Assembly (NCBI GenBank): GCA_002050165.1
Contig: MWSW01000013.1
Coordinates: 1 to 64,000, forward strand
Length of the DNA: 64,000 bases
From: Candidatus Tepidiaquacellales bacterium OLB4/UTCHB1
Lineage (GTDB): Bacteria > Bacteroidota > Ignavibacteria > Tepidaquicellales > Tepidaquicellaceae
Direction: 5' to 3'
Shown: positions 1-64,000 of the stretch, one piece after another
Numbering within the stretch: the first letter of the stretch is position 1
How the letters are laid out: each line of letters opens with the position of its first letter
Notes under the pieces: generated by a model
Told to the model about the DNA's origin: nothing
What the model saw: the letters and a program-made list of their open reading frames with translations, nothing else
Database searches by the model: none
Made by a program: the position numbers and the translations under genes

Positions 1-1523
1 GTTACACCCGGAGAGGGAGTTTGAAGATTAAATGAATTAAGCGGATTATTTGCAATTGTAATTGATGCAGTCCACAATTGGAAATTACCCGTTGAATTAT
101 CCATCCATACAGGCCAGACTTTTGAGTTACCGGAGGTAATTCCAATGTAATCTCCCATATATCCACCTGCAAGCCCGGAAATTGGTCTCGGTCTGAATCT
201 ATGATCACTTACGACAATATCTTCCCATGTGTCACCACCATCGATAGAACGTGAAACGAAAACTTCGGCTGAATCAGTTGCTGTATTTCTGTTGTCATAG
301 TAAACAACGTTGATTCCACCTTGTTCGTCAACCCGGATTGCAGGAAAGAACTGAACCTTTCCGTTGTTCAACGGATCCTGATTAACTCTTATGCCCGATG
401 ACCAGGTGTCTCCACCGTCAGTTGACCTGTTTAGTATAATATCAGCATCAGATCCTGCCGGGGCTAAGTTGTATTGAGAAGTAACAATATAAAGCCACCC
501 GTCTCTGGGTCCGCCTGTTCTATCAATATCAATTCTTGGGAAATCATTCGTCCTTATTCCGTATGATCCGAAACTTGTCGAACGAGTCCCATTCATCAGA
601 AAAGCTTCTGTTGTTGTATTCCAGGACGCACCACCGTCGGTTGATCTTGCTAAGCCAACTCTTTTTCCGGTGAATGGTGAAAGAGATTGATGATCACGCC
701 AGGTTACATAAACAGTCCCGTCATTTCCGACCACTCCATCACAACCTTGTGACCTAGGATAAGGGCTTGTAGGATTGCTGATATTAACCGGCGCTGACCA
801 GTTTTGTCCTCCGTTAGTAGATCTTGAAAGAACGATTGGTGCAATGCCGGATTGAGCGAAATCAGTCCAGTAAACGTAGCTATTTCCGTAAAATGGACTG
901 GACGGAGAACCGTCAGTACATGCGAGATTTTTATCGTTACTTGAAGAAGTATTAATTGTTCTGATATTGTCCCAGCTTTGACCAAGGTTAGTTGAACGTG
1001 ATACTCCCATTTCCGGTCCCGAACCAATTAAATGGCTCATCAAAAGAGTACCGTCTTTATCAATAATAGGGCCGGGATCGCCGGAGTGGTTGTTAATTGG
1101 TTGAGAGGCAATAGTATCACTGCCAAACCAGTTAACCCCGGAATTTGTAGTAAGATATAATCCTTCGCTTATAAAAAGAGAACCACCGATTGTGGTCATG
1201 TTTGCTGATGCCCACATCATATTTTGGTTTAACGGATGCCTTACAATAATGACTTCACTTTGGTTGGTGTTTGTTGTCGGGTAAGGTCTGAAATTAGGGC
1301 TTACAATCGCGTCACCTCCTTTGAGTGGGTGAATAACCGGTGAATGTGACCATACATAATTGACCGGTTTTGAATTAAAGTCCGTTGAAGGATCGTCGGC
1401 TGGTAATATTGTAAGCATATCCGGAGGATTATTAAAATTAAACCCCCTTTTGAAAAATGATTGTCCCATTAATAGTAATCCGATTAACAGAACAACCGGA
1501 GTAAGTAAAATTAATTTTTTCAT
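1..1523 (-). CDS. Secreted Asp-box (BNR repeat) sialidase-like protein, 3' end missing
   Basis: The frame is open from an ATG at 1523 down to the window edge, giving 507 codons without a stop, so the C-terminus is missing. Residues 1-20 form a signal peptide (MKKLILLTPVVLLIGLLLMG). At least five Asp-box-type motifs follow: SRSTNLGQSW near 175, SRSTNGGQNW near 233, ARSTDGGASW near 292, NRSTDGGDTW near 365 and SRSIDGGDTW near 424, with a weaker TTNSGVNW near 125. Such repeats make six-bladed beta-propellers in sialidases and many other secreted proteins. I do not see the FRIP arginine motif of true sialidases, so enzymatic activity is doubtful. The last visible residues look like the linker before a C-terminal domain, possibly a type IX sorting domain as in the nuclease at 59031; this is inference. 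Confidence 0.85.
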   Translation of the reverse strand, partial: MKKLILLTPVVLLIGLLLMGQSFFKRGFNFNNPPDMLTILPADDPSTDFNSKPVNYVWSHSPVIHPLKGGDAIVSPNFRPYPTTNTNQSEVIIVRHPLNQNMMWASANMTTIGGSLFISEGLYLTTNSGVNWFGSDTIASQPINNHSGDPGPIIDKDGTLLMSHLIGSGPEMGVSRSTNLGQSWDNIRTINTSSSNDKNLACTDGSPSSPFYGNSYVYWTDFAQSGIAPIVLSRSTNGGQNWSAPVNISNPTSPYPRSQGCDGVVGNDGTVYVTWRDHQSLSPFTGKRVGLARSTDGGASWNTTTEAFLMNGTRSTSFGSYGIRTNDFPRIDIDRTGGPRDGWLYIVTSQYNLAPAGSDADIILNRSTDGGDTWSSGIRVNQDPLNNGKVQFFPAIRVDEQGGINVVYYDNRNTATDSAEVFVSRSIDGGDTWEDIVVSDHRFRPRPISGLAGGYMGDYIGITSGNSKVWPVWMDNSTGNFQLWTASITIANNPLNSFNLQTPSPGV

Positions 1524-1606
1524 TTTGATTTTATTTGATGTAACAATCCGTTACCGGGTTGATTAAATCGTAGTATGAGAAATTCCAATATAATTGCTTT
1601 TGGGAG

Positions 1607-1720
1607 ATACGTATAAACGTATTTAATTACTTTGAAATAAAAAAAGCAAAAAAATTTACAAAGGGTTATAAATTCATGTATGTATAATTGTAATAATGAT
1701 GTTTTGTAAACAAAATCATC
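1607..1720. promoter_or_regulatory. Two short inverted repeats upstream of the Asp-box gene
   Basis: The 245-bp gap between the Asp-box gene and lipB holds a perfect ATACGT/ACGTAT inverted repeat at 1607-1622 and a near-perfect one at 1698-1720 with core TTTTGT-AA-ACAAAA. The second could be a weak lipB terminator or an operator for the Asp-box gene; it has no following T-run. Both are short and could be chance in AT-rich DNA. Confidence 0.2.
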
Positions 1721-1768
1721 AACCGGAAATGTTAGACTTAAAATCTATAAACAGAAACCGTTGAAGTT

Positions 1769-2401
1769 TCAATAACCAAAAACATTGATAAACTCATTTT
1801 TCACAACTTCTTTCACCTCCTGTATATCAAATTTTTTTCCTGCTTCAGCTTCAAGAGATGTAACTGCTTTATCCGTAATTCCACACGGAATAATCCCTTT
1901 GAAAATTTTCAGGTCTGTATTTACATTAAAAGCAAATCCGTGAGACGTTACCCATCGTGAGAGTTTAATCCCTATTGCGCAGATTTTTCTATCTTCTATC
2001 CATACTCCAGTGTGTTGTTCGTTCCTACCGGATTTAATTCCAAAGAATTTACAGGTTCTGATAATAGTTTCTTCGATATTCCAGATATATCGTCTCGAAC
2101 TTTTGTTTACTGAATTTAGATTTATAATCGGGTATCCTACAATTTGCCCCGGTCCGTGGTAGGTTATATCTCCACCCCGGTCAATTCTGATTACGCTAAT
2201 CCTGTGGTCTTCGAGAAATGATTCATCAGCAATGAGATTTTTTTCATTTGCGCCTTTGCCGAGTGTATAAGTGTTCGGATGTTCAAGCAGGTAGAGGGTA
2301 TCGGGTTGTTGATGCTCAATTACTTTTTTCAGCGTTTGTTTTTGTATATCCCACGCCTTCTTATATTCAATTAACCCGAGGTCTTTATAGTATAGTTCCA
2401 T
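1769..2401 (-). CDS. lipB: Octanoyl-[acyl carrier protein]:protein N-octanoyltransferase
   Basis: LipB moves octanoate from acyl carrier protein to a lysine of lipoyl domains, the first step in making protein-bound lipoate in the cytoplasm. The 210-residue length is normal. The family signature RGGDITYHGPGQ is at 75-86. The catalytic lysine is K146 in AIGIK and the catalytic cysteine is C173 in IPCGI. The ATG start at 2401 gives a complete N-terminus. It lies 16 bp downstream of the protease at 2418 on the same strand and is probably cotranscribed with it. No lipA is visible in the window. Confidence 0.95.
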   Translation of the reverse strand: MELYYKDLGLIEYKKAWDIQKQTLKKVIEHQQPDTLYLLEHPNTYTLGKGANEKNLIADESFLEDHRISVIRIDRGGDITYHGPGQIVGYPIINLNSVNKSSRRYIWNIEETIIRTCKFFGIKSGRNEQHTGVWIEDRKICAIGIKLSRWVTSHGFAFNVNTDLKIFKGIIPCGITDKAVTSLEAEAGKKFDIQEVKEVVKNEFINVFGY

Positions 2402-2417
2402 GAGTTTTACATTAATG

Positions 2418-4058
2418 TTAGTTTGAGAGCAACTCCTGAAATATATTCATTACGTCTATCACGCCGCCGGATATGGAAAGATTTGAAAAATATTCGAGAT
2501 TGTTTTCGTTTCTCATTCTTACCTCAAGATCATTATATTGCCTCGCAGTGGAATGTATTAGTTGTTTTATTTCTAATGGTGAAAGATTGGGATAAAATGC
2601 TTTGATGATGGAAATTATACCCGCAACCTGAGGTGATGCCATACTTGTTCCGCTTAATCTCTCGAACTTACCACCCGGAACTGTAGAATTAATTTCTACA
2701 CCCGGTGCAAAAACATCAACAACATCTTTTGAATAGTTAGAGAATGAAGCTGCAAGATCGAAACCATAATTCAAATTATCGGGATCCTTTTCTACGCTCC
2801 ATTTTTTCATCCACGTACTGGCACCAACAACGATAACGTTTGGAAAGGTTTCAATTTTTCCGTTATTGACTACGTATTTCCTCGGATAATTCGGGTTTTC
2901 ATTCAGGTTGAAACCTTCATTCCCGGCAGAGACGACGAATACAACACCGTTTTCATTGGCATAGTTTATTGCATCCGTAACATATTCGGGATATCTGGAG
3001 AAATATTTTCCTGCTGACATATTAATTACGGAAGCTCCATTATCAACTGCGTACCTTATTGCATTTCCGATATCTTTATCCCTTTCGTCGCCTTCGTTTG
3101 GCACTGCCCTCAGACACATTATTTTAGCAAACGGTGCCTGTCCGATACCGGGGACATTAGCTGCAATTGTTCCCGCAACATGAGTTCCGTGAGATTCGTT
3201 TTCATCTATTAATAGTGTATTGTTTCCGTACCCCGTTTCATTTAGAACTTCAGGATTATCGCCAACAAGTATATGTGTATCGGTTGTATCGAAAAGCACT
3301 TTATTCTTTATTTGGAATTCCTTTATTGAGCTCTCTATATAATCAGGGTTAATTCCAAAAAATGACTCCATCGTTATCAGAGTCATGGCAGCAGATTTGT
3401 ATTTATCGGGCATTTTATCTACATGCTCTGTTAAAAACTCCAGGTTGGTGCTATAACCCCCTTCTTTTAAAGTTTTGTGTGCGTTTTCAATTATTGAACT
3501 ACTGCTTTCGAAAAGTTCTAATGTATTGGCTATCTCAGATTTTTCTTCTTCATAATTATATTTGACTTTTTTATAGTACTCATCGTTCGTTGGGGTATTG
3601 TTGTAATTAAGGCGTTTTAATTCCCGGGTAACTTCAAGACTCAGATATCTGACATTACCGAGAAAATTCCAACCGTGATAATCGTCAATATAACCGTTGT
3701 TATCATCATCTACCCCTTCAACTCCATTAATCTCTTTTTCATTTTGCCAGATATTATCTTTCAGAGCCGGGTGATTTATGTCAAAACCGGAATCTATAAC
3801 GGCAACGATTACCTCATTACGTTTCGGAAGATTATGAGCAGTTTCAACGAACGAATAAAATTCCAGCGTTCGTGTTCCTTCGAAACCGTCTTTATAGGGA
3901 TCAAGTTGTGACCAGTCGGGTAATGTATAGGACGGTTTACCGGTTATTGCAGAATTAAAACTGAATGAAGTAAAAATTAAAAAGACAAAACCTATAAAGA
4001 GGTTCAGCAGGACAGGTTTAAATTGCATTTGCTTTTTTTGTGATTTGTAAATTTTCAT
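2418..4058 (-). CDS. Secreted subtilisin-like serine protease (S8 family)
   Basis: The S8 catalytic triad is complete: Asp in VIDSGFDINHPAL, His in ESHGTHVAG and Ser in LSGTSMASPQ, with the oxyanion Asn in VVSAGNEGF. About 200 residues separate the Asp and His, against roughly 30-40 in subtilisin, so there is a large charged, helical insertion of a kind seen in Bacteroidota S8 enzymes. The frame is open from a TTG at 4097, but I prefer the ATG at 4058. That start leaves a short basic N-terminus followed by a hydrophobic export segment (LLNLFIGFVFLIFTSFSF) and gives room for divergent promoters facing the gene at 4128. The protein is probably exported to the periplasm or surface; its substrate is unknown. 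lipB follows 16 bp downstream. Confidence 0.88.
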   Translation of the reverse strand: MKIYKSQKKQMQFKPVLLNLFIGFVFLIFTSFSFNSAITGKPSYTLPDWSQLDPYKDGFEGTRTLEFYSFVETAHNLPKRNEVIVAVIDSGFDINHPALKDNIWQNEKEINGVEGVDDDNNGYIDDYHGWNFLGNVRYLSLEVTRELKRLNYNNTPTNDEYYKKVKYNYEEEKSEIANTLELFESSSSIIENAHKTLKEGGYSTNLEFLTEHVDKMPDKYKSAAMTLITMESFFGINPDYIESSIKEFQIKNKVLFDTTDTHILVGDNPEVLNETGYGNNTLLIDENESHGTHVAGTIAANVPGIGQAPFAKIMCLRAVPNEGDERDKDIGNAIRYAVDNGASVINMSAGKYFSRYPEYVTDAINYANENGVVFVVSAGNEGFNLNENPNYPRKYVVNNGKIETFPNVIVVGASTWMKKWSVEKDPDNLNYGFDLAASFSNYSKDVVDVFAPGVEINSTVPGGKFERLSGTSMASPQVAGIISIIKAFYPNLSPLEIKQLIHSTARQYNDLEVRMRNENNLEYFSNLSISGGVIDVMNIFQELLSN

Positions 4059-4127
4059 ATAATAGTCGGGTTTAATTTTATATATTAAATCGCTCAATTA
4101 CAATTTAATTCACTTCACTTCCACAAA

Positions 4128-5120
4128 ATGAATAAGTATTACGATCGTTACATTAACTATAAAACACAGATTGACGAGAGATTGTTCAATTTTATTGAAG
4201 AGGAACATCCAAAAAGTTTGTATGAACCGTTAAAATACATTCTCTCGGGAGGTGGTAAGAGAATAAGACCGATGATTCTTATTTTTTGCTGTGAAGCGAT
4301 AGGGGGGACGATTGAGGACTCAATTGATGCAGCAGTAGCGATTGAAATACTTCATAACTTTACTCTGGTACATGACGATATTATGGATAATGCTGATACA
4401 CGTCGGGGAAGGGCAACAATACACAATAAATGGGATTTGAATATTGCTATCCTTGCAGGAGATGAACTGATTGGACTTGCATATAAATCCTTACTGATGA
4501 CAAATTCCCCGAATATTGGCGAAATTGCCAGAGTTTTTACAAACGGAATAATCGAAGTTTGTGAAGGTCAAAGCTATGATAAGGAATTTGAGAGCCGCGA
4601 ATCGGTCTCAGTCAGCGAATATTTAATGATGATTAGAAAGAAGACTTCCAAATTACTGGAAACCTGTGCGGCGGTAGGAGCTTATATTGGCAACGGTTCG
4701 CCCGAGCAAGTTGAAAATCTTATGAACTATGCGAAGAACCTTGGACTTGCTTTTCAGATTCAAGATGATTTACTGGATATTACCGCTGATGAAAATGCTT
4801 TTGGAAAAAAAATCGGTGGTGATATTGTGGAAGGAAAAAAAACATACCTCTTACTTAAAGCTAATGAAGTAGTTACCGGTGAAAGTGAGAAGAAATTGAT
4901 TTCGGAAATTATTGAAAATACAAGAGACAGAGATATTTCTGCTCAGGCAATACAGAAAATTAAAGAAATATATTCTGATTACAATGTAATTGATTCGGCG
5001 GCCAATGAAGTCAAAAACTACACCCTTAAAGCAGATAGTTACCTTGATGAACTTGATAATTCTGATGCAAAAGAGATGTTGAAATGGTTCTCTAAAATGC
5101 TGCTAAGCAGAAATTTCTAA
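4128..5120 (+). CDS. Short-chain polyprenyl diphosphate synthase (FPP/GGPP type)
   Basis: Condenses isopentenyl diphosphate units onto an allylic diphosphate in the cytoplasm, feeding quinone, carotenoid and undecaprenyl synthesis. The trans-prenyltransferase motifs are GGGKRIRP at 41-48, the first Asp-rich motif DDIMD at 83-87 and the second DDLLD at 213-217. Residue 78, five before the first motif, is phenylalanine. Long-chain (C40-C50) synthases usually have a small residue there, so a C15-C20 product is likelier; this is inference from family knowledge. It heads a tight operon, with 5 bp to the next gene and then overlapping genes. ispH, from the upstream isoprenoid pathway, is in the same window at 13659. 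Confidence 0.9.
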   Translation: MNKYYDRYINYKTQIDERLFNFIEEEHPKSLYEPLKYILSGGGKRIRPMILIFCCEAIGGTIEDSIDAAVAIEILHNFTLVHDDIMDNADTRRGRATIHNKWDLNIAILAGDELIGLAYKSLLMTNSPNIGEIARVFTNGIIEVCEGQSYDKEFESRESVSVSEYLMMIRKKTSKLLETCAAVGAYIGNGSPEQVENLMNYAKNLGLAFQIQDDLLDITADENAFGKKIGGDIVEGKKTYLLLKANEVVTGESEKKLISEIIENTRDRDISAQAIQKIKEIYSDYNVIDSAANEVKNYTLKADSYLDELDNSDAKEMLKWFSKMLLSRNF

Positions 5121-5125
5121 ATCAA

Positions 5126-5626
5126 ATGAGTTTAACCGGGTTCATTGAACACTGGATAGACAGGGCAATACTCTTTGAAGCGCCATTTCAGATTATTTAT
5201 ATAACTATAGTCACTTTTGCGACAATCTTAATCCGGCACATATTAATGGTGTTTATGTTTAACGGAGCATTTGTGTTCATTCCTTATGGTTTTTATTTCC
5301 TGTTCTTTTTTCTCTGGATTTACCGGATTTCATTTGCCGGTTTGGTGAAAAGTGAATTGCATTCGGTCAAGCTAAAGGATTGCCTGCTTGTTTTTACCCT
5401 GACTTTATCCAGCCTTGCATTGTTGTTATACTTTTTCAGAGTTGAACAAATCTCGTTCGGAATAGTCATTGTCGGTATATCCGGGTTCTCGATGTTTTCA
5501 ATATTCCTATTGCTGTTCTTAAAATTGTTGGCAATTCAAAGTTCGGTTATTTATAAATACTTTATCTGTATTTTTATCGCTTCAGTTTTTGTTTATCTAA
5601 CAGGAATTTTAACCAGTTCAGTTTGA
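5126..5626 (+). CDS. Four-TM membrane protein of unknown function
   Basis: A 166-residue, very hydrophobic protein with about four predicted membrane helices, near residues 20-40, 45-68, 86-105 and 110-160 (the last stretch may hold two). I recognise no family. It begins 5 bp after the prenyltransferase stop and its own stop overlaps the TTG start of HPr by 4 bp, so it is translationally linked to both. The position suggests an envelope role, but the sequence alone does not show one. Confidence 0.75.
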   Translation: MSLTGFIEHWIDRAILFEAPFQIIYITIVTFATILIRHILMVFMFNGAFVFIPYGFYFLFFFLWIYRISFAGLVKSELHSVKLKDCLLVFTLTLSSLALLLYFFRVEQISFGIVIVGISGFSMFSIFLLLFLKLLAIQSSVIYKYFICIFIASVFVYLTGILTSSV

Positions 5627-5889
5627 TTGAAAAAGAGGTAACAATCGTTAATAAAGCCGGGATGCACACCAGACCCGCCTCTGCAATAGTCAAAATTGCA
5701 GCAAGATATAAATCAGATTTCTATATTTCAAAAAATAATTTTCAGGTTAACGGAAAAAGCATTATTGGCGTAATGACACTTGCTGCCGAACAAGGTTCAA
5801 AGCTGACACTTACCTTTGATGGACCTGATGAAGTTTGGTTTGCCGATGAAATGATTAAATTTTTTGAGAACGGATTCGGGGAATTGTAA
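5623..5889 (+). CDS. HPr-family phosphocarrier protein
   Basis: An 88-residue HPr. The active-site region is NKAGMHTRPASAIV, with the phosphorylatable histidine (His15 in E. coli numbering) followed by Arg and Pro. The regulatory serine region is NGKSIIGVMTLA, matching the Ser46 site used by HPr kinase. TTG is used as start because it overlaps the upstream stop by 4 bp and no ATG precedes the conserved core. No enzyme I, enzyme II or HPr kinase gene is present in the window. In many non-Firmicute bacteria HPr works in regulation rather than sugar uptake, and that may be so here. Confidence 0.9.
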   Translation: MIEKEVTIVNKAGMHTRPASAIVKIAARYKSDFYISKNNFQVNGKSIIGVMTLAAEQGSKLTLTFDGPDEVWFADEMIKFFENGFGEL

Positions 5890-5890
5890 A

Positions 5891-6850
5891 ATGGGATTTA
5901 AGGGATTTAAAATAATAAAAAGTTTTCTGTTGTTATTTTCTTTCTTACAAATCCATTCTCCTGATACCTCACTTTGTGTAAACGTTATTAATGATAACTT
6001 TGACGCCCTCTATCAAACGAAATTTTCAGGTTTCACGTCGGCATGTTTAATAATTTACAAAGACGGAAATTTCGAAAGCGGATTTTTTCAAATCAGTGAT
6101 CCTAAAAATGGAATTTTTTTTATAGACAATGATAACTTTATCCGGGGAAGTTTTAAGCACTTGTATCCCTTAGTGAACTTTAGTGCGCCATTCCTTCAGA
6201 TAAAGGATAATGCAATTACTTTTGTACACCCCATCTTTCTGGTGAAATTTCTTCATATTGTTTCTGAAATGAATTTCAATCAACGGATTACAGATGCTTT
6301 GCGCAATGCGGATGATCAGGAAAGATATAAACGAAAAGGTTGGACAGGCTCGGATAAATCACCGCACATGGTCGGACTTGCAGTAGATATAGGGTCTTAC
6401 AATTTCGCTGAGAGCAAACAAATAAGTGAACTTTGCAGCTTGTTAAACCTTAGATTTCTTGAGCATGGCGCCGGCGCTAACAGGCATATTCATATTCAGG
6501 ATAATTCAATTTGGGAAAAACTCAATCAGTCGTACATTAAGCAGATTAGTCATAAATTTAACAGTGATGCGGATATTGATAAATTTTGCAGGATTGCTTC
6601 TTTTAATAAGCTTGAAAACGATGCGTTAAAATTTTCTGAAGCATTTAATATTACCGGCATGGGGTTGAATACACTTCGGGTTGAGTACAGCGATGTAATG
6701 GGTATTGTGCACGCAACATTTTTTGCCGGAGTGATTGAAGGTGATTCCCGGATTTATTTTAACCCGTCATTTTTACCTAAAGGAATCTATCGGGTTGAAA
6801 TTTTTAATAACGAAATTGAAACAGGCAGCAAAATAATTGCCATTAATTAA
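5891..6850 (+). CDS. Exported M15-like (D-Ala-D-Ala carboxypeptidase fold) protein
   Basis: The frame is open from a TTG at 5864 inside HPr, but the ATG at 5891, one base after the HPr stop, is the better start and gives a normal signal peptide (IIKSFLLLFSFLQI). The putative zinc ligands of the M15/hedgehog-type fold are visible: H159 and D166 in PHMVGLAVDIG, then HIHI at 199-202. This is the H-x6-D plus H-x-H pattern of LAS metallopeptidases. It resembles an uncharacterised Bacteroidota family of this fold (DUF5715, named from memory). It probably acts on peptidoglycan peptides in the periplasm. It is the last gene of the 4128 operon and ends one base before convergent tadA. Confidence 0.72.
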   Translation: MGFKGFKIIKSFLLLFSFLQIHSPDTSLCVNVINDNFDALYQTKFSGFTSACLIIYKDGNFESGFFQISDPKNGIFFIDNDNFIRGSFKHLYPLVNFSAPFLQIKDNAITFVHPIFLVKFLHIVSEMNFNQRITDALRNADDQERYKRKGWTGSDKSPHMVGLAVDIGSYNFAESKQISELCSLLNLRFLEHGAGANRHIHIQDNSIWEKLNQSYIKQISHKFNSDADIDKFCRIASFNKLENDALKFSEAFNITGMGLNTLRVEYSDVMGIVHATFFAGVIEGDSRIYFNPSFLPKGIYRVEIFNNEIETGSKIIAIN

Positions 6851-6851
6851 T

Positions 6852-7301
6852 CTATCTCCTCACCTTAAAAAAATTTATTAAGAGGTCTGAAGATCTCATG
6901 TCGCATATCCCACCGTACACCGGGAAATGATGGTTGAACGATTTTATCGAACTTAGATTTATTACGCTTCCGCACGAACCGGATTTATGATCGTAAGCAC
7001 CGAAATACAAGCAATCAATCTTTGCGTTGACCAATGCACCGGCGCACATTGGACAAGGTTCAAGTGTAACGTAAACCGAACAACCAGGTAATTGTTTTGA
7101 GGACAGGTATTCTGCAGCAGAAGTGATGGCAATTATTTCAGCGTGCGCGGTTGGATCCTTGAGTGATTCAACCATATTGTGCGCCTTGGCGATTATTGTA
7201 TCATTGAAAACAATCACACAACCGACAGGAATTTCACCTTTATCAAAAGCTAACTCCGCTTCAGTTAATGCGATATTCATGTATCGTTCGTGTATGGTCA
7301 T
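6852..7301 (-). CDS. tadA: tRNA(adenine34) deaminase
   Basis: Converts adenosine 34 to inosine in the anticodon wobble position of tRNA-Arg(ACG). Zinc ligands and the proton shuttle are in HAE (53-55) and PCPMC (82-86), and the residues after the second motif (GALVNAKIDCLYFGAYD) are typical of TadA rather than cytidine or guanine deaminases. Length, 149 residues, is normal. Its start overlaps the stop of the upstream membrane-anchored protein by 4 bp, so it is the last gene of a three-gene leftward operon. Confidence 0.93.
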   Translation of the reverse strand: MTIHERYMNIALTEAELAFDKGEIPVGCVIVFNDTIIAKAHNMVESLKDPTAHAEIIAITSAAEYLSSKQLPGCSVYVTLEPCPMCAGALVNAKIDCLYFGAYDHKSGSCGSVINLSSIKSFNHHFPVYGGICDMRSSDLLINFFKVRR

Positions 7302-8395
7302 TCGTTCTCCGGTTTTTTTTCTTTGTTCGCTTTAATTTCCCGTAATAGATCTGCGCCGGTTTTAAAATCAATAAAATTATATCCACGTTTCTTCAGTAAA
7401 CTAATTTTGTTAAATAACGATTTAAAGTCGTTGTAGGAAAATCTTGCGAGGTAGAACTGTACTTTATTTCCTTCATTGTTCCTATTAATAATTTTCGTGA
7501 ATAGTTCGTCAACTTTCCCCGGGTCATCAAATTCGGGCATAAACTCTTTTACAAGTGTATCACGGAATGAGTTTTCATTGTAGATTAAATATTGTGTGCG
7601 GATTTTTTTCTCGAACTCAAATTCCATATCCGGGTTTCTGAAAATTATCCCTGATGCTTCCGGGTATTCGGATGAAAGGGATGTTATCTTAGTCATCCAT
7701 TGCCGGTCGCTCATATCGGTTCGGAAATCTGCAAGATAGTTCTCGGTGTTGCCAACATTAAAATATAACACATAATTTTTTTCTGATTCAATTATTGAGG
7801 ATTGTACGTCAATTTTTTCAAAATCTAATGGTAAAACAAAGCTGAGGTTGTGGGGTGAGTTTAGTATATCCAGTCGTTCGGATTCAGACAATTCCTCCAG
7901 ATTGTCAAAGATTAATACAATTGAGGAAGCGTTGCGCAATAATTCATGGTTTTTTATTAACCGGATTATAGCAATTGGTTTTTCATCGTTGCTGTTTTCA
8001 TAAACGCTGAAATTAATATTACCTGATTTATCATCTTTGGTTGAGTTAATTCTTAAGTGTGCGTTGTGCATTAAATCAGCCAGATCTTTATTAACAAATG
8101 ACACAGATAAATCCGCAGGAATTGTAATTGTCTTTGTGAATAAAACGGTGCCGGTATCATTGTTTGTTTTAATCCAGCTTTTTTCAAGATTGAAAGTTTC
8201 AAGCAGGGAGTCAACTCTGAATGACAGATTGGATCTGATGTTTTCTAAATTGAATTCAATTAAATCTTTATTCTGACTGGTTTCTTGTGATTGGCTATCT
8301 CCGGAGTAACTCAAATAAGCGAATACGATCGTTGATACAATAAGTATTAAAAGAAACATTAAACGAACTTTAATAGAAAAAAATTTAGTGATCAT
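7298..8395 (-). CDS. Membrane-anchored protein resembling a degenerate divergent polysaccharide deacetylase
   Basis: A 365-residue protein with one N-terminal membrane segment (12-29) and a periplasmic domain. From 157 on, the order of elements recalls the COG2861/YibQ divergent polysaccharide deacetylase family: a beta strand ending in IVLIFDNLEEL where the family has an IDDxG motif, then a second strand (LSFVLPLDF), then SGIIFRNPD where active enzymes have an NHxG-type metal site. The metal-binding residues look lost. If the relationship is right, this is a non-catalytic member. It overlaps both neighbours by 4 bp: the aldo/keto reductase upstream and tadA downstream. Function unknown. Confidence 0.5.
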   Translation of the reverse strand: MITKFFSIKVRLMFLLILIVSTIVFAYLSYSGDSQSQETSQNKDLIEFNLENIRSNLSFRVDSLLETFNLEKSWIKTNNDTGTVLFTKTITIPADLSVSFVNKDLADLMHNAHLRINSTKDDKSGNINFSVYENSNDEKPIAIIRLIKNHELLRNASSIVLIFDNLEELSESERLDILNSPHNLSFVLPLDFEKIDVQSSIIESEKNYVLYFNVGNTENYLADFRTDMSDRQWMTKITSLSSEYPEASGIIFRNPDMEFEFEKKIRTQYLIYNENSFRDTLVKEFMPEFDDPGKVDELFTKIINRNNEGNKVQFYLARFSYNDFKSLFNKISLLKKRGYNFIDFKTGADLLREIKANKEKKPENE

Positions 8396-9822
8396 AAATC
8401 GGCTGAATGGTATTCCGCATTTATCATATCGGAGTGTAAACTCTTTATTATATCGTATGAATTGTTCAGCTTTGGTAAATCCAATACACCAATAATATCG
8501 TCAACATATTTTTTCTTCCTTGCGCCAACCAAAATACACTCAACTCCCTCAACTGAACGAAGTATTTGTAAAGTTTTCTGTGACAAGGGGAGTTTATGAA
8601 ATTCTTCTGGTAGATACTTGTTGAGCGAAAGATGAAAAAATTTATTTTTTGAAGCATTATTATTACGGTAATAGTTTCCAAGCAGGTTCAGAACTATATT
8701 AACAGATGAAATATATTCATCAAATAAGTTTAAAACAGATCCCTCAAGCTTGCAACTTTCAGCAAGGTCATAAAAATTATTCAGTCGCGGAGAGAAAAAA
8801 TATTCAAGCATATCATTAAAATTTTCAATACTCCCAAAACTTTTCCAGTTTTTCTCAACCTCACCTGAAATTACAAGTTGGTTTGCAAAGTGAAAATCAC
8901 CTTTCTCCCTAAGAAATTTGTTGAGTTCAGTTTCTTTTCTCCTACATAATGTTAGACCGGCAACGAAATCCTTCTCAATAAACACTCCGGTTTCATAATC
9001 AACTGTTCTGACGAGACCTTTTGATGATATTGTATTAAACGGTCTGTTAACCAGAACTTTTATACCGTTATTGCGTGCATAATCCAGCGTTGATAATGAA
9101 CCACCGAGCTGGTTTTTTGTTAACAAGGCACCGGGTTCGATTATGTTGAACGGGAGTTGAATGAACTTAAAATTTGACTCGTAAGAAATTTCCGAAGCTA
9201 TTTCGTTCAGGTTTTCAAGTGAAGTGAATGTGTATTCATCATTCTCAAGAGGAAATGTATTTGAGGAAACACCATAAGCTCCGATTGAACCATCTCTGAC
9301 TTTAGATTCTAAAAAAATAAAAGCATCCTTAATTCTCCTGTAATATTCTTGTTGAGCGACGGAAGAGTCAACGTTTCGTTTCTTAGAGTCAATCAGAAAA
9401 TATTCAGGGTTATGTAAAAGATAGATGTCAATAAACTTTAGATTAAGGCGTGAAAGCTGGTGCGATAGCTGGTTCTCAAGGAATTCGGGATGAATGCAAT
9501 GCCATAGACCTTCTGAATATTTCACAACTTCATGAAATTGCTTATCCGTATTCTCCCTTTTTAAAGCTGATTTATAATTCTGTCCCTGAAGGTAACCAAC
9601 TTTGGTAATTACGGTTAAATCCTCTCTGTTTACAGTTCCCGCATTGAACAAGTCATAGAGCACATTTCCAATCAAAAGCTCGCTTCTACCATCCGAATAG
9701 TTTGAAGAAGTGTCAATTACAGAAATTCCTGATGTAAGCGCATAAGAAAGCGCATCGGAGTGTTCAGCGAACCTGTTGTCTATGCGGTAACCACCAAATC
9801 CAAGCGGAGTAAGTTCTTTCAC
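8392..9822 (-). CDS. Aldo/keto reductase family oxidoreductase
   Basis: An NAD(P)H-dependent reductase fold with the full catalytic tetrad: D37 and Y42 in DTSSNYSDGRSE, K74 in ITKVGYL and H137 in YLLHNPE. The C-terminal SVEGVECILVGARK matches the family's cofactor-binding strand. At 476 residues it is about 150 longer than usual; the extra length is between roughly 300 and 420, a helical segment I cannot assign. GTG is the start, with the conserved TPLGFGG beginning at residue 5. It is the first gene of a leftward operon with the deacetylase-like protein and tadA. Substrate unknown. Confidence 0.85.
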   Translation of the reverse strand: MKELTPLGFGGYRIDNRFAEHSDALSYALTSGISVIDTSSNYSDGRSELLIGNVLYDLFNAGTVNREDLTVITKVGYLQGQNYKSALKRENTDKQFHEVVKYSEGLWHCIHPEFLENQLSHQLSRLNLKFIDIYLLHNPEYFLIDSKKRNVDSSVAQQEYYRRIKDAFIFLESKVRDGSIGAYGVSSNTFPLENDEYTFTSLENLNEIASEISYESNFKFIQLPFNIIEPGALLTKNQLGGSLSTLDYARNNGIKVLVNRPFNTISSKGLVRTVDYETGVFIEKDFVAGLTLCRRKETELNKFLREKGDFHFANQLVISGEVEKNWKSFGSIENFNDMLEYFFSPRLNNFYDLAESCKLEGSVLNLFDEYISSVNIVLNLLGNYYRNNNASKNKFFHLSLNKYLPEEFHKLPLSQKTLQILRSVEGVECILVGARKKKYVDDIIGVLDLPKLNNSYDIIKSLHSDMINAEYHSADL

Positions 9823-10121
9823 TGAAATTAATTTGTGCTAAAGGTATAAATTATTGGAAATGGATTAAAGTCGTATATGAATTCGGTTAACGTAAATACC
9901 TAAAAAATGTTTTAAACCGGCCGAGTACGATTGAGTCAGTTGTTCCGTTCAAATCTATTGTATTGATATATTCAAAATTCAACCCCGTTTAAGATAATTG
10001 TAACAGTTCGGATATTTCTCTTCAGAGATGAATTGCGACAAATTGTAGTATTGACATTTGCGCATAGTAACCTTAATTTATAAGGCATCATTCATGAATT
10101 ACCTAATATATTAAGTATAAA

Positions 10122-10622
10122 ATGGACAATCTCCAACGGCGAGGTTTAAAGCTTGATAAAACGGACTTAAAAATACTGGCAGAGCTTCAGAACAATTCCC
10201 ACATTAAGAGAAATGAATTATCCGAAAAAATCGGGTTGTCGCTACCTTCAACATTAGACAGGATAGCCAAGCTTGAAAGCAACGGATTTATAAAGCAATA
10301 TACAGTATTGCTTGATTATAAAAAGCTTTTGTATGACATAACCTGTTTCATTTTTATTTCAAGCGAATCTTCAAAACACTATAAAGATATAACCGCAAAC
10401 GCACTCAAAAATCCGGAAGTTCTTGAATGTCATTCAATCACCGGCGAAGGTTCACACATGTTAAAAATCAGAACAGAGAACACATCATCCCTTGAGAAAT
10501 TGCTTGCCAAGATTCAAACCTGGCCGGGGGTGCATTCAACGAAGACAAGCATAGTATTATCTTCAGTAAAAGAAACTACTGTAATTGACCTCAATACACA
10601 TTTTAAAAAACTGAACTTATAA
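10122..10622 (+). CDS. Lrp/AsnC-family transcriptional regulator
   Basis: Residues 11-60 form the Lrp-type winged helix-turn-helix (DKTDLKILAELQNNSHIKR, then IGLSLPSTLDRIAKLESNG). Residues 75-150 form the RAM ligand-binding and oligomerisation domain. The family senses amino acids and acts as dimers to octamers. It lies 19 bp upstream of glutamine synthetase on the same strand, so it probably controls that gene and itself in response to glutamine or another amino acid; this is inference. The 299-bp upstream region has no gene; a TTGACA at 10051 lacks a convincing -10 partner. Confidence 0.92.
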   Translation: MDNLQRRGLKLDKTDLKILAELQNNSHIKRNELSEKIGLSLPSTLDRIAKLESNGFIKQYTVLLDYKKLLYDITCFIFISSESSKHYKDITANALKNPEVLECHSITGEGSHMLKIRTENTSSLEKLLAKIQTWPGVHSTKTSIVLSSVKETTVIDLNTHFKKLNL

Positions 10623-10641
10623 AAAACTAAAAAATAAACTT

Positions 10642-12099
10642 ATGACTGATCAAAATAAAATTGAACAAGAAAGAGAAAAATTAAAACTAATTCACGATGT
10701 CTTTAAACTTGCCAAAGAAAAAGATGTAACAATGGTAGATTTAAGATTTACTGACTTACCCGGTCAGTGGCAACATTTCACAGTTCCGCTTGACAAATTA
10801 TCGGAAAGCAGCTTTTATGAAGGTTTCGGATTCGATGGTTCGTCCATTCGCGGCTGGAAATCAATAAACGATTCTGATATGCTGGCAATTCCGGATCCTT
10901 CAACTGTAAATATTGATCCGTTTATTGTAACGAAAACTATGAGCATGATATGCGATATTCATGAAACAGGTGAAGGTAAAAAGCCATACGGATTAGACCC
11001 GCGCTACATTGCAAAGAAGGCAAGGGAGTATCTCGTCTCTACAGGAATCGCCGATACATCCTACTTCGGACCGGAGGCGGAATTTTTTATACTGGATCAC
11101 GTCGCATATAATGTAAATGAATATTCAAGCTGGTACAGGATTGATTCCCGTGAAGGTTTCTGGAATACCGGTAGCGAACATGAAGCAAATCTCGGTCACA
11201 AAATCAGGCAGAAGGAAGGTTATTTCCCTGTCCCGCCGTCAGATTCCACTAATGAGATTAGGAACATGATAGTATTGAACCTGATAAATGCCGGTATTGA
11301 TGTCGAAAACCATCACCATGAAGTTGCTACCGCAGGCCAGTCTGAAATTGACTTTAAGTATGAAAAGTTAATTCCGTGTTGTGATGCTTTGCAAATGTTT
11401 AAATACATTGTAAAAAATACAGCGCGCGCTGCAGGGAAAACAGCGACTTTTATGCCAAAACCTATCTTTGGGGACAACGGTAGCGGAATGCACGTTCACA
11501 TGAGCCTTTGGAAAGACGGACAACCGCTTTTTGCAGGTGGCGAGTATGCCGGGTTAAGCGAGTCAGCATTGTTTTTTATCGGCGGACTACTTAAGCATGC
11601 GCCTGCGTTGCTGGCCTTGACTAATCCTACGACAAATTCTTACAAACGTCTCGTACCGGGATATGAAGCGCCAATCAATTTGGTCTATTCTAAAGGGAAC
11701 CGAAGCGCTGCAATAAGGATACCGATGTACTCTGATTCTCCGAAATCTAAACGAATTGAATTCAGGTGTCCAGACGGTACTGCTAACCCTTATCTTGCCT
11801 TCTCCGCGATGTTACTTGCAGGACTTGACGGTATCATTAATAAAATTCATCCCGGTGATCCGGTGGATAAAAATATTTATGACCTATCTCAGGAAGAGCA
11901 GGGTAAAATAAATCAGGCACCGCACTTATTTGAAGCAGCACTGAAAGCGCTTGATTCAGACCGGGATTTTCTTCGTGCCGGCGATGTATTTACTGATGAA
12001 TTCATAAACACATGGATTGAGTACAAATTTGAAAAAGAAATCAAACAGGTTCAACTCAGGCCACACCCGTATGAATTCCACATGTATTATGAAGTCTGA
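10642..12099 (+). CDS. glnA: Glutamine synthetase type I
   Basis: Makes glutamine from glutamate, ammonia and ATP. Family motifs are all present: FGFDGSSIRGW at 63-73, GPEAEFF at 143-149, GDNGSGMHVHMS near 277, NPTTNSYKRLVPGYEAP near 328 and NRSAAIRIP near 353. Y413 in NIYDL sits where GSI-beta enzymes carry the tyrosine that is adenylylated, and the 485-residue length also fits GSI-beta. Whether an adenylyltransferase (glnE) exists is not visible here. It follows an Lrp/AsnC gene by 19 bp and ends 27 bp before a strong hairpin terminator. Glutamate dehydrogenase is at 44787 in the same window. Confidence 0.96.
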   Translation: MTDQNKIEQEREKLKLIHDVFKLAKEKDVTMVDLRFTDLPGQWQHFTVPLDKLSESSFYEGFGFDGSSIRGWKSINDSDMLAIPDPSTVNIDPFIVTKTMSMICDIHETGEGKKPYGLDPRYIAKKAREYLVSTGIADTSYFGPEAEFFILDHVAYNVNEYSSWYRIDSREGFWNTGSEHEANLGHKIRQKEGYFPVPPSDSTNEIRNMIVLNLINAGIDVENHHHEVATAGQSEIDFKYEKLIPCCDALQMFKYIVKNTARAAGKTATFMPKPIFGDNGSGMHVHMSLWKDGQPLFAGGEYAGLSESALFFIGGLLKHAPALLALTNPTTNSYKRLVPGYEAPINLVYSKGNRSAAIRIPMYSDSPKSKRIEFRCPDGTANPYLAFSAMLLAGLDGIINKIHPGDPVDKNIYDLSQEEQGKINQAPHLFEAALKALDSDRDFLRAGDVFTDEFINTWIEYKFEKEIKQVQLRPHPYEFHMYYEV

Positions 12100-12126
12100 A
12101 AACCTATAATTTATTAAGATTACTAT

Positions 12127-12156
12127 AAAACCCGCCAAATTCCAGGCGGGTTTTTT
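12127..12156 (+). terminator. Rho-independent terminator after glnA
   Basis: A perfect 10-bp stem (AAAACCCGCC pairing with GGCGGGTTTT), an 8-nt loop and a following T-run, starting 27 bp after the glnA stop. This is the clearest terminator in the window. Confidence 0.9.
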
Positions 12157-12263
12157 GTTTATTGATATCGGATTCAATATCTGCTCACCGCTTATCGGGC
12201 AACCGTATTTAATTACATTTAATCTCAATGCGTTGTTTGGTAACTTACATTTCTATTTAAAAT

Positions 12264-12298
12264 TTTGTATCACTGAACTTTTGTTTCTTTATAATTTG
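12264..12298 (+). promoter_or_regulatory. Possible promoter of the acyl-CoA dehydrogenase gene
   Basis: A TTTG at 12264 is followed 22 bases later by TATAATTTG at 12290-12298, close to the Bacteroidota TTTG / TAnnTTTG arrangement but with one extra base inside the -7 element. The start codon is 33 bp further on. Tentative. Confidence 0.35.
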
Positions 12299-12331
12299 TT
12301 TTTTTAAAATAAACACAAACCTAAAACTAAT

Positions 12332-13510
12332 ATGCAAGCATTATCATCAATAAAAGCAACCGACTATTACAATCTGGAAGACCTTTACACAGAAGAAGAG
12401 AAATCTATTCGGGATACAGTACGTGAATTTGTAAAGGAAGAAGTATTTCCCATTATTGAAAAATTCAACCAGGAAATGAAATTCCCCACAGAACTTATTC
12501 CTAAGATGGCTGAGCTGGGAGTTTTCGGACCAACTTTACCGGAACAGTACGGAGGTATGGGGATAAGCAATATAGCGTACGGACTTATCATGCAAGAACT
12601 CGAACGCGGTGATAGTGGTGTAAGAAGTTTTGCCTCTGTTCAATCAGCTCTTGTAATGTACCCGATTTACACATTTGGTAGTGAAGAACAGCGGATGAAA
12701 TATCTCCCAAAACTTGCAACGGGAGAGCTTATAGGTTGTTTTGGGTTAACGGAACCAGACTTTGGTAGCAATCCGGGCGGGATGATTACCAAAGCTGAAA
12801 AAGTTGACAGTGGTTACATTCTCAACGGTGCAAAAATGTGGATAACAAATGGAACAATTGCAGATGTAGCAGTAGTTTGGGCTAAATTAGACGGAAAAGT
12901 CAGGGGATTTCTTGTGGAGAAAGGGACTAAGGGATTTTCCGCACCTGAAATGAAAGGTAAACTTTCGCTACGGGCATCGGTTACTTCAGAACTTGTATTT
13001 GAGGATTGTTTAATTCCTGAAGAAAATCTCCTGCCAAACAGCACAGGTTTAAAATCACCGTTAATGTGCCTTACGCAGGCCAGGTTTGGAATAGCATGGG
13101 GTACGACCGGTCTCGCTATGGCTTGTTATGAAGCAGCGCTCAACTATTCGCTCTCTAGAGTTCAGTTTGGTAAACCCATTGCTTCCTTTCAGATTACACA
13201 GGAGAAACTCGCGTATATGTTAACCGAAATCACTAAAGCACAGTTACTGAATTACCGGCTTGCACAGTTGAAAGATGCAGGAATAATGAGACCACAACAG
13301 GTTTCACTTGCCAAAAGGAACAATTGCGAAATTGCAAAAATTATCGCTTCAATGGCGAGAGAAATGCTGGGAGCTAACGGAATTCTCGATGAGTATCCGG
13401 TGATGAGACACCAGAACAATATTGAATCTGTTAAAACTTATGAGGGTACTCATGAGATGCATACATTGATTCTTGGTGAAGATATAACCGGTATTTCGGC
13501 ATTTGAGTAA
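12332..13510 (+). CDS. Acyl-CoA dehydrogenase, glutaryl-CoA dehydrogenase-like
   Basis: An FAD enzyme that oxidises an acyl-CoA at the alpha-beta bond and passes electrons to ETF. The catalytic base is E371 in TYEGTHEMHTL, at the position used by glutaryl-CoA and most short-chain dehydrogenases. The region SVQSALVMYPIYTFGSEEQ and the C-terminal HTLILGEDITG closely follow glutaryl-CoA dehydrogenases, which also decarboxylate. FAD-contact motifs CFGLTEPDFGSNP and MWITNG are present. Length, 392, is normal. It is a single-gene unit after the glnA terminator. It may join lysine or aromatic degradation, or beta-oxidation with the enoyl-CoA hydratase at 29242; neither is proven. Confidence 0.88.
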   Translation: MQALSSIKATDYYNLEDLYTEEEKSIRDTVREFVKEEVFPIIEKFNQEMKFPTELIPKMAELGVFGPTLPEQYGGMGISNIAYGLIMQELERGDSGVRSFASVQSALVMYPIYTFGSEEQRMKYLPKLATGELIGCFGLTEPDFGSNPGGMITKAEKVDSGYILNGAKMWITNGTIADVAVVWAKLDGKVRGFLVEKGTKGFSAPEMKGKLSLRASVTSELVFEDCLIPEENLLPNSTGLKSPLMCLTQARFGIAWGTTGLAMACYEAALNYSLSRVQFGKPIASFQITQEKLAYMLTEITKAQLLNYRLAQLKDAGIMRPQQVSLAKRNNCEIAKIIASMAREMLGANGILDEYPVMRHQNNIESVKTYEGTHEMHTLILGEDITGISAFE

Positions 13511-13658
13511 TTGTATAAATTATCTGTTAAGTGAGTTAGGTTTAGTTTTAAAGTTTTTATAAATACGATTTGCGAATGCATCAAAGTTCACAAAAGGTTG
13601 ATTATACTCAATGCACAATTTTTTTACATTTTAGAAATATAGAATAAGTAAACTCTGA

Positions 13659-14879
13659 ATGAAAACTTTCGACATCCCGGTATTCTACAGGAGCCCGATA
13701 ATTTCAAAAATAAAACACTCCCGAAAATTAAGCGATCCTCGTAAAAAAGACTTCTCACCAACAATCCTTGATTTCGGACCGGTGCAATTTCTGATTACAA
13801 GACATTTCGGATTTTGTTACGGTGTTGAGAATGCAATAGAAATTTCCTATAAGGCAATAGAGGAAAATCCCGATAAACGAATTTTTCTCCTGAGTGAAAT
13901 TATTCATAATCCTGAAGTCAATAATGACCTGATTCAACGTGGTGTAAGATTTATAATGGAAACATCCGGAAAGCAACTGGTGAGTTGGAATGAACTTAAT
14001 CCGGACGACATTATTATTGTTCCCGCTTTTGGTACGACCATTGAGATTGAGAAAAAGTTATCAGAATTGGGAATTGACCCGCTTAAATATAACACAACAT
14101 GTCCATTCGTTGAGAAAGTATGGAACAGGGCTAAAACACTGGGAGAATCTGATTACACCGTAGTTGTACACGGTAAATACAAACATGAAGAAACACGTGC
14201 AACTTTTTCACACAGTAAAGAAAATGCACAAACAATAATTATCCGCGATATAGGTGAAGCTAAAATTCTAGGTGATTTTATTTTAGAAAAAATTACACTG
14301 GCAGAGTTTATCAACAAGTTTGGTGATCGGGTTTCAGAAGGGTTCGAGCCTAAAAGGGATTTACAAAAACTTGGGGTAATAAACCAAACCACTATGCTGG
14401 CAACTGAAACTCAGGCAATAGCAGATTACCTGAAAAGTGTTATGATTGAAAAATACGGCAATGAAAATGTTCGGGATCACTTTGCTGATACGCGTGATAC
14501 GCTTTGCTATGCAACCCATGAGAACCAAAAAGCAACTTACGGCTTACTTGAGGAAGACGCCGATCTTGCGATCGTTGTCGGAGGTTATAACAGTTCAAAT
14601 ACTTCTCATATTGTTGAATTATGTGAAGAGAAACTTCCCACTTATTTCATATCGTCAGCAAATAAAATTCTTGCAAAAAATTTAATAAGTCACTTCGATT
14701 ATTCAAAACATAAGACACTACTGACAGACAATTTTCTTCCCCAAAAAAATCCTGTCAGGATAGTACTTACAAGTGGGGCTTCGTGTCCAGATGCACTTGT
14801 AGATGAAGTATTGCAGAAGATATTAACTTTCTATCCTGATGCAAAATCTGTTGAAGAAGTGTTGCGAGAATTTGAATAA
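13659..14879 (+). CDS. ispH: 4-hydroxy-3-methylbut-2-enyl diphosphate reductase
   Basis: The last enzyme of the MEP isoprenoid pathway: a 4Fe-4S protein reducing HMBPP to IPP and DMAPP. The three cluster cysteines are C53 (HFGFCYGV), C148 (NTTCPFVEKVW) and C376 (TSGASCPDALVDEVL). The substrate-binding histidine motif VVHGKYKHEET is present. At 406 residues it is the long form, with about 40 extra N-terminal residues and an internal extension compared with the E. coli enzyme. ATG start, no overlap with neighbours. The product feeds the prenyltransferase at 4128. Confidence 0.94.
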   Translation: MKTFDIPVFYRSPIISKIKHSRKLSDPRKKDFSPTILDFGPVQFLITRHFGFCYGVENAIEISYKAIEENPDKRIFLLSEIIHNPEVNNDLIQRGVRFIMETSGKQLVSWNELNPDDIIIVPAFGTTIEIEKKLSELGIDPLKYNTTCPFVEKVWNRAKTLGESDYTVVVHGKYKHEETRATFSHSKENAQTIIIRDIGEAKILGDFILEKITLAEFINKFGDRVSEGFEPKRDLQKLGVINQTTMLATETQAIADYLKSVMIEKYGNENVRDHFADTRDTLCYATHENQKATYGLLEEDADLAIVVGGYNSSNTSHIVELCEEKLPTYFISSANKILAKNLISHFDYSKHKTLLTDNFLPQKNPVRIVLTSGASCPDALVDEVLQKILTFYPDAKSVEEVLREFE

Positions 14880-15023
14880 ACTATAATGCATCCGAAGCAC
14901 ATTTGTCTTAGCGCTGAATTATCCCGCTATTTCTATCCTTCCGTCTTCAAGTTGACTGTTTCAGTTTACATGCAAAATTTAATACAGTTATGGTAAAAAT
15001 CGTCAAGGTTAAATTTTGAATCC

Positions 15024-16388
15024 ATGAATAAAACGGAAAACAAATTAATCCTCTCAATTGCAGTTCCTGCCGTACTTCAGACGGTAATAAGGTCATCGTT
15101 CTCATTCGTGGATGCGTTTTTCGTAGGTCAACTTGGGAGTGTTCAATTAGCCGGACTTTCTGTAGCGACTTTTCTTGTTTGGGGTTTATTATCGCTCGCT
15201 GAAATTATCCCTGTCGGAACAAACTCCCTGATTGCTCAATCTGTCGGCGCAAAAAACTTAACGCTTTCAAAAAAATTAGCTACGTCAAATCTTGTTAATG
15301 CGTTCTTCAATGCTGCGATTCTTGGATTTATTTTGCTGCCGGTTCTCCCTTATCTATATGATTTAATTGCACTCGATAGCAGACAGAGGATATTCGCAAG
15401 CGAATATCTCGTAACAATTATGATAGGACTCCCGTGTCTGATTTTACAAACAACTGTCAGTGCAATATTTCGCGGTTATGGAGATACGAAAACCCCTTTT
15501 TATCTGCTATTGCTCTCCGTGTTATTAAACCTGATTCTCACACCGGCTCTCACATTTGGTGTTGATGGTTTTTTCAGATACGAAATGAGGGGAGCAGCTA
15601 TAGCAACCTTGATTTCATACTTTATATCATTTGTAGTTGGTTTCGTGTTATTAATTCATCGTAATCTGCGATCGAAGCTAAAAACTTATAAATTTGAAGG
15701 TGAAATTTTAAAAGAAACTTTCCGGATCGGATTACCGCTTGCACTTAACGGACTTGCGTTTTCGATGATCTATGTTTTTGTTTCCAGGTTTGTTTCGGAT
15801 TATGGTACTACCGGATTGGCTGCGTTGGGAATAGGCCACCGCTCTGAATCAATTGCTTATCAAATCTGTGTGGGTTTTTCGCTTGCAGCTACAATTCTTG
15901 TCGGCCAGAAAGTTGGAGCAGGAAAGACGGATGATGCAGAAAGAATCGCATGGAAAATTTTGTGGCTTAGTCTGGTCATAGTATTTATATATTCGGTACC
16001 TTTATTTATCTTTAGCGCAGAAATAGCTTCTATTTTTTCAGATGACCATTCTGTTATTAATGCGGCTTCTACATATAATAAAGTCGCTGCAGCTGTTTTA
16101 ATCTTCTCGGCGGCTGAAGTTATTCTCAGCGGAGCGTTCTCCGGAGCCGGCGATACTGTCCCGCCTGCAGTGGTTGGTTTACCGTTTAATATACTTCGAA
16201 TACCTTTTAGTGCAATATTTACACCTATCTTTGGACTCGAAGGGGTGTGGATTGCAATTTCATTAACCGTTTTTCTTAAAGGGGTTATCATGGTTGTTTG
16301 GTTTAAACGTGGAAAATGGAAAAACAAACGATCAAAACTATTAGAACGCGAAAAAAAGAACCTGCTTGAATTAACAGAAATTGAATAA
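15024..16388 (+). CDS. MATE-family efflux transporter
   Basis: A 454-residue inner-membrane protein with twelve predicted helices in two similar halves, the family's usual length. The N-terminus (LILSIAVPAVLQTVIRSS then FVDAFFVGQLG) is the typical MATE helix 1 to loop region, and the start of the second half (GLPLALNGLAFSMIYVFVSR) mirrors it. MATE proteins export cationic drugs or metabolites using Na+ or H+. The substrate cannot be told from sequence. It stands alone between ispH and convergent mfd. Confidence 0.9.
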   Translation: MNKTENKLILSIAVPAVLQTVIRSSFSFVDAFFVGQLGSVQLAGLSVATFLVWGLLSLAEIIPVGTNSLIAQSVGAKNLTLSKKLATSNLVNAFFNAAILGFILLPVLPYLYDLIALDSRQRIFASEYLVTIMIGLPCLILQTTVSAIFRGYGDTKTPFYLLLLSVLLNLILTPALTFGVDGFFRYEMRGAAIATLISYFISFVVGFVLLIHRNLRSKLKTYKFEGEILKETFRIGLPLALNGLAFSMIYVFVSRFVSDYGTTGLAALGIGHRSESIAYQICVGFSLAATILVGQKVGAGKTDDAERIAWKILWLSLVIVFIYSVPLFIFSAEIASIFSDDHSVINAASTYNKVAAAVLIFSAAEVILSGAFSGAGDTVPPAVVGLPFNILRIPFSAIFTPIFGLEGVWIAISLTVFLKGVIMVVWFKRGKWKNKRSKLLEREKKNLLELTEIE

Positions 16389-16526
16389 GAGTTTTGTTTA
16401 TTGCTTTCAGTAGAAGTTTATACTTACATGGATTTCGAAAATTACTTTATACTCCAACCAGGGGCGAATGAAATTATTCAGCAATAATTGTTCAGTAATT
16501 GAGAAGTGAAAAAATAATTCTGAGAT

Positions 16527-19500
16527 TTATTCAAGGAGGGTTAAGAGAAAATTCAATTTTGATTTATCGGGTTCAGGTAATTCAACAGATATGATTAATC
16601 GTTTTCTGTCATTTTCTATGAGAAATTTTCCTGATTTATTAATTGAGATTTCGTTTAAAACCGTATCGAGAAAAGTACTTTTATACGCTTCACTTTCATT
16701 ATTTTCGGGAAAGAAAATAAAAGCTTTTCTACCGGAAATTAAAATTTTCTCAAACCCTGTATTTGTTGCTTTGATACGTAATTTCACAAGATCAAGTAGA
16801 TTCTCTATATCATCAAGATAGTTCCCAAACCTGTCTTTCAACTCGGTTGCAATTAAATCAACCGATTCAGTTGATGTTGCTTCATAGAGTCGTTTGTAGA
16901 TATTAAGTCGTTCGGTATCATTCTGAATGTATTCAGTAGGTATGAGAGCTGTCAAATCATTCTCAATTATTGTCGGTTCACGTTTACTCTGAGTTGACGA
17001 ATCTAATGAAATTTTATCTTTAAATAATTTATCATCTTTGAAAAGTTCGCTGAATTCGGTTGTCTTCAATTCGTCAACTGCTTCGTCAATTATATTCATG
17101 AAGAGTTCAAATCCCATTTGCTGCACGAAGCCGCTTTGTTGTTGCCCGAGGAGATTACCAACTCCTCTTATTTCCATATCTCTCATTGCAAGGTTAATAC
17201 CTGAACCGAGTTCAGTAAATTCTTCAATAGATTGCAGCCTTCTAATTGCGCTTCTCGTTAAGGTTCCTTCCCGTGAGATTAGATAAGCAAACGCCTGCTG
17301 GTCGCTTCTTCCGACTCTTCCACGAAGCTGATACAATTCAGCAAGTCCGAAGTTCTGAGCTTCATTAATAATTATAGTGTTTACATTTGGAATATCTAAT
17401 CCGGACTCGATAATTTTTGTACATACCAGAACATTTATTTTCTTTTCGATGAAATTAATGATAACGTCTTCAAGTTTCCGGGCTTCCATTTGTCCGTGTG
17501 CTATACTGATTTTAGCAGTAGGAACAATTGACTTAAGTTTCTCGGCGAGAGTGTACATTCGTTCAATTTTATCGTTGACGAAATAGACTTGCCCGTTTCT
17601 GCGGAGTTCATCTTTGATGATCCGCCCGATTTCCTCCCAATCTAAAGTTATTATATCTGTAATTATAGGTTTGCGGTTTTTTGGTGGAGTGTTAATAATA
17701 GAGAGATCCCTTGCACCAAGCAGAGAAAAATTAAGTGTTCTTGGAATCGGTGTCGCTGTCAACGTTAATGTATCAACATTTGGTTTTAATGTCCTGAGGA
17801 TTTCTTTTGCCTTCACCCCAAAACGTTGTTCCTCATCAATTATCAACAATCCGAGATCTTTGAATGTAATATCCTTTGATAAGATCCGGTGTGTTCCAAT
17901 GAGTATATTTATTTTCCCTGATGCTACCCGCCGGATTGACTCCAATTGATCTGCTTTTTTTTCAAGTCGGGTAATTACACCAATCTCAACGGCAAATGGT
18001 GATAACCTGTCACGAAAGGTATTGAAGTGTTGTTTTGCAAGAATAGTGGTCGGAACCAGCACCGCTACCTGCTTATTATCTAAAACCGCCTTAAACGCTG
18101 CCCTGACTGCAACTTCAGTTTTACCAAATCCAACATCGCCACAAACAAGCCTGTCCATCGGATGAGGTGATTCCATATCCTCTTTAATCTCGTAAGTTGC
18201 TTTGATTTGGTCAGGTGTATCTTCATACATAAAACTTGCCTCAAGTTCGCGTTGCCAATGGGTATCAGCAGAGAATTTAAAACCCGGTGATGATTTTCTC
18301 TTTGCATACAGCAAAATGAGATCGCGTGCAATATCCTTTACATTTTTCTTTGCCCGTTGTTTTATGTTATCCCACTCAGCTCCACCGAGTTTCGTAAGTT
18401 TAGGAACATGTCCCTCGTTTGAGCTGTATTTTTTAACGAGGTGAATATAATTCAGGTTGACATAAACTTTATCTTTATCTTTATACCGAATAAGCATCAC
18501 CTCCTGTTCGTTACCGCTTACGCTTATTTTTTTCAAGCCGGAATAAATACCAATTCCGAAATCCCGGTGAACAACGAAATCACCCTGCCGGAGTTCTTTC
18601 AATTCACCGAAGGTTAAACCTTTGAATTTAGATTTTCTCTTTTTTAACTGCCTGAAATATCGTCCGAAAACCTGATGTTCTGTATAAACTGCGATTCTTT
18701 TATTGTTAATCGTAAATCCACTGTGAAGTGATTCTTCAATTATCCGGAGTTTTCCACTAATTAGATTTTTCGACCGCTTTGGGGAAGTATAATGTTTTTG
18801 CGAAGTTTCCCTGTAATCAGTTTCGTCGTCGTTACCGAGATCATCAATAATTTTTGACATACGTTCTGCCTGATATTTATCAGAACATAACATGTAAATA
18901 TCGTAGCCTTGTTTCAACTTGTCCAGAAGGTCTGTGTGAAGTTGTTTAAGATTTCCATGAAAGTCAGGTTGATTGAACGAATCGAGTTTGATTCGTTTGG
19001 TACCGGCCGGAATCATACCTGAAGTTAAAGACGGATTGGAACTTTGAAATGATGATACAAAAATCCCTTTACGAGCTGACAATAAATTATCAATATCAAT
19101 ACCGGGTTCTTTAACATTAATATCTGCCGGTTCGTTTATCACGATTAAAGCATCATCAGGAATATAAGAAAATACAGGTTCCGTACGCTCTTGAGAATTG
19201 TTTGTATCGTTTGACAGATTCATTGCGAAACTTACTGATGGCACATCTTTAAGCGAACGTTGCGTATCAATATCAAACTCTCTGAGCGACTCGATTGTAT
19301 CACCGTAAAATTCAATCCTCACGGGAACTTCGAGACTATCGGGGAATATATCAATTATTCCACCCCTTATGGAATACTGACCTTGTTCTTCCACGAAATC
19401 ATTTTTAGAGTATCCGAAATCGTTCAGTTTATTGGCTAAATCCCCAAAGCTATATTCTTTACCTTTTTCAAGAATTGTCAGTGAATCAATGAATTTTGAT

Positions 19501-19859
19501 TTATCGATTACGGTTGAACCCAGGTACTCCGGTCGCATAAATACAATAAAATCTCCTCCGCTTGAAAATAAATTTAATGCCTTTGAGTTTTCATCTGGGT
19601 TATCGTTTTTTTCATCCGGTAAAGCGGTTTTAATATCAGGTGAAATTAATCCGAGATCACCAAGAAAATTTTCTAATTCAGATTTATCATTCGAGATGAA
19701 AATAACTTTTTTGCATAGTGTAGAATAAATAGTGTAAAGTAAAAGTGAGTTCAATGATCCCGAAATCCCGGTAATAAGTAGTTTATCCGGTATTGGCTTT
19801 TCGAATATACTCTCGAAAACTCGTTTGTCATTGATTAGATTAACAACTTCGTGAATCAT
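16527..19859 (-). CDS. mfd: Transcription-repair coupling factor
   Basis: Mfd removes RNA polymerase stalled at DNA damage and recruits UvrA. The domain order is complete: a UvrB-like N-terminal module (to about 340), a RNA polymerase interaction domain around FGELKELRQGDFVVHRDFGIG, RecG-like helicase motifs (Walker A GDVGFGKTEVAV, Walker B LLIIDEEQRFG, then GRVGRSDQQAFAYLI) and a C-terminal TRCF domain. Length, 1110, is close to the usual 1150. Its ATG overlaps the ksgA stop by 4 bp, and it is the last gene of a leftward operon with the acylase and ksgA. Confidence 0.96.
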   Translation of the reverse strand: MIHEVVNLINDKRVFESIFEKPIPDKLLITGISGSLNSLLLYTIYSTLCKKVIFISNDKSELENFLGDLGLISPDIKTALPDEKNDNPDENSKALNLFSSGGDFIVFMRPEYLGSTVIDKSKFIDSLTILEKGKEYSFGDLANKLNDFGYSKNDFVEEQGQYSIRGGIIDIFPDSLEVPVRIEFYGDTIESLREFDIDTQRSLKDVPSVSFAMNLSNDTNNSQERTEPVFSYIPDDALIVINEPADINVKEPGIDIDNLLSARKGIFVSSFQSSNPSLTSGMIPAGTKRIKLDSFNQPDFHGNLKQLHTDLLDKLKQGYDIYMLCSDKYQAERMSKIIDDLGNDDETDYRETSQKHYTSPKRSKNLISGKLRIIEESLHSGFTINNKRIAVYTEHQVFGRYFRQLKKRKSKFKGLTFGELKELRQGDFVVHRDFGIGIYSGLKKISVSGNEQEVMLIRYKDKDKVYVNLNYIHLVKKYSSNEGHVPKLTKLGGAEWDNIKQRAKKNVKDIARDLILLYAKRKSSPGFKFSADTHWQRELEASFMYEDTPDQIKATYEIKEDMESPHPMDRLVCGDVGFGKTEVAVRAAFKAVLDNKQVAVLVPTTILAKQHFNTFRDRLSPFAVEIGVITRLEKKADQLESIRRVASGKINILIGTHRILSKDITFKDLGLLIIDEEQRFGVKAKEILRTLKPNVDTLTLTATPIPRTLNFSLLGARDLSIINTPPKNRKPIITDIITLDWEEIGRIIKDELRRNGQVYFVNDKIERMYTLAEKLKSIVPTAKISIAHGQMEARKLEDVIINFIEKKINVLVCTKIIESGLDIPNVNTIIINEAQNFGLAELYQLRGRVGRSDQQAFAYLISREGTLTRSAIRRLQSIEEFTELGSGINLAMRDMEIRGVGNLLGQQQSGFVQQMGFELFMNIIDEAVDELKTTEFSELFKDDKLFKDKISLDSSTQSKREPTIIENDLTALIPTEYIQNDTERLNIYKRLYEATSTESVDLIATELKDRFGNYLDDIENLLDLVKLRIKATNTGFEKILISGRKAFIFFPENNESEAYKSTFLDTVLNEISINKSGKFLIENDRKRLIISVELPEPDKSKLNFLLTLLE

Positions 19860-20674
19860 GGATTTGGGATATGTGAAGAACTCAGAATTTCATTATATAA
19901 ATCAATAATCTCGTCAATTGCGAGTGATTCGGACCGGCGACTCAAATCCGTTGATAAACTATTCACGTTAGTTTGGTAGTTTTCAAAAAATGATTTCAAT
20001 GAATTTCGTAAAGTTTTTCTCCTTTGCGAAAAAGCTGCTCTCAGAAATTCACGGAACAATGAATGATTTTTTATAAAATCAACTTTCCTCAAAAAACTGA
20101 AACTCAAAACCATTGAATCAACCGCAGGTTTCGGGAAAAATGCAGTAGGCGGTACTGTGAAAAGTTTTTTAATATCGGAATATATCTGTGCGTTGAGTGA
20201 AAGTATCCCGTAATTTTTTGTTCCTTTCGTTGCTACTAATCTTTGAGCTACTTCCTTTTGCATCATTACGACAGCCATTTTTATCACATCCCTGTCATCG
20301 AAAAATTTAAATAAAATCTGTGAAGTAATATTATACGGTATATTCCCAACGATCTTAATTTTTTTATTTCCTGCGAGGTCTTTCAGCGATACATCAAGGA
20401 AATCTTTTTCGATTATGGAAATTCCATTGTACTTATCGCGTAATTTACCGGCAATGGATCTGTCAATTTCAATTGCGATGAAATCACATTTTGAGTTTAC
20501 CAGAAATTTCGTAAGAGCGCCATATCCGGGACCTATTTCAATTACCTTATCGCTGGATTTAATGTCAAGCGACGCTACAATCTTTCTGGAAATATTTTCA
20601 TCTGTAAGAAAGTTTTGTCCGAGAAATTTTTTAGGTTTAAAAATTTTATATTTCTCTTTTGAAGAGAGCGACAT
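19856..20674 (-). CDS. rsmA: 16S rRNA dimethyladenosine transferase
   Basis: RsmA (KsgA) dimethylates two adjacent adenosines near the 3' end of 16S rRNA during 30S maturation. Motifs: LGQNFLTDENI at the N-terminus, the SAM-binding EIGPGYGALT near 47 and the catalytic GNIPYNITSQIL near 111. Length, 272, is normal. ATG start, overlapping the stop of the acylase-like gene by one base; its stop overlaps mfd by 4 bp. Confidence 0.96.
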   Translation of the reverse strand: MSLSSKEKYKIFKPKKFLGQNFLTDENISRKIVASLDIKSSDKVIEIGPGYGALTKFLVNSKCDFIAIEIDRSIAGKLRDKYNGISIIEKDFLDVSLKDLAGNKKIKIVGNIPYNITSQILFKFFDDRDVIKMAVVMMQKEVAQRLVATKGTKNYGILSLNAQIYSDIKKLFTVPPTAFFPKPAVDSMVLSFSFLRKVDFIKNHSLFREFLRAAFSQRRKTLRNSLKSFFENYQTNVNSLSTDLSRRSESLAIDEIIDLYNEILSSSHIPNP

Positions 20675-23187
20675 TAATCAGTCGGGATTAATTTAAGAAT
20701 TGATGAAGCGCCGGAAGTAATATTCGTTTCTGCTGAAATATTGAGTTCTTTATATTCGCCAAACAACCATAACCTGAACTGGTCTCTGTAATGCGGGTGT
20801 AGCGGTTGACCTGACTGACCGGTAGAATTAACGGTTATCATTTTAAAATTGTCGTTCAAATCTGTAATCATTCTCATAGATGAACCAATGGTTGCAATGA
20901 AATTGAAATCGGATGATGAATTTGAGAATTGGTACTCGGAAGATAATACAGTAGTGCCGCTGCCACCTGCTCCAAACGGACCAATGTTCAATACATTTTC
21001 AAGTGCAGGTACGCTTCCAAGTGGATGCTTTAAAATGACCTTGTGATACTCTGCCCAGGTCCAATTATCATAGTTCGGTGTTCCACTTACTTCGATGAGC
21101 TTATCTATGGCCTCATAAAAACTCAGTTTAAGGATTTCATTTGACGGAACAGGTATCACGGATAACGGATCAAGATTGAAAAGCCAGGATTTTTTCCCTC
21201 TTAGTAATTTAGATGTATTTCGCACAGGTATATTTTTTATTAACACATAATCTCTGAACAGTTCATCTCCAAATCTGATTAAATAAATATTCTTGTATAG
21301 CATCAACTCGAAAGTTGCAAAAATTGTTGGTTGTGGCAAAGACGGTAACATTTGATAGTTCCAGTTTTTTAATAAACTGAGATATTCAGAATATTCAGGT
21401 TCAATACCAATTGAATCATTTGCTGCCTCAAATAAATAAGAAAGAAATTCCTGTGCCTGATGAGAGTAAACATCATTTTGCAGTAGCTCAAATTCTTCAG
21501 GTGAGAATAGAACCCTTGAAGATATAATTTCCTCTATTCTTTCAGCACGGTAGTGTGGCTCAAACAAATATGAAATATAGTAACCTGAATTTTTTAGCGG
21601 GGGATTGTTTGCTGTTACTATAAAGCCGGTATCAGGGTTTTGAACAAACGGAAGGTTATCGAAAGGAATAAATGAAGACCATGTTTTACCGGAAGGATTG
21701 TAGAATCCTTGTTCAGTATTTTGTGAATTATTATTTCTAATCGGTATGAAACCGGCAACCTGATATCCAATATTTCCTGAAGTATCAGCGTAAACGAAAT
21801 TCAGCGCCGGAGCATTGTAATCCCGGAAGGAATTTCTGAATTGTGACCAGTCTTTTGCAAAATTGAGTTTGTGAAATGAGAGGATTTCATCACTTTTATG
21901 AAATCCGGTCCATTGAAGAACAAGCAATTTATCACCACCTGTGATGAGTTTTTTCTCTGAGGCAAAACCCATTCTATTAAGTCCTGAGACAACCGGTCCG
22001 GCGACAGTACTGTAAGTAACGAAAATATGTCCATCAACTTCATCTTTAATATTAATTTCCTCTAAAGTACTATCCAGTTGATAAGTGGTACTATCGTAAA
22101 TATACGAAGTTGATTTTTTATTCAACAGCAAAAGATCAGAGTCGTCGTTCATCAGATTGGTAACACCCCAGGCTATACAGTTATTCCTTCCGGCAACTAT
22201 ACCCGGCGCCCCGGGGATGGAAAACCCAGCTACAAAATTTCCATTGGAAGTGTTAGTAAATTTTACCTCGTACCATTTCGAAGGAACTGAAAGTTGAAGG
22301 TGTGGATCGTTCGCCAGTATAGGTTTCCGGCTATCTGATCTTTCAGATGAAATTACCCACGCGTTGCTACCCTGTGCATTCATACTAAGTCCGAAATAAT
22401 TCCTGTAGTTAAGAATCTTTCCAACAAATTCCCGCGATAGATTATCATAGCCCCCGGATTTCGGGCGAATGTCAGCTGATAAGTTAATTGTATCACCGGC
22501 TACACCTCCATTTCCGTTTTCTTTGATTACAAAGGGTCCGTTGGGAGAATAATCCGGAATTAAATCTTTGACAAGAACTTCGCCGAACCTGTTCCTTAGG
22601 TCTGTAAACAATTGATCAGCGTACCATGAAGTATTCAGATCCCATGCCATTAAGCGAATAACCATTAAAGAATGTTCAGGTTTCCATGGATCAGGTTTGT
22701 AATCAAGAACATCGAACTCGAAAGGCAGATTAGTTAAGTTTGAACGGATAAAAGAGTTAATACCGAGCGAATAGCTTTCAAGAATATCTTTTGATTTTGG
22801 AGAAATAGAGTCATATAGTTGATAACATGTTTTGTATATTCCTATAGTCCTGAACAAGATATCAAAATCGAGAACCTCTTTCCCCAAAATTTCAGCAAGC
22901 CTTCCTTCCGCAACCCGCCGGGTTAAATCCATTTGCCAAAGCCTGTCCTGTGCGTGTATATAACCGAGAGCAAAATAAATATCTTTTTCATTTGATGCGT
23001 TAATTGAAGGGACGCCGTAATTATCAAATGCAATACTAACAGTGTCCTCAAGAGATGTCAGGAGTATAGCACCATCAGTTTTATAGAATGACCTTTCAGA
23101 TAAATCGGAGAACAGGAAGAACAAAGTAAAAGCCGCAGCAACTAAAAAGATAACAATCCCTATGAGATTTTTAAGCAGAAAGTTCAA
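20674..23187 (-). CDS. Penicillin acylase-family N-terminal nucleophile hydrolase
   Basis: An 837-residue member of the penicillin amidase / acylhomoserine-lactone acylase family. These are made as one chain and cut to expose an N-terminal Ser of the beta subunit. That serine is S274 in QGSNAWVIS, followed by the usual KPILANDPHLQL. Residues 7-28 are a membrane anchor or uncleaved signal. The family removes acyl groups from amides in the periplasm; the natural substrate is unknown and need not be penicillin. TTG start. It heads a leftward operon with rsmA and mfd. Confidence 0.9.
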   Translation of the reverse strand: MNFLLKNLIGIVIFLVAAAFTLFFLFSDLSERSFYKTDGAILLTSLEDTVSIAFDNYGVPSINASNEKDIYFALGYIHAQDRLWQMDLTRRVAEGRLAEILGKEVLDFDILFRTIGIYKTCYQLYDSISPKSKDILESYSLGINSFIRSNLTNLPFEFDVLDYKPDPWKPEHSLMVIRLMAWDLNTSWYADQLFTDLRNRFGEVLVKDLIPDYSPNGPFVIKENGNGGVAGDTINLSADIRPKSGGYDNLSREFVGKILNYRNYFGLSMNAQGSNAWVISSERSDSRKPILANDPHLQLSVPSKWYEVKFTNTSNGNFVAGFSIPGAPGIVAGRNNCIAWGVTNLMNDDSDLLLLNKKSTSYIYDSTTYQLDSTLEEINIKDEVDGHIFVTYSTVAGPVVSGLNRMGFASEKKLITGGDKLLVLQWTGFHKSDEILSFHKLNFAKDWSQFRNSFRDYNAPALNFVYADTSGNIGYQVAGFIPIRNNNSQNTEQGFYNPSGKTWSSFIPFDNLPFVQNPDTGFIVTANNPPLKNSGYYISYLFEPHYRAERIEEIISSRVLFSPEEFELLQNDVYSHQAQEFLSYLFEAANDSIGIEPEYSEYLSLLKNWNYQMLPSLPQPTIFATFELMLYKNIYLIRFGDELFRDYVLIKNIPVRNTSKLLRGKKSWLFNLDPLSVIPVPSNEILKLSFYEAIDKLIEVSGTPNYDNWTWAEYHKVILKHPLGSVPALENVLNIGPFGAGGSGTTVLSSEYQFSNSSSDFNFIATIGSSMRMITDLNDNFKMITVNSTGQSGQPLHPHYRDQFRLWLFGEYKELNISAETNITSGASSILKLIPTD

Positions 23188-23340
23188 AGTTTAAACTGAG
23201 CTAAAGTATTTTGGAAAAAAGAAAAAGCGGAATACTGAAAGCGTTAATCCGCGAAACAAGATCTCCGCAAAAACTTTCGGTTACCGTTTGGTTTACAGAT
23301 ATGTAAAATACCTAATTCGGGTTTTCATTTAGAGGTAAAA

Positions 23341-24123
23341 TCAAAAGACCAGATAAATTCTGGTATTCAATGAAATCATACCTATCTTGCCGGATGTATT
23401 AATTGCCAGAGGATTACCGGAAATTTTATTGTTGTTGAAAAACAATGTATAAGTAATATCAGTCTCGTTTAAAAATCCATCGCCAATTTCCCCAAGATAC
23501 CCGGCGCCGATTTTTATACCTGGCATAAACTTAGAAGCAGTGGTGGTACCGAGCAGATATTCCGTAAAGTATGTATAATAGTACGATTCTTCATAAATTT
23601 TTCTTACCCGGTCTATCGATTCTGAAACATATTGAAAACCAAAACCTGTTTTAAAAATCAGACTGTTGTAGTATTCACCAAACGGGCTATACTTCATATT
23701 TATAAAAAGCGGGACAGCCATCATACTTGAATAATCGTATCTGTCGGAATAATAACGACCACCGGATAGCGTACCCGTTTGAAAGTCCGGATTAGTCATA
23801 TACCCGCGGGCATGCCAGATAAAAGACGTTTCAAGCTCAGTTGCAATTTTATCGTTGAATCTGTAACCGAAGTTAAATTGCAGGTTCAGAGGAAATACGC
23901 CGAAAGCCGGATTAGAATTGTAGGATTGGTTGTAGTAACTGTCATAGTTATTAAAAAATGAACGGATTGAATATCTGCTACCGAAATCTTCACCGAGATA
24001 AGATGAAACGGAGGTTCCAAATCCGGTATAGAATTTTTTTTCTGTATCAGGTGTTGTAGTAGTTTGCGAATATACGAAAACAGACTGCAAAAAAATAAAT
24101 ATACTGAGAATTCCTTTTCCCAT
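23341..24123 (-). CDS. Outer-membrane beta-barrel protein, uncharacterised
   Basis: A 260-residue protein with a signal peptide (MGKGILSIFIFLQSVFVYSQ) and alternating aromatic-rich strands (LNLQFNFGYRF, ATELETSFIW, MISLNTRIYLVF). It ends in a C-terminal phenylalanine, as outer-membrane barrels do. No specific family is recognised. It is transcribed away from the thioredoxin-fold gene at 24221; the 97-bp gap holds both promoters. Confidence 0.65.
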   Translation of the reverse strand: MGKGILSIFIFLQSVFVYSQTTTTPDTEKKFYTGFGTSVSSYLGEDFGSRYSIRSFFNNYDSYYNQSYNSNPAFGVFPLNLQFNFGYRFNDKIATELETSFIWHARGYMTNPDFQTGTLSGGRYYSDRYDYSSMMAVPLFINMKYSPFGEYYNSLIFKTGFGFQYVSESIDRVRKIYEESYYYTYFTEYLLGTTTASKFMPGIKIGAGYLGEIGDGFLNETDITYTLFFNNNKISGNPLAINTSGKIGMISLNTRIYLVF

Positions 24124-24193
24124 TTTATTTATAGTTTTATATTTAAAATTATAAGCTCTGATTAATGATATTCAATTTAATTTTTAAATAAAA

Positions 24194-24201
24194 TAGATTT
24201 G
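24194..24201 (+). promoter_or_regulatory. TAnnTTTG -7 element for the thioredoxin-fold gene
   Basis: TAGATTTG matches the Bacteroidota -7 consensus exactly and lies 19 bp before the ATG at 24221, giving a short leader. No TTTG -33 element is seen at the usual distance. Confidence 0.45.
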
Positions 24202-24220
24202 AACAAACCAAAATAATATT

Positions 24221-25285
24221 ATGAAGACAATAATTTTGATTTTTACCTTTTTTGTTATGGCGTGTTCAGTTATTGCCGATGACTATGGAAACAAGGTCAA
24301 TTTTTTTGATGGCACATACGAAGAAGCGCTTTTACTTGCCGCAAAGGAAAATAAAGGTATTATGATAGACTTTAATACCGAATGGTGCATCTGGTGCAGA
24401 AATCTTGAAATGAGAGTTTTTACAAATGAAGAGTTTGCAGATTTTGTAAATGCTAATCTGATAAATCTTAAAATAGATGCCGAGAAAGGTGATGGTATCA
24501 GGTTGGCTGAAGAATTCGAGGCTCGTGGTTTCCCGACAACAATATATCTTAACAGTGAAGGGAAAGAGCTGGGAAGAGTAGCCGGATATATGCCGCCGAA
24601 AGAATTCCTTGACTATGCAAAACAGATAATTGTTGATGGTCTTACAATGGAGTATCTGAAAACTGAAGTTGATAAAGGTTCAAACGATCCGAAAGTTTTG
24701 TACTATTATGCTGAAAGGTTATATTCGGATGGAAATAACGAAGAGGCAATTCAGTTTTATAAAAAAGTTTCGGAAACTGACAGTGATTATCGTGAAGATG
24801 CTGAAATGATGCTTGCAATAATAAATGAGGATAATCAAAAGATGAAAGAGTTAGCTGAGATGTATCCTGATAATGCGCTAACGAGAGATATTGCATTGAC
24901 TTTTCTGAATGAATCGTTCGAGTCAAAAGATGATGCGGAGATTCAGTCAGTTATTAAAAATATTGAAGCAATATATCCGGATGATGAATTTGTAAAATTT
25001 TATATCGGACAATATTATCTCGGAAAAGCAAGTAAAGTTATGAGAGATTCAAATGCAACCAATGAAGAGAGATTATCGGTTATGGAATTTACGAATAAGG
25101 CTGAACCATATCTTCAGGGAATGATATTTGTTGCCGGAGTTGATTATGTCAGATCTGAGCTTGAATATCAAATGGGAAATTTTGAAAAGGCGAACGAATA
25201 CATCAACAAATCACTTTCACTATGGTCGTATAGAAAATTGTATAAAGAGCAAAAGAATAAAATTGTAAAAGCGCTCGGGGAATAA
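24221..25285 (+). CDS. Exported thioredoxin-fold protein with C-terminal TPR-like helices
   Basis: A signal peptide (1-19) is followed by a thioredoxin-like domain at about 25-140 with the redox motif W-CIWC at 55-59, the cis-Pro region RGFPTTIYL and a GY-containing last strand. The rest, to residue 354, is helical with TPR-like spacing (VLYYYAERLYSDGNNEEAIQ, then ANEYINKSLSLW). This pattern fits a periplasmic thiol-disulfide reductase or chaperone of the thioredoxin_7 group. It could support cytochrome c maturation, but it is far from the ccm genes. Monocistronic, closed by the terminator at 25415. Confidence 0.8.
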   Translation: MKTIILIFTFFVMACSVIADDYGNKVNFFDGTYEEALLLAAKENKGIMIDFNTEWCIWCRNLEMRVFTNEEFADFVNANLINLKIDAEKGDGIRLAEEFEARGFPTTIYLNSEGKELGRVAGYMPPKEFLDYAKQIIVDGLTMEYLKTEVDKGSNDPKVLYYYAERLYSDGNNEEAIQFYKKVSETDSDYREDAEMMLAIINEDNQKMKELAEMYPDNALTRDIALTFLNESFESKDDAEIQSVIKNIEAIYPDDEFVKFYIGQYYLGKASKVMRDSNATNEERLSVMEFTNKAEPYLQGMIFVAGVDYVRSELEYQMGNFEKANEYINKSLSLWSYRKLYKEQKNKIVKALGE

Positions 25286-25414
25286 AGGAGAATTTGCAAT
25301 AGAAAGGAAATTTTTGGTAAAAAGGAGGAGCTTGCGAAACATTCTTCAGCCAGTTTTTTTGTAACTAACGGGTTACGTTAAGAAACTTTTAAACCGGAAA
25401 ATTTATTATCAGAT

Positions 25415-25440
25415 AAAATGCGGGCGGAAACCCGCATTTT
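25415..25440 (+). terminator. Hairpin terminator upstream of the TonB-dependent receptor
   Basis: A perfect 10-bp stem (AAAATGCGGG with CCCGCATTTT) around a 6-nt loop, ending in a short T-run, 130 bp after the thioredoxin-fold gene. The rest of the 220-bp gap shows no gene and no recognisable riboswitch. Confidence 0.75.
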
Positions 25441-25505
25441 GATTTAAACTATTTTAAAAAAAATATGTCTAAGTTCGGGGGAGATTTTAACATTAAATCT
25501 TAAGA

Positions 25506-27938
25506 ATGAAAACTTTTTTGATTGTAGTAGTATTTTTATTAACCACATCTGTAATTTTTCCCCAACAGAAAGGTTCAATATCTGGGATTGTACTGGAAAA
25601 TTCTACAGATCTACCGCTTTCGGATGCATCAGCTTCGCTTTTAGACAGCGATAATAAAATTGTTAAAGGTGGTGCGACGGATTTAGACGGGAAATTCTTT
25701 TTAGACGAAATTCCGTTTGGCAGGTACAGATTGGAAATTAGTATGATTGGTTATAGTACGACCGTAGTTCCGGATATAACGCTCAATTCAGGAAACGCTT
25801 CTCTTGATATCGGTAAAGTCAGATTAAAATCGGGTGAAATGACAACGGACGAAATAGTTATCGAGAGTGAGCGTAGTAAGATTGAATTTAAAGGTGACAG
25901 ACGAATATTCAATGTAGAGGAAAATTTGACCTTACGTGGTGGTTCAGCGATTGATGTTTTACGTGAAGTCCCCTCGGTAACGGTGGATGTTGAAGGTAAC
26001 GTCAGTGTGAGAGGGAGCGAAAATGTCAGAATTCTGATTGATGGCAGACCATCGGGGCTTGATGGCTCAAATCGGACAATAATTCTCGAACAAATCTCAG
26101 CCGACCAGATTGATCGGGTTGAATTAATTACCAACCCATCCGTAAGATTTGAAGCTGAAGGAACAACAGGAATAATAAACATTATACTAAAGAAATCAGA
26201 AAGCTTCGGATATAATGGTAATGTTACCCTTAATGCAGGCACAAAAGACAAATATACCGGTGGATTATATCTGAACTTCCGCAAGGACAATTTAAATTTT
26301 TTCGGTAATCTTAACTATAATTCATTTAATTTTGAATCCAGTGGTTCAAGTTCCAGGAGTGTATTTTTAAGCTCAGGGACAAGTTCACTCTCGCAGACTG
26401 CAAATGGTTTCAGGCGTCGAATCTCAAATTCAATTTCAGGTGGATTTGATTATTCGTTCGATAAGTCAACTTTACTTGGTTTAACTCTTAGCTACCGAAC
26501 CGGTGATCCGACGAGCGCAAGGTTTACCGCTTCAAAAGAAGTTGATGCTAACGGTAACCTCATTGCAGATTATATAAGGAAAAGTAATGAAAATGAAAAG
26601 GGTGACAACATTGATATTTCCATGAGATTTCAACACAACTTTGACGAAAAAGAACATAAAATTACCTCCGATTTTAATTTTAACCGCGAAACAGATGATG
26701 AAAATGTTTTTACGGACGACGAATACATTTTCCCGGTAGTTGCTGAACCTACAAGGTTGAATGAAATTACAGATGAAACTGAAAACAACCTTTCTTTGCG
26801 CGTTGACTACTCGTACCCCGTCAAGGAAAAATTAAAACTTGAAGCGGGCTATAAAGGAGATATTTCAAAACGTGATTTGGACGTTGACAACCGATTTTAT
26901 AATTATTCTTTAAATCAATATGTAACTGATACGACCTTATCGAACAGATTTATATACAAACAACAGGTTCACGGTATTTATGCAATTCTTGGTGGAAACA
27001 TTTCCGATTTTGGTTTCTCATTTGGTTTAAGAGCGGAGCAAACAATAATTTGTGGTGATTTGGTAACAACCGGAGAAAATTTTGATAACGATTATATAGA
27101 TTTCTTCCCTTCGGTAAGTCTGTCAAGAAAATTGGGAATTTCACAGGAATTACAAATAAGTTATAGTCGTAGAATACAGCGTCCCAGACAGTGGTCGTTA
27201 AATCCATTTAAAAGAGTATCAGACCCACAAAATATTTATCAGGGAAATCCAAAATTGAAACCTGCTTTCACCAATTCACTTGAGTTGAACTACATTAACT
27301 ATTTCGATTTTGGAACAATTACCCCGTCAATTTTTTACAGACATACTACCGATGATATTACAAGGACAAGTATTCTTTTAGATAGCGTAACTACGCTGAC
27401 AACATTTGATAATCTTGCAACTGCGAAAAGTTACGGTGGCGAAATCATTTTCAATACTCAACCCTTCAAAGAATTAAATTTAACCGGGAGTTTCAGCTAT
27501 TTTAAAAGTGAAGTTGATCCCGGCGAATCCGGAATCGGTACTAAAAGGAGTGATTATTCGTGGAGCACCAGATTCTCATCTTCAGTAAATTTACCGGCGG
27601 ATTTTGGTTTGCAGTTATCGTATTATTATTCCGGAGAAAGGTTTTCAGCACAAGGAACGATAGAACCTTTCCAGGGAATGGATGTTGCTTTGCGAAAAGA
27701 TCTGTTCGATAAAAAACTTTCTCTTACTCTGAGAGTAAGTGACTTGTTCGATACGCAAAAATTCAGGGTACGGATTGATGACCAAAATTACGTTGAAAGC
27801 TTCGAACGAAGATGGGATTCGAGAAATGTGTTCCTGAATATTAGTTATAAATTCGGAACGGACGAGGGGAATCAAGACAGGAAACGGAGAAGAAACAATG
27901 ATGATTCTCAACCGATGGATGAAGGATTCGGGTTCTAA
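25506..27938 (+). CDS. TonB-dependent outer-membrane receptor
   Basis: An 810-residue protein with a signal peptide (1-20), a carboxypeptidase-regulatory-like beta domain (about 22-105: GSISGIVLENSTDLPLSDA), a TonB plug (about 120-235: IDVLREVPSVTVDVEGNVSV, then RILIDGRP) and a C-terminal barrel of the Bacteroidota outer-membrane beta-barrel type. The tail after the last strand is unusually basic and hydrophilic (RKRRRNNDD) before ending in FGF. No SusD partner follows, so a glycan system is unlikely; metal or small-molecule uptake or a structural role is possible. Its stop overlaps the convergent gene at 27935. Confidence 0.88.
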   Translation: MKTFLIVVVFLLTTSVIFPQQKGSISGIVLENSTDLPLSDASASLLDSDNKIVKGGATDLDGKFFLDEIPFGRYRLEISMIGYSTTVVPDITLNSGNASLDIGKVRLKSGEMTTDEIVIESERSKIEFKGDRRIFNVEENLTLRGGSAIDVLREVPSVTVDVEGNVSVRGSENVRILIDGRPSGLDGSNRTIILEQISADQIDRVELITNPSVRFEAEGTTGIINIILKKSESFGYNGNVTLNAGTKDKYTGGLYLNFRKDNLNFFGNLNYNSFNFESSGSSSRSVFLSSGTSSLSQTANGFRRRISNSISGGFDYSFDKSTLLGLTLSYRTGDPTSARFTASKEVDANGNLIADYIRKSNENEKGDNIDISMRFQHNFDEKEHKITSDFNFNRETDDENVFTDDEYIFPVVAEPTRLNEITDETENNLSLRVDYSYPVKEKLKLEAGYKGDISKRDLDVDNRFYNYSLNQYVTDTTLSNRFIYKQQVHGIYAILGGNISDFGFSFGLRAEQTIICGDLVTTGENFDNDYIDFFPSVSLSRKLGISQELQISYSRRIQRPRQWSLNPFKRVSDPQNIYQGNPKLKPAFTNSLELNYINYFDFGTITPSIFYRHTTDDITRTSILLDSVTTLTTFDNLATAKSYGGEIIFNTQPFKELNLTGSFSYFKSEVDPGESGIGTKRSDYSWSTRFSSSVNLPADFGLQLSYYYSGERFSAQGTIEPFQGMDVALRKDLFDKKLSLTLRVSDLFDTQKFRVRIDDQNYVESFERRWDSRNVFLNISYKFGTDEGNQDRKRRRNNDDSQPMDEGFGF

Positions 27939-29128
27939 TAATATTTGGTAAAGTGCTCCTGAAGTACGTCAACAAACAGGAGCACATCATCATCGTACGG
28001 ATCAACATCGTTTTCCATAAAATGTGTTTTAAGATTGGATGCAACATCTTCCCATGAAGTACACGATTCCAATCCTCCCAGGAATGTAAACAATTCACTT
28101 TTATTGTTATCAAATAACTTTTTACAAATTGCTTTCAACTCGTACGGTCTGAACAATCTCTTCAACTCACCGGCACCGGTTTCTATAACCGTCTCTTTTA
28201 TTATCTCAGTCGGGAATAATTTTTCGTCATTCGCTGCATCCGATAATTCATCTGAGTAGTAAATTTCATCAGAAGCGAGATCTAATACAACTTTTTCTTC
28301 GGTTGTATCTTCATTTACAATTAGCTCCGTCTTGACATCTTTTGTCGGAATTTCATTTTCAAATTCAACATTGATAATTTGTATAGATTTATCCTGTAAT
28401 AAATCGTCATTTGCGACAGTTAAAATCACAGATTCATTTATATCTTCATTCACTGAATCAGATTTACTTATATTTTTACCGGTTAAATATTTTATCAGGT
28501 CTTTCAGTGAAACCTCACCTAAAGAATTTTCCGGAATTGAATTTACCTTTCCTAATAAGCCGATATAATTCTTATCCGTCAAAAAATCTTTAATGAACTC
28601 TTTTGAAATTGTGGAATCAAGGTTAATCTTCTCTTCAACAACATATTTCAATTTGAAAATCTGAACGAAAAGGTTTTTGATTTTAATACCGGTAATGTTT
28701 GATGAGAACTTTTTCAGAAGTGCAGAGTTGGTTTCTTTTAACAGTTCGCTTACTTCGGTTTTGCGAAGCACTACTTTATCTTCCGCTTTAATAAAATTAA
28801 TTATGGAATCAGGGTAATATTTATAGAATCTGAACAGTGAGAGTTTCTTAGCGACAACGAGGCTCTGCCGGGAATCCAGATCTCCGAACAGTTCCCCTAT
28901 CAATGTAGCGCAAGGAATGATTGAATAATTAATTAACAAATGAACGGAATCTGTAATTACGCTTTGGAAATCTTTTCTTTCAATTACTGGTTGAGGCAGA
29001 TTTATGATGAACCTTTTTGAAAAGACTGACAGCCGGGTTTTTTTTACCGATTCATTGTCGAGCACATTGAATTCTTTAATGGCTGACATTTCCCGTGCAA
29101 TAATTTTTTGTTCGAGCTCCCGTCTCAT
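27935..29128 (-). CDS. Uncharacterised 397-residue cytoplasmic protein
   Basis: No signal peptide or membrane segment. Residues 1-215 are largely helical and basic (ELQKIIAREMSAIKEF-like start). Residues about 215-320 are acidic and probably disordered (EDTTEEKVVLDLASDEIYY). Residues 320-397 form a second compact, helical segment with ELKRLFRPYELKAICKKLF. The start and end blocks look like two separate folded domains. I do not recognise the family. Its stop shares bases with the convergent receptor gene. It is alone on its strand with no operon partner to suggest a role. Confidence 0.75.
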   Translation of the reverse strand: MRRELEQKIIAREMSAIKEFNVLDNESVKKTRLSVFSKRFIINLPQPVIERKDFQSVITDSVHLLINYSIIPCATLIGELFGDLDSRQSLVVAKKLSLFRFYKYYPDSIINFIKAEDKVVLRKTEVSELLKETNSALLKKFSSNITGIKIKNLFVQIFKLKYVVEEKINLDSTISKEFIKDFLTDKNYIGLLGKVNSIPENSLGEVSLKDLIKYLTGKNISKSDSVNEDINESVILTVANDDLLQDKSIQIINVEFENEIPTKDVKTELIVNEDTTEEKVVLDLASDEIYYSDELSDAANDEKLFPTEIIKETVIETGAGELKRLFRPYELKAICKKLFDNNKSELFTFLGGLESCTSWEDVASNLKTHFMENDVDPYDDDVLLFVDVLQEHFTKYY

Positions 29129-29241
29129 TTATTTTTTCTGAAATATTTTGTTAATTATAGTTCATGGAATGCAAATGACTTCAACGTATATTTTTATTCT
29201 TTCGCATTTGTGATAATATACCTGTAAATAATTTTGAGAGT

Positions 29242-30054
29242 TTATTTATGTTTCCAATCCGCCTTTCGTTTTTCGATAAATGCATTCATTCCTTCGAACT
29301 TATCTTCAGTTGCAAAAAGCATATAGAAATTTTTTCGTTCCAATTCGAGACCCGTTTCAATTGTAGTATCCATCGAATTCAATATACTTTCTTTCGCAAG
29401 CTGAACCGCAATTGCTGGCTTAGAGGCTATATCCTTTGCAAGTGCAATTGCTTCTTCGAGGTAAATTTCATTGTGTACAACTTTAGTGAGAAGTCCGGCT
29501 TCATACATCTCTTGCGCGGAAACCATTCTTCCGGTAAGGATAATTTCCATAGCACGCGCTTTTCCAATTGCTTTGGTAAGTCGTTGTGTTCCGCCGGCAC
29601 CGGGCATTACAGCAAGGTTAATTTCCGGTTGCCCAAACGTTGCTGATTCAGCGGCTATGATCATATCACAGGTCATGGTTAATTCGCATCCACCCCCTAA
29701 TGCATACCCGCTTACTGCTGCAATTATGGGTTTCTTTATTTTCCTGATTCTATCCCATCTGGCAAACTGATCTTTCAAAAGCATCCCGATTGTCGTTTCT
29801 TCCGCCATCTCCTTTATATCTGCTCCGGCTGCAAATGCTTTATCGTTTCCCGTGATTACGATACAACCAATTTCCCTGTCATTGTCAAAATTTTCAAACG
29901 TTGTCACAACTTCTTCCATTGTGGGAACGTTAAGCGCATTCATGGCTTTAGGGCGGTTTAATCTTATCAATCCTACCGATAAGCCGTTCCCGTTCTCAAT
30001 TTCAGATACGAGGATATTTTTATATTCAATATTTAAATATTTTCTATCGCTCAT
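29242..30054 (-). CDS. Enoyl-CoA hydratase (crotonase family)
   Basis: Hydrates 2-trans-enoyl-CoA to 3-hydroxyacyl-CoA. The oxyanion-hole motifs are FAAGADIKEM near 75 and GYALGGGCEL near 116. Both catalytic glutamates are present: E124 in GGCEL and E144 in GQPEINLAVMPGAGG. This pair separates true hydratases from isomerases of the fold. Length, 270, is normal. It follows a 9-bp-spaced inverted repeat at 30085 that may be its operator. It could act in beta-oxidation with the dehydrogenase at 12332. Confidence 0.92.
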   Translation of the reverse strand: MSDRKYLNIEYKNILVSEIENGNGLSVGLIRLNRPKAMNALNVPTMEEVVTTFENFDNDREIGCIVITGNDKAFAAGADIKEMAEETTIGMLLKDQFARWDRIRKIKKPIIAAVSGYALGGGCELTMTCDMIIAAESATFGQPEINLAVMPGAGGTQRLTKAIGKARAMEIILTGRMVSAQEMYEAGLLTKVVHNEIYLEEAIALAKDIASKPAIAVQLAKESILNSMDTTIETGLELERKNFYMLFATEDKFEGMNAFIEKRKADWKHK

Positions 30055-30084
30055 TTTAATTTTTATTGAATTATCAAATTATGA

Positions 30085-30107
30085 ACATTGTCTTTTAATA
30101 ACAATGT
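30085..30107. promoter_or_regulatory. Inverted repeat upstream of the enoyl-CoA hydratase
   Basis: ACATTGT and ACAATGT, a perfect 7-bp inverted repeat with 9-bp spacing, extended by TGA/TCA with one bulged base. It ends 31 bp before the hydratase ATG and sits in the divergent gap with the lipoprotein gene at 30147. Operator role is inferred from position and symmetry. Confidence 0.4.
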
Positions 30108-30146
30108 CAATTAATTATGTTGTGCGTGAGGTATTGATTCATTGCG

Positions 30147-30599
30147 TTGAGTTTAACGAAATTCAAAAAACATATTCTAATCGTATTTCTCCTGACATTC
30201 TCGGTTTCTCTGAGCTGTAACAATTCTTCCGAAACATCACACAAGGATAAACTGATTTTCCTTTACCGTTTAAATACAAATGTTTCAATTTTAAGGGAGG
30301 AAACTTTTACTATTCAAAATCAATTTCAGGCGTAAGTTCATCGTAAAAAACTCCAAAAATACCTGAAAGAAATTCATCTGCATAACACGGTAACAAATTG
30401 GTCAATATCAGACTCTCTCAGGAAAGAGTATGAAGAGATTTTTCGTATGAATATAACAGATGTTGATACATTATTAACACTCGATGACGGGGACTTCAGC
30501 TCTATGCATGTAAAAGAGAGAATGAAAATCAGAATTGACAACATCATCAGAAAATTATATAAAATAGCCTCCAAGATTGACGTTGAACAGGCCGAGTGA
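30147..30599 (+). pseudogene. Small lipoprotein gene interrupted by one in-frame stop
   Basis: A TTG start at 30147 begins a clear export signal (HILIVFLLTFSVSLSC) with a lipobox-like cysteine at 24. After 62 residues the frame meets TAA at 30333-30335. Past that stop the same frame stays open for 87 further codons to TGA at 30597. Those codons read as plausible soluble helical protein (KYLKEIHLHNTV, SLRKEYEEIF, RMKIRIDNIIRKLYKI). No frameshift is needed. The simplest reading is a 150-residue lipoprotein gene with a nonsense mutation or a base-call error. Readthrough, or restart at the ATG at 30447, cannot be excluded. Function unknown. Confidence 0.65.
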
Positions 30600-30673
30600 A
30601 CACAGCGGAGTTTTAAAATCATTATCTCTTTGGAGCAAACTCAATTTTCTAAACTGAGATGGGCGCAGGGCAA

Positions 30674-31108
30674 TTATCTGACCAGAGAAAGATTGCTTTT
30701 AACAATTTCTTCGCTCAGGTCAGAAATTGTTTTTGTGCTAAATAACTGAAGCAATTCATCTCGGCAGGTTTTGAATGAATCGTGGATGGGGCAAGGTTGC
30801 GTATCTGAACATTTTGAAAGCCCGAGACCACAGGAGCTGAAAACTGAAACATCTCCCATTGCTTCAATAATTTTAATGAGTGGCTTTTTTCTGTTGTCAT
30901 CTGAGAGATAAAATCCGCCACCCGGTCCCTTAGCGGATGAAATGATATTTTGCCGTGCTAACTGCTGAAGAATTTTCCCTGTAAAAGCGTGCGGTAATTT
31001 TAATGAATCAGAAATTTCCCTTCCACCTTTGAGCTTGCAACCATCCTTGCATTCAACCGAAAGGAAAAGTACCGCTCTTATTGCATATTTGCACTTCCGG
31101 GAAAGCAT
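30674..31108 (-). CDS. Rrf2-family Fe-S transcriptional regulator (IscR/NsrR-like)
   Basis: A 144-residue winged-helix protein with the Rrf2 start SRKCKYAIRAVLFLS, the recognition region LPHAFTGKILQQLARQNIISS and the wing GPGGGFYL. Three cysteines, C93, C100 and C106 in a C-x6-C-x5-C arrangement, match the cluster-ligand spacing of IscR and NsrR. It would therefore sense Fe-S status or nitric oxide through a 2Fe-2S or 4Fe-4S cluster. It is the last gene of the island that begins with the RIC gene at 34999, so it probably regulates that operon and itself through the operators at 35049 and 35667; this link is inferred. Confidence 0.9.
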   Translation of the reverse strand: MLSRKCKYAIRAVLFLSVECKDGCKLKGGREISDSLKLPHAFTGKILQQLARQNIISSAKGPGGGFYLSDDNRKKPLIKIIEAMGDVSVFSSCGLGLSKCSDTQPCPIHDSFKTCRDELLQLFSTKTISDLSEEIVKSNLSLVR

Positions 31109-31113
31109 TCCGT

Positions 31114-31434
31114 TTACCTTCGGTATAATGCATTTCTTCCGTCTTCTGTCATCATTTCAAATGACCACGGCGGGTTCCAGACGAGTTTAATATCAATTTC
31201 GTATCCTGGCAGAACTGAATCGGTCATCTGTCTCGTATCTTCGGTTATCATATCTCCGAGCGGACAACCGGGAGATGTCAAAGTTAGATCGATGTTTACC
31301 GTTTTCTTTTCTTCGTCTATAGTAAGATCATAAACTAAACCAAGATCGACGATGTTTACCATTAGTTCGGGATCAATAACATCTTTCAGGGCTTTAAGTA
31401 ATTCTTCTTCTTTAGGAGTTAATATTTTATTCAT
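31114..31434 (-). CDS. MIP18-family Fe-S assembly protein (SufT/PaaD-like)
   Basis: A 106-residue DUF59 protein. Conserved features are DPELMVNIVDLGLVYDL near 17-33 and TSPGCPLGDMI with the conserved cysteine. The C-terminus WNPPWSFEMMTEDGRNAL is typical of the PaaD-like bacterial branch. The family helps deliver or mature Fe-S clusters. Its start overlaps the upstream membrane protein by 8 bp and the Rrf2 gene follows after 5 bp, so all three are coupled. The context suggests cluster repair under nitrosative or oxidative stress. Confidence 0.9.
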   Translation of the reverse strand: MNKILTPKEEELLKALKDVIDPELMVNIVDLGLVYDLTIDEEKKTVNIDLTLTSPGCPLGDMITEDTRQMTDSVLPGYEIDIKLVWNPPWSFEMMTEDGRNALYRR

Positions 31435-32710
31435 GAAGTGTTATCGGTTTGTGAAGAATAATCTTCATTAAGTTAAAAAAATAAATTGAAACTGATATCA
31501 GCAGTAATATACCGCTTATGGTAACTATAATTTTATTTAATAAAATAATTCCCACAATCAGTGTAGCGAAACCCGGGATAAATGTCCAGAGTTGAAAATC
31601 AGCAAGTTTCTCCGAATAGAGATCTTTAGGAAAGGGGAGTTTACCTTTCCCTACCTTGCCTCGGTATACCTTAAGCCAGATTATAAAGGGTAAAGTTTTA
31701 TATGTCTGTCCCATAATAAGTGAAGTTATAAATCCAATAAATATTGTGCTTCCATACGCTACAGCGAGCGGAATTGTTAACTTTCCTGTATCCCATAACT
31801 CCGATACAAATACCAGTGATAGTAATACCGGAATAAGTAACATTAAAAATGCAATCATTGATTGCTTCATACCGAGATCAAGATTTCTTTTAACCCTTTT
31901 TTTATAGGCTTCATATACAAATGAAAGAAAGAATGAGATTCCAGCAACTACAAGTATGACGCCAAATAAAACACCGGGTGTATATTCAAGGAAAAGTGAA
32001 ATTATGAACGACAACAATCCAATATTAATCAGGTAATATGAAATTCTCAGTTTATTTTCATTGAGGTGATGCGATACGATAAACATGGGAATGAGCTTAC
32101 TAGAGACACCGATTATCAATTGCATAAACCATCCGACTATACCTGCATGAGCGTGGAGTTTCAACAATTCAAGATGTGAAACTTCAAGAAATGGAGAAGA
32201 TAAATTTATTGCGAGCGTCATACCCGCGGAAACCGTGAAAACCAGCCAGACGACTGAAGTAAGGATAAATTTCCGCTCGATTGTTTTTTTTGCTGAATTA
32301 CGCGCAGTAGCGAAAATATTAACTGCAAACAGAGAAACTGCAATTACTGCAAATGTTGCTCCGGCGTGCATCATTCCGCTAAATTGAAATTTCCAGAATG
32401 AAACACTTATCAGGATACATCCAATTGCAAGTGAGACAAATGAAGTAACAGACAATTTTTCACTGAAAAGTTTTATTTCGAGTATTACAGGTACGAGTTG
32501 ATATAAGGCGCCGAAGATAATCATCGTAATCCATCCGAGTGCCAGCAAATGAGTAATAGATAGAAGTCGTGGATTAAAGTAGTGTTGAACGAATGCTCCT
32601 GGAAAAGAGATAATTAAAATTGTTACACAAAGCCAGACTACAGCCCCGAAAATAAAATGTGGAACGACAACTCCCGGTGAAGGAGCGTTTTGGCTTGCTA
32701 ACTGCTGCAT
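31427..32710 (-). CDS. Ten-TM heme-copper-oxidase-like (NnrS/CcoN-type) membrane protein
   Basis: A 427-residue protein with about ten to twelve helices. Several histidines lie in or beside helices: H18, H54 in SITHLLALGW, H115, and H186/H188 in LKLHAHAGIVGWF, plus H214/H215 at a helix end. This pattern resembles heme-binding helices of subunit I-like and NnrS-like proteins, but the HPEVY copper/tyrosine motif of true terminal oxidases is absent. It lies between the DUF1858/DUF2249 gene (touching) and the MIP18 gene (8-bp overlap). I infer a heme protein of nitric oxide handling rather than an oxidase. Exact family needs a profile search. Confidence 0.65.
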   Translation of the reverse strand: MQQLASQNAPSPGVVVPHFIFGAVVWLCVTILIISFPGAFVQHYFNPRLLSITHLLALGWITMIIFGALYQLVPVILEIKLFSEKLSVTSFVSLAIGCILISVSFWKFQFSGMMHAGATFAVIAVSLFAVNIFATARNSAKKTIERKFILTSVVWLVFTVSAGMTLAINLSSPFLEVSHLELLKLHAHAGIVGWFMQLIIGVSSKLIPMFIVSHHLNENKLRISYYLINIGLLSFIISLFLEYTPGVLFGVILVVAGISFFLSFVYEAYKKRVKRNLDLGMKQSMIAFLMLLIPVLLSLVFVSELWDTGKLTIPLAVAYGSTIFIGFITSLIMGQTYKTLPFIIWLKVYRGKVGKGKLPFPKDLYSEKLADFQLWTFIPGFATLIVGIILLNKIIVTISGILLLISVSIYFFNLMKIILHKPITLHE

Positions 32711-33532
32711 TTACCTGTGGATTAACATTTTTACATTACCTTCGTCTATTTCCGCCGCAATGGATTTAAATCCTCTATCTTTTAATTCAGGCAATAAATA
32801 TTGTGGGATTTTCTTGTGGTGCACGTATAATGCGTAATCATCGGGAAGTTCTTCCAACTCACCAAGAATGGTAACCATTGGTAAAGGCATCTCTAAATTT
32901 CTGACATCAACTTCCCGAACTTTCTGAGCGAATTTATCCCGTGCGGAATCTAGCTCATTAATTGTAACTTTTTGAAGTTCAAAATTGCTGTCGTTGCCTT
33001 TTTCTGTTTCGGTTGAGTCGCCGGTTTTCAGGAAATAAGTTCTAACCACATCCCCTTCTGTAACAACCATACTTTCGTATCCCTTTTTCTCGAGGATTTT
33101 TATAAGCGGTGTCGGTTCAAAAGTATTTATTACTTCAAGAGCGTATCCTTCAGGGACAGTTTTCAATTCCTTCATTATATCCGTAAAGGGATCAGCGCCG
33201 CCGCTGAGGATTGGTCTTACATCAAGTTTTTTAATTTTTCCCCCATTTCTTGCTTCGGAAATTCTTTTACTATCTTGTACGACTGATTCAGTATTATCCG
33301 AAGAAATGTGCTCCGTTTCAAAACCAATTTTTGAGAGCGCGGAAAAAAGGTCATTCACCTTGCATTTTCCAATTCTTGCTGCATCTTCAATTGTAACCCT
33401 TGGTGCGAGAACTTTTCTTAGAATGGGGTTTCTAAGTTTCTCAAAATGTGAATTTACTGATATGATTGCCTCTATCGCATTCTTATCATGTTTAATAATT
33501 TCCGAAATTTTCGTTCTTCGTGTAACTTTCAT
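32711..33532 (-). CDS. DUF1858 plus two DUF2249 domains protein
   Basis: Three domains are visible. Residues about 1-70 form a DUF1858 domain (TKISEIIKHDKNAIEAI, then CKVNDLFSALSKIGFE). Two DUF2249 domains follow: LDVRPILSGGADPFTDIM to about 175, and VDVRNLEMPLPMVTILGEL to the C-terminus. DUF2249 proteins are found with hemerythrin-like and nitric oxide proteins. The frame extends to a GTG at 33547, but ATG at 33532 is preceded by GGAG at good spacing, one of the few Shine-Dalgarno-like sites here. It is part of the leftward nitrosative-stress operon. Confidence 0.85.
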   Translation of the reverse strand: MKVTRRTKISEIIKHDKNAIEAIISVNSHFEKLRNPILRKVLAPRVTIEDAARIGKCKVNDLFSALSKIGFETEHISSDNTESVVQDSKRISEARNGGKIKKLDVRPILSGGADPFTDIMKELKTVPEGYALEVINTFEPTPLIKILEKKGYESMVVTEGDVVRTYFLKTGDSTETEKGNDSNFELQKVTINELDSARDKFAQKVREVDVRNLEMPLPMVTILGELEELPDDYALYVHHKKIPQYLLPELKDRGFKSIAAEIDEGNVKMLIHR

Positions 33533-33570
33533 AATAAATTTCTCCACATGTTAATATATGATTATATACC

Positions 33571-34053
33571 TTAAAAAACTCTTAAACCTCTCGAGAAGGC
33601 AACACCGAGGAATGCTATTGCCAAGGCTAGTAACAAATTTATCCTCCCTGACCACTTTGCAAATTGTTTCAGACGTTTCTTTTCAGATTCTTTCATTTGC
33701 ATGATAGCCCGCTCGCCTACATAAAAATCATGTATCCCGGCAATCAAAAGCATTACGACAAACAGTACAATTTTTATACCCAGTACTCTCCCGAAAGAGT
33801 TACCTGCGAGAAATTCCAACGAAAAAGGTATCCCTTTCGCATACATATTGAGCAAGCCCGTGACCAGCAATCCTCCGAGCGACATCCAGCCAAAAAAACG
33901 GAATGTTAAACCTGTTTTATATAAAAGTTCAACTCTTGTTGGGTTGTTCTTAATTGAGGGTAATAGTACAAGCGGCAGGAAAAGCATACCACCTATCCAA
34001 AATGCCGCAAGTACTATATGGAGATAAACTGATAATACATAGTACACTCCCAT
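33571..34053 (-). CDS. CopD-like four-TM membrane protein
   Basis: A 160-residue integral membrane protein with four predicted helices (about 5-28, 50-68, 85-110 and 135-155). The start YLHIVLAAFWIGGMLFLPLVL matches the CopD/DUF-type helix with an N-terminal histidine that can bind heme or copper. It starts one base after the RIC stop on the same strand, so it belongs to the operon. Role not known: possible heme, copper or NO-linked electron transfer in the membrane. Confidence 0.75.
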   Translation of the reverse strand: MGVYYVLSVYLHIVLAAFWIGGMLFLPLVLLPSIKNNPTRVELLYKTGLTFRFFGWMSLGGLLVTGLLNMYAKGIPFSLEFLAGNSFGRVLGIKIVLFVVMLLIAGIHDFYVGERAIMQMKESEKKRLKQFAKWSGRINLLLALAIAFLGVAFSRGLRVF

Positions 34054-34054
34054 A

Positions 34055-34999
34055 TCAACCCTGTGATTCTTTTTCCAACTTTATTGATTTTGGAAAAAGA
34101 ATATTGTTTTCGAGATGGATGTGCTGATGCAGATCTTTCTCGAACTCTTCGAGCTTGTTGTATAAATAAGTGTATGATGCACAAGCGTCTTCCGGTGGAA
34201 CAAAGTTTCCGCTCAGTTCGCGGATTTTCTTCATGTTATCGCCCGTTGAGGTGTGTTCAGCTTCCATCATCCTGATTGGGTTTTCAATTGAACCGAACGC
34301 TGCGGGCGGTGGAGCTTGGTTATCGCGCTTTGCTGTAACCATCTCTTTTATGTATGGAAATAAAATTTGTTCTTCTTTTGGCATATGGCTCAGTAATTCA
34401 TTTTCGACGCCTTTAAATAAATTTGCAATTTCAACAACTTCCGGATGAGCGACACCGTGAACGCTTGCAACTTTTGCGCTGATTTCATTCAGTATCGGTA
34501 ATGTATCGTTAACATACCTGTGATGAGTGTTTACAATATAGTCAGCAAGAAAATCGAGTTCCCAATTATTGAAATCCTGTGACGCAGGTGCTTCCGTATT
34601 CTCCAGTTCCGACATTGCTGATTCAACTTCCATTGCGCTTATTCCCTGCTCCTGACACGCCTCTGCCAGAGTTTTATTTCCACCGCAGCAAAAATCCAGA
34701 CCGAACTTTCTGAAGACTTCTGCTTTCCTTATATCCGAAGCTGCAAGTTCACCAACTGTTGCCGGTCTCTCACCTTCCCCAAGTTTTGATAATTTAACTT
34801 CCCAAACTTCGGGACCTTCTTGTAGATATTCCCAGCTAAAGGTTTGTCCCCGCTCGCCCAGTAATTGATAATAAAGCGGCTTAGGATCGTGATCGTTATG
34901 TATTATAAATGCTTCACCGCCTGAAAGCGCGTCAAATTTATCGAAGATTGTAGGATGCTTTAACCTCGGTTCAATCTTCGTTACATCTAATGTTTCCAT
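34055..34999 (-). CDS. Iron-sulfur cluster repair di-iron protein (RIC/ScdA/YtfE) with N-terminal DUF2249
   Basis: Repairs Fe-S clusters damaged by nitric oxide or peroxide. Domains in order: DUF2249 at about 1-74, ScdA_N/DUF542 at about 80-130 with the CC pair in FGLDFCCGG, and a hemerythrin-like di-iron domain at about 145-305 with several His ligands (NTHHRYV, LLSHMPKEEQILFP, MEAEHTSTG, HQHIHLENNILFP). The DUF2249 fusion makes it about 90 residues longer than E. coli YtfE. It is the first gene of a six-gene leftward operon. Its promoter carries the 33-bp block shared with the gene at 35391. Confidence 0.93.
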   Translation of the reverse strand: METLDVTKIEPRLKHPTIFDKFDALSGGEAFIIHNDHDPKPLYYQLLGERGQTFSWEYLQEGPEVWEVKLSKLGEGERPATVGELAASDIRKAEVFRKFGLDFCCGGNKTLAEACQEQGISAMEVESAMSELENTEAPASQDFNNWELDFLADYIVNTHHRYVNDTLPILNEISAKVASVHGVAHPEVVEIANLFKGVENELLSHMPKEEQILFPYIKEMVTAKRDNQAPPPAAFGSIENPIRMMEAEHTSTGDNMKKIRELSGNFVPPEDACASYTYLYNKLEEFEKDLHQHIHLENNILFPKSIKLEKESQG

Positions 35000-35390
35000 A
35001 TTGTGTTTTAAGTTTAAGTTTCAGTACAAAGTTAAGATTTTTAAAAATAAAAGTCTATTTAGTCTTTTATTCTGGATATACGGTAATTGCTGAAGACCCG
35101 ATCAGTTCCGACTGAGAAAAATATTTACCCCTTCCCGGAATTTTATCTTATAGAAATTAATAGTGTATAATTCGCTTATACGAAACGATCAAAATTTATA
35201 AACATCCCGGAACTATTTAATATTGCAAATACAAAATTGAGATGTTGAAATTTATTGTGACTCAACATACACATTCTGCAATACTATCCACAGTGATGTG
35301 ACGTACGGGCTCGAAAAAGAAAACCGGAAAATTTGTATCGTATTATTACCTGTCGGGGTAGCGTATTGATACGGTTTTAAAGGAAAATCT
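35000..35390. other. Intergenic region between the RIC gene and the solo DUF2249 gene
   Basis: A 391-bp gap. Its first 70 bases hold the RIC promoter and operator (separate entry). The remainder, 35072-35390, has no gene, tRNA or clear terminator that I can find, and shows no visible trace of the DUF542 or hemerythrin part of RIC, so the solo gene is not followed by an obvious remnant. Confidence 0.6.
35027..35071 (-). promoter_or_regulatory. Promoter and operator of the RIC operon
   Basis: On the minus strand a near-palindrome AAAAGACTAAATAGACTTTT (35049-35068; 16 of 20 positions symmetric) lies 14 bp upstream of TAACTTTG (35027-35034), an exact TAnnTTTG -7 element followed by TAC. The operator covers the expected -33 position. 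The 33-bp block 35039-35071 is identical to 35657-35689 upstream of the solo DUF2249 gene. GACTA half-sites suit a dimeric Rrf2-type regulator; the binder is inferred. Confidence 0.7.
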
Positions 35391-35615
35391 TTATCCCAAT
35401 TTTGAAAGTTTGACTTCCCAGACATCCGGACCTTCCTTAAGATATTCCCAACTGAAGGTTTGTCCACGTTCACCCAGCAATTGGTAATAAAGCGGTTTCG
35501 GGTCGTGGTCATTGTGAATCACAAATGCTTCACCACCCGCGAGTGCATCAAATTTTTCAAAGATTGTAGAATGTTTTAAACGGGGTTCGATTTTTGTAAC
35601 GTCTAATGTTTCCAT
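35391..35615 (-). CDS. Stand-alone DUF2249 protein, paralogue of the RIC N-terminal domain
   Basis: A 74-residue protein that matches residues 1-74 of the RIC protein at 68 of 74 positions and stops exactly where the DUF2249 domain ends. Codon by codon, I count 34 synonymous and only 6 amino-acid-changing codon differences. That is strong purifying selection, so it is a maintained gene and not a decaying fragment. It has its own promoter with the shared operator. It may act as a free partner or competitor of the RIC domain. DUF2249 has no firmly known activity. Confidence 0.88.
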   Translation of the reverse strand: METLDVTKIEPRLKHSTIFEKFDALAGGEAFVIHNDHDPKPLYYQLLGERGQTFSWEYLKEGPDVWEVKLSKLG

Positions 35616-35644
35616 TTTATGATTTTAATTTTTAAAATTACGTA

Positions 35645-35689
35645 CAAAGATAGGGCTTTTAAAAATAAAAGTCTATTTAGTCTTTTATT
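35645..35689 (-). promoter_or_regulatory. Promoter and operator of the solo DUF2249 gene
   Basis: Second copy of the regulatory block: palindrome at 35667-35686, then 14 bp, then TATCTTTG (35645-35652) followed by TAC. Spacing to the -7 element is identical to the copy at 35027. The distance to the start codon is also nearly the same (51 against 49 bp). Confidence 0.7.
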
Positions 35690-35730
35690 TTAATCTTATC
35701 AGTATATTTCGGAAAATTAAAAAGTGTGAA

Positions 35731-37488
35731 TTAGAATGTATTTATTAGACCGAAGTGAATTTTACCATCAAGGAAGCCGTCGCCTTTTCCAAGTGCATAG
35801 CTGACCCCAATAAGTCCGATTCCTGTTTCAAGCCTAATACCAATCCCATATCCAAGAAGGAATTCGGATTGTTCAGCAATGTTATTAACCGCATCAAAAG
35901 GTTTGAAGTAATATCCCGCATCCGCAAAAGCAAGCAGGAAACTTCTTCGTGAGATTGAATATCTTGGCTCAAGAGAGCCATATATAAATCTTGATGCAAG
36001 GTATTGTTGTTCGCGATATCCCCTGATATTATTATTTCCCCCAACCCTGAAGAAATCGGAGTCTTCCAGCTTATCAGCCCGTACTTCTCCGGCGAATCCC
36101 TTTAATTGTGTAGATTGTCGTTTTGTAAAAGAGAAATAAAATTTTATTTCGCCGGTATAGCGTTGAATTGAATATTTGTCATTGTAGCCTAGGTTCTGAA
36201 GTTGCCCGATATTAAAAATTTTTTTATCACCGTAACTATAGAAGGAATTAAAAAGAAATCCACTTCGGGGAAAATAAATATCGTCCCGTTTATCGTATCT
36301 TATTTCGATTCCTGTTTCCACAATACGTGAATCAGCAATAATGAACTGCGGGTTTTGAATATCTGCGGGTATAATCCGGTCAAAACCGAATAAACCGGAA
36401 ACCGTAAGATTGTTTAAAATTTCATACTTTGCCTTTAAATCAAACTTACGTCGGGTATATGTTGTATCCTGAATTCGTTGCAGAAATCCAAACTGAACAT
36501 CAAACGGAGTAGAAAAGAAATACGGTTCGGCATATTTGAACTCGAGCTCCTGAGTTTCCTTGACTTCCTGCTCCCATCTTGCCGCAATTTTCCTTCCGGT
36601 ACCGAATAGGTTTCTGAAAGATAAGTTTATCTTACCGGTGAAATAACCCGATTCGCCTTCAAGTTGGGGTGGTACATATCCGATAATCCCGTCGAAGGTG
36701 TTAGTGTTTCCTTCGGTAACTTCAATTATTAATCCGGATTCCTCCTTACCCACAATAGAATAAATTCGTGGGTATTTTACCTCGTTAAAAATTTCCAGTT
36801 TTTCCAATCGCGCTTTAATATTATCCAAATGATCGACCGTTACTGTTCCGTCTTGTGGTAACCTTACTTCGCGAAGGATTACATTTTTGTTTGTAATTTC
36901 ATTCCCTGATATTCTTACTTCGCTGATTTTAATTTTTCTGTTCTCGTTTATGGTAATATTCAGCTTTAATTTTTTAATACCGTCATCGTTGTAAATATTT
37001 ATACTGCCGATTTCAACTGAAGCAAACGGTAAACCACGGGATTCGTAGATTTCAAGCAATTCATTAATATCTTGGTTTAGAGTAAGGTCGGATAAAAGTG
37101 TACCGGGTTTTGTTTCAAAATTACTTAAAATCTCTTCTGATTTGATGGCAGAATTTCCGGTTATTTCCATTTCACCAAGCATTACCCTATCGTTTTCGGT
37201 TATCCTGATGGTTAGTTCAACAGTACCAGAATCAGTATCGAAATCGTATAAAACCGAGTCAATCTGTGCGAAATAAAAACCCTGAGATTTATATTGCTCA
37301 CGTATTGAGATCAAATCGGAGTTCAATTGTTCCTGTTTAAAATCAAGTTCAGGTCGTAAAACCATAAAGCTTCTGAGGTCGTTTGAAGAAAAGAAATCAT
37401 TGCCCTCGAAATTTACAGCTGTAATCAAAGTTTGCGAACTAACGTGTGATGCAAACGAGAAAAAGATAATTGTCAGAAAAATTTTCAT
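35731..37488 (-). CDS. Omp85-family outer-membrane protein with POTRA domains (BamA/TamA-like)
   Basis: A 585-residue protein with a signal peptide (1-19), about three POTRA repeats (to about 260; e.g. VNFEGNDFFSSNDL, MEITGNSAIKSEEIL, VRISGNEITNKNVIL) and a C-terminal 16-strand barrel. GGNNNIRGYREQQYL near 480 contains the conserved RGY/F element of the barrel's inner loop, and the chain ends in Phe. Full BamA has five POTRA domains and is over 700 residues, so this is more like TamA or a specialised paralogue. bamD lies at 43363. It follows ccmF by 55 bp on the same strand. Confidence 0.88.
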   Translation of the reverse strand: MKIFLTIIFFSFASHVSSQTLITAVNFEGNDFFSSNDLRSFMVLRPELDFKQEQLNSDLISIREQYKSQGFYFAQIDSVLYDFDTDSGTVELTIRITENDRVMLGEMEITGNSAIKSEEILSNFETKPGTLLSDLTLNQDINELLEIYESRGLPFASVEIGSINIYNDDGIKKLKLNITINENRKIKISEVRISGNEITNKNVILREVRLPQDGTVTVDHLDNIKARLEKLEIFNEVKYPRIYSIVGKEESGLIIEVTEGNTNTFDGIIGYVPPQLEGESGYFTGKINLSFRNLFGTGRKIAARWEQEVKETQELEFKYAEPYFFSTPFDVQFGFLQRIQDTTYTRRKFDLKAKYEILNNLTVSGLFGFDRIIPADIQNPQFIIADSRIVETGIEIRYDKRDDIYFPRSGFLFNSFYSYGDKKIFNIGQLQNLGYNDKYSIQRYTGEIKFYFSFTKRQSTQLKGFAGEVRADKLEDSDFFRVGGNNNIRGYREQQYLASRFIYGSLEPRYSISRRSFLLAFADAGYYFKPFDAVNNIAEQSEFLLGYGIGIRLETGIGLIGVSYALGKGDGFLDGKIHFGLINTF

Positions 37489-37543
37489 CTTCGCAATTAA
37501 CTGTGAAGTTAAGTTGGCAGTTTTTTAAGTGGTAAAAAGATTA

Positions 37544-39811
37544 TTATAAATCTTTTCTTCTCCTGTATATCGAAATGAAAAATCCGATGACGAGAATTGC
37601 AGTACCCGCCCAAAGAATATTAATGAACGGTTTGATTGAAGCATTGATTACGAGCGATTCCTCGGGGATATGCATTGGTGTTTCATCGGTATTAACAATT
37701 GCAATAGACGCAGTTGGAGCCTCTCCGTTTCCGGTATTGGAAACGTTCATTTTTGCGAAGTAGAAATTGAGGTTAGGTTTATCAGACATCTTTGCAACGA
37801 AATAACTTGGTACCCCGTTTTTATATTCAATCTTAGGTTCTATTACCTCTGAAAATTTATTATCGCTAACTTTTAATTTTGCGCCGACAGTAAAGTTACC
37901 GGAGCGTACTTCTTCACCGCCGGGTAAAATTCCACCGAAGTTGAAATCTATAAACTCTACGTTCAATGCACCTATATCCTTTGATTTCCCTTTCGGGATT
38001 TCATGAATTTGGTCTTTCGTGAAAGTTTCCGGTTCAACAAGCCCCATGGGCGAAAGGTAAAGATCACGCGCAAAGAAATTTGCAATATCCGGGTTTTTCA
38101 TTACGCCTTCGGAAAAGCTACTGAAATACATTACCGGTTTCAGCAGCAATTCTTTACCATCTTGTTGTACGCGAATATTGAAATGATATTTTGAATCTGT
38201 TTGATTATTAGGATCTTCAAATTCTGTTGCACCTAAATAAGTAAGCCTGTAACCGAAAGCTTCAACAGGTTTATTAAGTTCTAGTGTAAGGTTTACATCC
38301 TGACTGTATCTGGAGGAAGCAATAATTCCCAGAAAGAATAATGAAAGTCCGATATGTGCAACGTAAGCGCCAATTCCGGATTTATTCTTTTTGAAAATTG
38401 TAATTGCAATTTCCGCATTCACAAAAAAAGCAAAAATCGCTGCAAAGGCAAATAAAGCAAAGATAAAATCCTGAACTCCGACAATCACAAGCGCAAAGGT
38501 GATAACACAGGTAATGATTAACGGAAAGAGAAGGCTTTTGAAAAAGGTTTTCTCGTCATTCGTTTTCCACTTTAGCAAAAGGCTCATTCCGTTTATAAAC
38601 GAGATGAGTATAGCAATCGGAAGGTTCATCTTATTATAAAAATCCTGTTCAATTGATCCGGAAGCGATGATCGGCCAACTTGTACCTGCAAAGACTACCA
38701 ATGCGGAAGCACAGAGTGTAACAGCACCAACGAAGAGCGCGGATTCACGGGTCAGAATATTTTTTGATCCTGAATCGAAAGTTTTAAGTTCCTTAGCCCT
38801 GTAGATTACCGCACCTATACCGATTGCAAGGAATGTCAGCATAAAAACAACAAGAGAGATATATACTTCTTTTCCCGGATCTACGAATGAATGAACTGAT
38901 GAATCACCAAGTACGCCGCTTCTGGTCAGGAAGGTAGAATACAAAACAAGCAGGTACGAGAGAATACATAAAATCAAATTTGTTTTCTTATATCCACCGG
39001 TTCTTTTTTGGGCGATCATTGTATGAATAGCAGCAACAATAATTATCCACGGAATCAGCGATGAGTTTTCAACCGGATCCCATGCCCAGTAACCGCCCCA
39101 CCCGAGAACTCCATACGCCCAGTAACCACCAAGCATTATTCCGAGCACCAGTACTCCACCTGCGAATAATAACCATGGCAATGAATAGCTAATCCACTCG
39201 TCGTATTTGTTTTTAATCAGAGTTCCGATTGCAAAACAAAACGGAACTGCCATAGCCGAAAATCCAACAAATAAAGTCGGTGGATGAATTGACATCCAGA
39301 AATTCTGAAGAAGCGGGTTCAGTCCTCTGCCGTCGGCAGGTATGAATCCAGGAGCTACATCGCCTGCGTATGTATCCCAAACGTAGTTGAACGGTGATTT
39401 TAAAATTAAAATAAAAGTGAGGAAGCCAAGCACAAGGCTATAAACAGACATTACTTCTGGTTCAAGGCGGTCACCTTTTGATACATATCTCAAAAGGAAT
39501 ATGCCGATTATTGCAGTCATTAAAGTCCAGAGCATGAAGCTGCCTTCCTGTCCGGCGTAGAATGTTGATATCAGCAATGCCAGTCCAAGTTCTCTGTTGC
39601 TTTGTTGCCAGACATATGAATACTGGAACTGGTGAGTTAAAATCAGATACATCAGTAAAGCGGAGGTGGCAATAACAAATGTTGCGGTTAGGAGATAAAA
39701 GACTCTTGCTGGTTTCAGATATTTTTCTTTTCCGGTATGAACAAGAAAGAATGATACTACACCCAGAATCGAAAATGCAAATGATAAATAGATTAGAATT
39801 TTGCCTACCAT
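37544..39811 (-). CDS. ccmF: Cytochrome c maturation heme lyase subunit CcmF
   Basis: CcmF attaches heme from holo-CcmE to apocytochrome c in the periplasm. The 755-residue protein has about 15 membrane helices. The tryptophan-rich WWD motif WGGYWAWDPVENSSLIPW binds heme, and histidines flank it (NFWMSIHPPTLFVGF). The large periplasmic C-terminal part is present before a final anchor helix. Length is a little above the E. coli 647. It is last in the ccm gene string: ccmC, ccmD, ccmE, ccmF. Confidence 0.95.
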   Translation of the reverse strand: MVGKILIYLSFAFSILGVVSFFLVHTGKEKYLKPARVFYLLTATFVIATSALLMYLILTHQFQYSYVWQQSNRELGLALLISTFYAGQEGSFMLWTLMTAIIGIFLLRYVSKGDRLEPEVMSVYSLVLGFLTFILILKSPFNYVWDTYAGDVAPGFIPADGRGLNPLLQNFWMSIHPPTLFVGFSAMAVPFCFAIGTLIKNKYDEWISYSLPWLLFAGGVLVLGIMLGGYWAYGVLGWGGYWAWDPVENSSLIPWIIIVAAIHTMIAQKRTGGYKKTNLILCILSYLLVLYSTFLTRSGVLGDSSVHSFVDPGKEVYISLVVFMLTFLAIGIGAVIYRAKELKTFDSGSKNILTRESALFVGAVTLCASALVVFAGTSWPIIASGSIEQDFYNKMNLPIAILISFINGMSLLLKWKTNDEKTFFKSLLFPLIITCVITFALVIVGVQDFIFALFAFAAIFAFFVNAEIAITIFKKNKSGIGAYVAHIGLSLFFLGIIASSRYSQDVNLTLELNKPVEAFGYRLTYLGATEFEDPNNQTDSKYHFNIRVQQDGKELLLKPVMYFSSFSEGVMKNPDIANFFARDLYLSPMGLVEPETFTKDQIHEIPKGKSKDIGALNVEFIDFNFGGILPGGEEVRSGNFTVGAKLKVSDNKFSEVIEPKIEYKNGVPSYFVAKMSDKPNLNFYFAKMNVSNTGNGEAPTASIAIVNTDETPMHIPEESLVINASIKPFINILWAGTAILVIGFFISIYRRRKDL

Positions 39812-39814
39812 TTT

Positions 39815-40204
39815 TTAGTAACCAGAATTTTTAATTTCTTCTCCGGTTGCTTCATATTTTGAGGGGCACTTGGTAAGCACTTCCGATGCCATAAAGGTTC
39901 CGTCCTTCACTTTTCCTTTAACAACGATAGCGTCTGCAACTTCAAAGTTATTAGGTTTACCGCCGTCTAAAATTACCTTCATTTCGTTATTGTAGTCATC
40001 TTTCATCCAAAAGGTAAAGGTATTGGTACCGGAATCGAAATTTGACTCTTTATCTTTTACCCATTGACCTTTTACTTCAACCTTTTTGTGAATATCCCGC
40101 GCGTCAGCAAAATTTACATATTCAATTTTACTATCCATAAACGAAAAAAATCCGATAGCGAGGAATACTATAATTATTATAGCGCCAATAAGAGATTTAT
40201 TCAT
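39815..40204 (-). CDS. ccmE: Heme chaperone CcmE, CxxxY type
   Basis: CcmE carries heme covalently from CcmC to CcmF. The ATG at 40204 gives a standard N-terminal anchor (SLIGAIIIIVFLAIGFFSF) and a periplasmic OB fold. An ATG-less extension of the frame to 40279 is less likely because ccmD overlaps it. The family's heme-binding His in HxxxY is replaced by Cys: C113-P-S-K-Y117 in EVLTKCPSKYEA. CcmE proteins with CxxxY are known from some Deltaproteobacteria and archaea. The protein is 129 residues. It sits 3 bp upstream of ccmF. Confidence 0.92.
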   Translation of the reverse strand: MNKSLIGAIIIIVFLAIGFFSFMDSKIEYVNFADARDIHKKVEVKGQWVKDKESNFDSGTNTFTFWMKDDYNNEMKVILDGGKPNNFEVADAIVVKGKVKDGTFMASEVLTKCPSKYEATGEEIKNSGY

Positions 40205-40355
40205 TTTTAATAACAGTTTTTGAATTTTCAAGTTTTGATATTTTTCTATCCAGGATAAAAAGATATACAAACAATCCAACCCAGATTATAAAAGTAATAA
40301 AGAGAACGACGTACAGTTCATTAATTTCCAAAAACTCATAAAGGGATTCCTTCAT
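40197..40355 (-). CDS. ccmD: CcmD-like small membrane protein
   Basis: A 52-residue frame from ATG at 40355 to TAA at 40197. It has one membrane helix (LYVVLFITFIIWVGLFVYLF) followed by a basic, charged tail (ILDRKISKLENSK). This matches CcmD, which stabilises the CcmABC-CcmE complex and helps release holo-CcmE. It begins 4 bp after the ccmC stop and overlaps the ccmE start by 8 bp, exactly the usual ccmC-ccmD-ccmE order. It is short and easily missed. Confidence 0.85.
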   Translation of the reverse strand: MKESLYEFLEINELYVVLFITFIIWVGLFVYLFILDRKISKLENSKTVIKNE

Positions 40356-40359
40356 GTTT

Positions 40360-41010
40360 TTATTTTTCTTTTAATTTTAATTTCTCTAACCTCAGTTTTA
40401 AGTCAAACATCCAGAAATAGAGCAAGGTAAAGCTCAGAAGAGATACGATAAAAATTACAAACATAACTGAATCCATTTTAAGTTTCCCTTCGGTATTAAC
40501 AATCGGATCGGGATGAAGGGTTTCAACGATTCTCGGTACAACGAAAACGAAGAATGGCACAGTAACAAATGCAATAATTGAATAAACTGATGATAACCTT
40601 GCTTTTTTCCTTTCGTCATTAATTGCCGACCTGAGCGAGAAATACGCACCATATATTAACAACAAAATGAAAATAGAAGTTTGTCTCGGATCCCAGTTCC
40701 AGAAAGCACCCCAGCTAAATTTTGCCCATAATGCGCCGGTAAGGGTTGCAAGCAGGCAAAAAAGGAAACCGAGACTATTTGCAGAAAAGGATTTTAAATC
40801 AGTAACCGGATCACCGGAACGTAGATATTTTATCGAATATAACATTGACATGAAAAATGCAACGACCGAAACCCATGCAGTTGGTACATGAAAATAAAGT
40901 ATACGTGCTTTTTCGCCAAGAGCAGGTATGAAAGGTATGGGAACAGAAAACCCAGCTACCAGCACAGAACTTATCAGAACGAAAACCAATATTTGGAAAG
41001 CAAGCCTCAT
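40360..41010 (-). CDS. ccmC: Heme exporter protein CcmC
   Basis: CcmC loads heme onto CcmE at the periplasmic face. Six membrane helices and the WWD-type motif WGAFWNWDPRQTSIFILLL near 115 are present, with the flanking heme-ligand histidines (RILYFHVPTAWVS and VETLHPDP). Length, 216, is normal. Its start overlaps the stop of the upstream lipoprotein by 4 bp. Confidence 0.94.
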   Translation of the reverse strand: MRLAFQILVFVLISSVLVAGFSVPIPFIPALGEKARILYFHVPTAWVSVVAFFMSMLYSIKYLRSGDPVTDLKSFSANSLGFLFCLLATLTGALWAKFSWGAFWNWDPRQTSIFILLLIYGAYFSLRSAINDERKKARLSSVYSIIAFVTVPFFVFVVPRIVETLHPDPIVNTEGKLKMDSVMFVIFIVSLLSFTLLYFWMFDLKLRLEKLKLKEK

Positions 41011-41420
41011 AATTCCGATTCAGGAATTTCCTTACCCATCATTTTATAGATCTTTTCGATTTTATCTTTGTTAATCGTGGCATCGTGATTTTGAGGGTCT
41101 AAAAGCAGCACTCTGCGGAAAAAGTTTAACGCAGGTCTGTACTTTTCACGTGGTGGTAGGGGCGCGTCATACATGAAATAAATACCAGCTTCGAGATTCG
41201 ACTTTATAGCCGCCTGTTTATTTGACTCTGATTTATCGTCCTTGTACGCTTCGTATGATTTATCAGCTGCATCTTTTAGTTGAGGTGACCTGTCTTCTTC
41301 ATCGGGATTAGAGTGAAAATTGTCCGTAACCTGCATTTGATTTACAGGTTTGGGGTCTTCAAATTTATCGCATCCTGAAATCAAAACAGAGAGAAAAACG
41401 ACAGGGACTAAAAACTTCAT
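41007..41420 (-). CDS. Lipoprotein in the ccm operon
   Basis: A 137-residue lipoprotein. The lipobox is LISGC at about 13-17. An acidic, low-complexity linker precedes a helical, TPR-like C-terminal part (YRPALNFFRRVLLLDPQNHDA). It is placed between ccmB and ccmC and overlaps ccmC by 4 bp. I do not know a named family. The TPR-like end recalls CcmH/CcmI-type helpers that hold apocytochrome, but the lack of a CxxC motif argues against CcmH itself. Probably a periplasmic accessory of heme attachment; inferred from context. Confidence 0.72.
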   Translation of the reverse strand: MKFLVPVVFLSVLISGCDKFEDPKPVNQMQVTDNFHSNPDEEDRSPQLKDAADKSYEAYKDDKSESNKQAAIKSNLEAGIYFMYDAPLPPREKYRPALNFFRRVLLLDPQNHDATINKDKIEKIYKMMGKEIPESEL

Positions 41421-41451
41421 TGGGTAAATTAATTAATAGAGAATTTCAATC

Positions 41452-41484
41452 TATATATAGTAAAATGAATTTTAAATTCACAAA
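41452..41484 (-). promoter_or_regulatory. Possible promoter with palindrome before the ccm lipoprotein gene
   Basis: On the minus strand TTTG (41481-41484) is followed by a 15-bp palindrome with arms TGAATTT/AAATTCA (41466-41480), then TATATATAG (about 41452-41460). The lipoprotein ATG at 41420 is about 30 bp downstream. The 148-bp gap separates ccmB from the ccm lipoprotein gene and is the only sizeable break in the string. Confidence 0.35.
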
Positions 41485-41568
41485 ACCGGTATTATTGAAT
41501 TCAGGTTAAATATCTGCCCATTCGGGTTTTTTGGTTAGTTATACGCGTAAATCTGGCTGCATATTTTT

Positions 41569-42234
41569 TCAATCGTTCCAAACAAAACCGAACAACATAA
41601 ACGAAGCAGTTGTAACTACCACGGCATAGGAAATAAGTATTTGAACTTCTGGGATGAGTTCCTGAAAAGTAGCGCCGTTACAAGCGAGGTTGGTAGCAAA
41701 TATTATTGATACCAGTAGTGGGATGAGAACAGGAAAAGCAAGCACAGGATAGAGCGATGACCTGGAATCTGCTTTAGATATAATCGCTGAAATTATGGTT
41801 GACGATGCAACTAATCCAAAATTGCCCAATAACACGACAATCCAGAAACCGTAATGATTCTCAATTCTAAGATCGTTCACAGCAATAAACAATACGACAA
41901 TAAAAACGTTAACGACAAATGATAAAACGAAATTGTAAAAAAGTTTACCGAGAAAAACCGGGTGCGGTAACGTGGATAATTTCAAAGAAAGCGAGGTCTC
42001 CTTCTCTTCTTCCTTTACAAAAGTCCGGGTAATTCCTGCAGCATTGGAGAAAAAAACACTTACCCATAACAACCCATTTATAATTTCATTTTCTGTTTTT
42101 TCTTCACCGATTGCAAATCTAATAATTGAAACTGTAACCAGAATGAACATAACGAGAGAATTAGCTGCATAGCGTGTTCTTAGCTCGCATTTGATTTCAT
42201 TTCGGAATATTAGCAAAGCACTTTTAAACATCAT
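41569..42234 (-). CDS. ccmB: Heme exporter permease CcmB
   Basis: The membrane subunit of the CcmAB ABC transporter, which uses ATP to release holo-CcmE. Six hydrophobic helices and the N-terminal signature LIFRNEIKCELRTRY are typical. Length, 221, is normal. Its start overlaps the ccmA stop by 4 bp, as usual for ccmAB. Confidence 0.9.
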   Translation of the reverse strand: MMFKSALLIFRNEIKCELRTRYAANSLVMFILVTVSIIRFAIGEEKTENEIINGLLWVSVFFSNAAGITRTFVKEEEKETSLSLKLSTLPHPVFLGKLFYNFVLSFVVNVFIVVLFIAVNDLRIENHYGFWIVVLLGNFGLVASSTIISAIISKADSRSSLYPVLAFPVLIPLLVSIIFATNLACNGATFQELIPEVQILISYAVVVTTASFMLFGFVWND

Positions 42235-42854
42235 TTGAAATCCCCTATGTTAATTGTTTGAACACAGTGTCTGAGGTCGGATTTTAAATTGGAAGCAATT
42301 ATTAATATTCCTTTTGAAAGTTGTTCCCCGATAACAGATGACACGACTTCATAACCTTCTTCGTCAAGGTTAGTAGTAGGTTCATCCATAATCAGAAAGA
42401 GCGGATTAACGGATAAAGCAAATGCAAGTCTCAGCCTCTGTTTCATTCCGGAAGAATAACTTTTAAAAGGTTTTTCCGCTGAATTTTCAAGACCGACTTT
42501 TCTCATAAGAGCCTGCAGATCAGACCGTTCCTTCGTCCGGAGCTTATGAAAATAGCTGATATTTTCCAGCCCGCTGAGTTCATCATAAAGATTTACATAC
42601 GGTGCGAAAAGTCCAATCATATTTTTTTTGTCTGACTCGTTGAGGGTTTTTCCTTTCAATGTGAAAGTTACATTTCCGTTCAGGGGTCGTATTAATCCTG
42701 TAATGATTTTCAGGAGTGTTGATTTACCTGATCCGTTCGGTCCGGTAATCGCGAGAGGTGAATTTTTATCGACGGAGAAACTGACATTTTTAAATACAAC
42801 TCCGTTGTTAAAAGAGTGCGAAAGATTTTCTACTTTTATAGTAACTTCATCCAT
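42231..42854 (-). CDS. ccmA: Cytochrome c maturation ABC transporter ATPase CcmA
   Basis: The ATP-binding subunit partnered with CcmB. Walker A GPNGSGKST, ABC signature YSSGMKQRLRLA, Walker B LFLIMDEPTTNLDE. The frame is open to a TTG at 42881 inside the thioesterase end, but the ATG at 42854 leaves the conserved VKVENLSHSF-like beginning intact and starts 10 bp after the upstream stop, so I prefer it. Confidence 0.93.
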   Translation of the reverse strand: MDEVTIKVENLSHSFNNGVVFKNVSFSVDKNSPLAITGPNGSGKSTLLKIITGLIRPLNGNVTFTLKGKTLNESDKKNMIGLFAPYVNLYDELSGLENISYFHKLRTKERSDLQALMRKVGLENSAEKPFKSYSSGMKQRLRLAFALSVNPLFLIMDEPTTNLDEEGYEVVSSVIGEQLSKGILIIASNLKSDLRHCVQTINIGDFK

Positions 42855-42864
42855 TTCAAGGATG

Positions 42865-43359
42865 TCAAGGCTTGGAGACAATTCCGTGCTTACCGGATAA
42901 ACGTTGTTCCCGCCGCTTCAATGCTTGTTCGTATCGCCTTATTTCCTCTTCTGTTTCAGGTTTTATTTGCGGAACTTTTACCTTTTGTCCGGTCTCCATG
43001 TCTATGCTGACAAATGTTAAATAAGCGCTGTTTGAATGTTTAACCACTCCTGTCCGGAAATCTTCAACTTCAACCCGAACGCCAACTTCCATTGAAGTAT
43101 TGAAGGCGCGATTTACAGAGGCTTTGAGTTTTACAATCTCTCCAAGTTTGATCGGGTAATGGAACACGAGGTTGTCAACCTGAGCAGTGACCGCAACAGT
43201 CATACAATGTTTTGATGCGGCAAGAGCGCAGGCAATATCTATCCAAAACATTAACCTCCCGCCGGCTAGATTTCCTAAAATATTTGTGTCGTTAGGCATG
43301 ACATATTCAGTCATTTCAATCTGCGAATCTTTAACGGTTTTTATAATTTTATCTGTCAT
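42865..43359 (-). CDS. Acyl-CoA thioesterase (hotdog fold)
   Basis: A 164-residue single-hotdog thioesterase. The signature NDTNILGNLAGGRLMFWIDI (15 residues in) contains the active-site Asn/Asp region of the YciA/BFIT acyl-CoA thioesterase group, and the second block VEVGVRVEVEDF is typical. It hydrolyses acyl-CoA to free fatty acid and CoA in the cytoplasm. Start is 3 bp after the bamD stop and the ccmA start follows 10 bp after its own stop. Confidence 0.88.
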   Translation of the reverse strand: MTDKIIKTVKDSQIEMTEYVMPNDTNILGNLAGGRLMFWIDIACALAASKHCMTVAVTAQVDNLVFHYPIKLGEIVKLKASVNRAFNTSMEVGVRVEVEDFRTGVVKHSNSAYLTFVSIDMETGQKVKVPQIKPETEEEIRRYEQALKRREQRLSGKHGIVSKP

Positions 43360-43362
43360 TAT

Positions 43363-44157
43363 TTAAAGAGGGATTTTATTTTTCAATGAATGAACCGAAC
43401 CCAAAAGCGAACTTGAAGAGAATAATTCCTCAAATCTTTTAATTTCTTCTCTTGCAAGGTCGTATTTCTTTTTGTTGACAAGTACGGTAATTTTTCCAAG
43501 CAGGGCATCATCCGCATACTGGGAATCGAAATAATCTTTCAGAACGTAGTCATAATAAATCAACGCTGCATTTTGTTCGTTTAGCGAAATGTATAGTTCG
43601 GCATTTTTGAAATACTTTAGAGCGATTTTATTTCTGAGTTGGTTAATTTTATCTTTGGCTTCCGCAACCTTCGGGTCATCCGAATATAGTTCGATATAAT
43701 TTTGAAATTCATCTATTGCTATCTGAGTATAAGTCTGGTCGAGGTAGTATTCGGGTGATAAATTAAAATATGATAATGCCATATTAAATCTCGCCTGATT
43801 TACAAGTTCGCTCGTCGGGTAGCTTTTTATTAATGTTTCAAATTCAAATGCAGCAAGGATAAACTCATCCCGTTTAAAATGGCTCATTGCGAGATAGTAC
43901 TGCGCTTCATCCACTATCGCCGAACCGGAAAATCTAACCTTTATGTAAGAAAAATCCGTAATTGCCTGAAGATAATCTTTGGAGTTAAACGATTTCATTG
44001 CAACGCTGAAAGCCGTCTCCGGGTCGTCGGAATTTATATTAGGGCCGTTTGCCGATGTACACGCTGAAAAAATCCCGGTTATTGTAACAATAAGAAAAGT
44101 TATAATAACCGATTTGAAAATTAACTTTTTTTGTCCGAAATATTTAATTGTTGTCAT
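43363..44157 (-). CDS. bamD: Outer-membrane assembly lipoprotein BamD-like
   Basis: A lipoprotein with export helix and lipobox ending in IFSAC at about 32, followed by a series of TPR helices (AFSVAMKSFNSKDYLQAI, FEFETLIKSYPTSELVNQARF, LKDYFDSQYADDALLGK). This is the BamD/YfiO architecture and size (264 residues). BamD works with BamA to fold outer-membrane proteins. The Omp85 protein at 35731 may be a partner but is not adjacent. It overlaps the upstream gene by 4 bp. Confidence 0.87.
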   Translation of the reverse strand: MTTIKYFGQKKLIFKSVIITFLIVTITGIFSACTSANGPNINSDDPETAFSVAMKSFNSKDYLQAITDFSYIKVRFSGSAIVDEAQYYLAMSHFKRDEFILAAFEFETLIKSYPTSELVNQARFNMALSYFNLSPEYYLDQTYTQIAIDEFQNYIELYSDDPKVAEAKDKINQLRNKIALKYFKNAELYISLNEQNAALIYYDYVLKDYFDSQYADDALLGKITVLVNKKKYDLAREEIKRFEELFSSSSLLGSVHSLKNKIPL

Positions 44158-44774
44158 TTAGTTCTGATAATGAAAAATAAAATTACCGTCGCTGCTGAAA
44201 TTGCTACAAGCAAGGCAGGGAAAATTATACGATCAATAAAACTCTCTTGTGGTAATTCTGCATGCGCAAATGAAAGTGAAGTATCTTCGATGTAATCGTA
44301 ATCTTTTAACGGAAATTCGTCCTGTTGTTCCGAATTAAAATGGAATGTTTCGACACCATTGAAATCAGGTTCAATGTAACTTAGTTTAGTTTCAACAGCA
44401 ATTTGTCTCAATACTAATTTGTTTCCCAAAATGTTCGATTGATTAATCTGTGTATAGTTTAGACTAATATCCACAAATGTAAATTCAAACACGGCAATAG
44501 AATCATTGCTGATTTGATAAACAAAGTTATAATCCCTGAACCTTTGTTTTAATGCAGAAAGAAAAAATTCTGCATCGTCGTCGGTTCCGTTTACCTTTAT
44601 CAGGTACGTTTTCTCTTTACCTTTCAGGTTTATCAAATCCTGCCATTTATCGAATACCTCACCGAGGCTTTTATTGATTATCTCGAGATTCGTCGCAGGC
44701 AAATTCTGTAAATATGCGGTAACCGGTTTAAGAAAAACGAACGATAATGAGGCTATTAATATCCGATACAGCAA
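44154..44774 (-). CDS. Unknown periplasmic protein with C-terminal membrane anchor
   Basis: A 206-residue protein with a signal-like N-terminus (MLYRILIASLSFVFL), a soluble mixed alpha-beta domain and a C-terminal membrane helix (IIFPALLVAISAATVILFFI) ending in RTK. The arrangement suggests a periplasmic domain anchored near its C-terminus. No family recognised. TTG start. It overlaps bamD by 4 bp and lies 12 bp after gdhA, so it may help outer-membrane biogenesis; this is context only. Confidence 0.65.
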   Translation of the reverse strand: MLYRILIASLSFVFLKPVTAYLQNLPATNLEIINKSLGEVFDKWQDLINLKGKEKTYLIKVNGTDDDAEFFLSALKQRFRDYNFVYQISNDSIAVFEFTFVDISLNYTQINQSNILGNKLVLRQIAVETKLSYIEPDFNGVETFHFNSEQQDEFPLKDYDYIEDTSLSFAHAELPQESFIDRIIFPALLVAISAATVILFFIIRTK

Positions 44775-44786
44775 TGTATAATTTGT

Positions 44787-46070
44787 TTATCCGTAAATAC
44801 CACGAAGTTTTAACACCTGTGAAACTTTATCAATTGCATATATATAAGCGGCAAGACGGAGGGTTGAATTATATTTTAAAGCAGTAAAATAGACCGCATC
44901 AAATGCCTCAGTCATCATGCGGTTTAATCTGCCATTCACGTCTTCCTCTTCCCAGAAATATCCAAGCCTGTCCTGAACCCACTCGAAATATGAAACAATT
45001 ACACCGCCTGAATTAGCGAGTATATCAGGAATAACCATAATCTCACGTGACCTTAGAATTTCATCAGCTTCAGCTTTGGTCGGACCATTTGCACCTTCGA
45101 CTATCAGAGTTGCTTTAATTCTGGAAGCGTTATCGGCATTGATCTGATCTTCTTTTGCAGCGGGTATAAGAACTTTGCAATCGATTTCTAACAACTCTTC
45201 ATTTGTAATTGGAGTTCCGAAGTCAGATCCTTCAAGAGTTTTATGTGCTTTAACGAATTCAATTGCAGCGGGGATATCAATTCCGTCTTTATTATAGAAT
45301 CCGCCGGTTACATCGCTGATAGCAACGATTTTTGCGCCTTTTTCAAAAAGTAATTTCGCGCTGACAGATCCGACATTTCCGAATCCCTGAACAGCAACTT
45401 CCATTCCGGCGGGTTCGATATTAATTTTTCCACAAGCGGCTAGAGTTGCAATCATCACGCCTCTACCGGTTGCTTCCCTTCGTCCCCGTGAGCCCCCGAT
45501 TATAACGGGTTTCCCTGTAACAACACCGGTTACGGTTTTCCTTTTGTGCATACTATATGTATCCATTATCCATGCCATAACCTGTTCATCGGTATTCATA
45601 TCCGGTGCGGGAATGTCAATGTCAGGCCCGAATATTTCAAGCATATTGGCTGTATATCTCCTGGTGAGTTTCTCAAGTTCTCCAACTGATAATTTTTTTG
45701 GGTCGCACTTTATACCGCCTTTTGCACCACCAAACGGAAGATTCGCAATAGCGCATTTCCACGTCATCCACGATGCCAATGCTTTCACTTCTTCAATGTC
45801 AACATCGGGAGCGTACCGGATTCCGCCTTTTGATGGTCCCAAAATATTATCGTGTATTACTCGGTAGCCTTCAAACACTTCAAGGTTGCCGTTATCCATC
45901 TGGACCGGAATAGAAACGATTACCTGCTTTACTGGGTGCTTTAAATAATTGTATAGACCTTTGTCTAAGTTGTAAATTTGTGCCGCCTGATCGAACCTTA
46001 TTAACATTGACTCAAAAGGATTCGCTTCGCCTTTATGGTAAGGTGCAGGCTCTTTATAGATGTTGGACAT
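44787..46070 (-). CDS. gdhA: Glutamate dehydrogenase
   Basis: Interconverts glutamate and 2-oxoglutarate plus ammonia. Signature region: GPSKGGIRYAPDVD near 78, then WKCAIANLPFGGAKGGI at 104-120 with the catalytic lysine K117, and PAPDMNTDEQVMAWIMD. The cofactor fold has VQGFGNVGS, with an acidic residue at the end of the second strand (VAISD), which favours NAD over NADP. Length, 427, fits the hexameric GDH-1 group. It heads a long leftward string with the unknown gene, bamD, thioesterase and ccmA/B. Confidence 0.94.
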   Translation of the reverse strand: MSNIYKEPAPYHKGEANPFESMLIRFDQAAQIYNLDKGLYNYLKHPVKQVIVSIPVQMDNGNLEVFEGYRVIHDNILGPSKGGIRYAPDVDIEEVKALASWMTWKCAIANLPFGGAKGGIKCDPKKLSVGELEKLTRRYTANMLEIFGPDIDIPAPDMNTDEQVMAWIMDTYSMHKRKTVTGVVTGKPVIIGGSRGRREATGRGVMIATLAACGKINIEPAGMEVAVQGFGNVGSVSAKLLFEKGAKIVAISDVTGGFYNKDGIDIPAAIEFVKAHKTLEGSDFGTPITNEELLEIDCKVLIPAAKEDQINADNASRIKATLIVEGANGPTKAEADEILRSREIMVIPDILANSGGVIVSYFEWVQDRLGYFWEEEDVNGRLNRMMTEAFDAVYFTALKYNSTLRLAAYIYAIDKVSQVLKLRGIYG

Positions 46071-46280
46071 ATAATTTATTGGAAATTTTTGTAAGTGGAA
46101 AAGTTATTTTTAACAGGTATTCTGTGTAAAATAATATCATGTTTCTGATTATTCAAGATAGATTAAAATATTTTACAGCGAAATTAACGTAAAGGTAAAT
46201 AACTTGTTTATAATGTAATTACGCTGGCTCTGTTAAGGTTTATTAATTGAATATGTAGAATCTAAAAAGTATTTTAAAAT

Positions 46281-46943
46281 ATGATAATTTCACTTCGCAA
46301 TTTTACTCCCGCTATAATTTTAATAATGTTTTTATTTGCTGCATGTGATAATAAAGATGAGGAACCCGTATTTGTCCCCCCAGACAGAGAGTTATCATCA
46401 GACAAAGAATCCGAATTACAGGCTAAAGAAGAATTTCTCCGGTTGAAGGAAGAGGAATTAATGAAACGTGAAAAGATGCTTGATACACTCAGTGCTGCAG
46501 ATACTACCCAAACACAGGATACGGTAGTAAAAAAGCCTACTCTAACACGCAAGCAAAGAGAAAACATTAAAAAGGAAAAGGAATTAAACCAACGAATAAG
46601 TAACCCGACATCCGCAATCAACGATTATCTTGAATATATCAAACGGGGAGTAAGCAAAGACGGAAACTTTGAAAAAAACATGAAGAATGCAAGCAAGTTG
46701 TGGCAGAAACGCTCTGTTGATATTTTTAAAAAAAATTATAAAGACACGAAAAAGTTTCAGGTAATTTCTGATCCGAAGGTTGTAAAACAAAGCGGTAACA
46801 CTGCCACTGTAAAGGTAAAGGTTAAGCAAACAGATATTGAAAATAGCGCTGAAAAAGAAATCGAAATGGAAGTTTTATACAATCTGGTTGCCGATAAAAA
46901 CGGTAATTGGAAAATAAAGAGCAATAAAGTAATCATGAAATAA
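46281..46943 (+). CDS. Lipoprotein with coiled coil
   Basis: A 220-residue lipoprotein: export helix and cysteine in LFAACDN at about 21. Residues about 40-70 form a charged coiled coil (ELQAKEEFLRLKEEELMKRE). The C-terminal half (EYIKRGVSKDGNFEKNM to VADKNGNWKI) resembles an NTF2-like/DUF4878-type fold, a guess from the closing strand pattern. It is divergent from gdhA across a 210-bp gap, and sucD follows 15 bp downstream. Confidence 0.7.
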   Translation: MIISLRNFTPAIILIMFLFAACDNKDEEPVFVPPDRELSSDKESELQAKEEFLRLKEEELMKREKMLDTLSAADTTQTQDTVVKKPTLTRKQRENIKKEKELNQRISNPTSAINDYLEYIKRGVSKDGNFEKNMKNASKLWQKRSVDIFKKNYKDTKKFQVISDPKVVKQSGNTATVKVKVKQTDIENSAEKEIEMEVLYNLVADKNGNWKIKSNKVIMK

Positions 46944-46958
46944 AAACTATAAAAGTAA

Positions 46959-47945
46959 ATGAGCATACTCGTAAACAAAAAGACGAAAGTTATCGTACAG
47001 GGAATTACAGGTTCCGAAGGTTCTTTTCATACAAAGCAAATGATTGAGTACGGGACCAAAGTAGTAGCCGGAGTTACACCCGGTAAAGGTGGTACAAAGT
47101 TTCTGGATAAAATCCCAATCTTTAATTCTGTAAAAGAAGCAATAGCTGAAACAAAAGCAACCGCTTCGGTAATATTTGTTCCTGCTTCTTTTGCAGCCGA
47201 TGCAATCATTGAAGCCGCTGATGCAGGAATCAAAGTTATAGTCTGCATTACCGAAGGCATTCCTACCCGTGATATGATAAAAGCGTACAATCATGTAAAA
47301 ACTCTCAACGCCTCCGGACAAGAGGTAAGGTTCATCGGTCCGAATTGTCCCGGTATCATTACACCTAATGAATGTAAAATAGGTATCATGCCCGGGTTCA
47401 TTCACAGGAGCGGAAACGTGGGCGTAATTTCACGTAGCGGTACTCTGACATACGAAGCGGTAGATCAATTAACGAAATTAGGAATCGGTCAATCAACTTG
47501 TATCGGTATCGGCGGTGATCCGGTTATTGGTACACGGTTTATAGATGCTGTAAAACTTTTTAATGAAGATGAAGATACTGAAGCGATACTTATGATAGGT
47601 GAGATTGGCGGTAGCGCGGAAGAGGAAGCTGCATACTATATTAAGAAGAATGTAAAAAAACCCGTTATCGGTTTTATTGCCGGCAGGACGGCTCCGCCCG
47701 GCAGAAGGATGGGACATGCCGGAGCTATTATTTCAGGCGGGAAAGGCACTGCTGAAGCTAAGATTAGTACCATGAAAAAATGCGGAATAATAACGGTGCT
47801 CTCACCTGCCGATATAGGTAAAGCCGTTCAAACCGCACTGAAGAAAAAAATCCGTAGCAGATGGTCACTTGGTACATTACCAGAGAAATCGAAAGCCGGT
47901 AGAAAACCGAAAAAGAAAACTGAAGAATCACGCAAATCCAAATGA
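46959..47945 (+). CDS. sucD: Succinyl-CoA ligase alpha subunit with lysine-rich C-terminal tail
   Basis: The alpha subunit makes succinyl-CoA into succinate with nucleotide triphosphate formation; the phosphorylated histidine is H253 in [10 protein letters not shown]. CoA-binding residues are in [10 protein letters not shown] near 16 and GPNCPGII near 127. The core ends near residue 293. A tail of about 35 residues follows, almost half Lys/Arg (e.g. KAGRKPKKK), which standard SucD proteins lack. The beta subunit gene is not in this window. The stop overlaps folB by 4 bp. Confidence 0.9.
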
Positions 47946-48301
47946 CCACGATTCGAATCAATAACGCGAGATTCTTCGCTTATCACGGTGTTCATCAGTA
48001 TGAAAAAGATTTCGGAAATGAATTTCAGCTTGATGTTGAAATGCACTGCAATATCCCTTCCCTTGCCGGTGTTGATGACCTCAGTCTTACCGTAGATTAT
48101 CAGAGCGTTTATAATCATATCAGAGAAATAATTCTTAATAATAAGTTCAATTTACTCGAAACCCTTAATCAGGTTATCGGGAATTCAATTTTAGAAAATT
48201 TTGAACTTGTGGAATCGGTAAAGCTCAGCATCCGCAAATCCAATGCGCCGATCGGTTTAATTGATAGCGTTGAAATTATTTCCGATTACAAAAGAACATG
48301 A
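47942..48301 (+). CDS. folB: Dihydroneopterin aldolase
   Basis: Splits dihydroneopterin into 6-hydroxymethyl-dihydropterin and glycolaldehyde in folate synthesis. Length, 119, and the motifs [18 protein letters not shown] near 8-25 and [11 protein letters not shown] near 50 are typical, with [13 protein letters not shown] following. Start overlaps sucD, and the stop overlaps folK by 4 bp. Confidence 0.93.
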
Positions 48302-48792
48302 GAGTATTTCTCGGGTTTGGCTCAAATAAAGGTAACAGGTTGAGTTATCTCAATAGAGCTTGCAAGCTTATTGACGAATGTGACGAAATTGAGATTTTAA
48401 AGTGTTCATCGGTTTATGAAACAGAACCCTGGGGATTCAGCAATCAAAATATGTTCCTTAATGCGATTGCAGAAGCGGAAACATCGCTTGAACCCGGAGT
48501 GCTTTTGAAAAAGTTGAAATCAATTGAAAAAGCGCTCGAACGTTCTGCAAACGTTAAATGGGCTGAAAGAGAAATTGATATTGATCTGTTGTTTTACGGG
48601 GATCAGATAATTGAAAGTGAAGGTCTGAGCATTCCACACAAGCAAATTGAGAACAGAAATTTTGTTTTAATTCCGTTGGTTGAGCTTGAGCCGGAGTTCA
48701 TGCACCCTGTTATTAAGCGTACAGTACATGAACTACTCAAAATTTCACCGGATAAATTAAAAGTTCACAAAACTGAACACAAACTCTATTGA
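48298..48792 (+). CDS. folK: 2-amino-4-hydroxy-6-hydroxymethyldihydropteridine diphosphokinase
   Basis: HPPK transfers pyrophosphate to the folB product. Hallmarks are FLGFGSNKGNRLSYLNRA at the N-terminus, SSVYETEPWGFSNQNMFLN near 40-58 and the metal/ATP-binding WAEREIDIDLLFYGD near 86, followed by PHKQIENRNFVLIPL. Length, 164, is normal. Its stop overlaps the TTG start of the kinase gene by 4 bp. Confidence 0.95.
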   Translation: MRVFLGFGSNKGNRLSYLNRACKLIDECDEIEILKCSSVYETEPWGFSNQNMFLNAIAEAETSLEPGVLLKKLKSIEKALERSANVKWAEREIDIDLLFYGDQIIESEGLSIPHKQIENRNFVLIPLVELEPEFMHPVIKRTVHELLKISPDKLKVHKTEHKLY

Positions 48793-49442
48793 ACGACATC
48801 AAATATATTGCAGTTGAGGGAGTAATAGGCGCCGGCAAAACATCGCTTGCAAGGAAACTCGGTGAAAGGTTGGATGCGAAGTTGATTTTGGAAAAATTTG
48901 AAGAGAACCCGTTTCTGAAAAGATTCTACGATGATCCGAAACATTACGCTTTTCACACTCAGACATATTTTCTACTTAGTCGATTCAAACAACTTACTGC
49001 TGAAACCAAGAGCGATTTATTCCATAATTACATTGTTTCAGATTACATATTTGAGAAGGATAAAATATTTGCTTACCTGAACCTCAACGATGATGAACTT
49101 GACCTTTATGAACGGATTGTAGCCAGTATCGAAAAGTCAATCATTACACCTGATTTAATAGTTTACCTCCAGAACTCTACCGAGCGCCTTTTAGCTAACA
49201 TAAAATTTCGTGACCGGGATTACGAGAGAAATATTCAGGAAGATTACATTAAAAATCTGAACGATGCGTACAATTATTATTTCTTCCGATACAAGAAATC
49301 CAAACTTATTATTGTAAATGCGTCGGAAATAGATTTTGTAAATAATGAAAAAGAGTTTGAAGATTTATTCAATGAAATCACCAAACCTGTTCACGCTGCG
49401 ATTGAATATTACGATCCGGTAAATAAAAGGCTTGCACGATAA
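48789..49442 (+). CDS. Deoxynucleoside kinase
   Basis: A salvage kinase of the dGK/dCK/dAK group. P-loop GVIGAGKTSLARKL at 11-24; EKFEENPFLKRFYDD is the substrate-binding stretch; the catalytic DRD-type arginine region is IKFRDRDYER. TTG start (4-bp overlap with folK). Gene clusters of folK and such kinases are common in Bacteroidota, so the order is expected. Which deoxynucleoside is preferred cannot be told. Confidence 0.87.
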   Translation: MNDIKYIAVEGVIGAGKTSLARKLGERLDAKLILEKFEENPFLKRFYDDPKHYAFHTQTYFLLSRFKQLTAETKSDLFHNYIVSDYIFEKDKIFAYLNLNDDELDLYERIVASIEKSIITPDLIVYLQNSTERLLANIKFRDRDYERNIQEDYIKNLNDAYNYYFFRYKKSKLIIVNASEIDFVNNEKEFEDLFNEITKPVHAAIEYYDPVNKRLAR

Positions 49443-49630
49443 TGGGAAAAATAGGTGTTATACTTGCAGTCCTGCTGATACTGATTTTTATTTTAAACCG
49501 TCTTCTGTCGGGAGCGATAAAAAAATTTTCCGGCAAAAATAATACGTTTTATGAGAATCGTAACCGGCAGAGTGCTTCAGGTATTGATCGAAGCAAAATA
49601 GTTGACGCAGAATTTGAGGAAATAAATTAA
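49442..49630 (+). CDS. Small single-TM protein
   Basis: A 62-residue protein with one N-terminal membrane helix (VILAVLLILIFILNRLL), a basic linker and a short acidic C-terminus (KIVDAEFEEIN). The IVDAEFEEI ending resembles a short motif recurrent in small Bacteroidota membrane proteins (DUF4834-like; from memory). It overlaps the kinase stop by one base and the glycosyltransferase follows after one base. Confidence 0.7.
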   Translation: MGKIGVILAVLLILIFILNRLLSGAIKKFSGKNNTFYENRNRQSASGIDRSKIVDAEFEEIN

Positions 49631-49631
49631 T

Positions 49632-50690
49632 TTGGACAGACAGTTAATTTTGGGAAAATTGTCTGATCCGGGTTTTGTGAAGAATATTCTTATTGTCAGA
49701 CAGCACAATCAACTTGGCGATATGTTATGTTCAGTTCCGCTTTATGAATCTCTACGAAGGAAATTCCCACACGCCAAAATCACACTTGTGGCATCACCTG
49801 TTAACTACAGAATTCTCTATAGCGAAATCAATCCGTTTATTGATGAGATTTTAGTTTTTGATAAGAGCACAATAACGGGAATTCTTAATTTCCTGAGAAA
49901 ACTACGGAGCGATAAATATCAATTAGGTATTGTTCCGTCCACTGTAGCATTTTCAAGAACCTCACATATAATTAATTTTCTTTCCGGAGCGCCTATCAGA
50001 GTTGGTGCAGCTAAAATTAATAATAAAGTTAATAAGGCAGGGTATTTGTTAAATGTCTCTTCAGAATTTAACTGGGATGTTGAAAGAAAGCACCAGATTG
50101 AAAGGAACCTTGATATCGGCAGGCAACTCGGCTGTGACCTGCCTGAAAATGAAAGAACGATTAAACTGAAATTATCCGATGAAGAAATTAACTTTGCAAA
50201 CGATTTCTTTAAACAAAATTTCAAAACAAACCGTGTGATTGGTCTGCATCCCGGAGCAGGTAAAATACAAAATCAATGGGCGATTGAAAATTTTCTGGCA
50301 TTGATTAAAAAATTTTGTGCTGCGGATTATAATGAGTTTATGATTTCATCAGGAAATATTGATGTTGAAGTTACACAAAAACTTTCTGAATTATTATCTG
50401 AAGCAAATATAGGTCATGTTATTTTAAGCGGACAGCAGATACGTAATGTTGCGGCTTGTATAAAAAAACTTGCACTTTACATTACAAACGATACCGGTGT
50501 AATGCATGTCGCTGCAGGTGTTGATGCAAATGTAGTTTCATTATTCGGTCCGACTAATGGATTTGAATGGGCGCCGTGGGGAAAAAATAAAATTTTCATC
50601 CAGTCAAAAACTAAATCCGTCAATGATATCAGCGTAGAAGAGGTTTTCAAAAACTGTATTGAACTATTAAATGATATTGGAAGAATTTGA
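49632..50690 (+). CDS. Glycosyltransferase family 9 (heptosyltransferase-like)
   Basis: A 352-residue GT-B fold enzyme. IVRQHNQLGDMLCSVPLYESL at 21-41 is the N-terminal signature, and LHPGAGKIQNQWAIENF plus TNDTGVMHVAAGVDANVVSLFGPTN are the nucleotide-sugar-binding C-terminal motifs of GT9. These enzymes add heptose or similar sugars to lipopolysaccharide core. TTG start one base after the small protein's stop. The 3' end overlaps the Ppx/GppA gene by 20 bp. Confidence 0.9.
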   Translation: MDRQLILGKLSDPGFVKNILIVRQHNQLGDMLCSVPLYESLRRKFPHAKITLVASPVNYRILYSEINPFIDEILVFDKSTITGILNFLRKLRSDKYQLGIVPSTVAFSRTSHIINFLSGAPIRVGAAKINNKVNKAGYLLNVSSEFNWDVERKHQIERNLDIGRQLGCDLPENERTIKLKLSDEEINFANDFFKQNFKTNRVIGLHPGAGKIQNQWAIENFLALIKKFCAADYNEFMISSGNIDVEVTQKLSELLSEANIGHVILSGQQIRNVAACIKKLALYITNDTGVMHVAAGVDANVVSLFGPTNGFEWAPWGKNKIFIQSKTKSVNDISVEEVFKNCIELLNDIGRI

Positions 50691-52242
50691 TATTTCAAAA
50701 AATCATTCGCTCGCGGCAATTGATATTGGTACAAACTCAATCCATATTGTTGTTGCCAAAGTTACTGATATAAACCGGTTCAAGGTGCTTACAAGCGATA
50801 AGGAAGTTGTAAGGCTCGGTTCAGGCTCGCGTGATATGAAATATCTCAACAAAGAAGCAATGAACAGGGCAATAAAGGCGTTGAAAAGATTTAAGCTCAT
50901 TTGCAATGATTATAACGCAGTGGTCAGGGCAGTAGCCACCAGCGCAACAAGAGAAGCAATCAACCGTGATGAATTTATAAATCAGGTTTTCGAAAAAACA
51001 GGTATTGTAATAGAAGTTGTTTCGGGGTATGAAGAGGCAAGGCTTATTTACCTTGGGGTCATTCAGGCATTACCGGTCTTTAAAAAGAAAATACTTGTAA
51101 TTGATATAGGCGGTGGTAGCACTGAGTTTGTTCTTGGTAACCTTGGGAATGTCAATTTCGGACAAAGCATAAAAATCGGCGCAATAAGGCTCACCAATAA
51201 ATATTTCCCTGAAGGGATTACAAGTAAAAAACGAACGGACGATGCGCGCACATTTGTTAAAAGCTCTATTAATCCAATCGTACGTGCGCTCGACAATCAA
51301 GGGTTCGATCTGGTGGTCGGTACATCGGGAACAATTACAAATATAGGACAAATGATAATTGAAAATGGATATGGTAATGGAGCTGACAGCAACAATATAA
51401 ATAACTTTGTATGCACAAGGGATGCGGTTGAAAAACTTAGCAGGAAAATATTAAAAATTGAAACTCCTGACGGTCGGAAAAAAATACCCGGTATTGATCC
51501 AAAGAGGCTCGATATAATTCCCGCTGGAGTGATAATTGTGGATCAAATTTTAAAAGAACTTAATATTGACTCAATTACGATTTCAAATTACGCTTTACGA
51601 GAAGGGATTATTTTAGATACGATTCAAAAATCAAGGGGAAGTGAATCGCTTGGTCACCTCAGCGATGTCAGGTACAAAAGTGTAATGACGCTAGCCCGAC
51701 AATCAAACTTTGAGGAAGAGCACTCACAACATGTTTCTAAACTTGCTCTGAAAATATTCGATTCAATCAGTAAAAGATTCAATCTAACTATGGGAGATAG
51801 AGAATATCTTCAGGCGGCTTCAGTGCTTCACGATATTGGATATTTCATCTCACATTCTTCACACCATAAACATTCATATTACATAATCAGAAATTCGGAA
51901 ATGCTCGGTTTCAACTTTAATGAAATCGAAATTATTGCCAATATTGCCAGGTATCACCGGAAGTCTCATCCGAAGATAAAGCACGATGCGTATTCCAGAC
52001 TTGACGATAAAAGTAAAAGTATTGTAAGGAAGCTTGCCGGAATTTTAAGGGTCGCCGATGGTTTAGATCGCGGTCATAATTGCAAAGTGAAGGAACTTGA
52101 GATTTTTTTAAACAAATCTACAATTCGGATTAAAGCAATTCCTAAAAAGGATGAAAATGTAAACCTTGAAATTTGGGGTGCTAACCGAAGGAAGAAATTA
52201 TTTGAAGAAGAGTTTGGAGTAAAGTTGGAGATCGGAACGTAA
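50671..52242 (+). CDS. Ppx/GppA phosphatase with C-terminal HD domain
   Basis: Hydrolyses polyphosphate (Ppx) or pppGpp (GppA). The ASKHA-fold N-terminal half has AIDIGTNSIHIVVAKV near 15, VVRAVATSATREAIN near 84, LVIDIGGGSTEF near 142 and VVGTSGTITNIG near 215. The C-terminal half is an HD domain (VLHDIGYFISH at 385-395, then ARYHRKSHPK), as in long Ppx proteins. ATG start overlapping the GT9 gene by 20 bp. Polyphosphate kinase lies at 56644, so polyphosphate turnover is plausible; which substrate dominates is not shown. Confidence 0.92.
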   Translation: MILEEFDISKNHSLAAIDIGTNSIHIVVAKVTDINRFKVLTSDKEVVRLGSGSRDMKYLNKEAMNRAIKALKRFKLICNDYNAVVRAVATSATREAINRDEFINQVFEKTGIVIEVVSGYEEARLIYLGVIQALPVFKKKILVIDIGGGSTEFVLGNLGNVNFGQSIKIGAIRLTNKYFPEGITSKKRTDDARTFVKSSINPIVRALDNQGFDLVVGTSGTITNIGQMIIENGYGNGADSNNINNFVCTRDAVEKLSRKILKIETPDGRKKIPGIDPKRLDIIPAGVIIVDQILKELNIDSITISNYALREGIILDTIQKSRGSESLGHLSDVRYKSVMTLARQSNFEEEHSQHVSKLALKIFDSISKRFNLTMGDREYLQAASVLHDIGYFISHSSHHKHSYYIIRNSEMLGFNFNEIEIIANIARYHRKSHPKIKHDAYSRLDDKSKSIVRKLAGILRVADGLDRGHNCKVKELEIFLNKSTIRIKAIPKKDENVNLEIWGANRRKKLFEEEFGVKLEIGT

Positions 52243-52283
52243 ATATATTATTAAATTTTCTGAGCATTTAATCAGACTTCAAC

Positions 52284-53312
52284 TCAAAACGAATATACTA
52301 ATGTAATTCTCGAAACAACATCTGTCTTTTGTTCAATAAAATTTTTCTTATGTGAATAAAAATTCATCCACAAATTGGGGATTACATGTAAATTTTTGAC
52401 CGGTTGGATATCGGAACCAAAGATTAAAAAATTTTCGGTGTAACTATTATCGTGACTTTTTGAATTTGGATTAAAGTTGTCAAGCCTTGCGAATAAATTA
52501 ATACTTCCGTTGCTCATCAAACCAAATTCCGAAAATACTGAAAACCCGAAAGGTGAAACCGTGTTTCCGGGTTGACTTCGAGCTTCTCTGAAATTCCAAA
52601 AGACTTCAGACCCGATAGTGAAACCGGGAATCTTAAATCCTACAAAACCGCTGAAAGTATAAATATTCTCAAAAATATCTGAAGAGGAATAATCCGAGTG
52701 GAACTGTAGCGATAGGCTATTAACCGGCTTAAATAAAACAGTTGCATAAACTTTTTTATATTTATCGCCATCAATTTTCAATCCTGATCCGTTCGCAAGC
52801 ATTAATTTACAACTAAGTTTATCTTTTACGAATTTTCCGTGAAGCGCAACTCCCCAATCACGACTGGAGATTATTCCCCGCATGTGCAAGAGAGATTTTT
52901 CAACCGATCTGTAAGACCAGAAACTGTAAACACCGTCATATCCGATTTCAGGTGTAGGTTGAAGACCCGCAATAAGATCAGTTCCGGGTAGAATTTTCTT
53001 AATTCTTATGTAGGCATCCTTCAGGTACAGATCATAGTATCCGGTGGAACTTTTACGACCTTCGGTCTCAATCGCAATAACAGTTGAAATTTTTTCCGAA
53101 AAATTATATTCATAACCTAATTTAATCCTCCTTGCTTCAAACCCGTTTGAATTTTTTCCAAGTTTGGAATATTGCAGGTCGCCTCCGGTTGAATCACCGT
53201 TGATTTTATAATAGAAATCTACAAATGCGCTACCTATAATTTTGCCTGTATTACCTTGAGGAAATGATGTGCCGGCAATTATAAGCGAGAATAAAATGAA
53301 AATTAATTTCAT
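52284..53312 (-). CDS. Outer-membrane porin-like protein
   Basis: From ATG 53312 (an upstream in-frame TTG would add 11 residues without benefit) a signal peptide (MKLIFILFSLIIAGTSFPQ) leads to a series of amphipathic strands ending in RITLVYSF with C-terminal Phe. The pattern RIKLGYEYNFSEKISTVIAIE and LKDAYIRIKKILPG recalls phosphate-selective porin O/P or DUF-type barrels of the FCB group. No partner transporter is adjacent. It is convergent with the Ppx/GppA gene. Confidence 0.7.
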   Translation of the reverse strand: MKLIFILFSLIIAGTSFPQGNTGKIIGSAFVDFYYKINGDSTGGDLQYSKLGKNSNGFEARRIKLGYEYNFSEKISTVIAIETEGRKSSTGYYDLYLKDAYIRIKKILPGTDLIAGLQPTPEIGYDGVYSFWSYRSVEKSLLHMRGIISSRDWGVALHGKFVKDKLSCKLMLANGSGLKIDGDKYKKVYATVLFKPVNSLSLQFHSDYSSSDIFENIYTFSGFVGFKIPGFTIGSEVFWNFREARSQPGNTVSPFGFSVFSEFGLMSNGSINLFARLDNFNPNSKSHDNSYTENFLIFGSDIQPVKNLHVIPNLWMNFYSHKKNFIEQKTDVVSRITLVYSF

Positions 53313-53388
53313 ATAAAACGGGTTTACAAAATAAAAAAATTTCAAACACTACGGTTACCTGTTTCAACACCGATAGGCGATACACCGT

Positions 53389-53652
53389 TCACTTATATTT
53401 TAATTTCAGGACGAGTGTAGTGAAAATGAACATTATAGAAATTGTATTAGCTGCAATAATCGGAATGTCATTTATTAAAATTCCGTAAGTCAACCAGCTA
53501 ATATTACCGAAAGTAAGCATCAGCAATGTTGGAAGCGAAAGGTCTTTAGTGTGCCTGGTTTTTATAGTGTGAAGCGATTGCGGAAGGAATGCGAATGTAG
53601 TGCAAAATGCCGCTATCAAACCAATCATTAAAACTATTTTATCGGGGTCCAT
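53389..53652 (-). CDS. SemiSWEET sugar transporter
   Basis: An 87-residue protein with three membrane helices and the PQ motif (P24-Q25 in FAFLPQSLHTIKTR). SemiSWEETs form homodimers that facilitate diffusion of small sugars. The second-helix asparagine of the substrate site is in LTFGNISWLTYGI. It starts exactly at the base after the glyS stop. Confidence 0.88.
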   Translation of the reverse strand: MDPDKIVLMIGLIAAFCTTFAFLPQSLHTIKTRHTKDLSLPTLLMLTFGNISWLTYGILINDIPIIAANTISIMFIFTTLVLKLKYK

Positions 53653-55014
53653 TTATTTAAAAGCAATTTTATCGAACAGATATTTTTCAAGGTTATCTTT
53701 ATTTATTCTTTCCTGAATCATTTTGTCGCGCTCTCTGACGGTTACGGTTCCATCTTGTAAAGATTGAGTATCAACAGTAATACAAAAAGGAGTTCCGCAT
53801 TCATCCTGTCTTCGATACCTTCTTCCGACCGCCCCGGAATCGTCATAAAAAACACGGAAATTCTTTTTCAGGTTATCGGTAATAGCGCGTGCGACTTCCG
53901 GCATTCCGTCTTTATTTACAAGTGGAAATATAGCTGCTTTAACCGGTGCGAGCGATGGGTGAAAGTGAAGAACTGTTCTTACCTCAGTTGAAAATGAACC
54001 GTCTTGATTTTCTTTCCTGATCTGTTCTTCATCGTACGCGTTACATAGGAATGCAAAAAAAGATCTCGAAGCTCCTGCTGATGTTTCAATTACGTACGGA
54101 ATAAATCTCTCCTTTGTCTGGTCATCAAAGTAGTCGAGTTTCTTTCCGGAGAATTCAGTGTGTCGCTTTAAATCAAAATCAGTCCTGTTATGAATACCTT
54201 CAATTTCACCCCAACCGAATGGAAATTCAAATTCTATGTCAAATGCGGCTTTTGCGTAATGAGCAAGCTTTTCATGTTCGTAAAATTTTAGCTTTTCTTT
54301 TCTCATTCCATATTTCTCAAACCATTGGATTCGTTGTTCCTTCCAGTACTCGAACCACTCTGAATCGTCTCCTGGTTTTACGAAAAATTGCATTTCCATT
54401 TGTTCAAATTCACGAGTTCTGAACAGAAAGTTTTTAGTGTTAATTTCATTTCTAAAAGCTTTCCCGATTTGTGCAATACCAAACGGTAACTTTTGTCTGG
54501 ATGTTTCGCGGACGTTATTGAAATTCACATAAATCCCCTGAGCAGTTTCAGGACGTAAATAAACAATGTTCGATTCGTCTGCAACGGGGCCGATATGGGT
54601 TTGAAACATCAGATTGAAATTTCGCGCTTCGGTAAATTTTCCGTCATCCATACATTTTGATGCTTTCCTTCCTTTGTAAGCTTTGTTGCCACAATCACTG
54701 TCAGATATCTGATCTTCCCGAAACCTTGCTTTGCATTCTTTGCAGTCAACCATCGGATCGGAAAAATTTTCAACGTGTCCTGATGTTTCCCAAACCTTCG
54801 GGTGCATTAAAATAGAAGCGTCAATGCCTTCGACATCCTCACGTAAAGTCATTTCCCGCCACCACGCTTCTTTAATGTTTTTCAATAATTCAACCCCCAT
54901 TGGCCCATAGTCATAGCAACCATTCAATCCACCATAAATCTCTGATGATTGAAAAATGAATCCCCGTCTTTTTGAAAGTGATATAATTTTTTCTGTAAAG
55001 TCCGGATTGCTCAA
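53653..55014 (-). CDS. glyQS: Glycyl-tRNA synthetase, class II homodimeric type
   Basis: Charges tRNA-Gly. Class II motifs: FQSSEIYGGLNGCYDYGPMG near 20-40, REFEQMEMQFFVKP and RPETAQGIYVNFNNV. The C-terminal anticodon-binding part is present (VFYDDSGAVGRRYRRQDECGTPFC). 453 residues is the size of the alpha2 enzyme, not the alpha-beta form. TTG is the only plausible start; a stop codon lies upstream in frame. Confidence 0.93.
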   Translation of the reverse strand: MSNPDFTEKIISLSKRRGFIFQSSEIYGGLNGCYDYGPMGVELLKNIKEAWWREMTLREDVEGIDASILMHPKVWETSGHVENFSDPMVDCKECKARFREDQISDSDCGNKAYKGRKASKCMDDGKFTEARNFNLMFQTHIGPVADESNIVYLRPETAQGIYVNFNNVRETSRQKLPFGIAQIGKAFRNEINTKNFLFRTREFEQMEMQFFVKPGDDSEWFEYWKEQRIQWFEKYGMRKEKLKFYEHEKLAHYAKAAFDIEFEFPFGWGEIEGIHNRTDFDLKRHTEFSGKKLDYFDDQTKERFIPYVIETSAGASRSFFAFLCNAYDEEQIRKENQDGSFSTEVRTVLHFHPSLAPVKAAIFPLVNKDGMPEVARAITDNLKKNFRVFYDDSGAVGRRYRRQDECGTPFCITVDTQSLQDGTVTVRERDKMIQERINKDNLEKYLFDKIAFK

Positions 55015-55148
55015 AATAAATTATTTAGATTTAGAAGTTCTCAATTTACAAAACATCAGATTGAGAGTTAATGTAAAATGCCTGACTTAGACTGGATATG
55101 AAACGAAACGTTTTCTCTAGAGAGGTTTAATTAAGGGTAATGAATTTT

Positions 55149-56639
55149 TCACAACATGTATTCCGTCAGTTCCTTTTCCATTTCCACAATCTCCCTGATC
55201 TGGTTCAGAAACCACGGATCAATTTGAGTTGAAGTGTACAGTTGCTCAATGCTGACTCCAAGCAGCAACGCATACCTTAAATAGAAAATATTATCATTTC
55301 GAGGAGTTTGGAGTTTTGTAATAATTTTATCAATAAGTTCATCTTTATCTTTACCTTTAATATTCAGGAGTTGACCGGTTGTGTAAAGGTCTTTTCCGTC
55401 AGCTCCCAGTCCACTTCGGCCAATTTCAAGCGACCGGATTGCTTTTTGAAATGCCTCTTTGAAATTTCTTCCGAAGGACATAACCTCACCAACTGATTTC
55501 ATTTGAACACCAAGCACATCGCTCTCAGGATTAGGTGACCGGAATTTATTGAAATCCCATCTCGGGATTTTAACGACAACATAGTCAATTACAGGTTCGA
55601 AACACGAAGGTGTGGTTTTGGTAATATCGTTGGGAATTTCATCGAGCGTATAACCTACAGCGAGTTTTGCGGCAATTTTTGCAATTGGAAATCCGGTAGC
55701 TTTTGATGCAAGGGCAGAGCTTCTTGATACACGTGGATTCATTTCAATTACAATTATTCTGCCGGTTACGGGATTTACAGCAAACTGAATATTTGAACCG
55801 CCGGTTTCAACTCCGATTTCGGAAATAACTTTTTTTGCCGCATCTCTCAACTTTTGATATTGTTTATCACTTAGCGTTTGAGCAGGCGCTACGGTGATGG
55901 AGTCGCCGGTGTGTACTCCCATTGGGTCGAAATTCTCAATTGAACAAATGACAACGAAGTTATCGTTTGAGTCGCGCATTACCTCGAGTTCGAATTCTTT
56001 CCAACCGATTAGTGACTCTTCAATAAGAACCTGATTCACCGGTGAAGTGGTCAGACCGCGGTTAACGAAATTTTCAAATTCTTCGTAGTTATACGCAATG
56101 CCGCCTCCGGTTCCGCCTAGTGTGAACGATGGTCTGATAATTACCGGAAATCCTATCTGGTCAATAAAATCCTGTGCCTCTTTGTAAGTATTCACGAATT
56201 GACCCTTCGCAGTTTCGAGTCCAATTTTATTCATGGAATTATTGAAAAGCTCCCGCGATTCAGCTTTTCGAATAGAGTCCACTTTTGCGCCTATTAACTC
56301 AATACCGTATTTATTGAGTACGCCGGATTCGTTAAGAGCAATCGCTGTGTTTAAAGCAGTTTGCCCTCCCATTGTAGGTAAGATTGCATCAGGTTGCTCC
56401 TTCTGTATAATTTTTTCAATGAAATACGGTGTGATAGGCTCAATGTAGGTTGCATCTGCAAGTTCAGGATCGGTCATGATAGTTGCAGGATTGGAATTTA
56501 CCAGAATAACTTTGTAGCCTTCCTCTTTTAAAGCTTTTACCGCCTGAGTACCAGAGTAATCAAACTCACATGCCTGACCAATTACGATTGGTCCGCTTCC
56601 TATTAATAATATAGTCTTGATATCTGATCGTCTTGGCAA
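55149..56639 (-). CDS. carB: Carbamoyl-phosphate synthase large subunit, N-terminal half only (split CarB)
   Basis: CarB makes carbamoyl phosphate for pyrimidine and arginine synthesis and is normally about 1070 residues. This gene stops at 496. The carboxyphosphate half is complete: [18 protein letters not shown] near 13-30, the ATP-grasp glycine loop [11 protein letters not shown] near 173 and [19 protein letters not shown] near 298. It ends in [18 protein letters not shown], the point where split CarB proteins of some archaea and bacteria also end. The 134 bp downstream contain no continuation in any frame. The C-terminal half and carA must lie elsewhere if the enzyme is functional. Confidence 0.9.
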
Positions 56640-56643
56640 GAAA

Positions 56644-58791
56644 TTAATATGCTACTTTAAAGGTTTTTAACTGCTTTTCTTTTATCTTTCGCCTGATTTC
56701 TGCTTTCGTTTCCTTTTCATGCTTCCGCTTCATTTTGTCAATAAAGTACTGGTGTACATCTAGTGGGCTGGTTGCTTCCCGTTCTTCAGGTGAAAGGTAT
56801 TCCCATTTACTGATGTAACGACCGTCTGGAAGTAAAACTTTTGTATTCTCTGTATCTCTCAAATATAACTGAAGAATTTTAAACAAGTCGTGTCGTATAT
56901 TAGCGTCTTCAATCGGAAATAAAATTTCGACTCTCCGATCAAAATTTCTTTCCATCCAGTCAGCGCTGCCAGAATACATTTTCGGATTTCCGTTATTGTT
57001 GAAATAGTATAAGCGGCTATGCTCCAATAGTCTGCCTACAAGACTGTACACGCGGATATTCTCACTGATTCCTTTAATCCCCGGTTTAAGCCGACAAATT
57101 CCCCGGATTAACATATCAATTTTTACACCTGCTGTTGAAGCCTGATAAAGTTTTGAAATAATTTCTGTATCAACGATTGAATTTGCTTTTATAATAATGT
57201 ATCCGTTGCGGTATTGTTTTTGATTCTCAATTTCATTTTCAATAAACTTAATCATTTTTTTACGAAGGTTAATCGGAGCAACTATTAGCTTTTTGTATTT
57301 GGTTTGCCTTGAGTAACCCGTCAGAAAGTTGAATAGATTGGAAGCATCAAGACCAAATTCAGGGTTTGACGTAAACAACCCGAAATCTGTATATAGTTTT
57401 GATGTAGTTGGATTGTAATTCCCTGTCCCAAGGTGCAGGTATCGTTTCATTCCGTCGGTTTCTTTGCGAACAACGAGAGCAATCTTACAGTGAGTCTTTA
57501 AACCAATTAATCCGTAAACAACGTGTACACCTGCCTTTTCAAGTTCTTTCGCCCAAACAATATTGTTCTCTTCGTCAAATCTCGCTTTTAGCTCTACTAC
57601 AGCAGTAACCTGTTTACCGTTTCCCGCAGCTTCTATTAATGATTTAATTATAGGTGAATCTCCGCTTGTGCGGTAAAGTGTTAGTTTGATTGCGTAAACT
57701 TTCGGATCTTCTGCAGCTTGCGCTATATATTCACTTACTGAGGCAAACGAATAAAACGGGTGATGCAATAAAATATCCTGCCGGGAAATTTCATTGAATA
57801 AATCATCCTTTGAACGAAGCAATGAGGAGATTCTTGGAGTGAATGGTTCGAATTTAAGATTTCTGGAATCAATTTTGTAAAGTTCCATCAGACTTCCGAG
57901 GTCAAGCAATCCGTTAATTCTATAAACTTCGGTCTTACTGAGATTGAGCACCTGCATTAACATTTCAGTTAGTTCAACCGGCATATCGGAATCAACTTCA
58001 AGACGCACAACTATTCCCAACCGCCTTTTTTTTACCTCTTCCTCAATAAGCCGCAGTAAATCCGAAGCCTCCTCCTCTTCCAGATCAAGGTCAGCATTTC
58101 GCGTTATTCTGAATTTATACGAAGCTAAAGCTTTCATTCCCGGGAAAAGTTTATCCGCATTTGCTTTTACAATTTCTTCTATTGGTATGAAATTTATACC
58201 TTGATCACGTTCAATTTTGTAAAATCTTTTAATGTTATTGGGTATTTGTAAAATGCAAAATTTGTTATCAATTATTTCTGTCTCCGGATCATCGAGAATT
58301 ATTATCAGCGCTATAGATCTGTTGTTGATGTTTGGAAATGGATGAACGTTATCAACTGCCAGCGGCGTAAGTATCGGGAAAAGCTCGGCATCAAAATAAC
58401 GGGAAATCTTCTCAATCTCAAAATCGTTCAATTCATTGTAAGATAATATAGAGATTTCATTTCTTGCGAGTTCCGGCAATACGCCTTCATTGAAAATTCT
58501 GTATTGTTCGTTTACCAAAGGTGTGAGTTGTAAGCAAATGTGTTCACGTTGTTCCATCGCAGTCATTCCATCAGACGTAAGCTCGTCAACATTGTTGTCA
58601 GTCTGACGCTTCAACCCTGAAACGCGAATCATAAAGAATTCATCCAGATTTGTGCTGAAAATTGACAGAAATTTAACCTTTTCTAACAAGGGAACTTTCT
58701 CATCCATTGTTAAATCGAGAACCCTCCGGTTAAACTCTATCCAACTTAACTCGCGGTTGAAGTAATGTTCAGATTTTATCAGGTCTTTCAT
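56644..58791 (-). CDS. ppk1: Polyphosphate kinase 1
   Basis: Builds polyphosphate from ATP. All PPK1 domains are present over 715 residues: the N-terminal [15 protein letters not shown] at 11-25, the head domain and the phospholipase-D-like catalytic part with the phosphorylated histidine H434 in LKTHCK and the second histidine H452 in [15 protein letters not shown] start. It lies 4 bp upstream of the split carB gene on the same strand, so they may be cotranscribed. Ppx/GppA is at 50671. Confidence 0.94.
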
Positions 58792-58902
58792 GGTAATGAA
58801 AAGATAAATTTATTCCCTGTGAGTTTCTATGCAATAGGTAAAGCTATTGTTCATTCTAAGAATTATATAAACGTTAACCACAAACTGAATATGGTTTAAT
58901 AT

Positions 58903-58913
58903 TATATTTGTAC
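58903..58913 (+). promoter_or_regulatory. TAnnTTTG -7 element upstream of the endonuclease gene
   Basis: TATATTTG followed by TAC, the same TAnnTTTGTAC form as in the two DUF2249 promoters. It lies about 120 bp before the TTG start. No TTTG -33 is seen. The rest of the 239-bp gap shows no gene. Confidence 0.4.
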
Positions 58914-59030
58914 AATCGCTTTTAAAGAATTAAAGTAATTTAGAATTTCGGAAAATGCAAAAGTCCGTTTCAATTGAGATTTCATATTCAATTTTACTTT
59001 ATTATAATCGGGTTTAAATAAATTGAAATT

Positions 59031-60668
59031 TTGAAAAAGTTCTTTATTCTGATTGCGCTGTTGTTTAATTCCTCAATCATACCGGCGCAGTTTAGCCCTC
59101 AGACCGTGCAGTTTGACACAGTTTTAACAAACATAGTTGCAGGTGAAACTTTTTATTTCCACAATCCTTTTAATTTTGATTTGTACATTAACCGTGCACT
59201 AACAACAACGGGAGAATTTGATATTTTACCGGATTCATTCACTGTACAGGCAAATGACAGTTTCCCTGTCTCAATAAAATTTAGTTCAAATCAAAATCTT
59301 ACGTTCAGGGATTTCCTTGTTTTCAATGTTAAAGAGTTAAATTACCCCGTTATTAATTTTGTAAACGGTACTGCAAAATACCCGGATACTCTGTACAGTT
59401 TTACACAAGGTCTTATAGACGAACAGTTAAAATCCGCATTGAAAAATTTCACTTCGTCAGGATATATATCGCTTGGTTATAATGCCGCGCGCGATGCAAT
59501 GTTTTCAGTAATTGATGATTACGGTGGCGATACTATCGAATGCATTTATACCGGTATCAGAATTTACGCTCAAAACCGCACGCAAGCTCAGAATCAGGGA
59601 TTTAATACTGAACACGTTTATCCGCAGGGATTCTTTAATCAAAATGAACCGATGAAAAGCGATATACATCACCTGTTTCCGACTACAGTTAACTCCAACA
59701 GCATTCGCGGAAATTTAAAGTTCGGTATTGTAACTTCCACACCAAACTGGCAACAAGGCGGCTCGAAACGTGGTTTGAATTCGTCAGGTCAGGAAGTATT
59801 TGAACCGCGTGATTTGTTCAAAGGCGATTTAGCCAGATGCCTGTTCTATTTCATGGTACGTTATAATGGCTCAAACATTGGTAATTTTTTCGATCAAACA
59901 ATGGAAGATGTTTTAAAAATGTGGAACCAATCGGATGTCGTTAGTCAAAACGAAACCCTTAGAAATAACCGTATTCAGACTTATCAGAAAAACCGTAGTC
60001 CTTTTGTTGACCATCCGGAATTTGCCGATAGAATAAAAAGTTTCTTTACCTACGCTCCGACACTACCGGAAGGCGAAGTTACTTTATCCAAATTTGAACA
60101 TACGTTTGATACAGTCGCCGTGAGCGATACGGTTAGTCAATATTTTGCTGTGTTGAATTTCGGAACGGGAAATTTAGGCACGACCGTAACATCAAATACC
60201 CCTGAGTTTATAGTTGAAGAATCTCCATCGCAGATTTCTGCTTACGATTATGAATTAATAAAAGTGAAATTTCATCCGACAACACAAAACCAAACCTTTA
60301 ACGGAACCGTATCAGTTTCGACCGCTGATACAGTATTGAATATTTCACTGAAAGGATTCAGCTACGACGAAATAGGAATTGAGCCGGTTGCGTCGGAGAT
60401 ACCGCAAAAGTTTAAACTCAATCAAAATTACCCGAATCCATTCAATCCAACTACAGTAATAAGCTTCGCGCTTCCCGAGAAAGCTCATACCAGATTGGTT
60501 GTATATAATTCAACCGGTGAAATTGTTGCAAGGTTAATTAATCAAGCCTTGTCCGCCGGTGTGTACGAATATGAATTTAATGCAGACGGACTTTCGAGCG
60601 GGGTTTACTATTATCAACTTGAGGCAGGCGAATTTATCCAATCCAAAAAATTAATTTTATTGAAATAA
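59031..60668 (+). CDS. Secreted endonuclease I-family nuclease with type IX sorting domain
   Basis: A 545-residue secreted protein: signal peptide (FFILIALLFNSSIIPAQ), an ASH-like beta domain (about 20-125), a nuclease of the EndA/NucM His-metal group (NTEHVYPQG near 195, SDIHHLFPTTVNSNSIRGN near 211), a second ASH-like beta domain (about 350-445) and a C-terminal sorting domain starting near NQNYPNPFNPTTVISF and ending KKLILLK. The last feature marks export by the type IX system across the outer membrane. Likely role: extracellular DNA degradation for nutrients. TTG start. Confidence 0.9.
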   Translation: MKKFFILIALLFNSSIIPAQFSPQTVQFDTVLTNIVAGETFYFHNPFNFDLYINRALTTTGEFDILPDSFTVQANDSFPVSIKFSSNQNLTFRDFLVFNVKELNYPVINFVNGTAKYPDTLYSFTQGLIDEQLKSALKNFTSSGYISLGYNAARDAMFSVIDDYGGDTIECIYTGIRIYAQNRTQAQNQGFNTEHVYPQGFFNQNEPMKSDIHHLFPTTVNSNSIRGNLKFGIVTSTPNWQQGGSKRGLNSSGQEVFEPRDLFKGDLARCLFYFMVRYNGSNIGNFFDQTMEDVLKMWNQSDVVSQNETLRNNRIQTYQKNRSPFVDHPEFADRIKSFFTYAPTLPEGEVTLSKFEHTFDTVAVSDTVSQYFAVLNFGTGNLGTTVTSNTPEFIVEESPSQISAYDYELIKVKFHPTTQNQTFNGTVSVSTADTVLNISLKGFSYDEIGIEPVASEIPQKFKLNQNYPNPFNPTTVISFALPEKAHTRLVVYNSTGEIVARLINQALSAGVYEYEFNADGLSSGVYYYQLEAGEFIQSKKLILLK

Positions 60669-60727
60669 AAATTTAAGTTCGGCGGGATGTAAGTATTTTC
60701 CGGTATCAGCCCAAAGCGGAATTAGAA

Positions 60728-60735
60728 TATCTTTG
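60728..60735 (+). promoter_or_regulatory. Possible -7 element upstream of cysS
   Basis: TATCTTTG is an exact TAnnTTTG match but is 125 bp before the cysS ATG and has no clear -33 element. Weak. Confidence 0.2.
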
Positions 60736-60859
60736 ATTAATTGTATTCATTTTGTCAAGCAAACTATTAACTGTAAAGATAACGATGGCTACTGCGGTTT
60801 TATATTCCGCATTTCAATATTGAATTTCTTTTGCAAGCTAATCGGTTTAATTTATTTTC

Positions 60860-62269
60860 ATGCGCGAACTTTTACTTTTTAATACACTTACCAGAAAAAA
60901 GGAAGTTTTTATTCCGATTGAATCGGGCAAAGTTAGAATGTATTGTTGCGGACCGACGGTTTACAATTATCAGCACATCGGAAATTTGCGTACTTTCTTT
61001 TTTGAAGATATCTTGCGTAGAGTTCTTGAAATCAACGGCTATGCTGTAACGCACGTTTTAAATATCACCGATGTAGGTCATTTGATTTCCGATGAAGACG
61101 AAGGGGATGATAAGATGGAGCTTGGCGCAAAACGAGAGAATAAAAGTGTTTGGGAAATTGCCGAATATTACACAAATGTCTTCAAGAAAGACCTCGAAAG
61201 GATGCACATTCTTCCTGCTACACACAATCCGAAAGCAACTTCATATATTCATCAACAGATTGCCATGGTGAGGTGCCTCGAAGAACTTGGATACACTTAT
61301 GTAACCGGCGACGGTGTTTATTTCGATACTTCCAAGTTCACCGGATATGGAAAACTTGCAAGACTGGATATTGAGGGATTGGAAGCAGGTGAACGCGTCG
61401 AGTTTTCGGTTGAGAAAAAGAACAAAACAGATTTTGCACTTTGGAAATTCTCCCCGAAAGATTCGCAACGGCAGATGGAGTGGGAATCACCGTGGGGTAA
61501 AGGATTTCCGGGTTGGCATATCGAATGTTCGGCTATGAGTAAAGCATTGCTCGGGAACAATTTCGATATTCACTGTGGCGGAGTTGACCATATTCCGGTT
61601 CATCATACAAATGAAATTGCTCAATCGGAAGCCTGTAATCGTGAAAAGTTTGTTAACTATTGGCTTCACGGCGAATTTCTACTTGAAACCGACGGTAAAA
61701 TGTCAAAATCAAAAGGTGAGTTCCTCACCTTGCAATATTTAATGGATAAAGGGTTTCATCCGATGCACTACAGATATTTTCTGATGAATACTCATTATCG
61801 GAAGAAGTTGAACTTTTCTTTTGAAGCGTTGGATGGTGCGCGTACAAGCTTTGAAAGGTTGAAAAACCGGATACTGACTTTGAAAGACAACGAGAAGGAA
61901 AGAAAAGTTGATAACAGTAACATCGAAAAATATCTTTCCTCGTTCTTTTCAAAAATAAATGATGATTTGAATGTAACTGAAGCGCTTGCTCTACTCTGGG
62001 AAATGCTTAAAGATAATGCTTTGAACCCGGTTGAAAAAATTGAAATTGCATTTGAAATGGATAAGGTTTTCGGGTTTGGTTTAAAAGATATTGAACATGA
62101 AGATGAAGTTTTAGATGTGCCGGATGAGGTTATGCAAATTGCAGGACAACGAATGGAAGCCAAGAATCAGCAAGATTATAAGAAAGCTGACGACCTGCGG
62201 AATCAATTGTCTGCAATGGGTTGGAAGGTAATTGATACTAAAGATGGTTTTAAACTTGAAAAACTTTAG
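60860..62269 (+). CDS. cysS: Cysteinyl-tRNA synthetase
   Basis: Charges tRNA-Cys. Class I motifs: the HIGH equivalent QHIGNLRT at 38-45 and KMSKSKGEF near 275. Zinc ligands come from MYCCGPTVYN (27-36), HIECSAMSKALLG and HCGGVDHIPVHHTNE. Length, 469, is normal. The stop shares one base with the next gene's GTG, so the two are translationally coupled. Confidence 0.95.
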   Translation: MRELLLFNTLTRKKEVFIPIESGKVRMYCCGPTVYNYQHIGNLRTFFFEDILRRVLEINGYAVTHVLNITDVGHLISDEDEGDDKMELGAKRENKSVWEIAEYYTNVFKKDLERMHILPATHNPKATSYIHQQIAMVRCLEELGYTYVTGDGVYFDTSKFTGYGKLARLDIEGLEAGERVEFSVEKKNKTDFALWKFSPKDSQRQMEWESPWGKGFPGWHIECSAMSKALLGNNFDIHCGGVDHIPVHHTNEIAQSEACNREKFVNYWLHGEFLLETDGKMSKSKGEFLTLQYLMDKGFHPMHYRYFLMNTHYRKKLNFSFEALDGARTSFERLKNRILTLKDNEKERKVDNSNIEKYLSSFFSKINDDLNVTEALALLWEMLKDNALNPVEKIEIAFEMDKVFGFGLKDIEHEDEVLDVPDEVMQIAGQRMEAKNQQDYKKADDLRNQLSAMGWKVIDTKDGFKLEKL

Positions 62270-62877
62270 TGCATAAATCGAAGGGAATATATTGCGTTGA
62301 AGGATTATGGGAAACCGATATTAAGAATAAAGCTACTGTATTACCAATGCTTGAACTCCTTGAGAAGCGGGGAATTTGCAAGTTCATTTACCACGATTGC
62401 GCAACCCGTCACGAACTGGAATTTTATTTGAAAAAATGGAAACGAAAATCCATCTCAGATAAATATCCGATACTTTACCTAACGTTTCACGGTGATCCCG
62501 GGGAAATTACAATCAGCCCAAACGAAATATATACATTGGAAGATTTAGGTGAATTTCTCAGAAATAAATGTTATGGCAAAATTGTTTACTTCGGTTCATG
62601 TTCAACGCTTGACCTAAACAAGAAAACGATTAAAAATTTTCTGTCAAAGATAAATGCAATCGCTACGATTGGCTATAAAACTGATGTAGAGTGGATAAAA
62701 TCAACTGCCTGTGATCTGCTTGTCTTCGATGCAATCCAGAAGGGATCGCTCGATACCAGAGGAATAGAAAAAATTAAGGAAATGATAAAGTCTGACTATC
62801 GCAATCTTTATAAAAGTCTTGAGCTTACGGTTGTAATCAACGATCGCACACATTTTCCGAGAAAGCGGACTGGATAA
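62269..62877 (+). CDS. Putative caspase-fold (CHAT-like) protein
   Basis: A 202-residue protein of no family I can name with certainty (possibly DUF6642, from memory). A His at H74 in YLTFHGDPG and a Cys at C111 in VYFGSCSTL follow strands, about 37 residues apart, as in the His-Cys dyad of caspase-like and CHAT peptidases. The later block INAIATIGYKTDVEWIKSTA resembles the strand-loop after the dyad in that fold. GTG start overlaps the cysS stop. If active, it would be a cysteine peptidase; the substrate is unknown. No partner sensor or effector gene is visible beside it. Confidence 0.55.
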   Translation: MHKSKGIYCVEGLWETDIKNKATVLPMLELLEKRGICKFIYHDCATRHELEFYLKKWKRKSISDKYPILYLTFHGDPGEITISPNEIYTLEDLGEFLRNKCYGKIVYFGSCSTLDLNKKTIKNFLSKINAIATIGYKTDVEWIKSTACDLLVFDAIQKGSLDTRGIEKIKEMIKSDYRNLYKSLELTVVINDRTHFPRKRTG

Positions 62878-62878
62878 A

Positions 62879-63253
62879 TTATCTGAGGGGTTTAACGCAA
62901 ACTACAACTGCGCAGGCGTATTCTTCAGTGTGACTAATGCTTACATCAAATTTATACTTTGAGAAGTCATTTTCTCTGAGATGGTATATTATCGGTTTGC
63001 CGCGTTCATTGTTTAATATCTCAATATCTTTCCACGAATAATCTTTTCCGATACCGGTTCCGATGGATTTTGAATAGGCCTCCTTTGCTGCAAATCTTCC
63101 TGCGAGATGCAGTTCAGGTTTTGAAAATGAAAGACAATATTTTATTTCTTTCCCGGTTAGAATTCTGCTTAGGAATCTCTCGCCGTGTTTGTTCAGCACT
63201 TCACGGATTCTCTTGATTTCAATAATATCTATACCGGTGGTGTAATCATTCAT
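62879..63253 (-). CDS. acpS: Holo-[acyl-carrier-protein] synthase
   Basis: Transfers phosphopantetheine from CoA to acyl carrier protein. GIDIIEIKRI at 7-16 holds the magnesium-binding aspartate, and GRFAAKEAYSKSIGTGI near 52-68 holds the catalytic Glu and Lys. Length, 124, is normal. The start overlaps the HAD gene by 8 bp. Confidence 0.95.
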   Translation of the reverse strand: MNDYTTGIDIIEIKRIREVLNKHGERFLSRILTGKEIKYCLSFSKPELHLAGRFAAKEAYSKSIGTGIGKDYSWKDIEILNNERGKPIIYHLRENDFSKYKFDVSISHTEEYACAVVVCVKPLR

Positions 63254-63935
63254 AAATTGAGTTCTCCTTCTTCACGATTTCAACTAATTCGGAAATACAA
63301 TTTATATCGTAATCCGACCCAGGAAATTTAGTATCGAAAGTATCCCCGTATCTTGCAAAAACGGTTTTCATCCCAACTGATTTAGCCCCGACCACATCGC
63401 GGTCGGCCCAGTCGCCAATCATAAGACATTCATCAGCTTTCAACTCTAATGCTTCAAGCGCCATGTTGAACGGAACTGAAGAAGGCTTTCGTTCGCGCGT
63501 TTCATCGTAAGTAATTACAACGTCAAAGAAATGTTGAAAATTTATATACGATAACCGGAGCCAGGCTTCTTTGGAAGGTGCGTCGGAGACTACCGCGAGT
63601 TTCAAACCCATTTTAATTAGTTCGATGATAGTTGGAAACACTTTTGGATATGGCTTAAGTGCTGCTTCACGCGCTTTGCGATAAGCGACTATTCCGGCTG
63701 ACATGATACGGTAATCCACTTTACCGTATAGATCATTCATTAATGTATCAAATACCTGCTGATATTCTATGCCCTCTTTTTGGTAAATTTCATCAATACG
63801 CTTCAATGCGTCTTCAGTTGATATTTCAAGTCCGGCGTCTATCATTGCATAAACAGCGGCATAGACGGCGCTCCTCTTCATTTGCATGAAATCAACGAGC
63901 GTATTATCTAAATCGAAAATTATTCCTTTTATCAA
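63246..63935 (-). CDS. HAD-superfamily hydrolase (YjjG/PpaX-like phosphatase)
   Basis: Nucleophile motif DLDNT at 8-12, the second motif SDAPS near 116, the lysine in ERKPS and the metal-binding GDWADRD near 174. The cap lies between residues 15 and 90. This fits small-molecule phosphatases of the pyrophosphatase/nucleotidase group; the substrate is unknown. TTG start directly after the stop of the Fur-family gene. It overlaps acpS by 8 bp. Confidence 0.85.
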   Translation of the reverse strand: MIKGIIFDLDNTLVDFMQMKRSAVYAAVYAMIDAGLEISTEDALKRIDEIYQKEGIEYQQVFDTLMNDLYGKVDYRIMSAGIVAYRKAREAALKPYPKVFPTIIELIKMGLKLAVVSDAPSKEAWLRLSYINFQHFFDVVITYDETRERKPSSVPFNMALEALELKADECLMIGDWADRDVVGAKSVGMKTVFARYGDTFDTKFPGSDYDINCISELVEIVKKENSIYE

Positions 63936-64000
63936 TTAATGTAGTTTTTTGTTACTGCACGGTTCACATATTCCGAAAAACTCAAGTGAATGTGTAATTT
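63936..64000 (-). CDS. C-terminal end of a Fur-family regulator (partial)
   Basis: The minus-strand frame ending at TAA 63938-63936 reads ITHSLEFFGICEPCSNKKLH. The HxLEFFGICExC motif is the structural-zinc C-terminal end of Fur/PerR/Zur proteins, which often ends with a CxxC pair. Only the last 20 residues are in the window. The HAD gene begins on the next base, so the two are cotranscribed. Which metal or peroxide it senses cannot be told. Confidence 0.7.
   Translation of the reverse strand, partial: ITHSLEFFGICEPCSNKKLH

Follow-up and report, generated by a model that had tools for sequence, protein, structure and literature searches.

A predicted System I* cytochrome c maturation cluster with a Cys-type CcmE and a ccmF-linked lipoprotein gene in an Ignavibacteria genome

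The 64,000-nucleotide stretch of contig MWSW01000013.1 analyzed here (the window), from Candidatus Tepidiaquacellales bacterium OLB4/UTCHB1, carries on its minus strand a gene cluster in the order ccmA, ccmB, a lipoprotein gene, ccmC, ccmD, ccmE, and ccmF (Table 1). Several of these neighbors share a few bases of overlap, and the 3' end of the lipoprotein gene overlaps the start of ccmC by 4 bases. Profile matches identified CcmA, CcmB, CcmC, and CcmF, the proteins that a System I* pathway calls for, and ccmF is the only CcmF_C match in the genome. The first-pass annotation of this DNA had described the ccmA, B, C, D, F set as complete; genes for all of these letters are present, while CcmH and CcmI were not found and an unlisted lipoprotein gene lies inside the cluster. 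Elsewhere in the window, a 74-aa open reading frame (35391-35615) almost repeats the N terminus of a 314-aa protein (34055-34999), both starting with METLDVTKIEPRLKH, and looks like a truncated duplicate of it.

Table 1. Cytochrome c maturation genes of the window (first seven rows, window coordinates) and related proteins at other loci (locus coordinates)
Feature	Position	Strand	Basis or remark
ccmA, ATPase subunit	42231..42881	(-)	PF00005 E 4e-28; TIGR01189 E 4e-34, under its cut-off
ccmB, ABC transporter membrane subunit	41569..42234	(-)	PF03379 E 2e-16
lipoprotein, 137 aa	41007..41420	(-)	lipobox Cys17; AlphaFold2 helices; ccmF synteny; candidate CcmF partner
ccmC, WWD-domain heme handling protein	40360..41010	(-)	PF01578 E 1.5e-29; TIGR01191 E 1e-36, under cut-off
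ccmD, short one-helix protein	40197..40355	(-)	PF20077 E 3e-7; TIGR04391 above cut-off
ccmE (Cys type)	39815..40204	(-)	PF03100 E 3e-14; alignment with relatives; PDB profile match 2KCT
ccmF, WWD-domain heme lyase	37544..39811	(-)	PF01578 E 1e-26; PF16327 E 1e-28
second CcmE-like protein	L073:8632-9009	(-)	ends before CxxxY
second CcmE-like protein	L056:3617-3988	(-)	ends before CxxxY
second CcmE-like protein	L088:7771-8127	(-)	ends before CxxxY
second CcmE-like protein	L063:8413-8763	(+)	ends before CxxxY
second CcmE-like protein	L084:7665-8012	(-)	ends before CxxxY
14-/6-CXXCH proteins	L038:12880-15051
14-/6-CXXCH proteins	L193
14-/6-CXXCH proteins	L195
14-/6-CXXCH proteins	L196

The ccmE frame encodes 129 aa counted from an ATG; a TTG start would lengthen it to 154 aa, for which the relatives give no support. 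The protein lies well over the curated PF03100 cut-off (53.5 bits against 24.6, E 3e-14) and has the predicted layout of the heme chaperone, with a single N-terminal membrane anchor and an OB fold. Near the C-terminal end it presents the motif LTKCPSKYE, in which Cys113 and Tyr117 form the CxxxY pattern. In a profile built from 19 relatives, the Cys113 column falls on the cysteine of Desulfovibrio vulgaris CcmE (2KCT, the best PDB match, E 3e-7) and on the histidine of the E. coli-type CcmE structures 1SR3 and 8CE8. The reading made at first pass, that the heme-binding histidine is replaced by Cys113 in CPSKY, is thus borne out both by the motif and by the alignment with a known CxxxY CcmE, and the histidine of canonical System I is missing from this position. 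Its further statement that CxxxY proteins use a different heme bond was adopted as probable, by analogy with characterized members.

No PF03918 match, and hence no CcmH by this profile, was found in the window genome, which is 99% complete; canonical System I includes CcmH, and System I* often lacks it. The control genomes gave matches in the CcmH, CcmI, and ResB searches. In the wider samples, matches to PF03918 were weak and partial. Of the 149 class genomes, 10 gave one, 5 of them over the cut-off, and 139 gave none; of the 296 phylum genomes, 7 gave one, 2 of them over the cut-off. Five of these loci (L092, L093, L094, L097, and L254) were inspected by eye, and all contain a Cys-rich CcmH-like stretch, preceded in four of the five by a zinc-ribbon-like start. 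In proteins with such an N terminus at L093:1252-2016, L254:1216-2004, and L097:1156-2070, the CcmH-like stretch occurs twice.

For CcmI, none of the 23 order genomes, the window genome included, reached the TIGR03142 cut-off; two matches fell under it, and neither of their contigs bears an intact copy of the lipoprotein gene. CcmH and CcmI, which the first-pass annotation proposed to look for elsewhere in the genome, were therefore found with neither PF03918 nor TIGR03142. ResB (PF05140) has no match in the window genome. Five of the 23 order members gave PF05140 matches. These fall inside CcmF C termini, except in G100, where the matching frame is 237 aa long and is matched by CcmF_C as well; a ResB plainly distinct from CcmF was seen in none of the 23. 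System II as the actual pathway was rejected, no ResB/CcsB match being found in the genome.

The genome also encodes one DsbD_TM protein, which would be the source of reductant in the proposed pathway. A 193-aa protein with five CXXCH motifs heads a putative cytochrome gene run on contig C6 (23-42 kb), which we take, from naming by eye, to comprise alternative complex III-like genes followed by cytochrome oxidase genes. Together with the proteins behind the five PF13442 matches in the genome, this pentaheme-motif protein is a likely cytochrome substrate of the pathway.

The lipoprotein encoded between ccmB and ccmC has no Pfam family match of its own. Among 14 aligned members, the lipobox cysteine (Cys17) is invariant (14/14), and nine match TPR_11 at E values up to 1, the best being 3e-5. 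The AlphaFold2 model (mean pLDDT 81, and >90 over most of residues 45 to 127) consists of a low-confidence linker followed by four confident helices that span residues 45 to 127. Structure comparison describes these as TPR-like, with Z scores no higher than 9.3, a middling level that common helical arrangements also reach. Neither NrfG nor CcmI is among the best 50 matches listed by Foldseek or VIA-align, which is uninformative. CcmI has a membrane part in its architecture. Like CcmI and NrfG, the TPR partners of heme lyases, the lipoprotein has a putative TPR-like domain and is linked by gene position to the heme lyase, but at 137 to 167 aa it is without the membrane part of CcmI, and these genomes yield nothing above the cut-off of the CcmI model.

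An intact lipoprotein gene was found in 21 of 23 sampled genomes of the family and order, in 24 copies. For 23 of these copies, the 5 kb downstream contain a CcmF_C match in the same orientation, and the 24th is followed by a ccmF that the contig end truncates. Proximity to ccmE holds for only 14 of the 24. At least four gene orders occur (lip-C-D-E-F, lip-E-F, lip-F, and lip-C-F); in genus g10, the lipoprotein gene stays with ccmF in all eight genomes and ccmE is elsewhere, accompanied by ccmC and ccmD in the three g10 genomes read. Among 80 named loci, 22 carry the lipoprotein gene and 21 of these have ccmF downstream, the remaining one being on a stretch without ccmF; their contigs are partly shared with the order sample. 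In many order genomes, the lipoprotein-ccmF pair has two multi-CXXCH proteins encoded beside it, one with 14 motifs (about 415 to 440 aa) and one with 6 (about 280 to 290 aa).

The lipoprotein gene is not universal. G138, a genome of the same family that consists of one contig, has ccmCDEF with the lipoprotein gene absent there, and the genome G081 retains it only as a broken remnant, so that the lipoprotein can evidently be dispensed with. No ccm gene lies near the homologues in families f3, f12, and f17 (11 neighborhoods, the protein being labeled in 8), and the same holds for homologues in other classes (10 neighborhoods, labeled in 9). In two families, a gene named SmpB-like by eye adjoins the homologue. 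At an E value of 1e-10, the lipoprotein was found in 19 genomes of the phylum sample, all of which have CcmE, a coincidence of little weight because CcmE is common and the families are clumped. In families without the lipoprotein, the other conserved genes beside ccm that were read looked unrelated by eye, for instance anti-sigma-like and aminotransferase-like genes.

The alternative that the lipoprotein is a chance member of the operon, unrelated to cytochrome maturation, with System I* needing only CcmABCDEF, keeps a probability a little under even. The dispensability seen in G138 and G081 and the differing neighborhoods of homologues elsewhere in the phylum, including those beside the SmpB-like gene, speak for it, as does the report that Methanosarcina works with CcmABCEF alone (PMC9084895, from the part of that paper available here). 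Chance retention is nevertheless hard to square with a link to ccmF that is kept through at least four gene orders and in the eight g10 genomes with ccmE elsewhere, among genomes that are related and thus not independent. On balance, gene order suggests, with about even probability, that this previously undescribed lipoprotein is a partner of CcmF. More tentatively, and at rather less than even probability, the order may fill the place of CcmH and CcmI with a CcmF partner of its own, a small, membrane-anchored TPR-like lipoprotein that would dock unfolded apocytochrome on CcmF.

Of the 149 class genomes, 146 have CcmE; in the phylum sample, the count is 192 of 296. For the analysis of conservation, 189 distinct CcmE sequences were aligned, drawn from 90 class loci in addition to that of the window (the 30 with the best scores and 60 selected by family, overlapping, from the 146 genomes with CcmE), 51 phylum loci (from the 192 phylum genomes and thus a part of all CcmE), and the 80 named loci, the top ones of which are metagenome-assembled genomes titled Ignavibacteria, Bacteroidetes, Chlorobiota, or Candidatus Kapaibacterium. 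The alignment took matches of >80 or >100 bits, which dropped second CcmE-like proteins without CxxxY. The motif column is reached by 188 of the 189 sequences, one being cut there, and is a cysteine in all of them (187 CPSKY and 1 CPSRY). Since 59 of the 188 came from a motif search and have the cysteine by construction, the count that carries weight is that of the 129 motif-independent sequences of the class and phylum samples, where it is again invariant (128 CPSKY and 1 CPSRY).

The Cys form is the only form in the class and phylum sequences read, and judging from these sequences a Cys-type CcmE appears normal across the whole lineage. The expectation that it would be unusual here did not hold, and neither did the suggestion that ccmA, B, C, D, and F alongside it make this CcmE informative on the evolution of the two chemistries, since no nearby His form is available for comparison. 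Recent acquisition of a deltaproteobacterial or archaeal Cys-type CcmE by a His-type lineage is improbable: ccm genes are described as often transferred between domains (PMC9084895, in the portion available), but no His-type CcmE was seen among the 129 motif-independent sequences, and identity to the window CcmE, 70% at best within its family, drops to about 40-55% elsewhere in the class, which fits descent within the lineage, as far as a class-internal comparison goes. A degenerate or mis-sequenced CcmE, or a pseudogene, with a histidine elsewhere binding heme, can practically be dismissed, because the codon of Cys113 is TGC and TGY lies two bases from CAY, so that a one-base error cannot turn His into Cys, because the cysteine is present in 129 of 129 sequences, and because no histidine column is conserved among the 189 (His39, the sole histidine of the window CcmE, is His in 36 of 189; the candidate columns that come next have His in 31 and 87 of them).

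Additional CcmE-like proteins occur in the class. In families f5, f7, f14, and f24, a second one is encoded just 3' of ccmE and stops before CxxxY (Table 1). The order genomes G105, G142, and G053 have two ccmE loci each (L039, L045, and L050), and the second ccmE of G142 adjoins a short ccmF-like fragment.

The Cys-type variant was named System I* in PMC3601427. In the part of that paper available here, most of the bacterial genomes have the motif CPSKY (25 of 36), the system occurs mainly in Deltaproteobacteria and also in Chloroflexi and Firmicutes, CcmH is present in about a third of System I* bacteria, and CcmI is mentioned in the tested system; the same part states that bioinformatics had found no compensating features in the Cys-type pathway. 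According to the available portion of PMC9084895, heme attachment in Methanosarcina depends on the cysteine of CXXXY, and Desulfovibrio desulfuricans, which likewise has CXXXY, requires its ccmD. The accessible text of PMC3884852 describes the heme on D. vulgaris CcmE as non-covalent, contrary to the covalent attachment reported for D. desulfuricans.

As far as these partial sources describe it, the System I* of D. desulfuricans (CcmABCDEF; PMC3601427 and PMC9084895) shares with the cluster a cysteine in place of the CcmE histidine, the presence of CcmD, and the lack of CcmH, whereas the cluster belongs to another lineage, was found without CcmI, and includes the gene for a TPR-like lipoprotein. 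The Ccm system of Methanosarcina acetivorans, on the same footing, likewise combines a CXXXY CcmE with the lack of CcmH and CcmI, but here CcmD is present and CcmF is one protein instead of two. With System I of E. coli and Rhodobacter (CcmABCDEFGH(I)), the cluster shares homologues of CcmA, B, C, D, E, and F in one operon and differs in the cysteine of CcmE and in missing CcmH and CcmI. Chemistry and gene set are of a known type and match System I* in its usual stripped form, and the first-pass remark that CxxxY proteins often come with altered Ccm sets agrees with both this literature and the genome. Among the open-licence papers listed by literature searches, none had a title or abstract start on the lipoprotein described here or on a Cys-type CcmE in Ignavibacteria.

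The genes very probably form a working System I* cytochrome c maturation cluster. In the predicted sequence of steps, for which work on Desulfovibrio and Methanosarcina is the model, CcmABCD would load heme onto CcmE, where Cys113 would hold it, probably by a thioether bond at a vinyl group, and Tyr117 would likely be the axial ligand. CcmF would then hand the heme to apocytochromes, for example, those of alternative complex III and the oxidase encoded elsewhere in the genome. A role for the lipoprotein alongside CcmF, such as holding the unfolded apocytochrome, is proposed in this analysis only and has roughly an even chance of being correct.

Cys-type CcmE was already known, and calling the Cys form rare is out of date, as it is the sole form in the samples studied here. 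The lipoprotein gene offers a concrete candidate for the question of how System I* CcmF works in the absence of CcmH, because it stays with ccmF through rearrangements and not with ccmE. A pairing of the lipoprotein with CcmF would, if true, give the Cys-type pathway a heme lyase complex whose composition is new.
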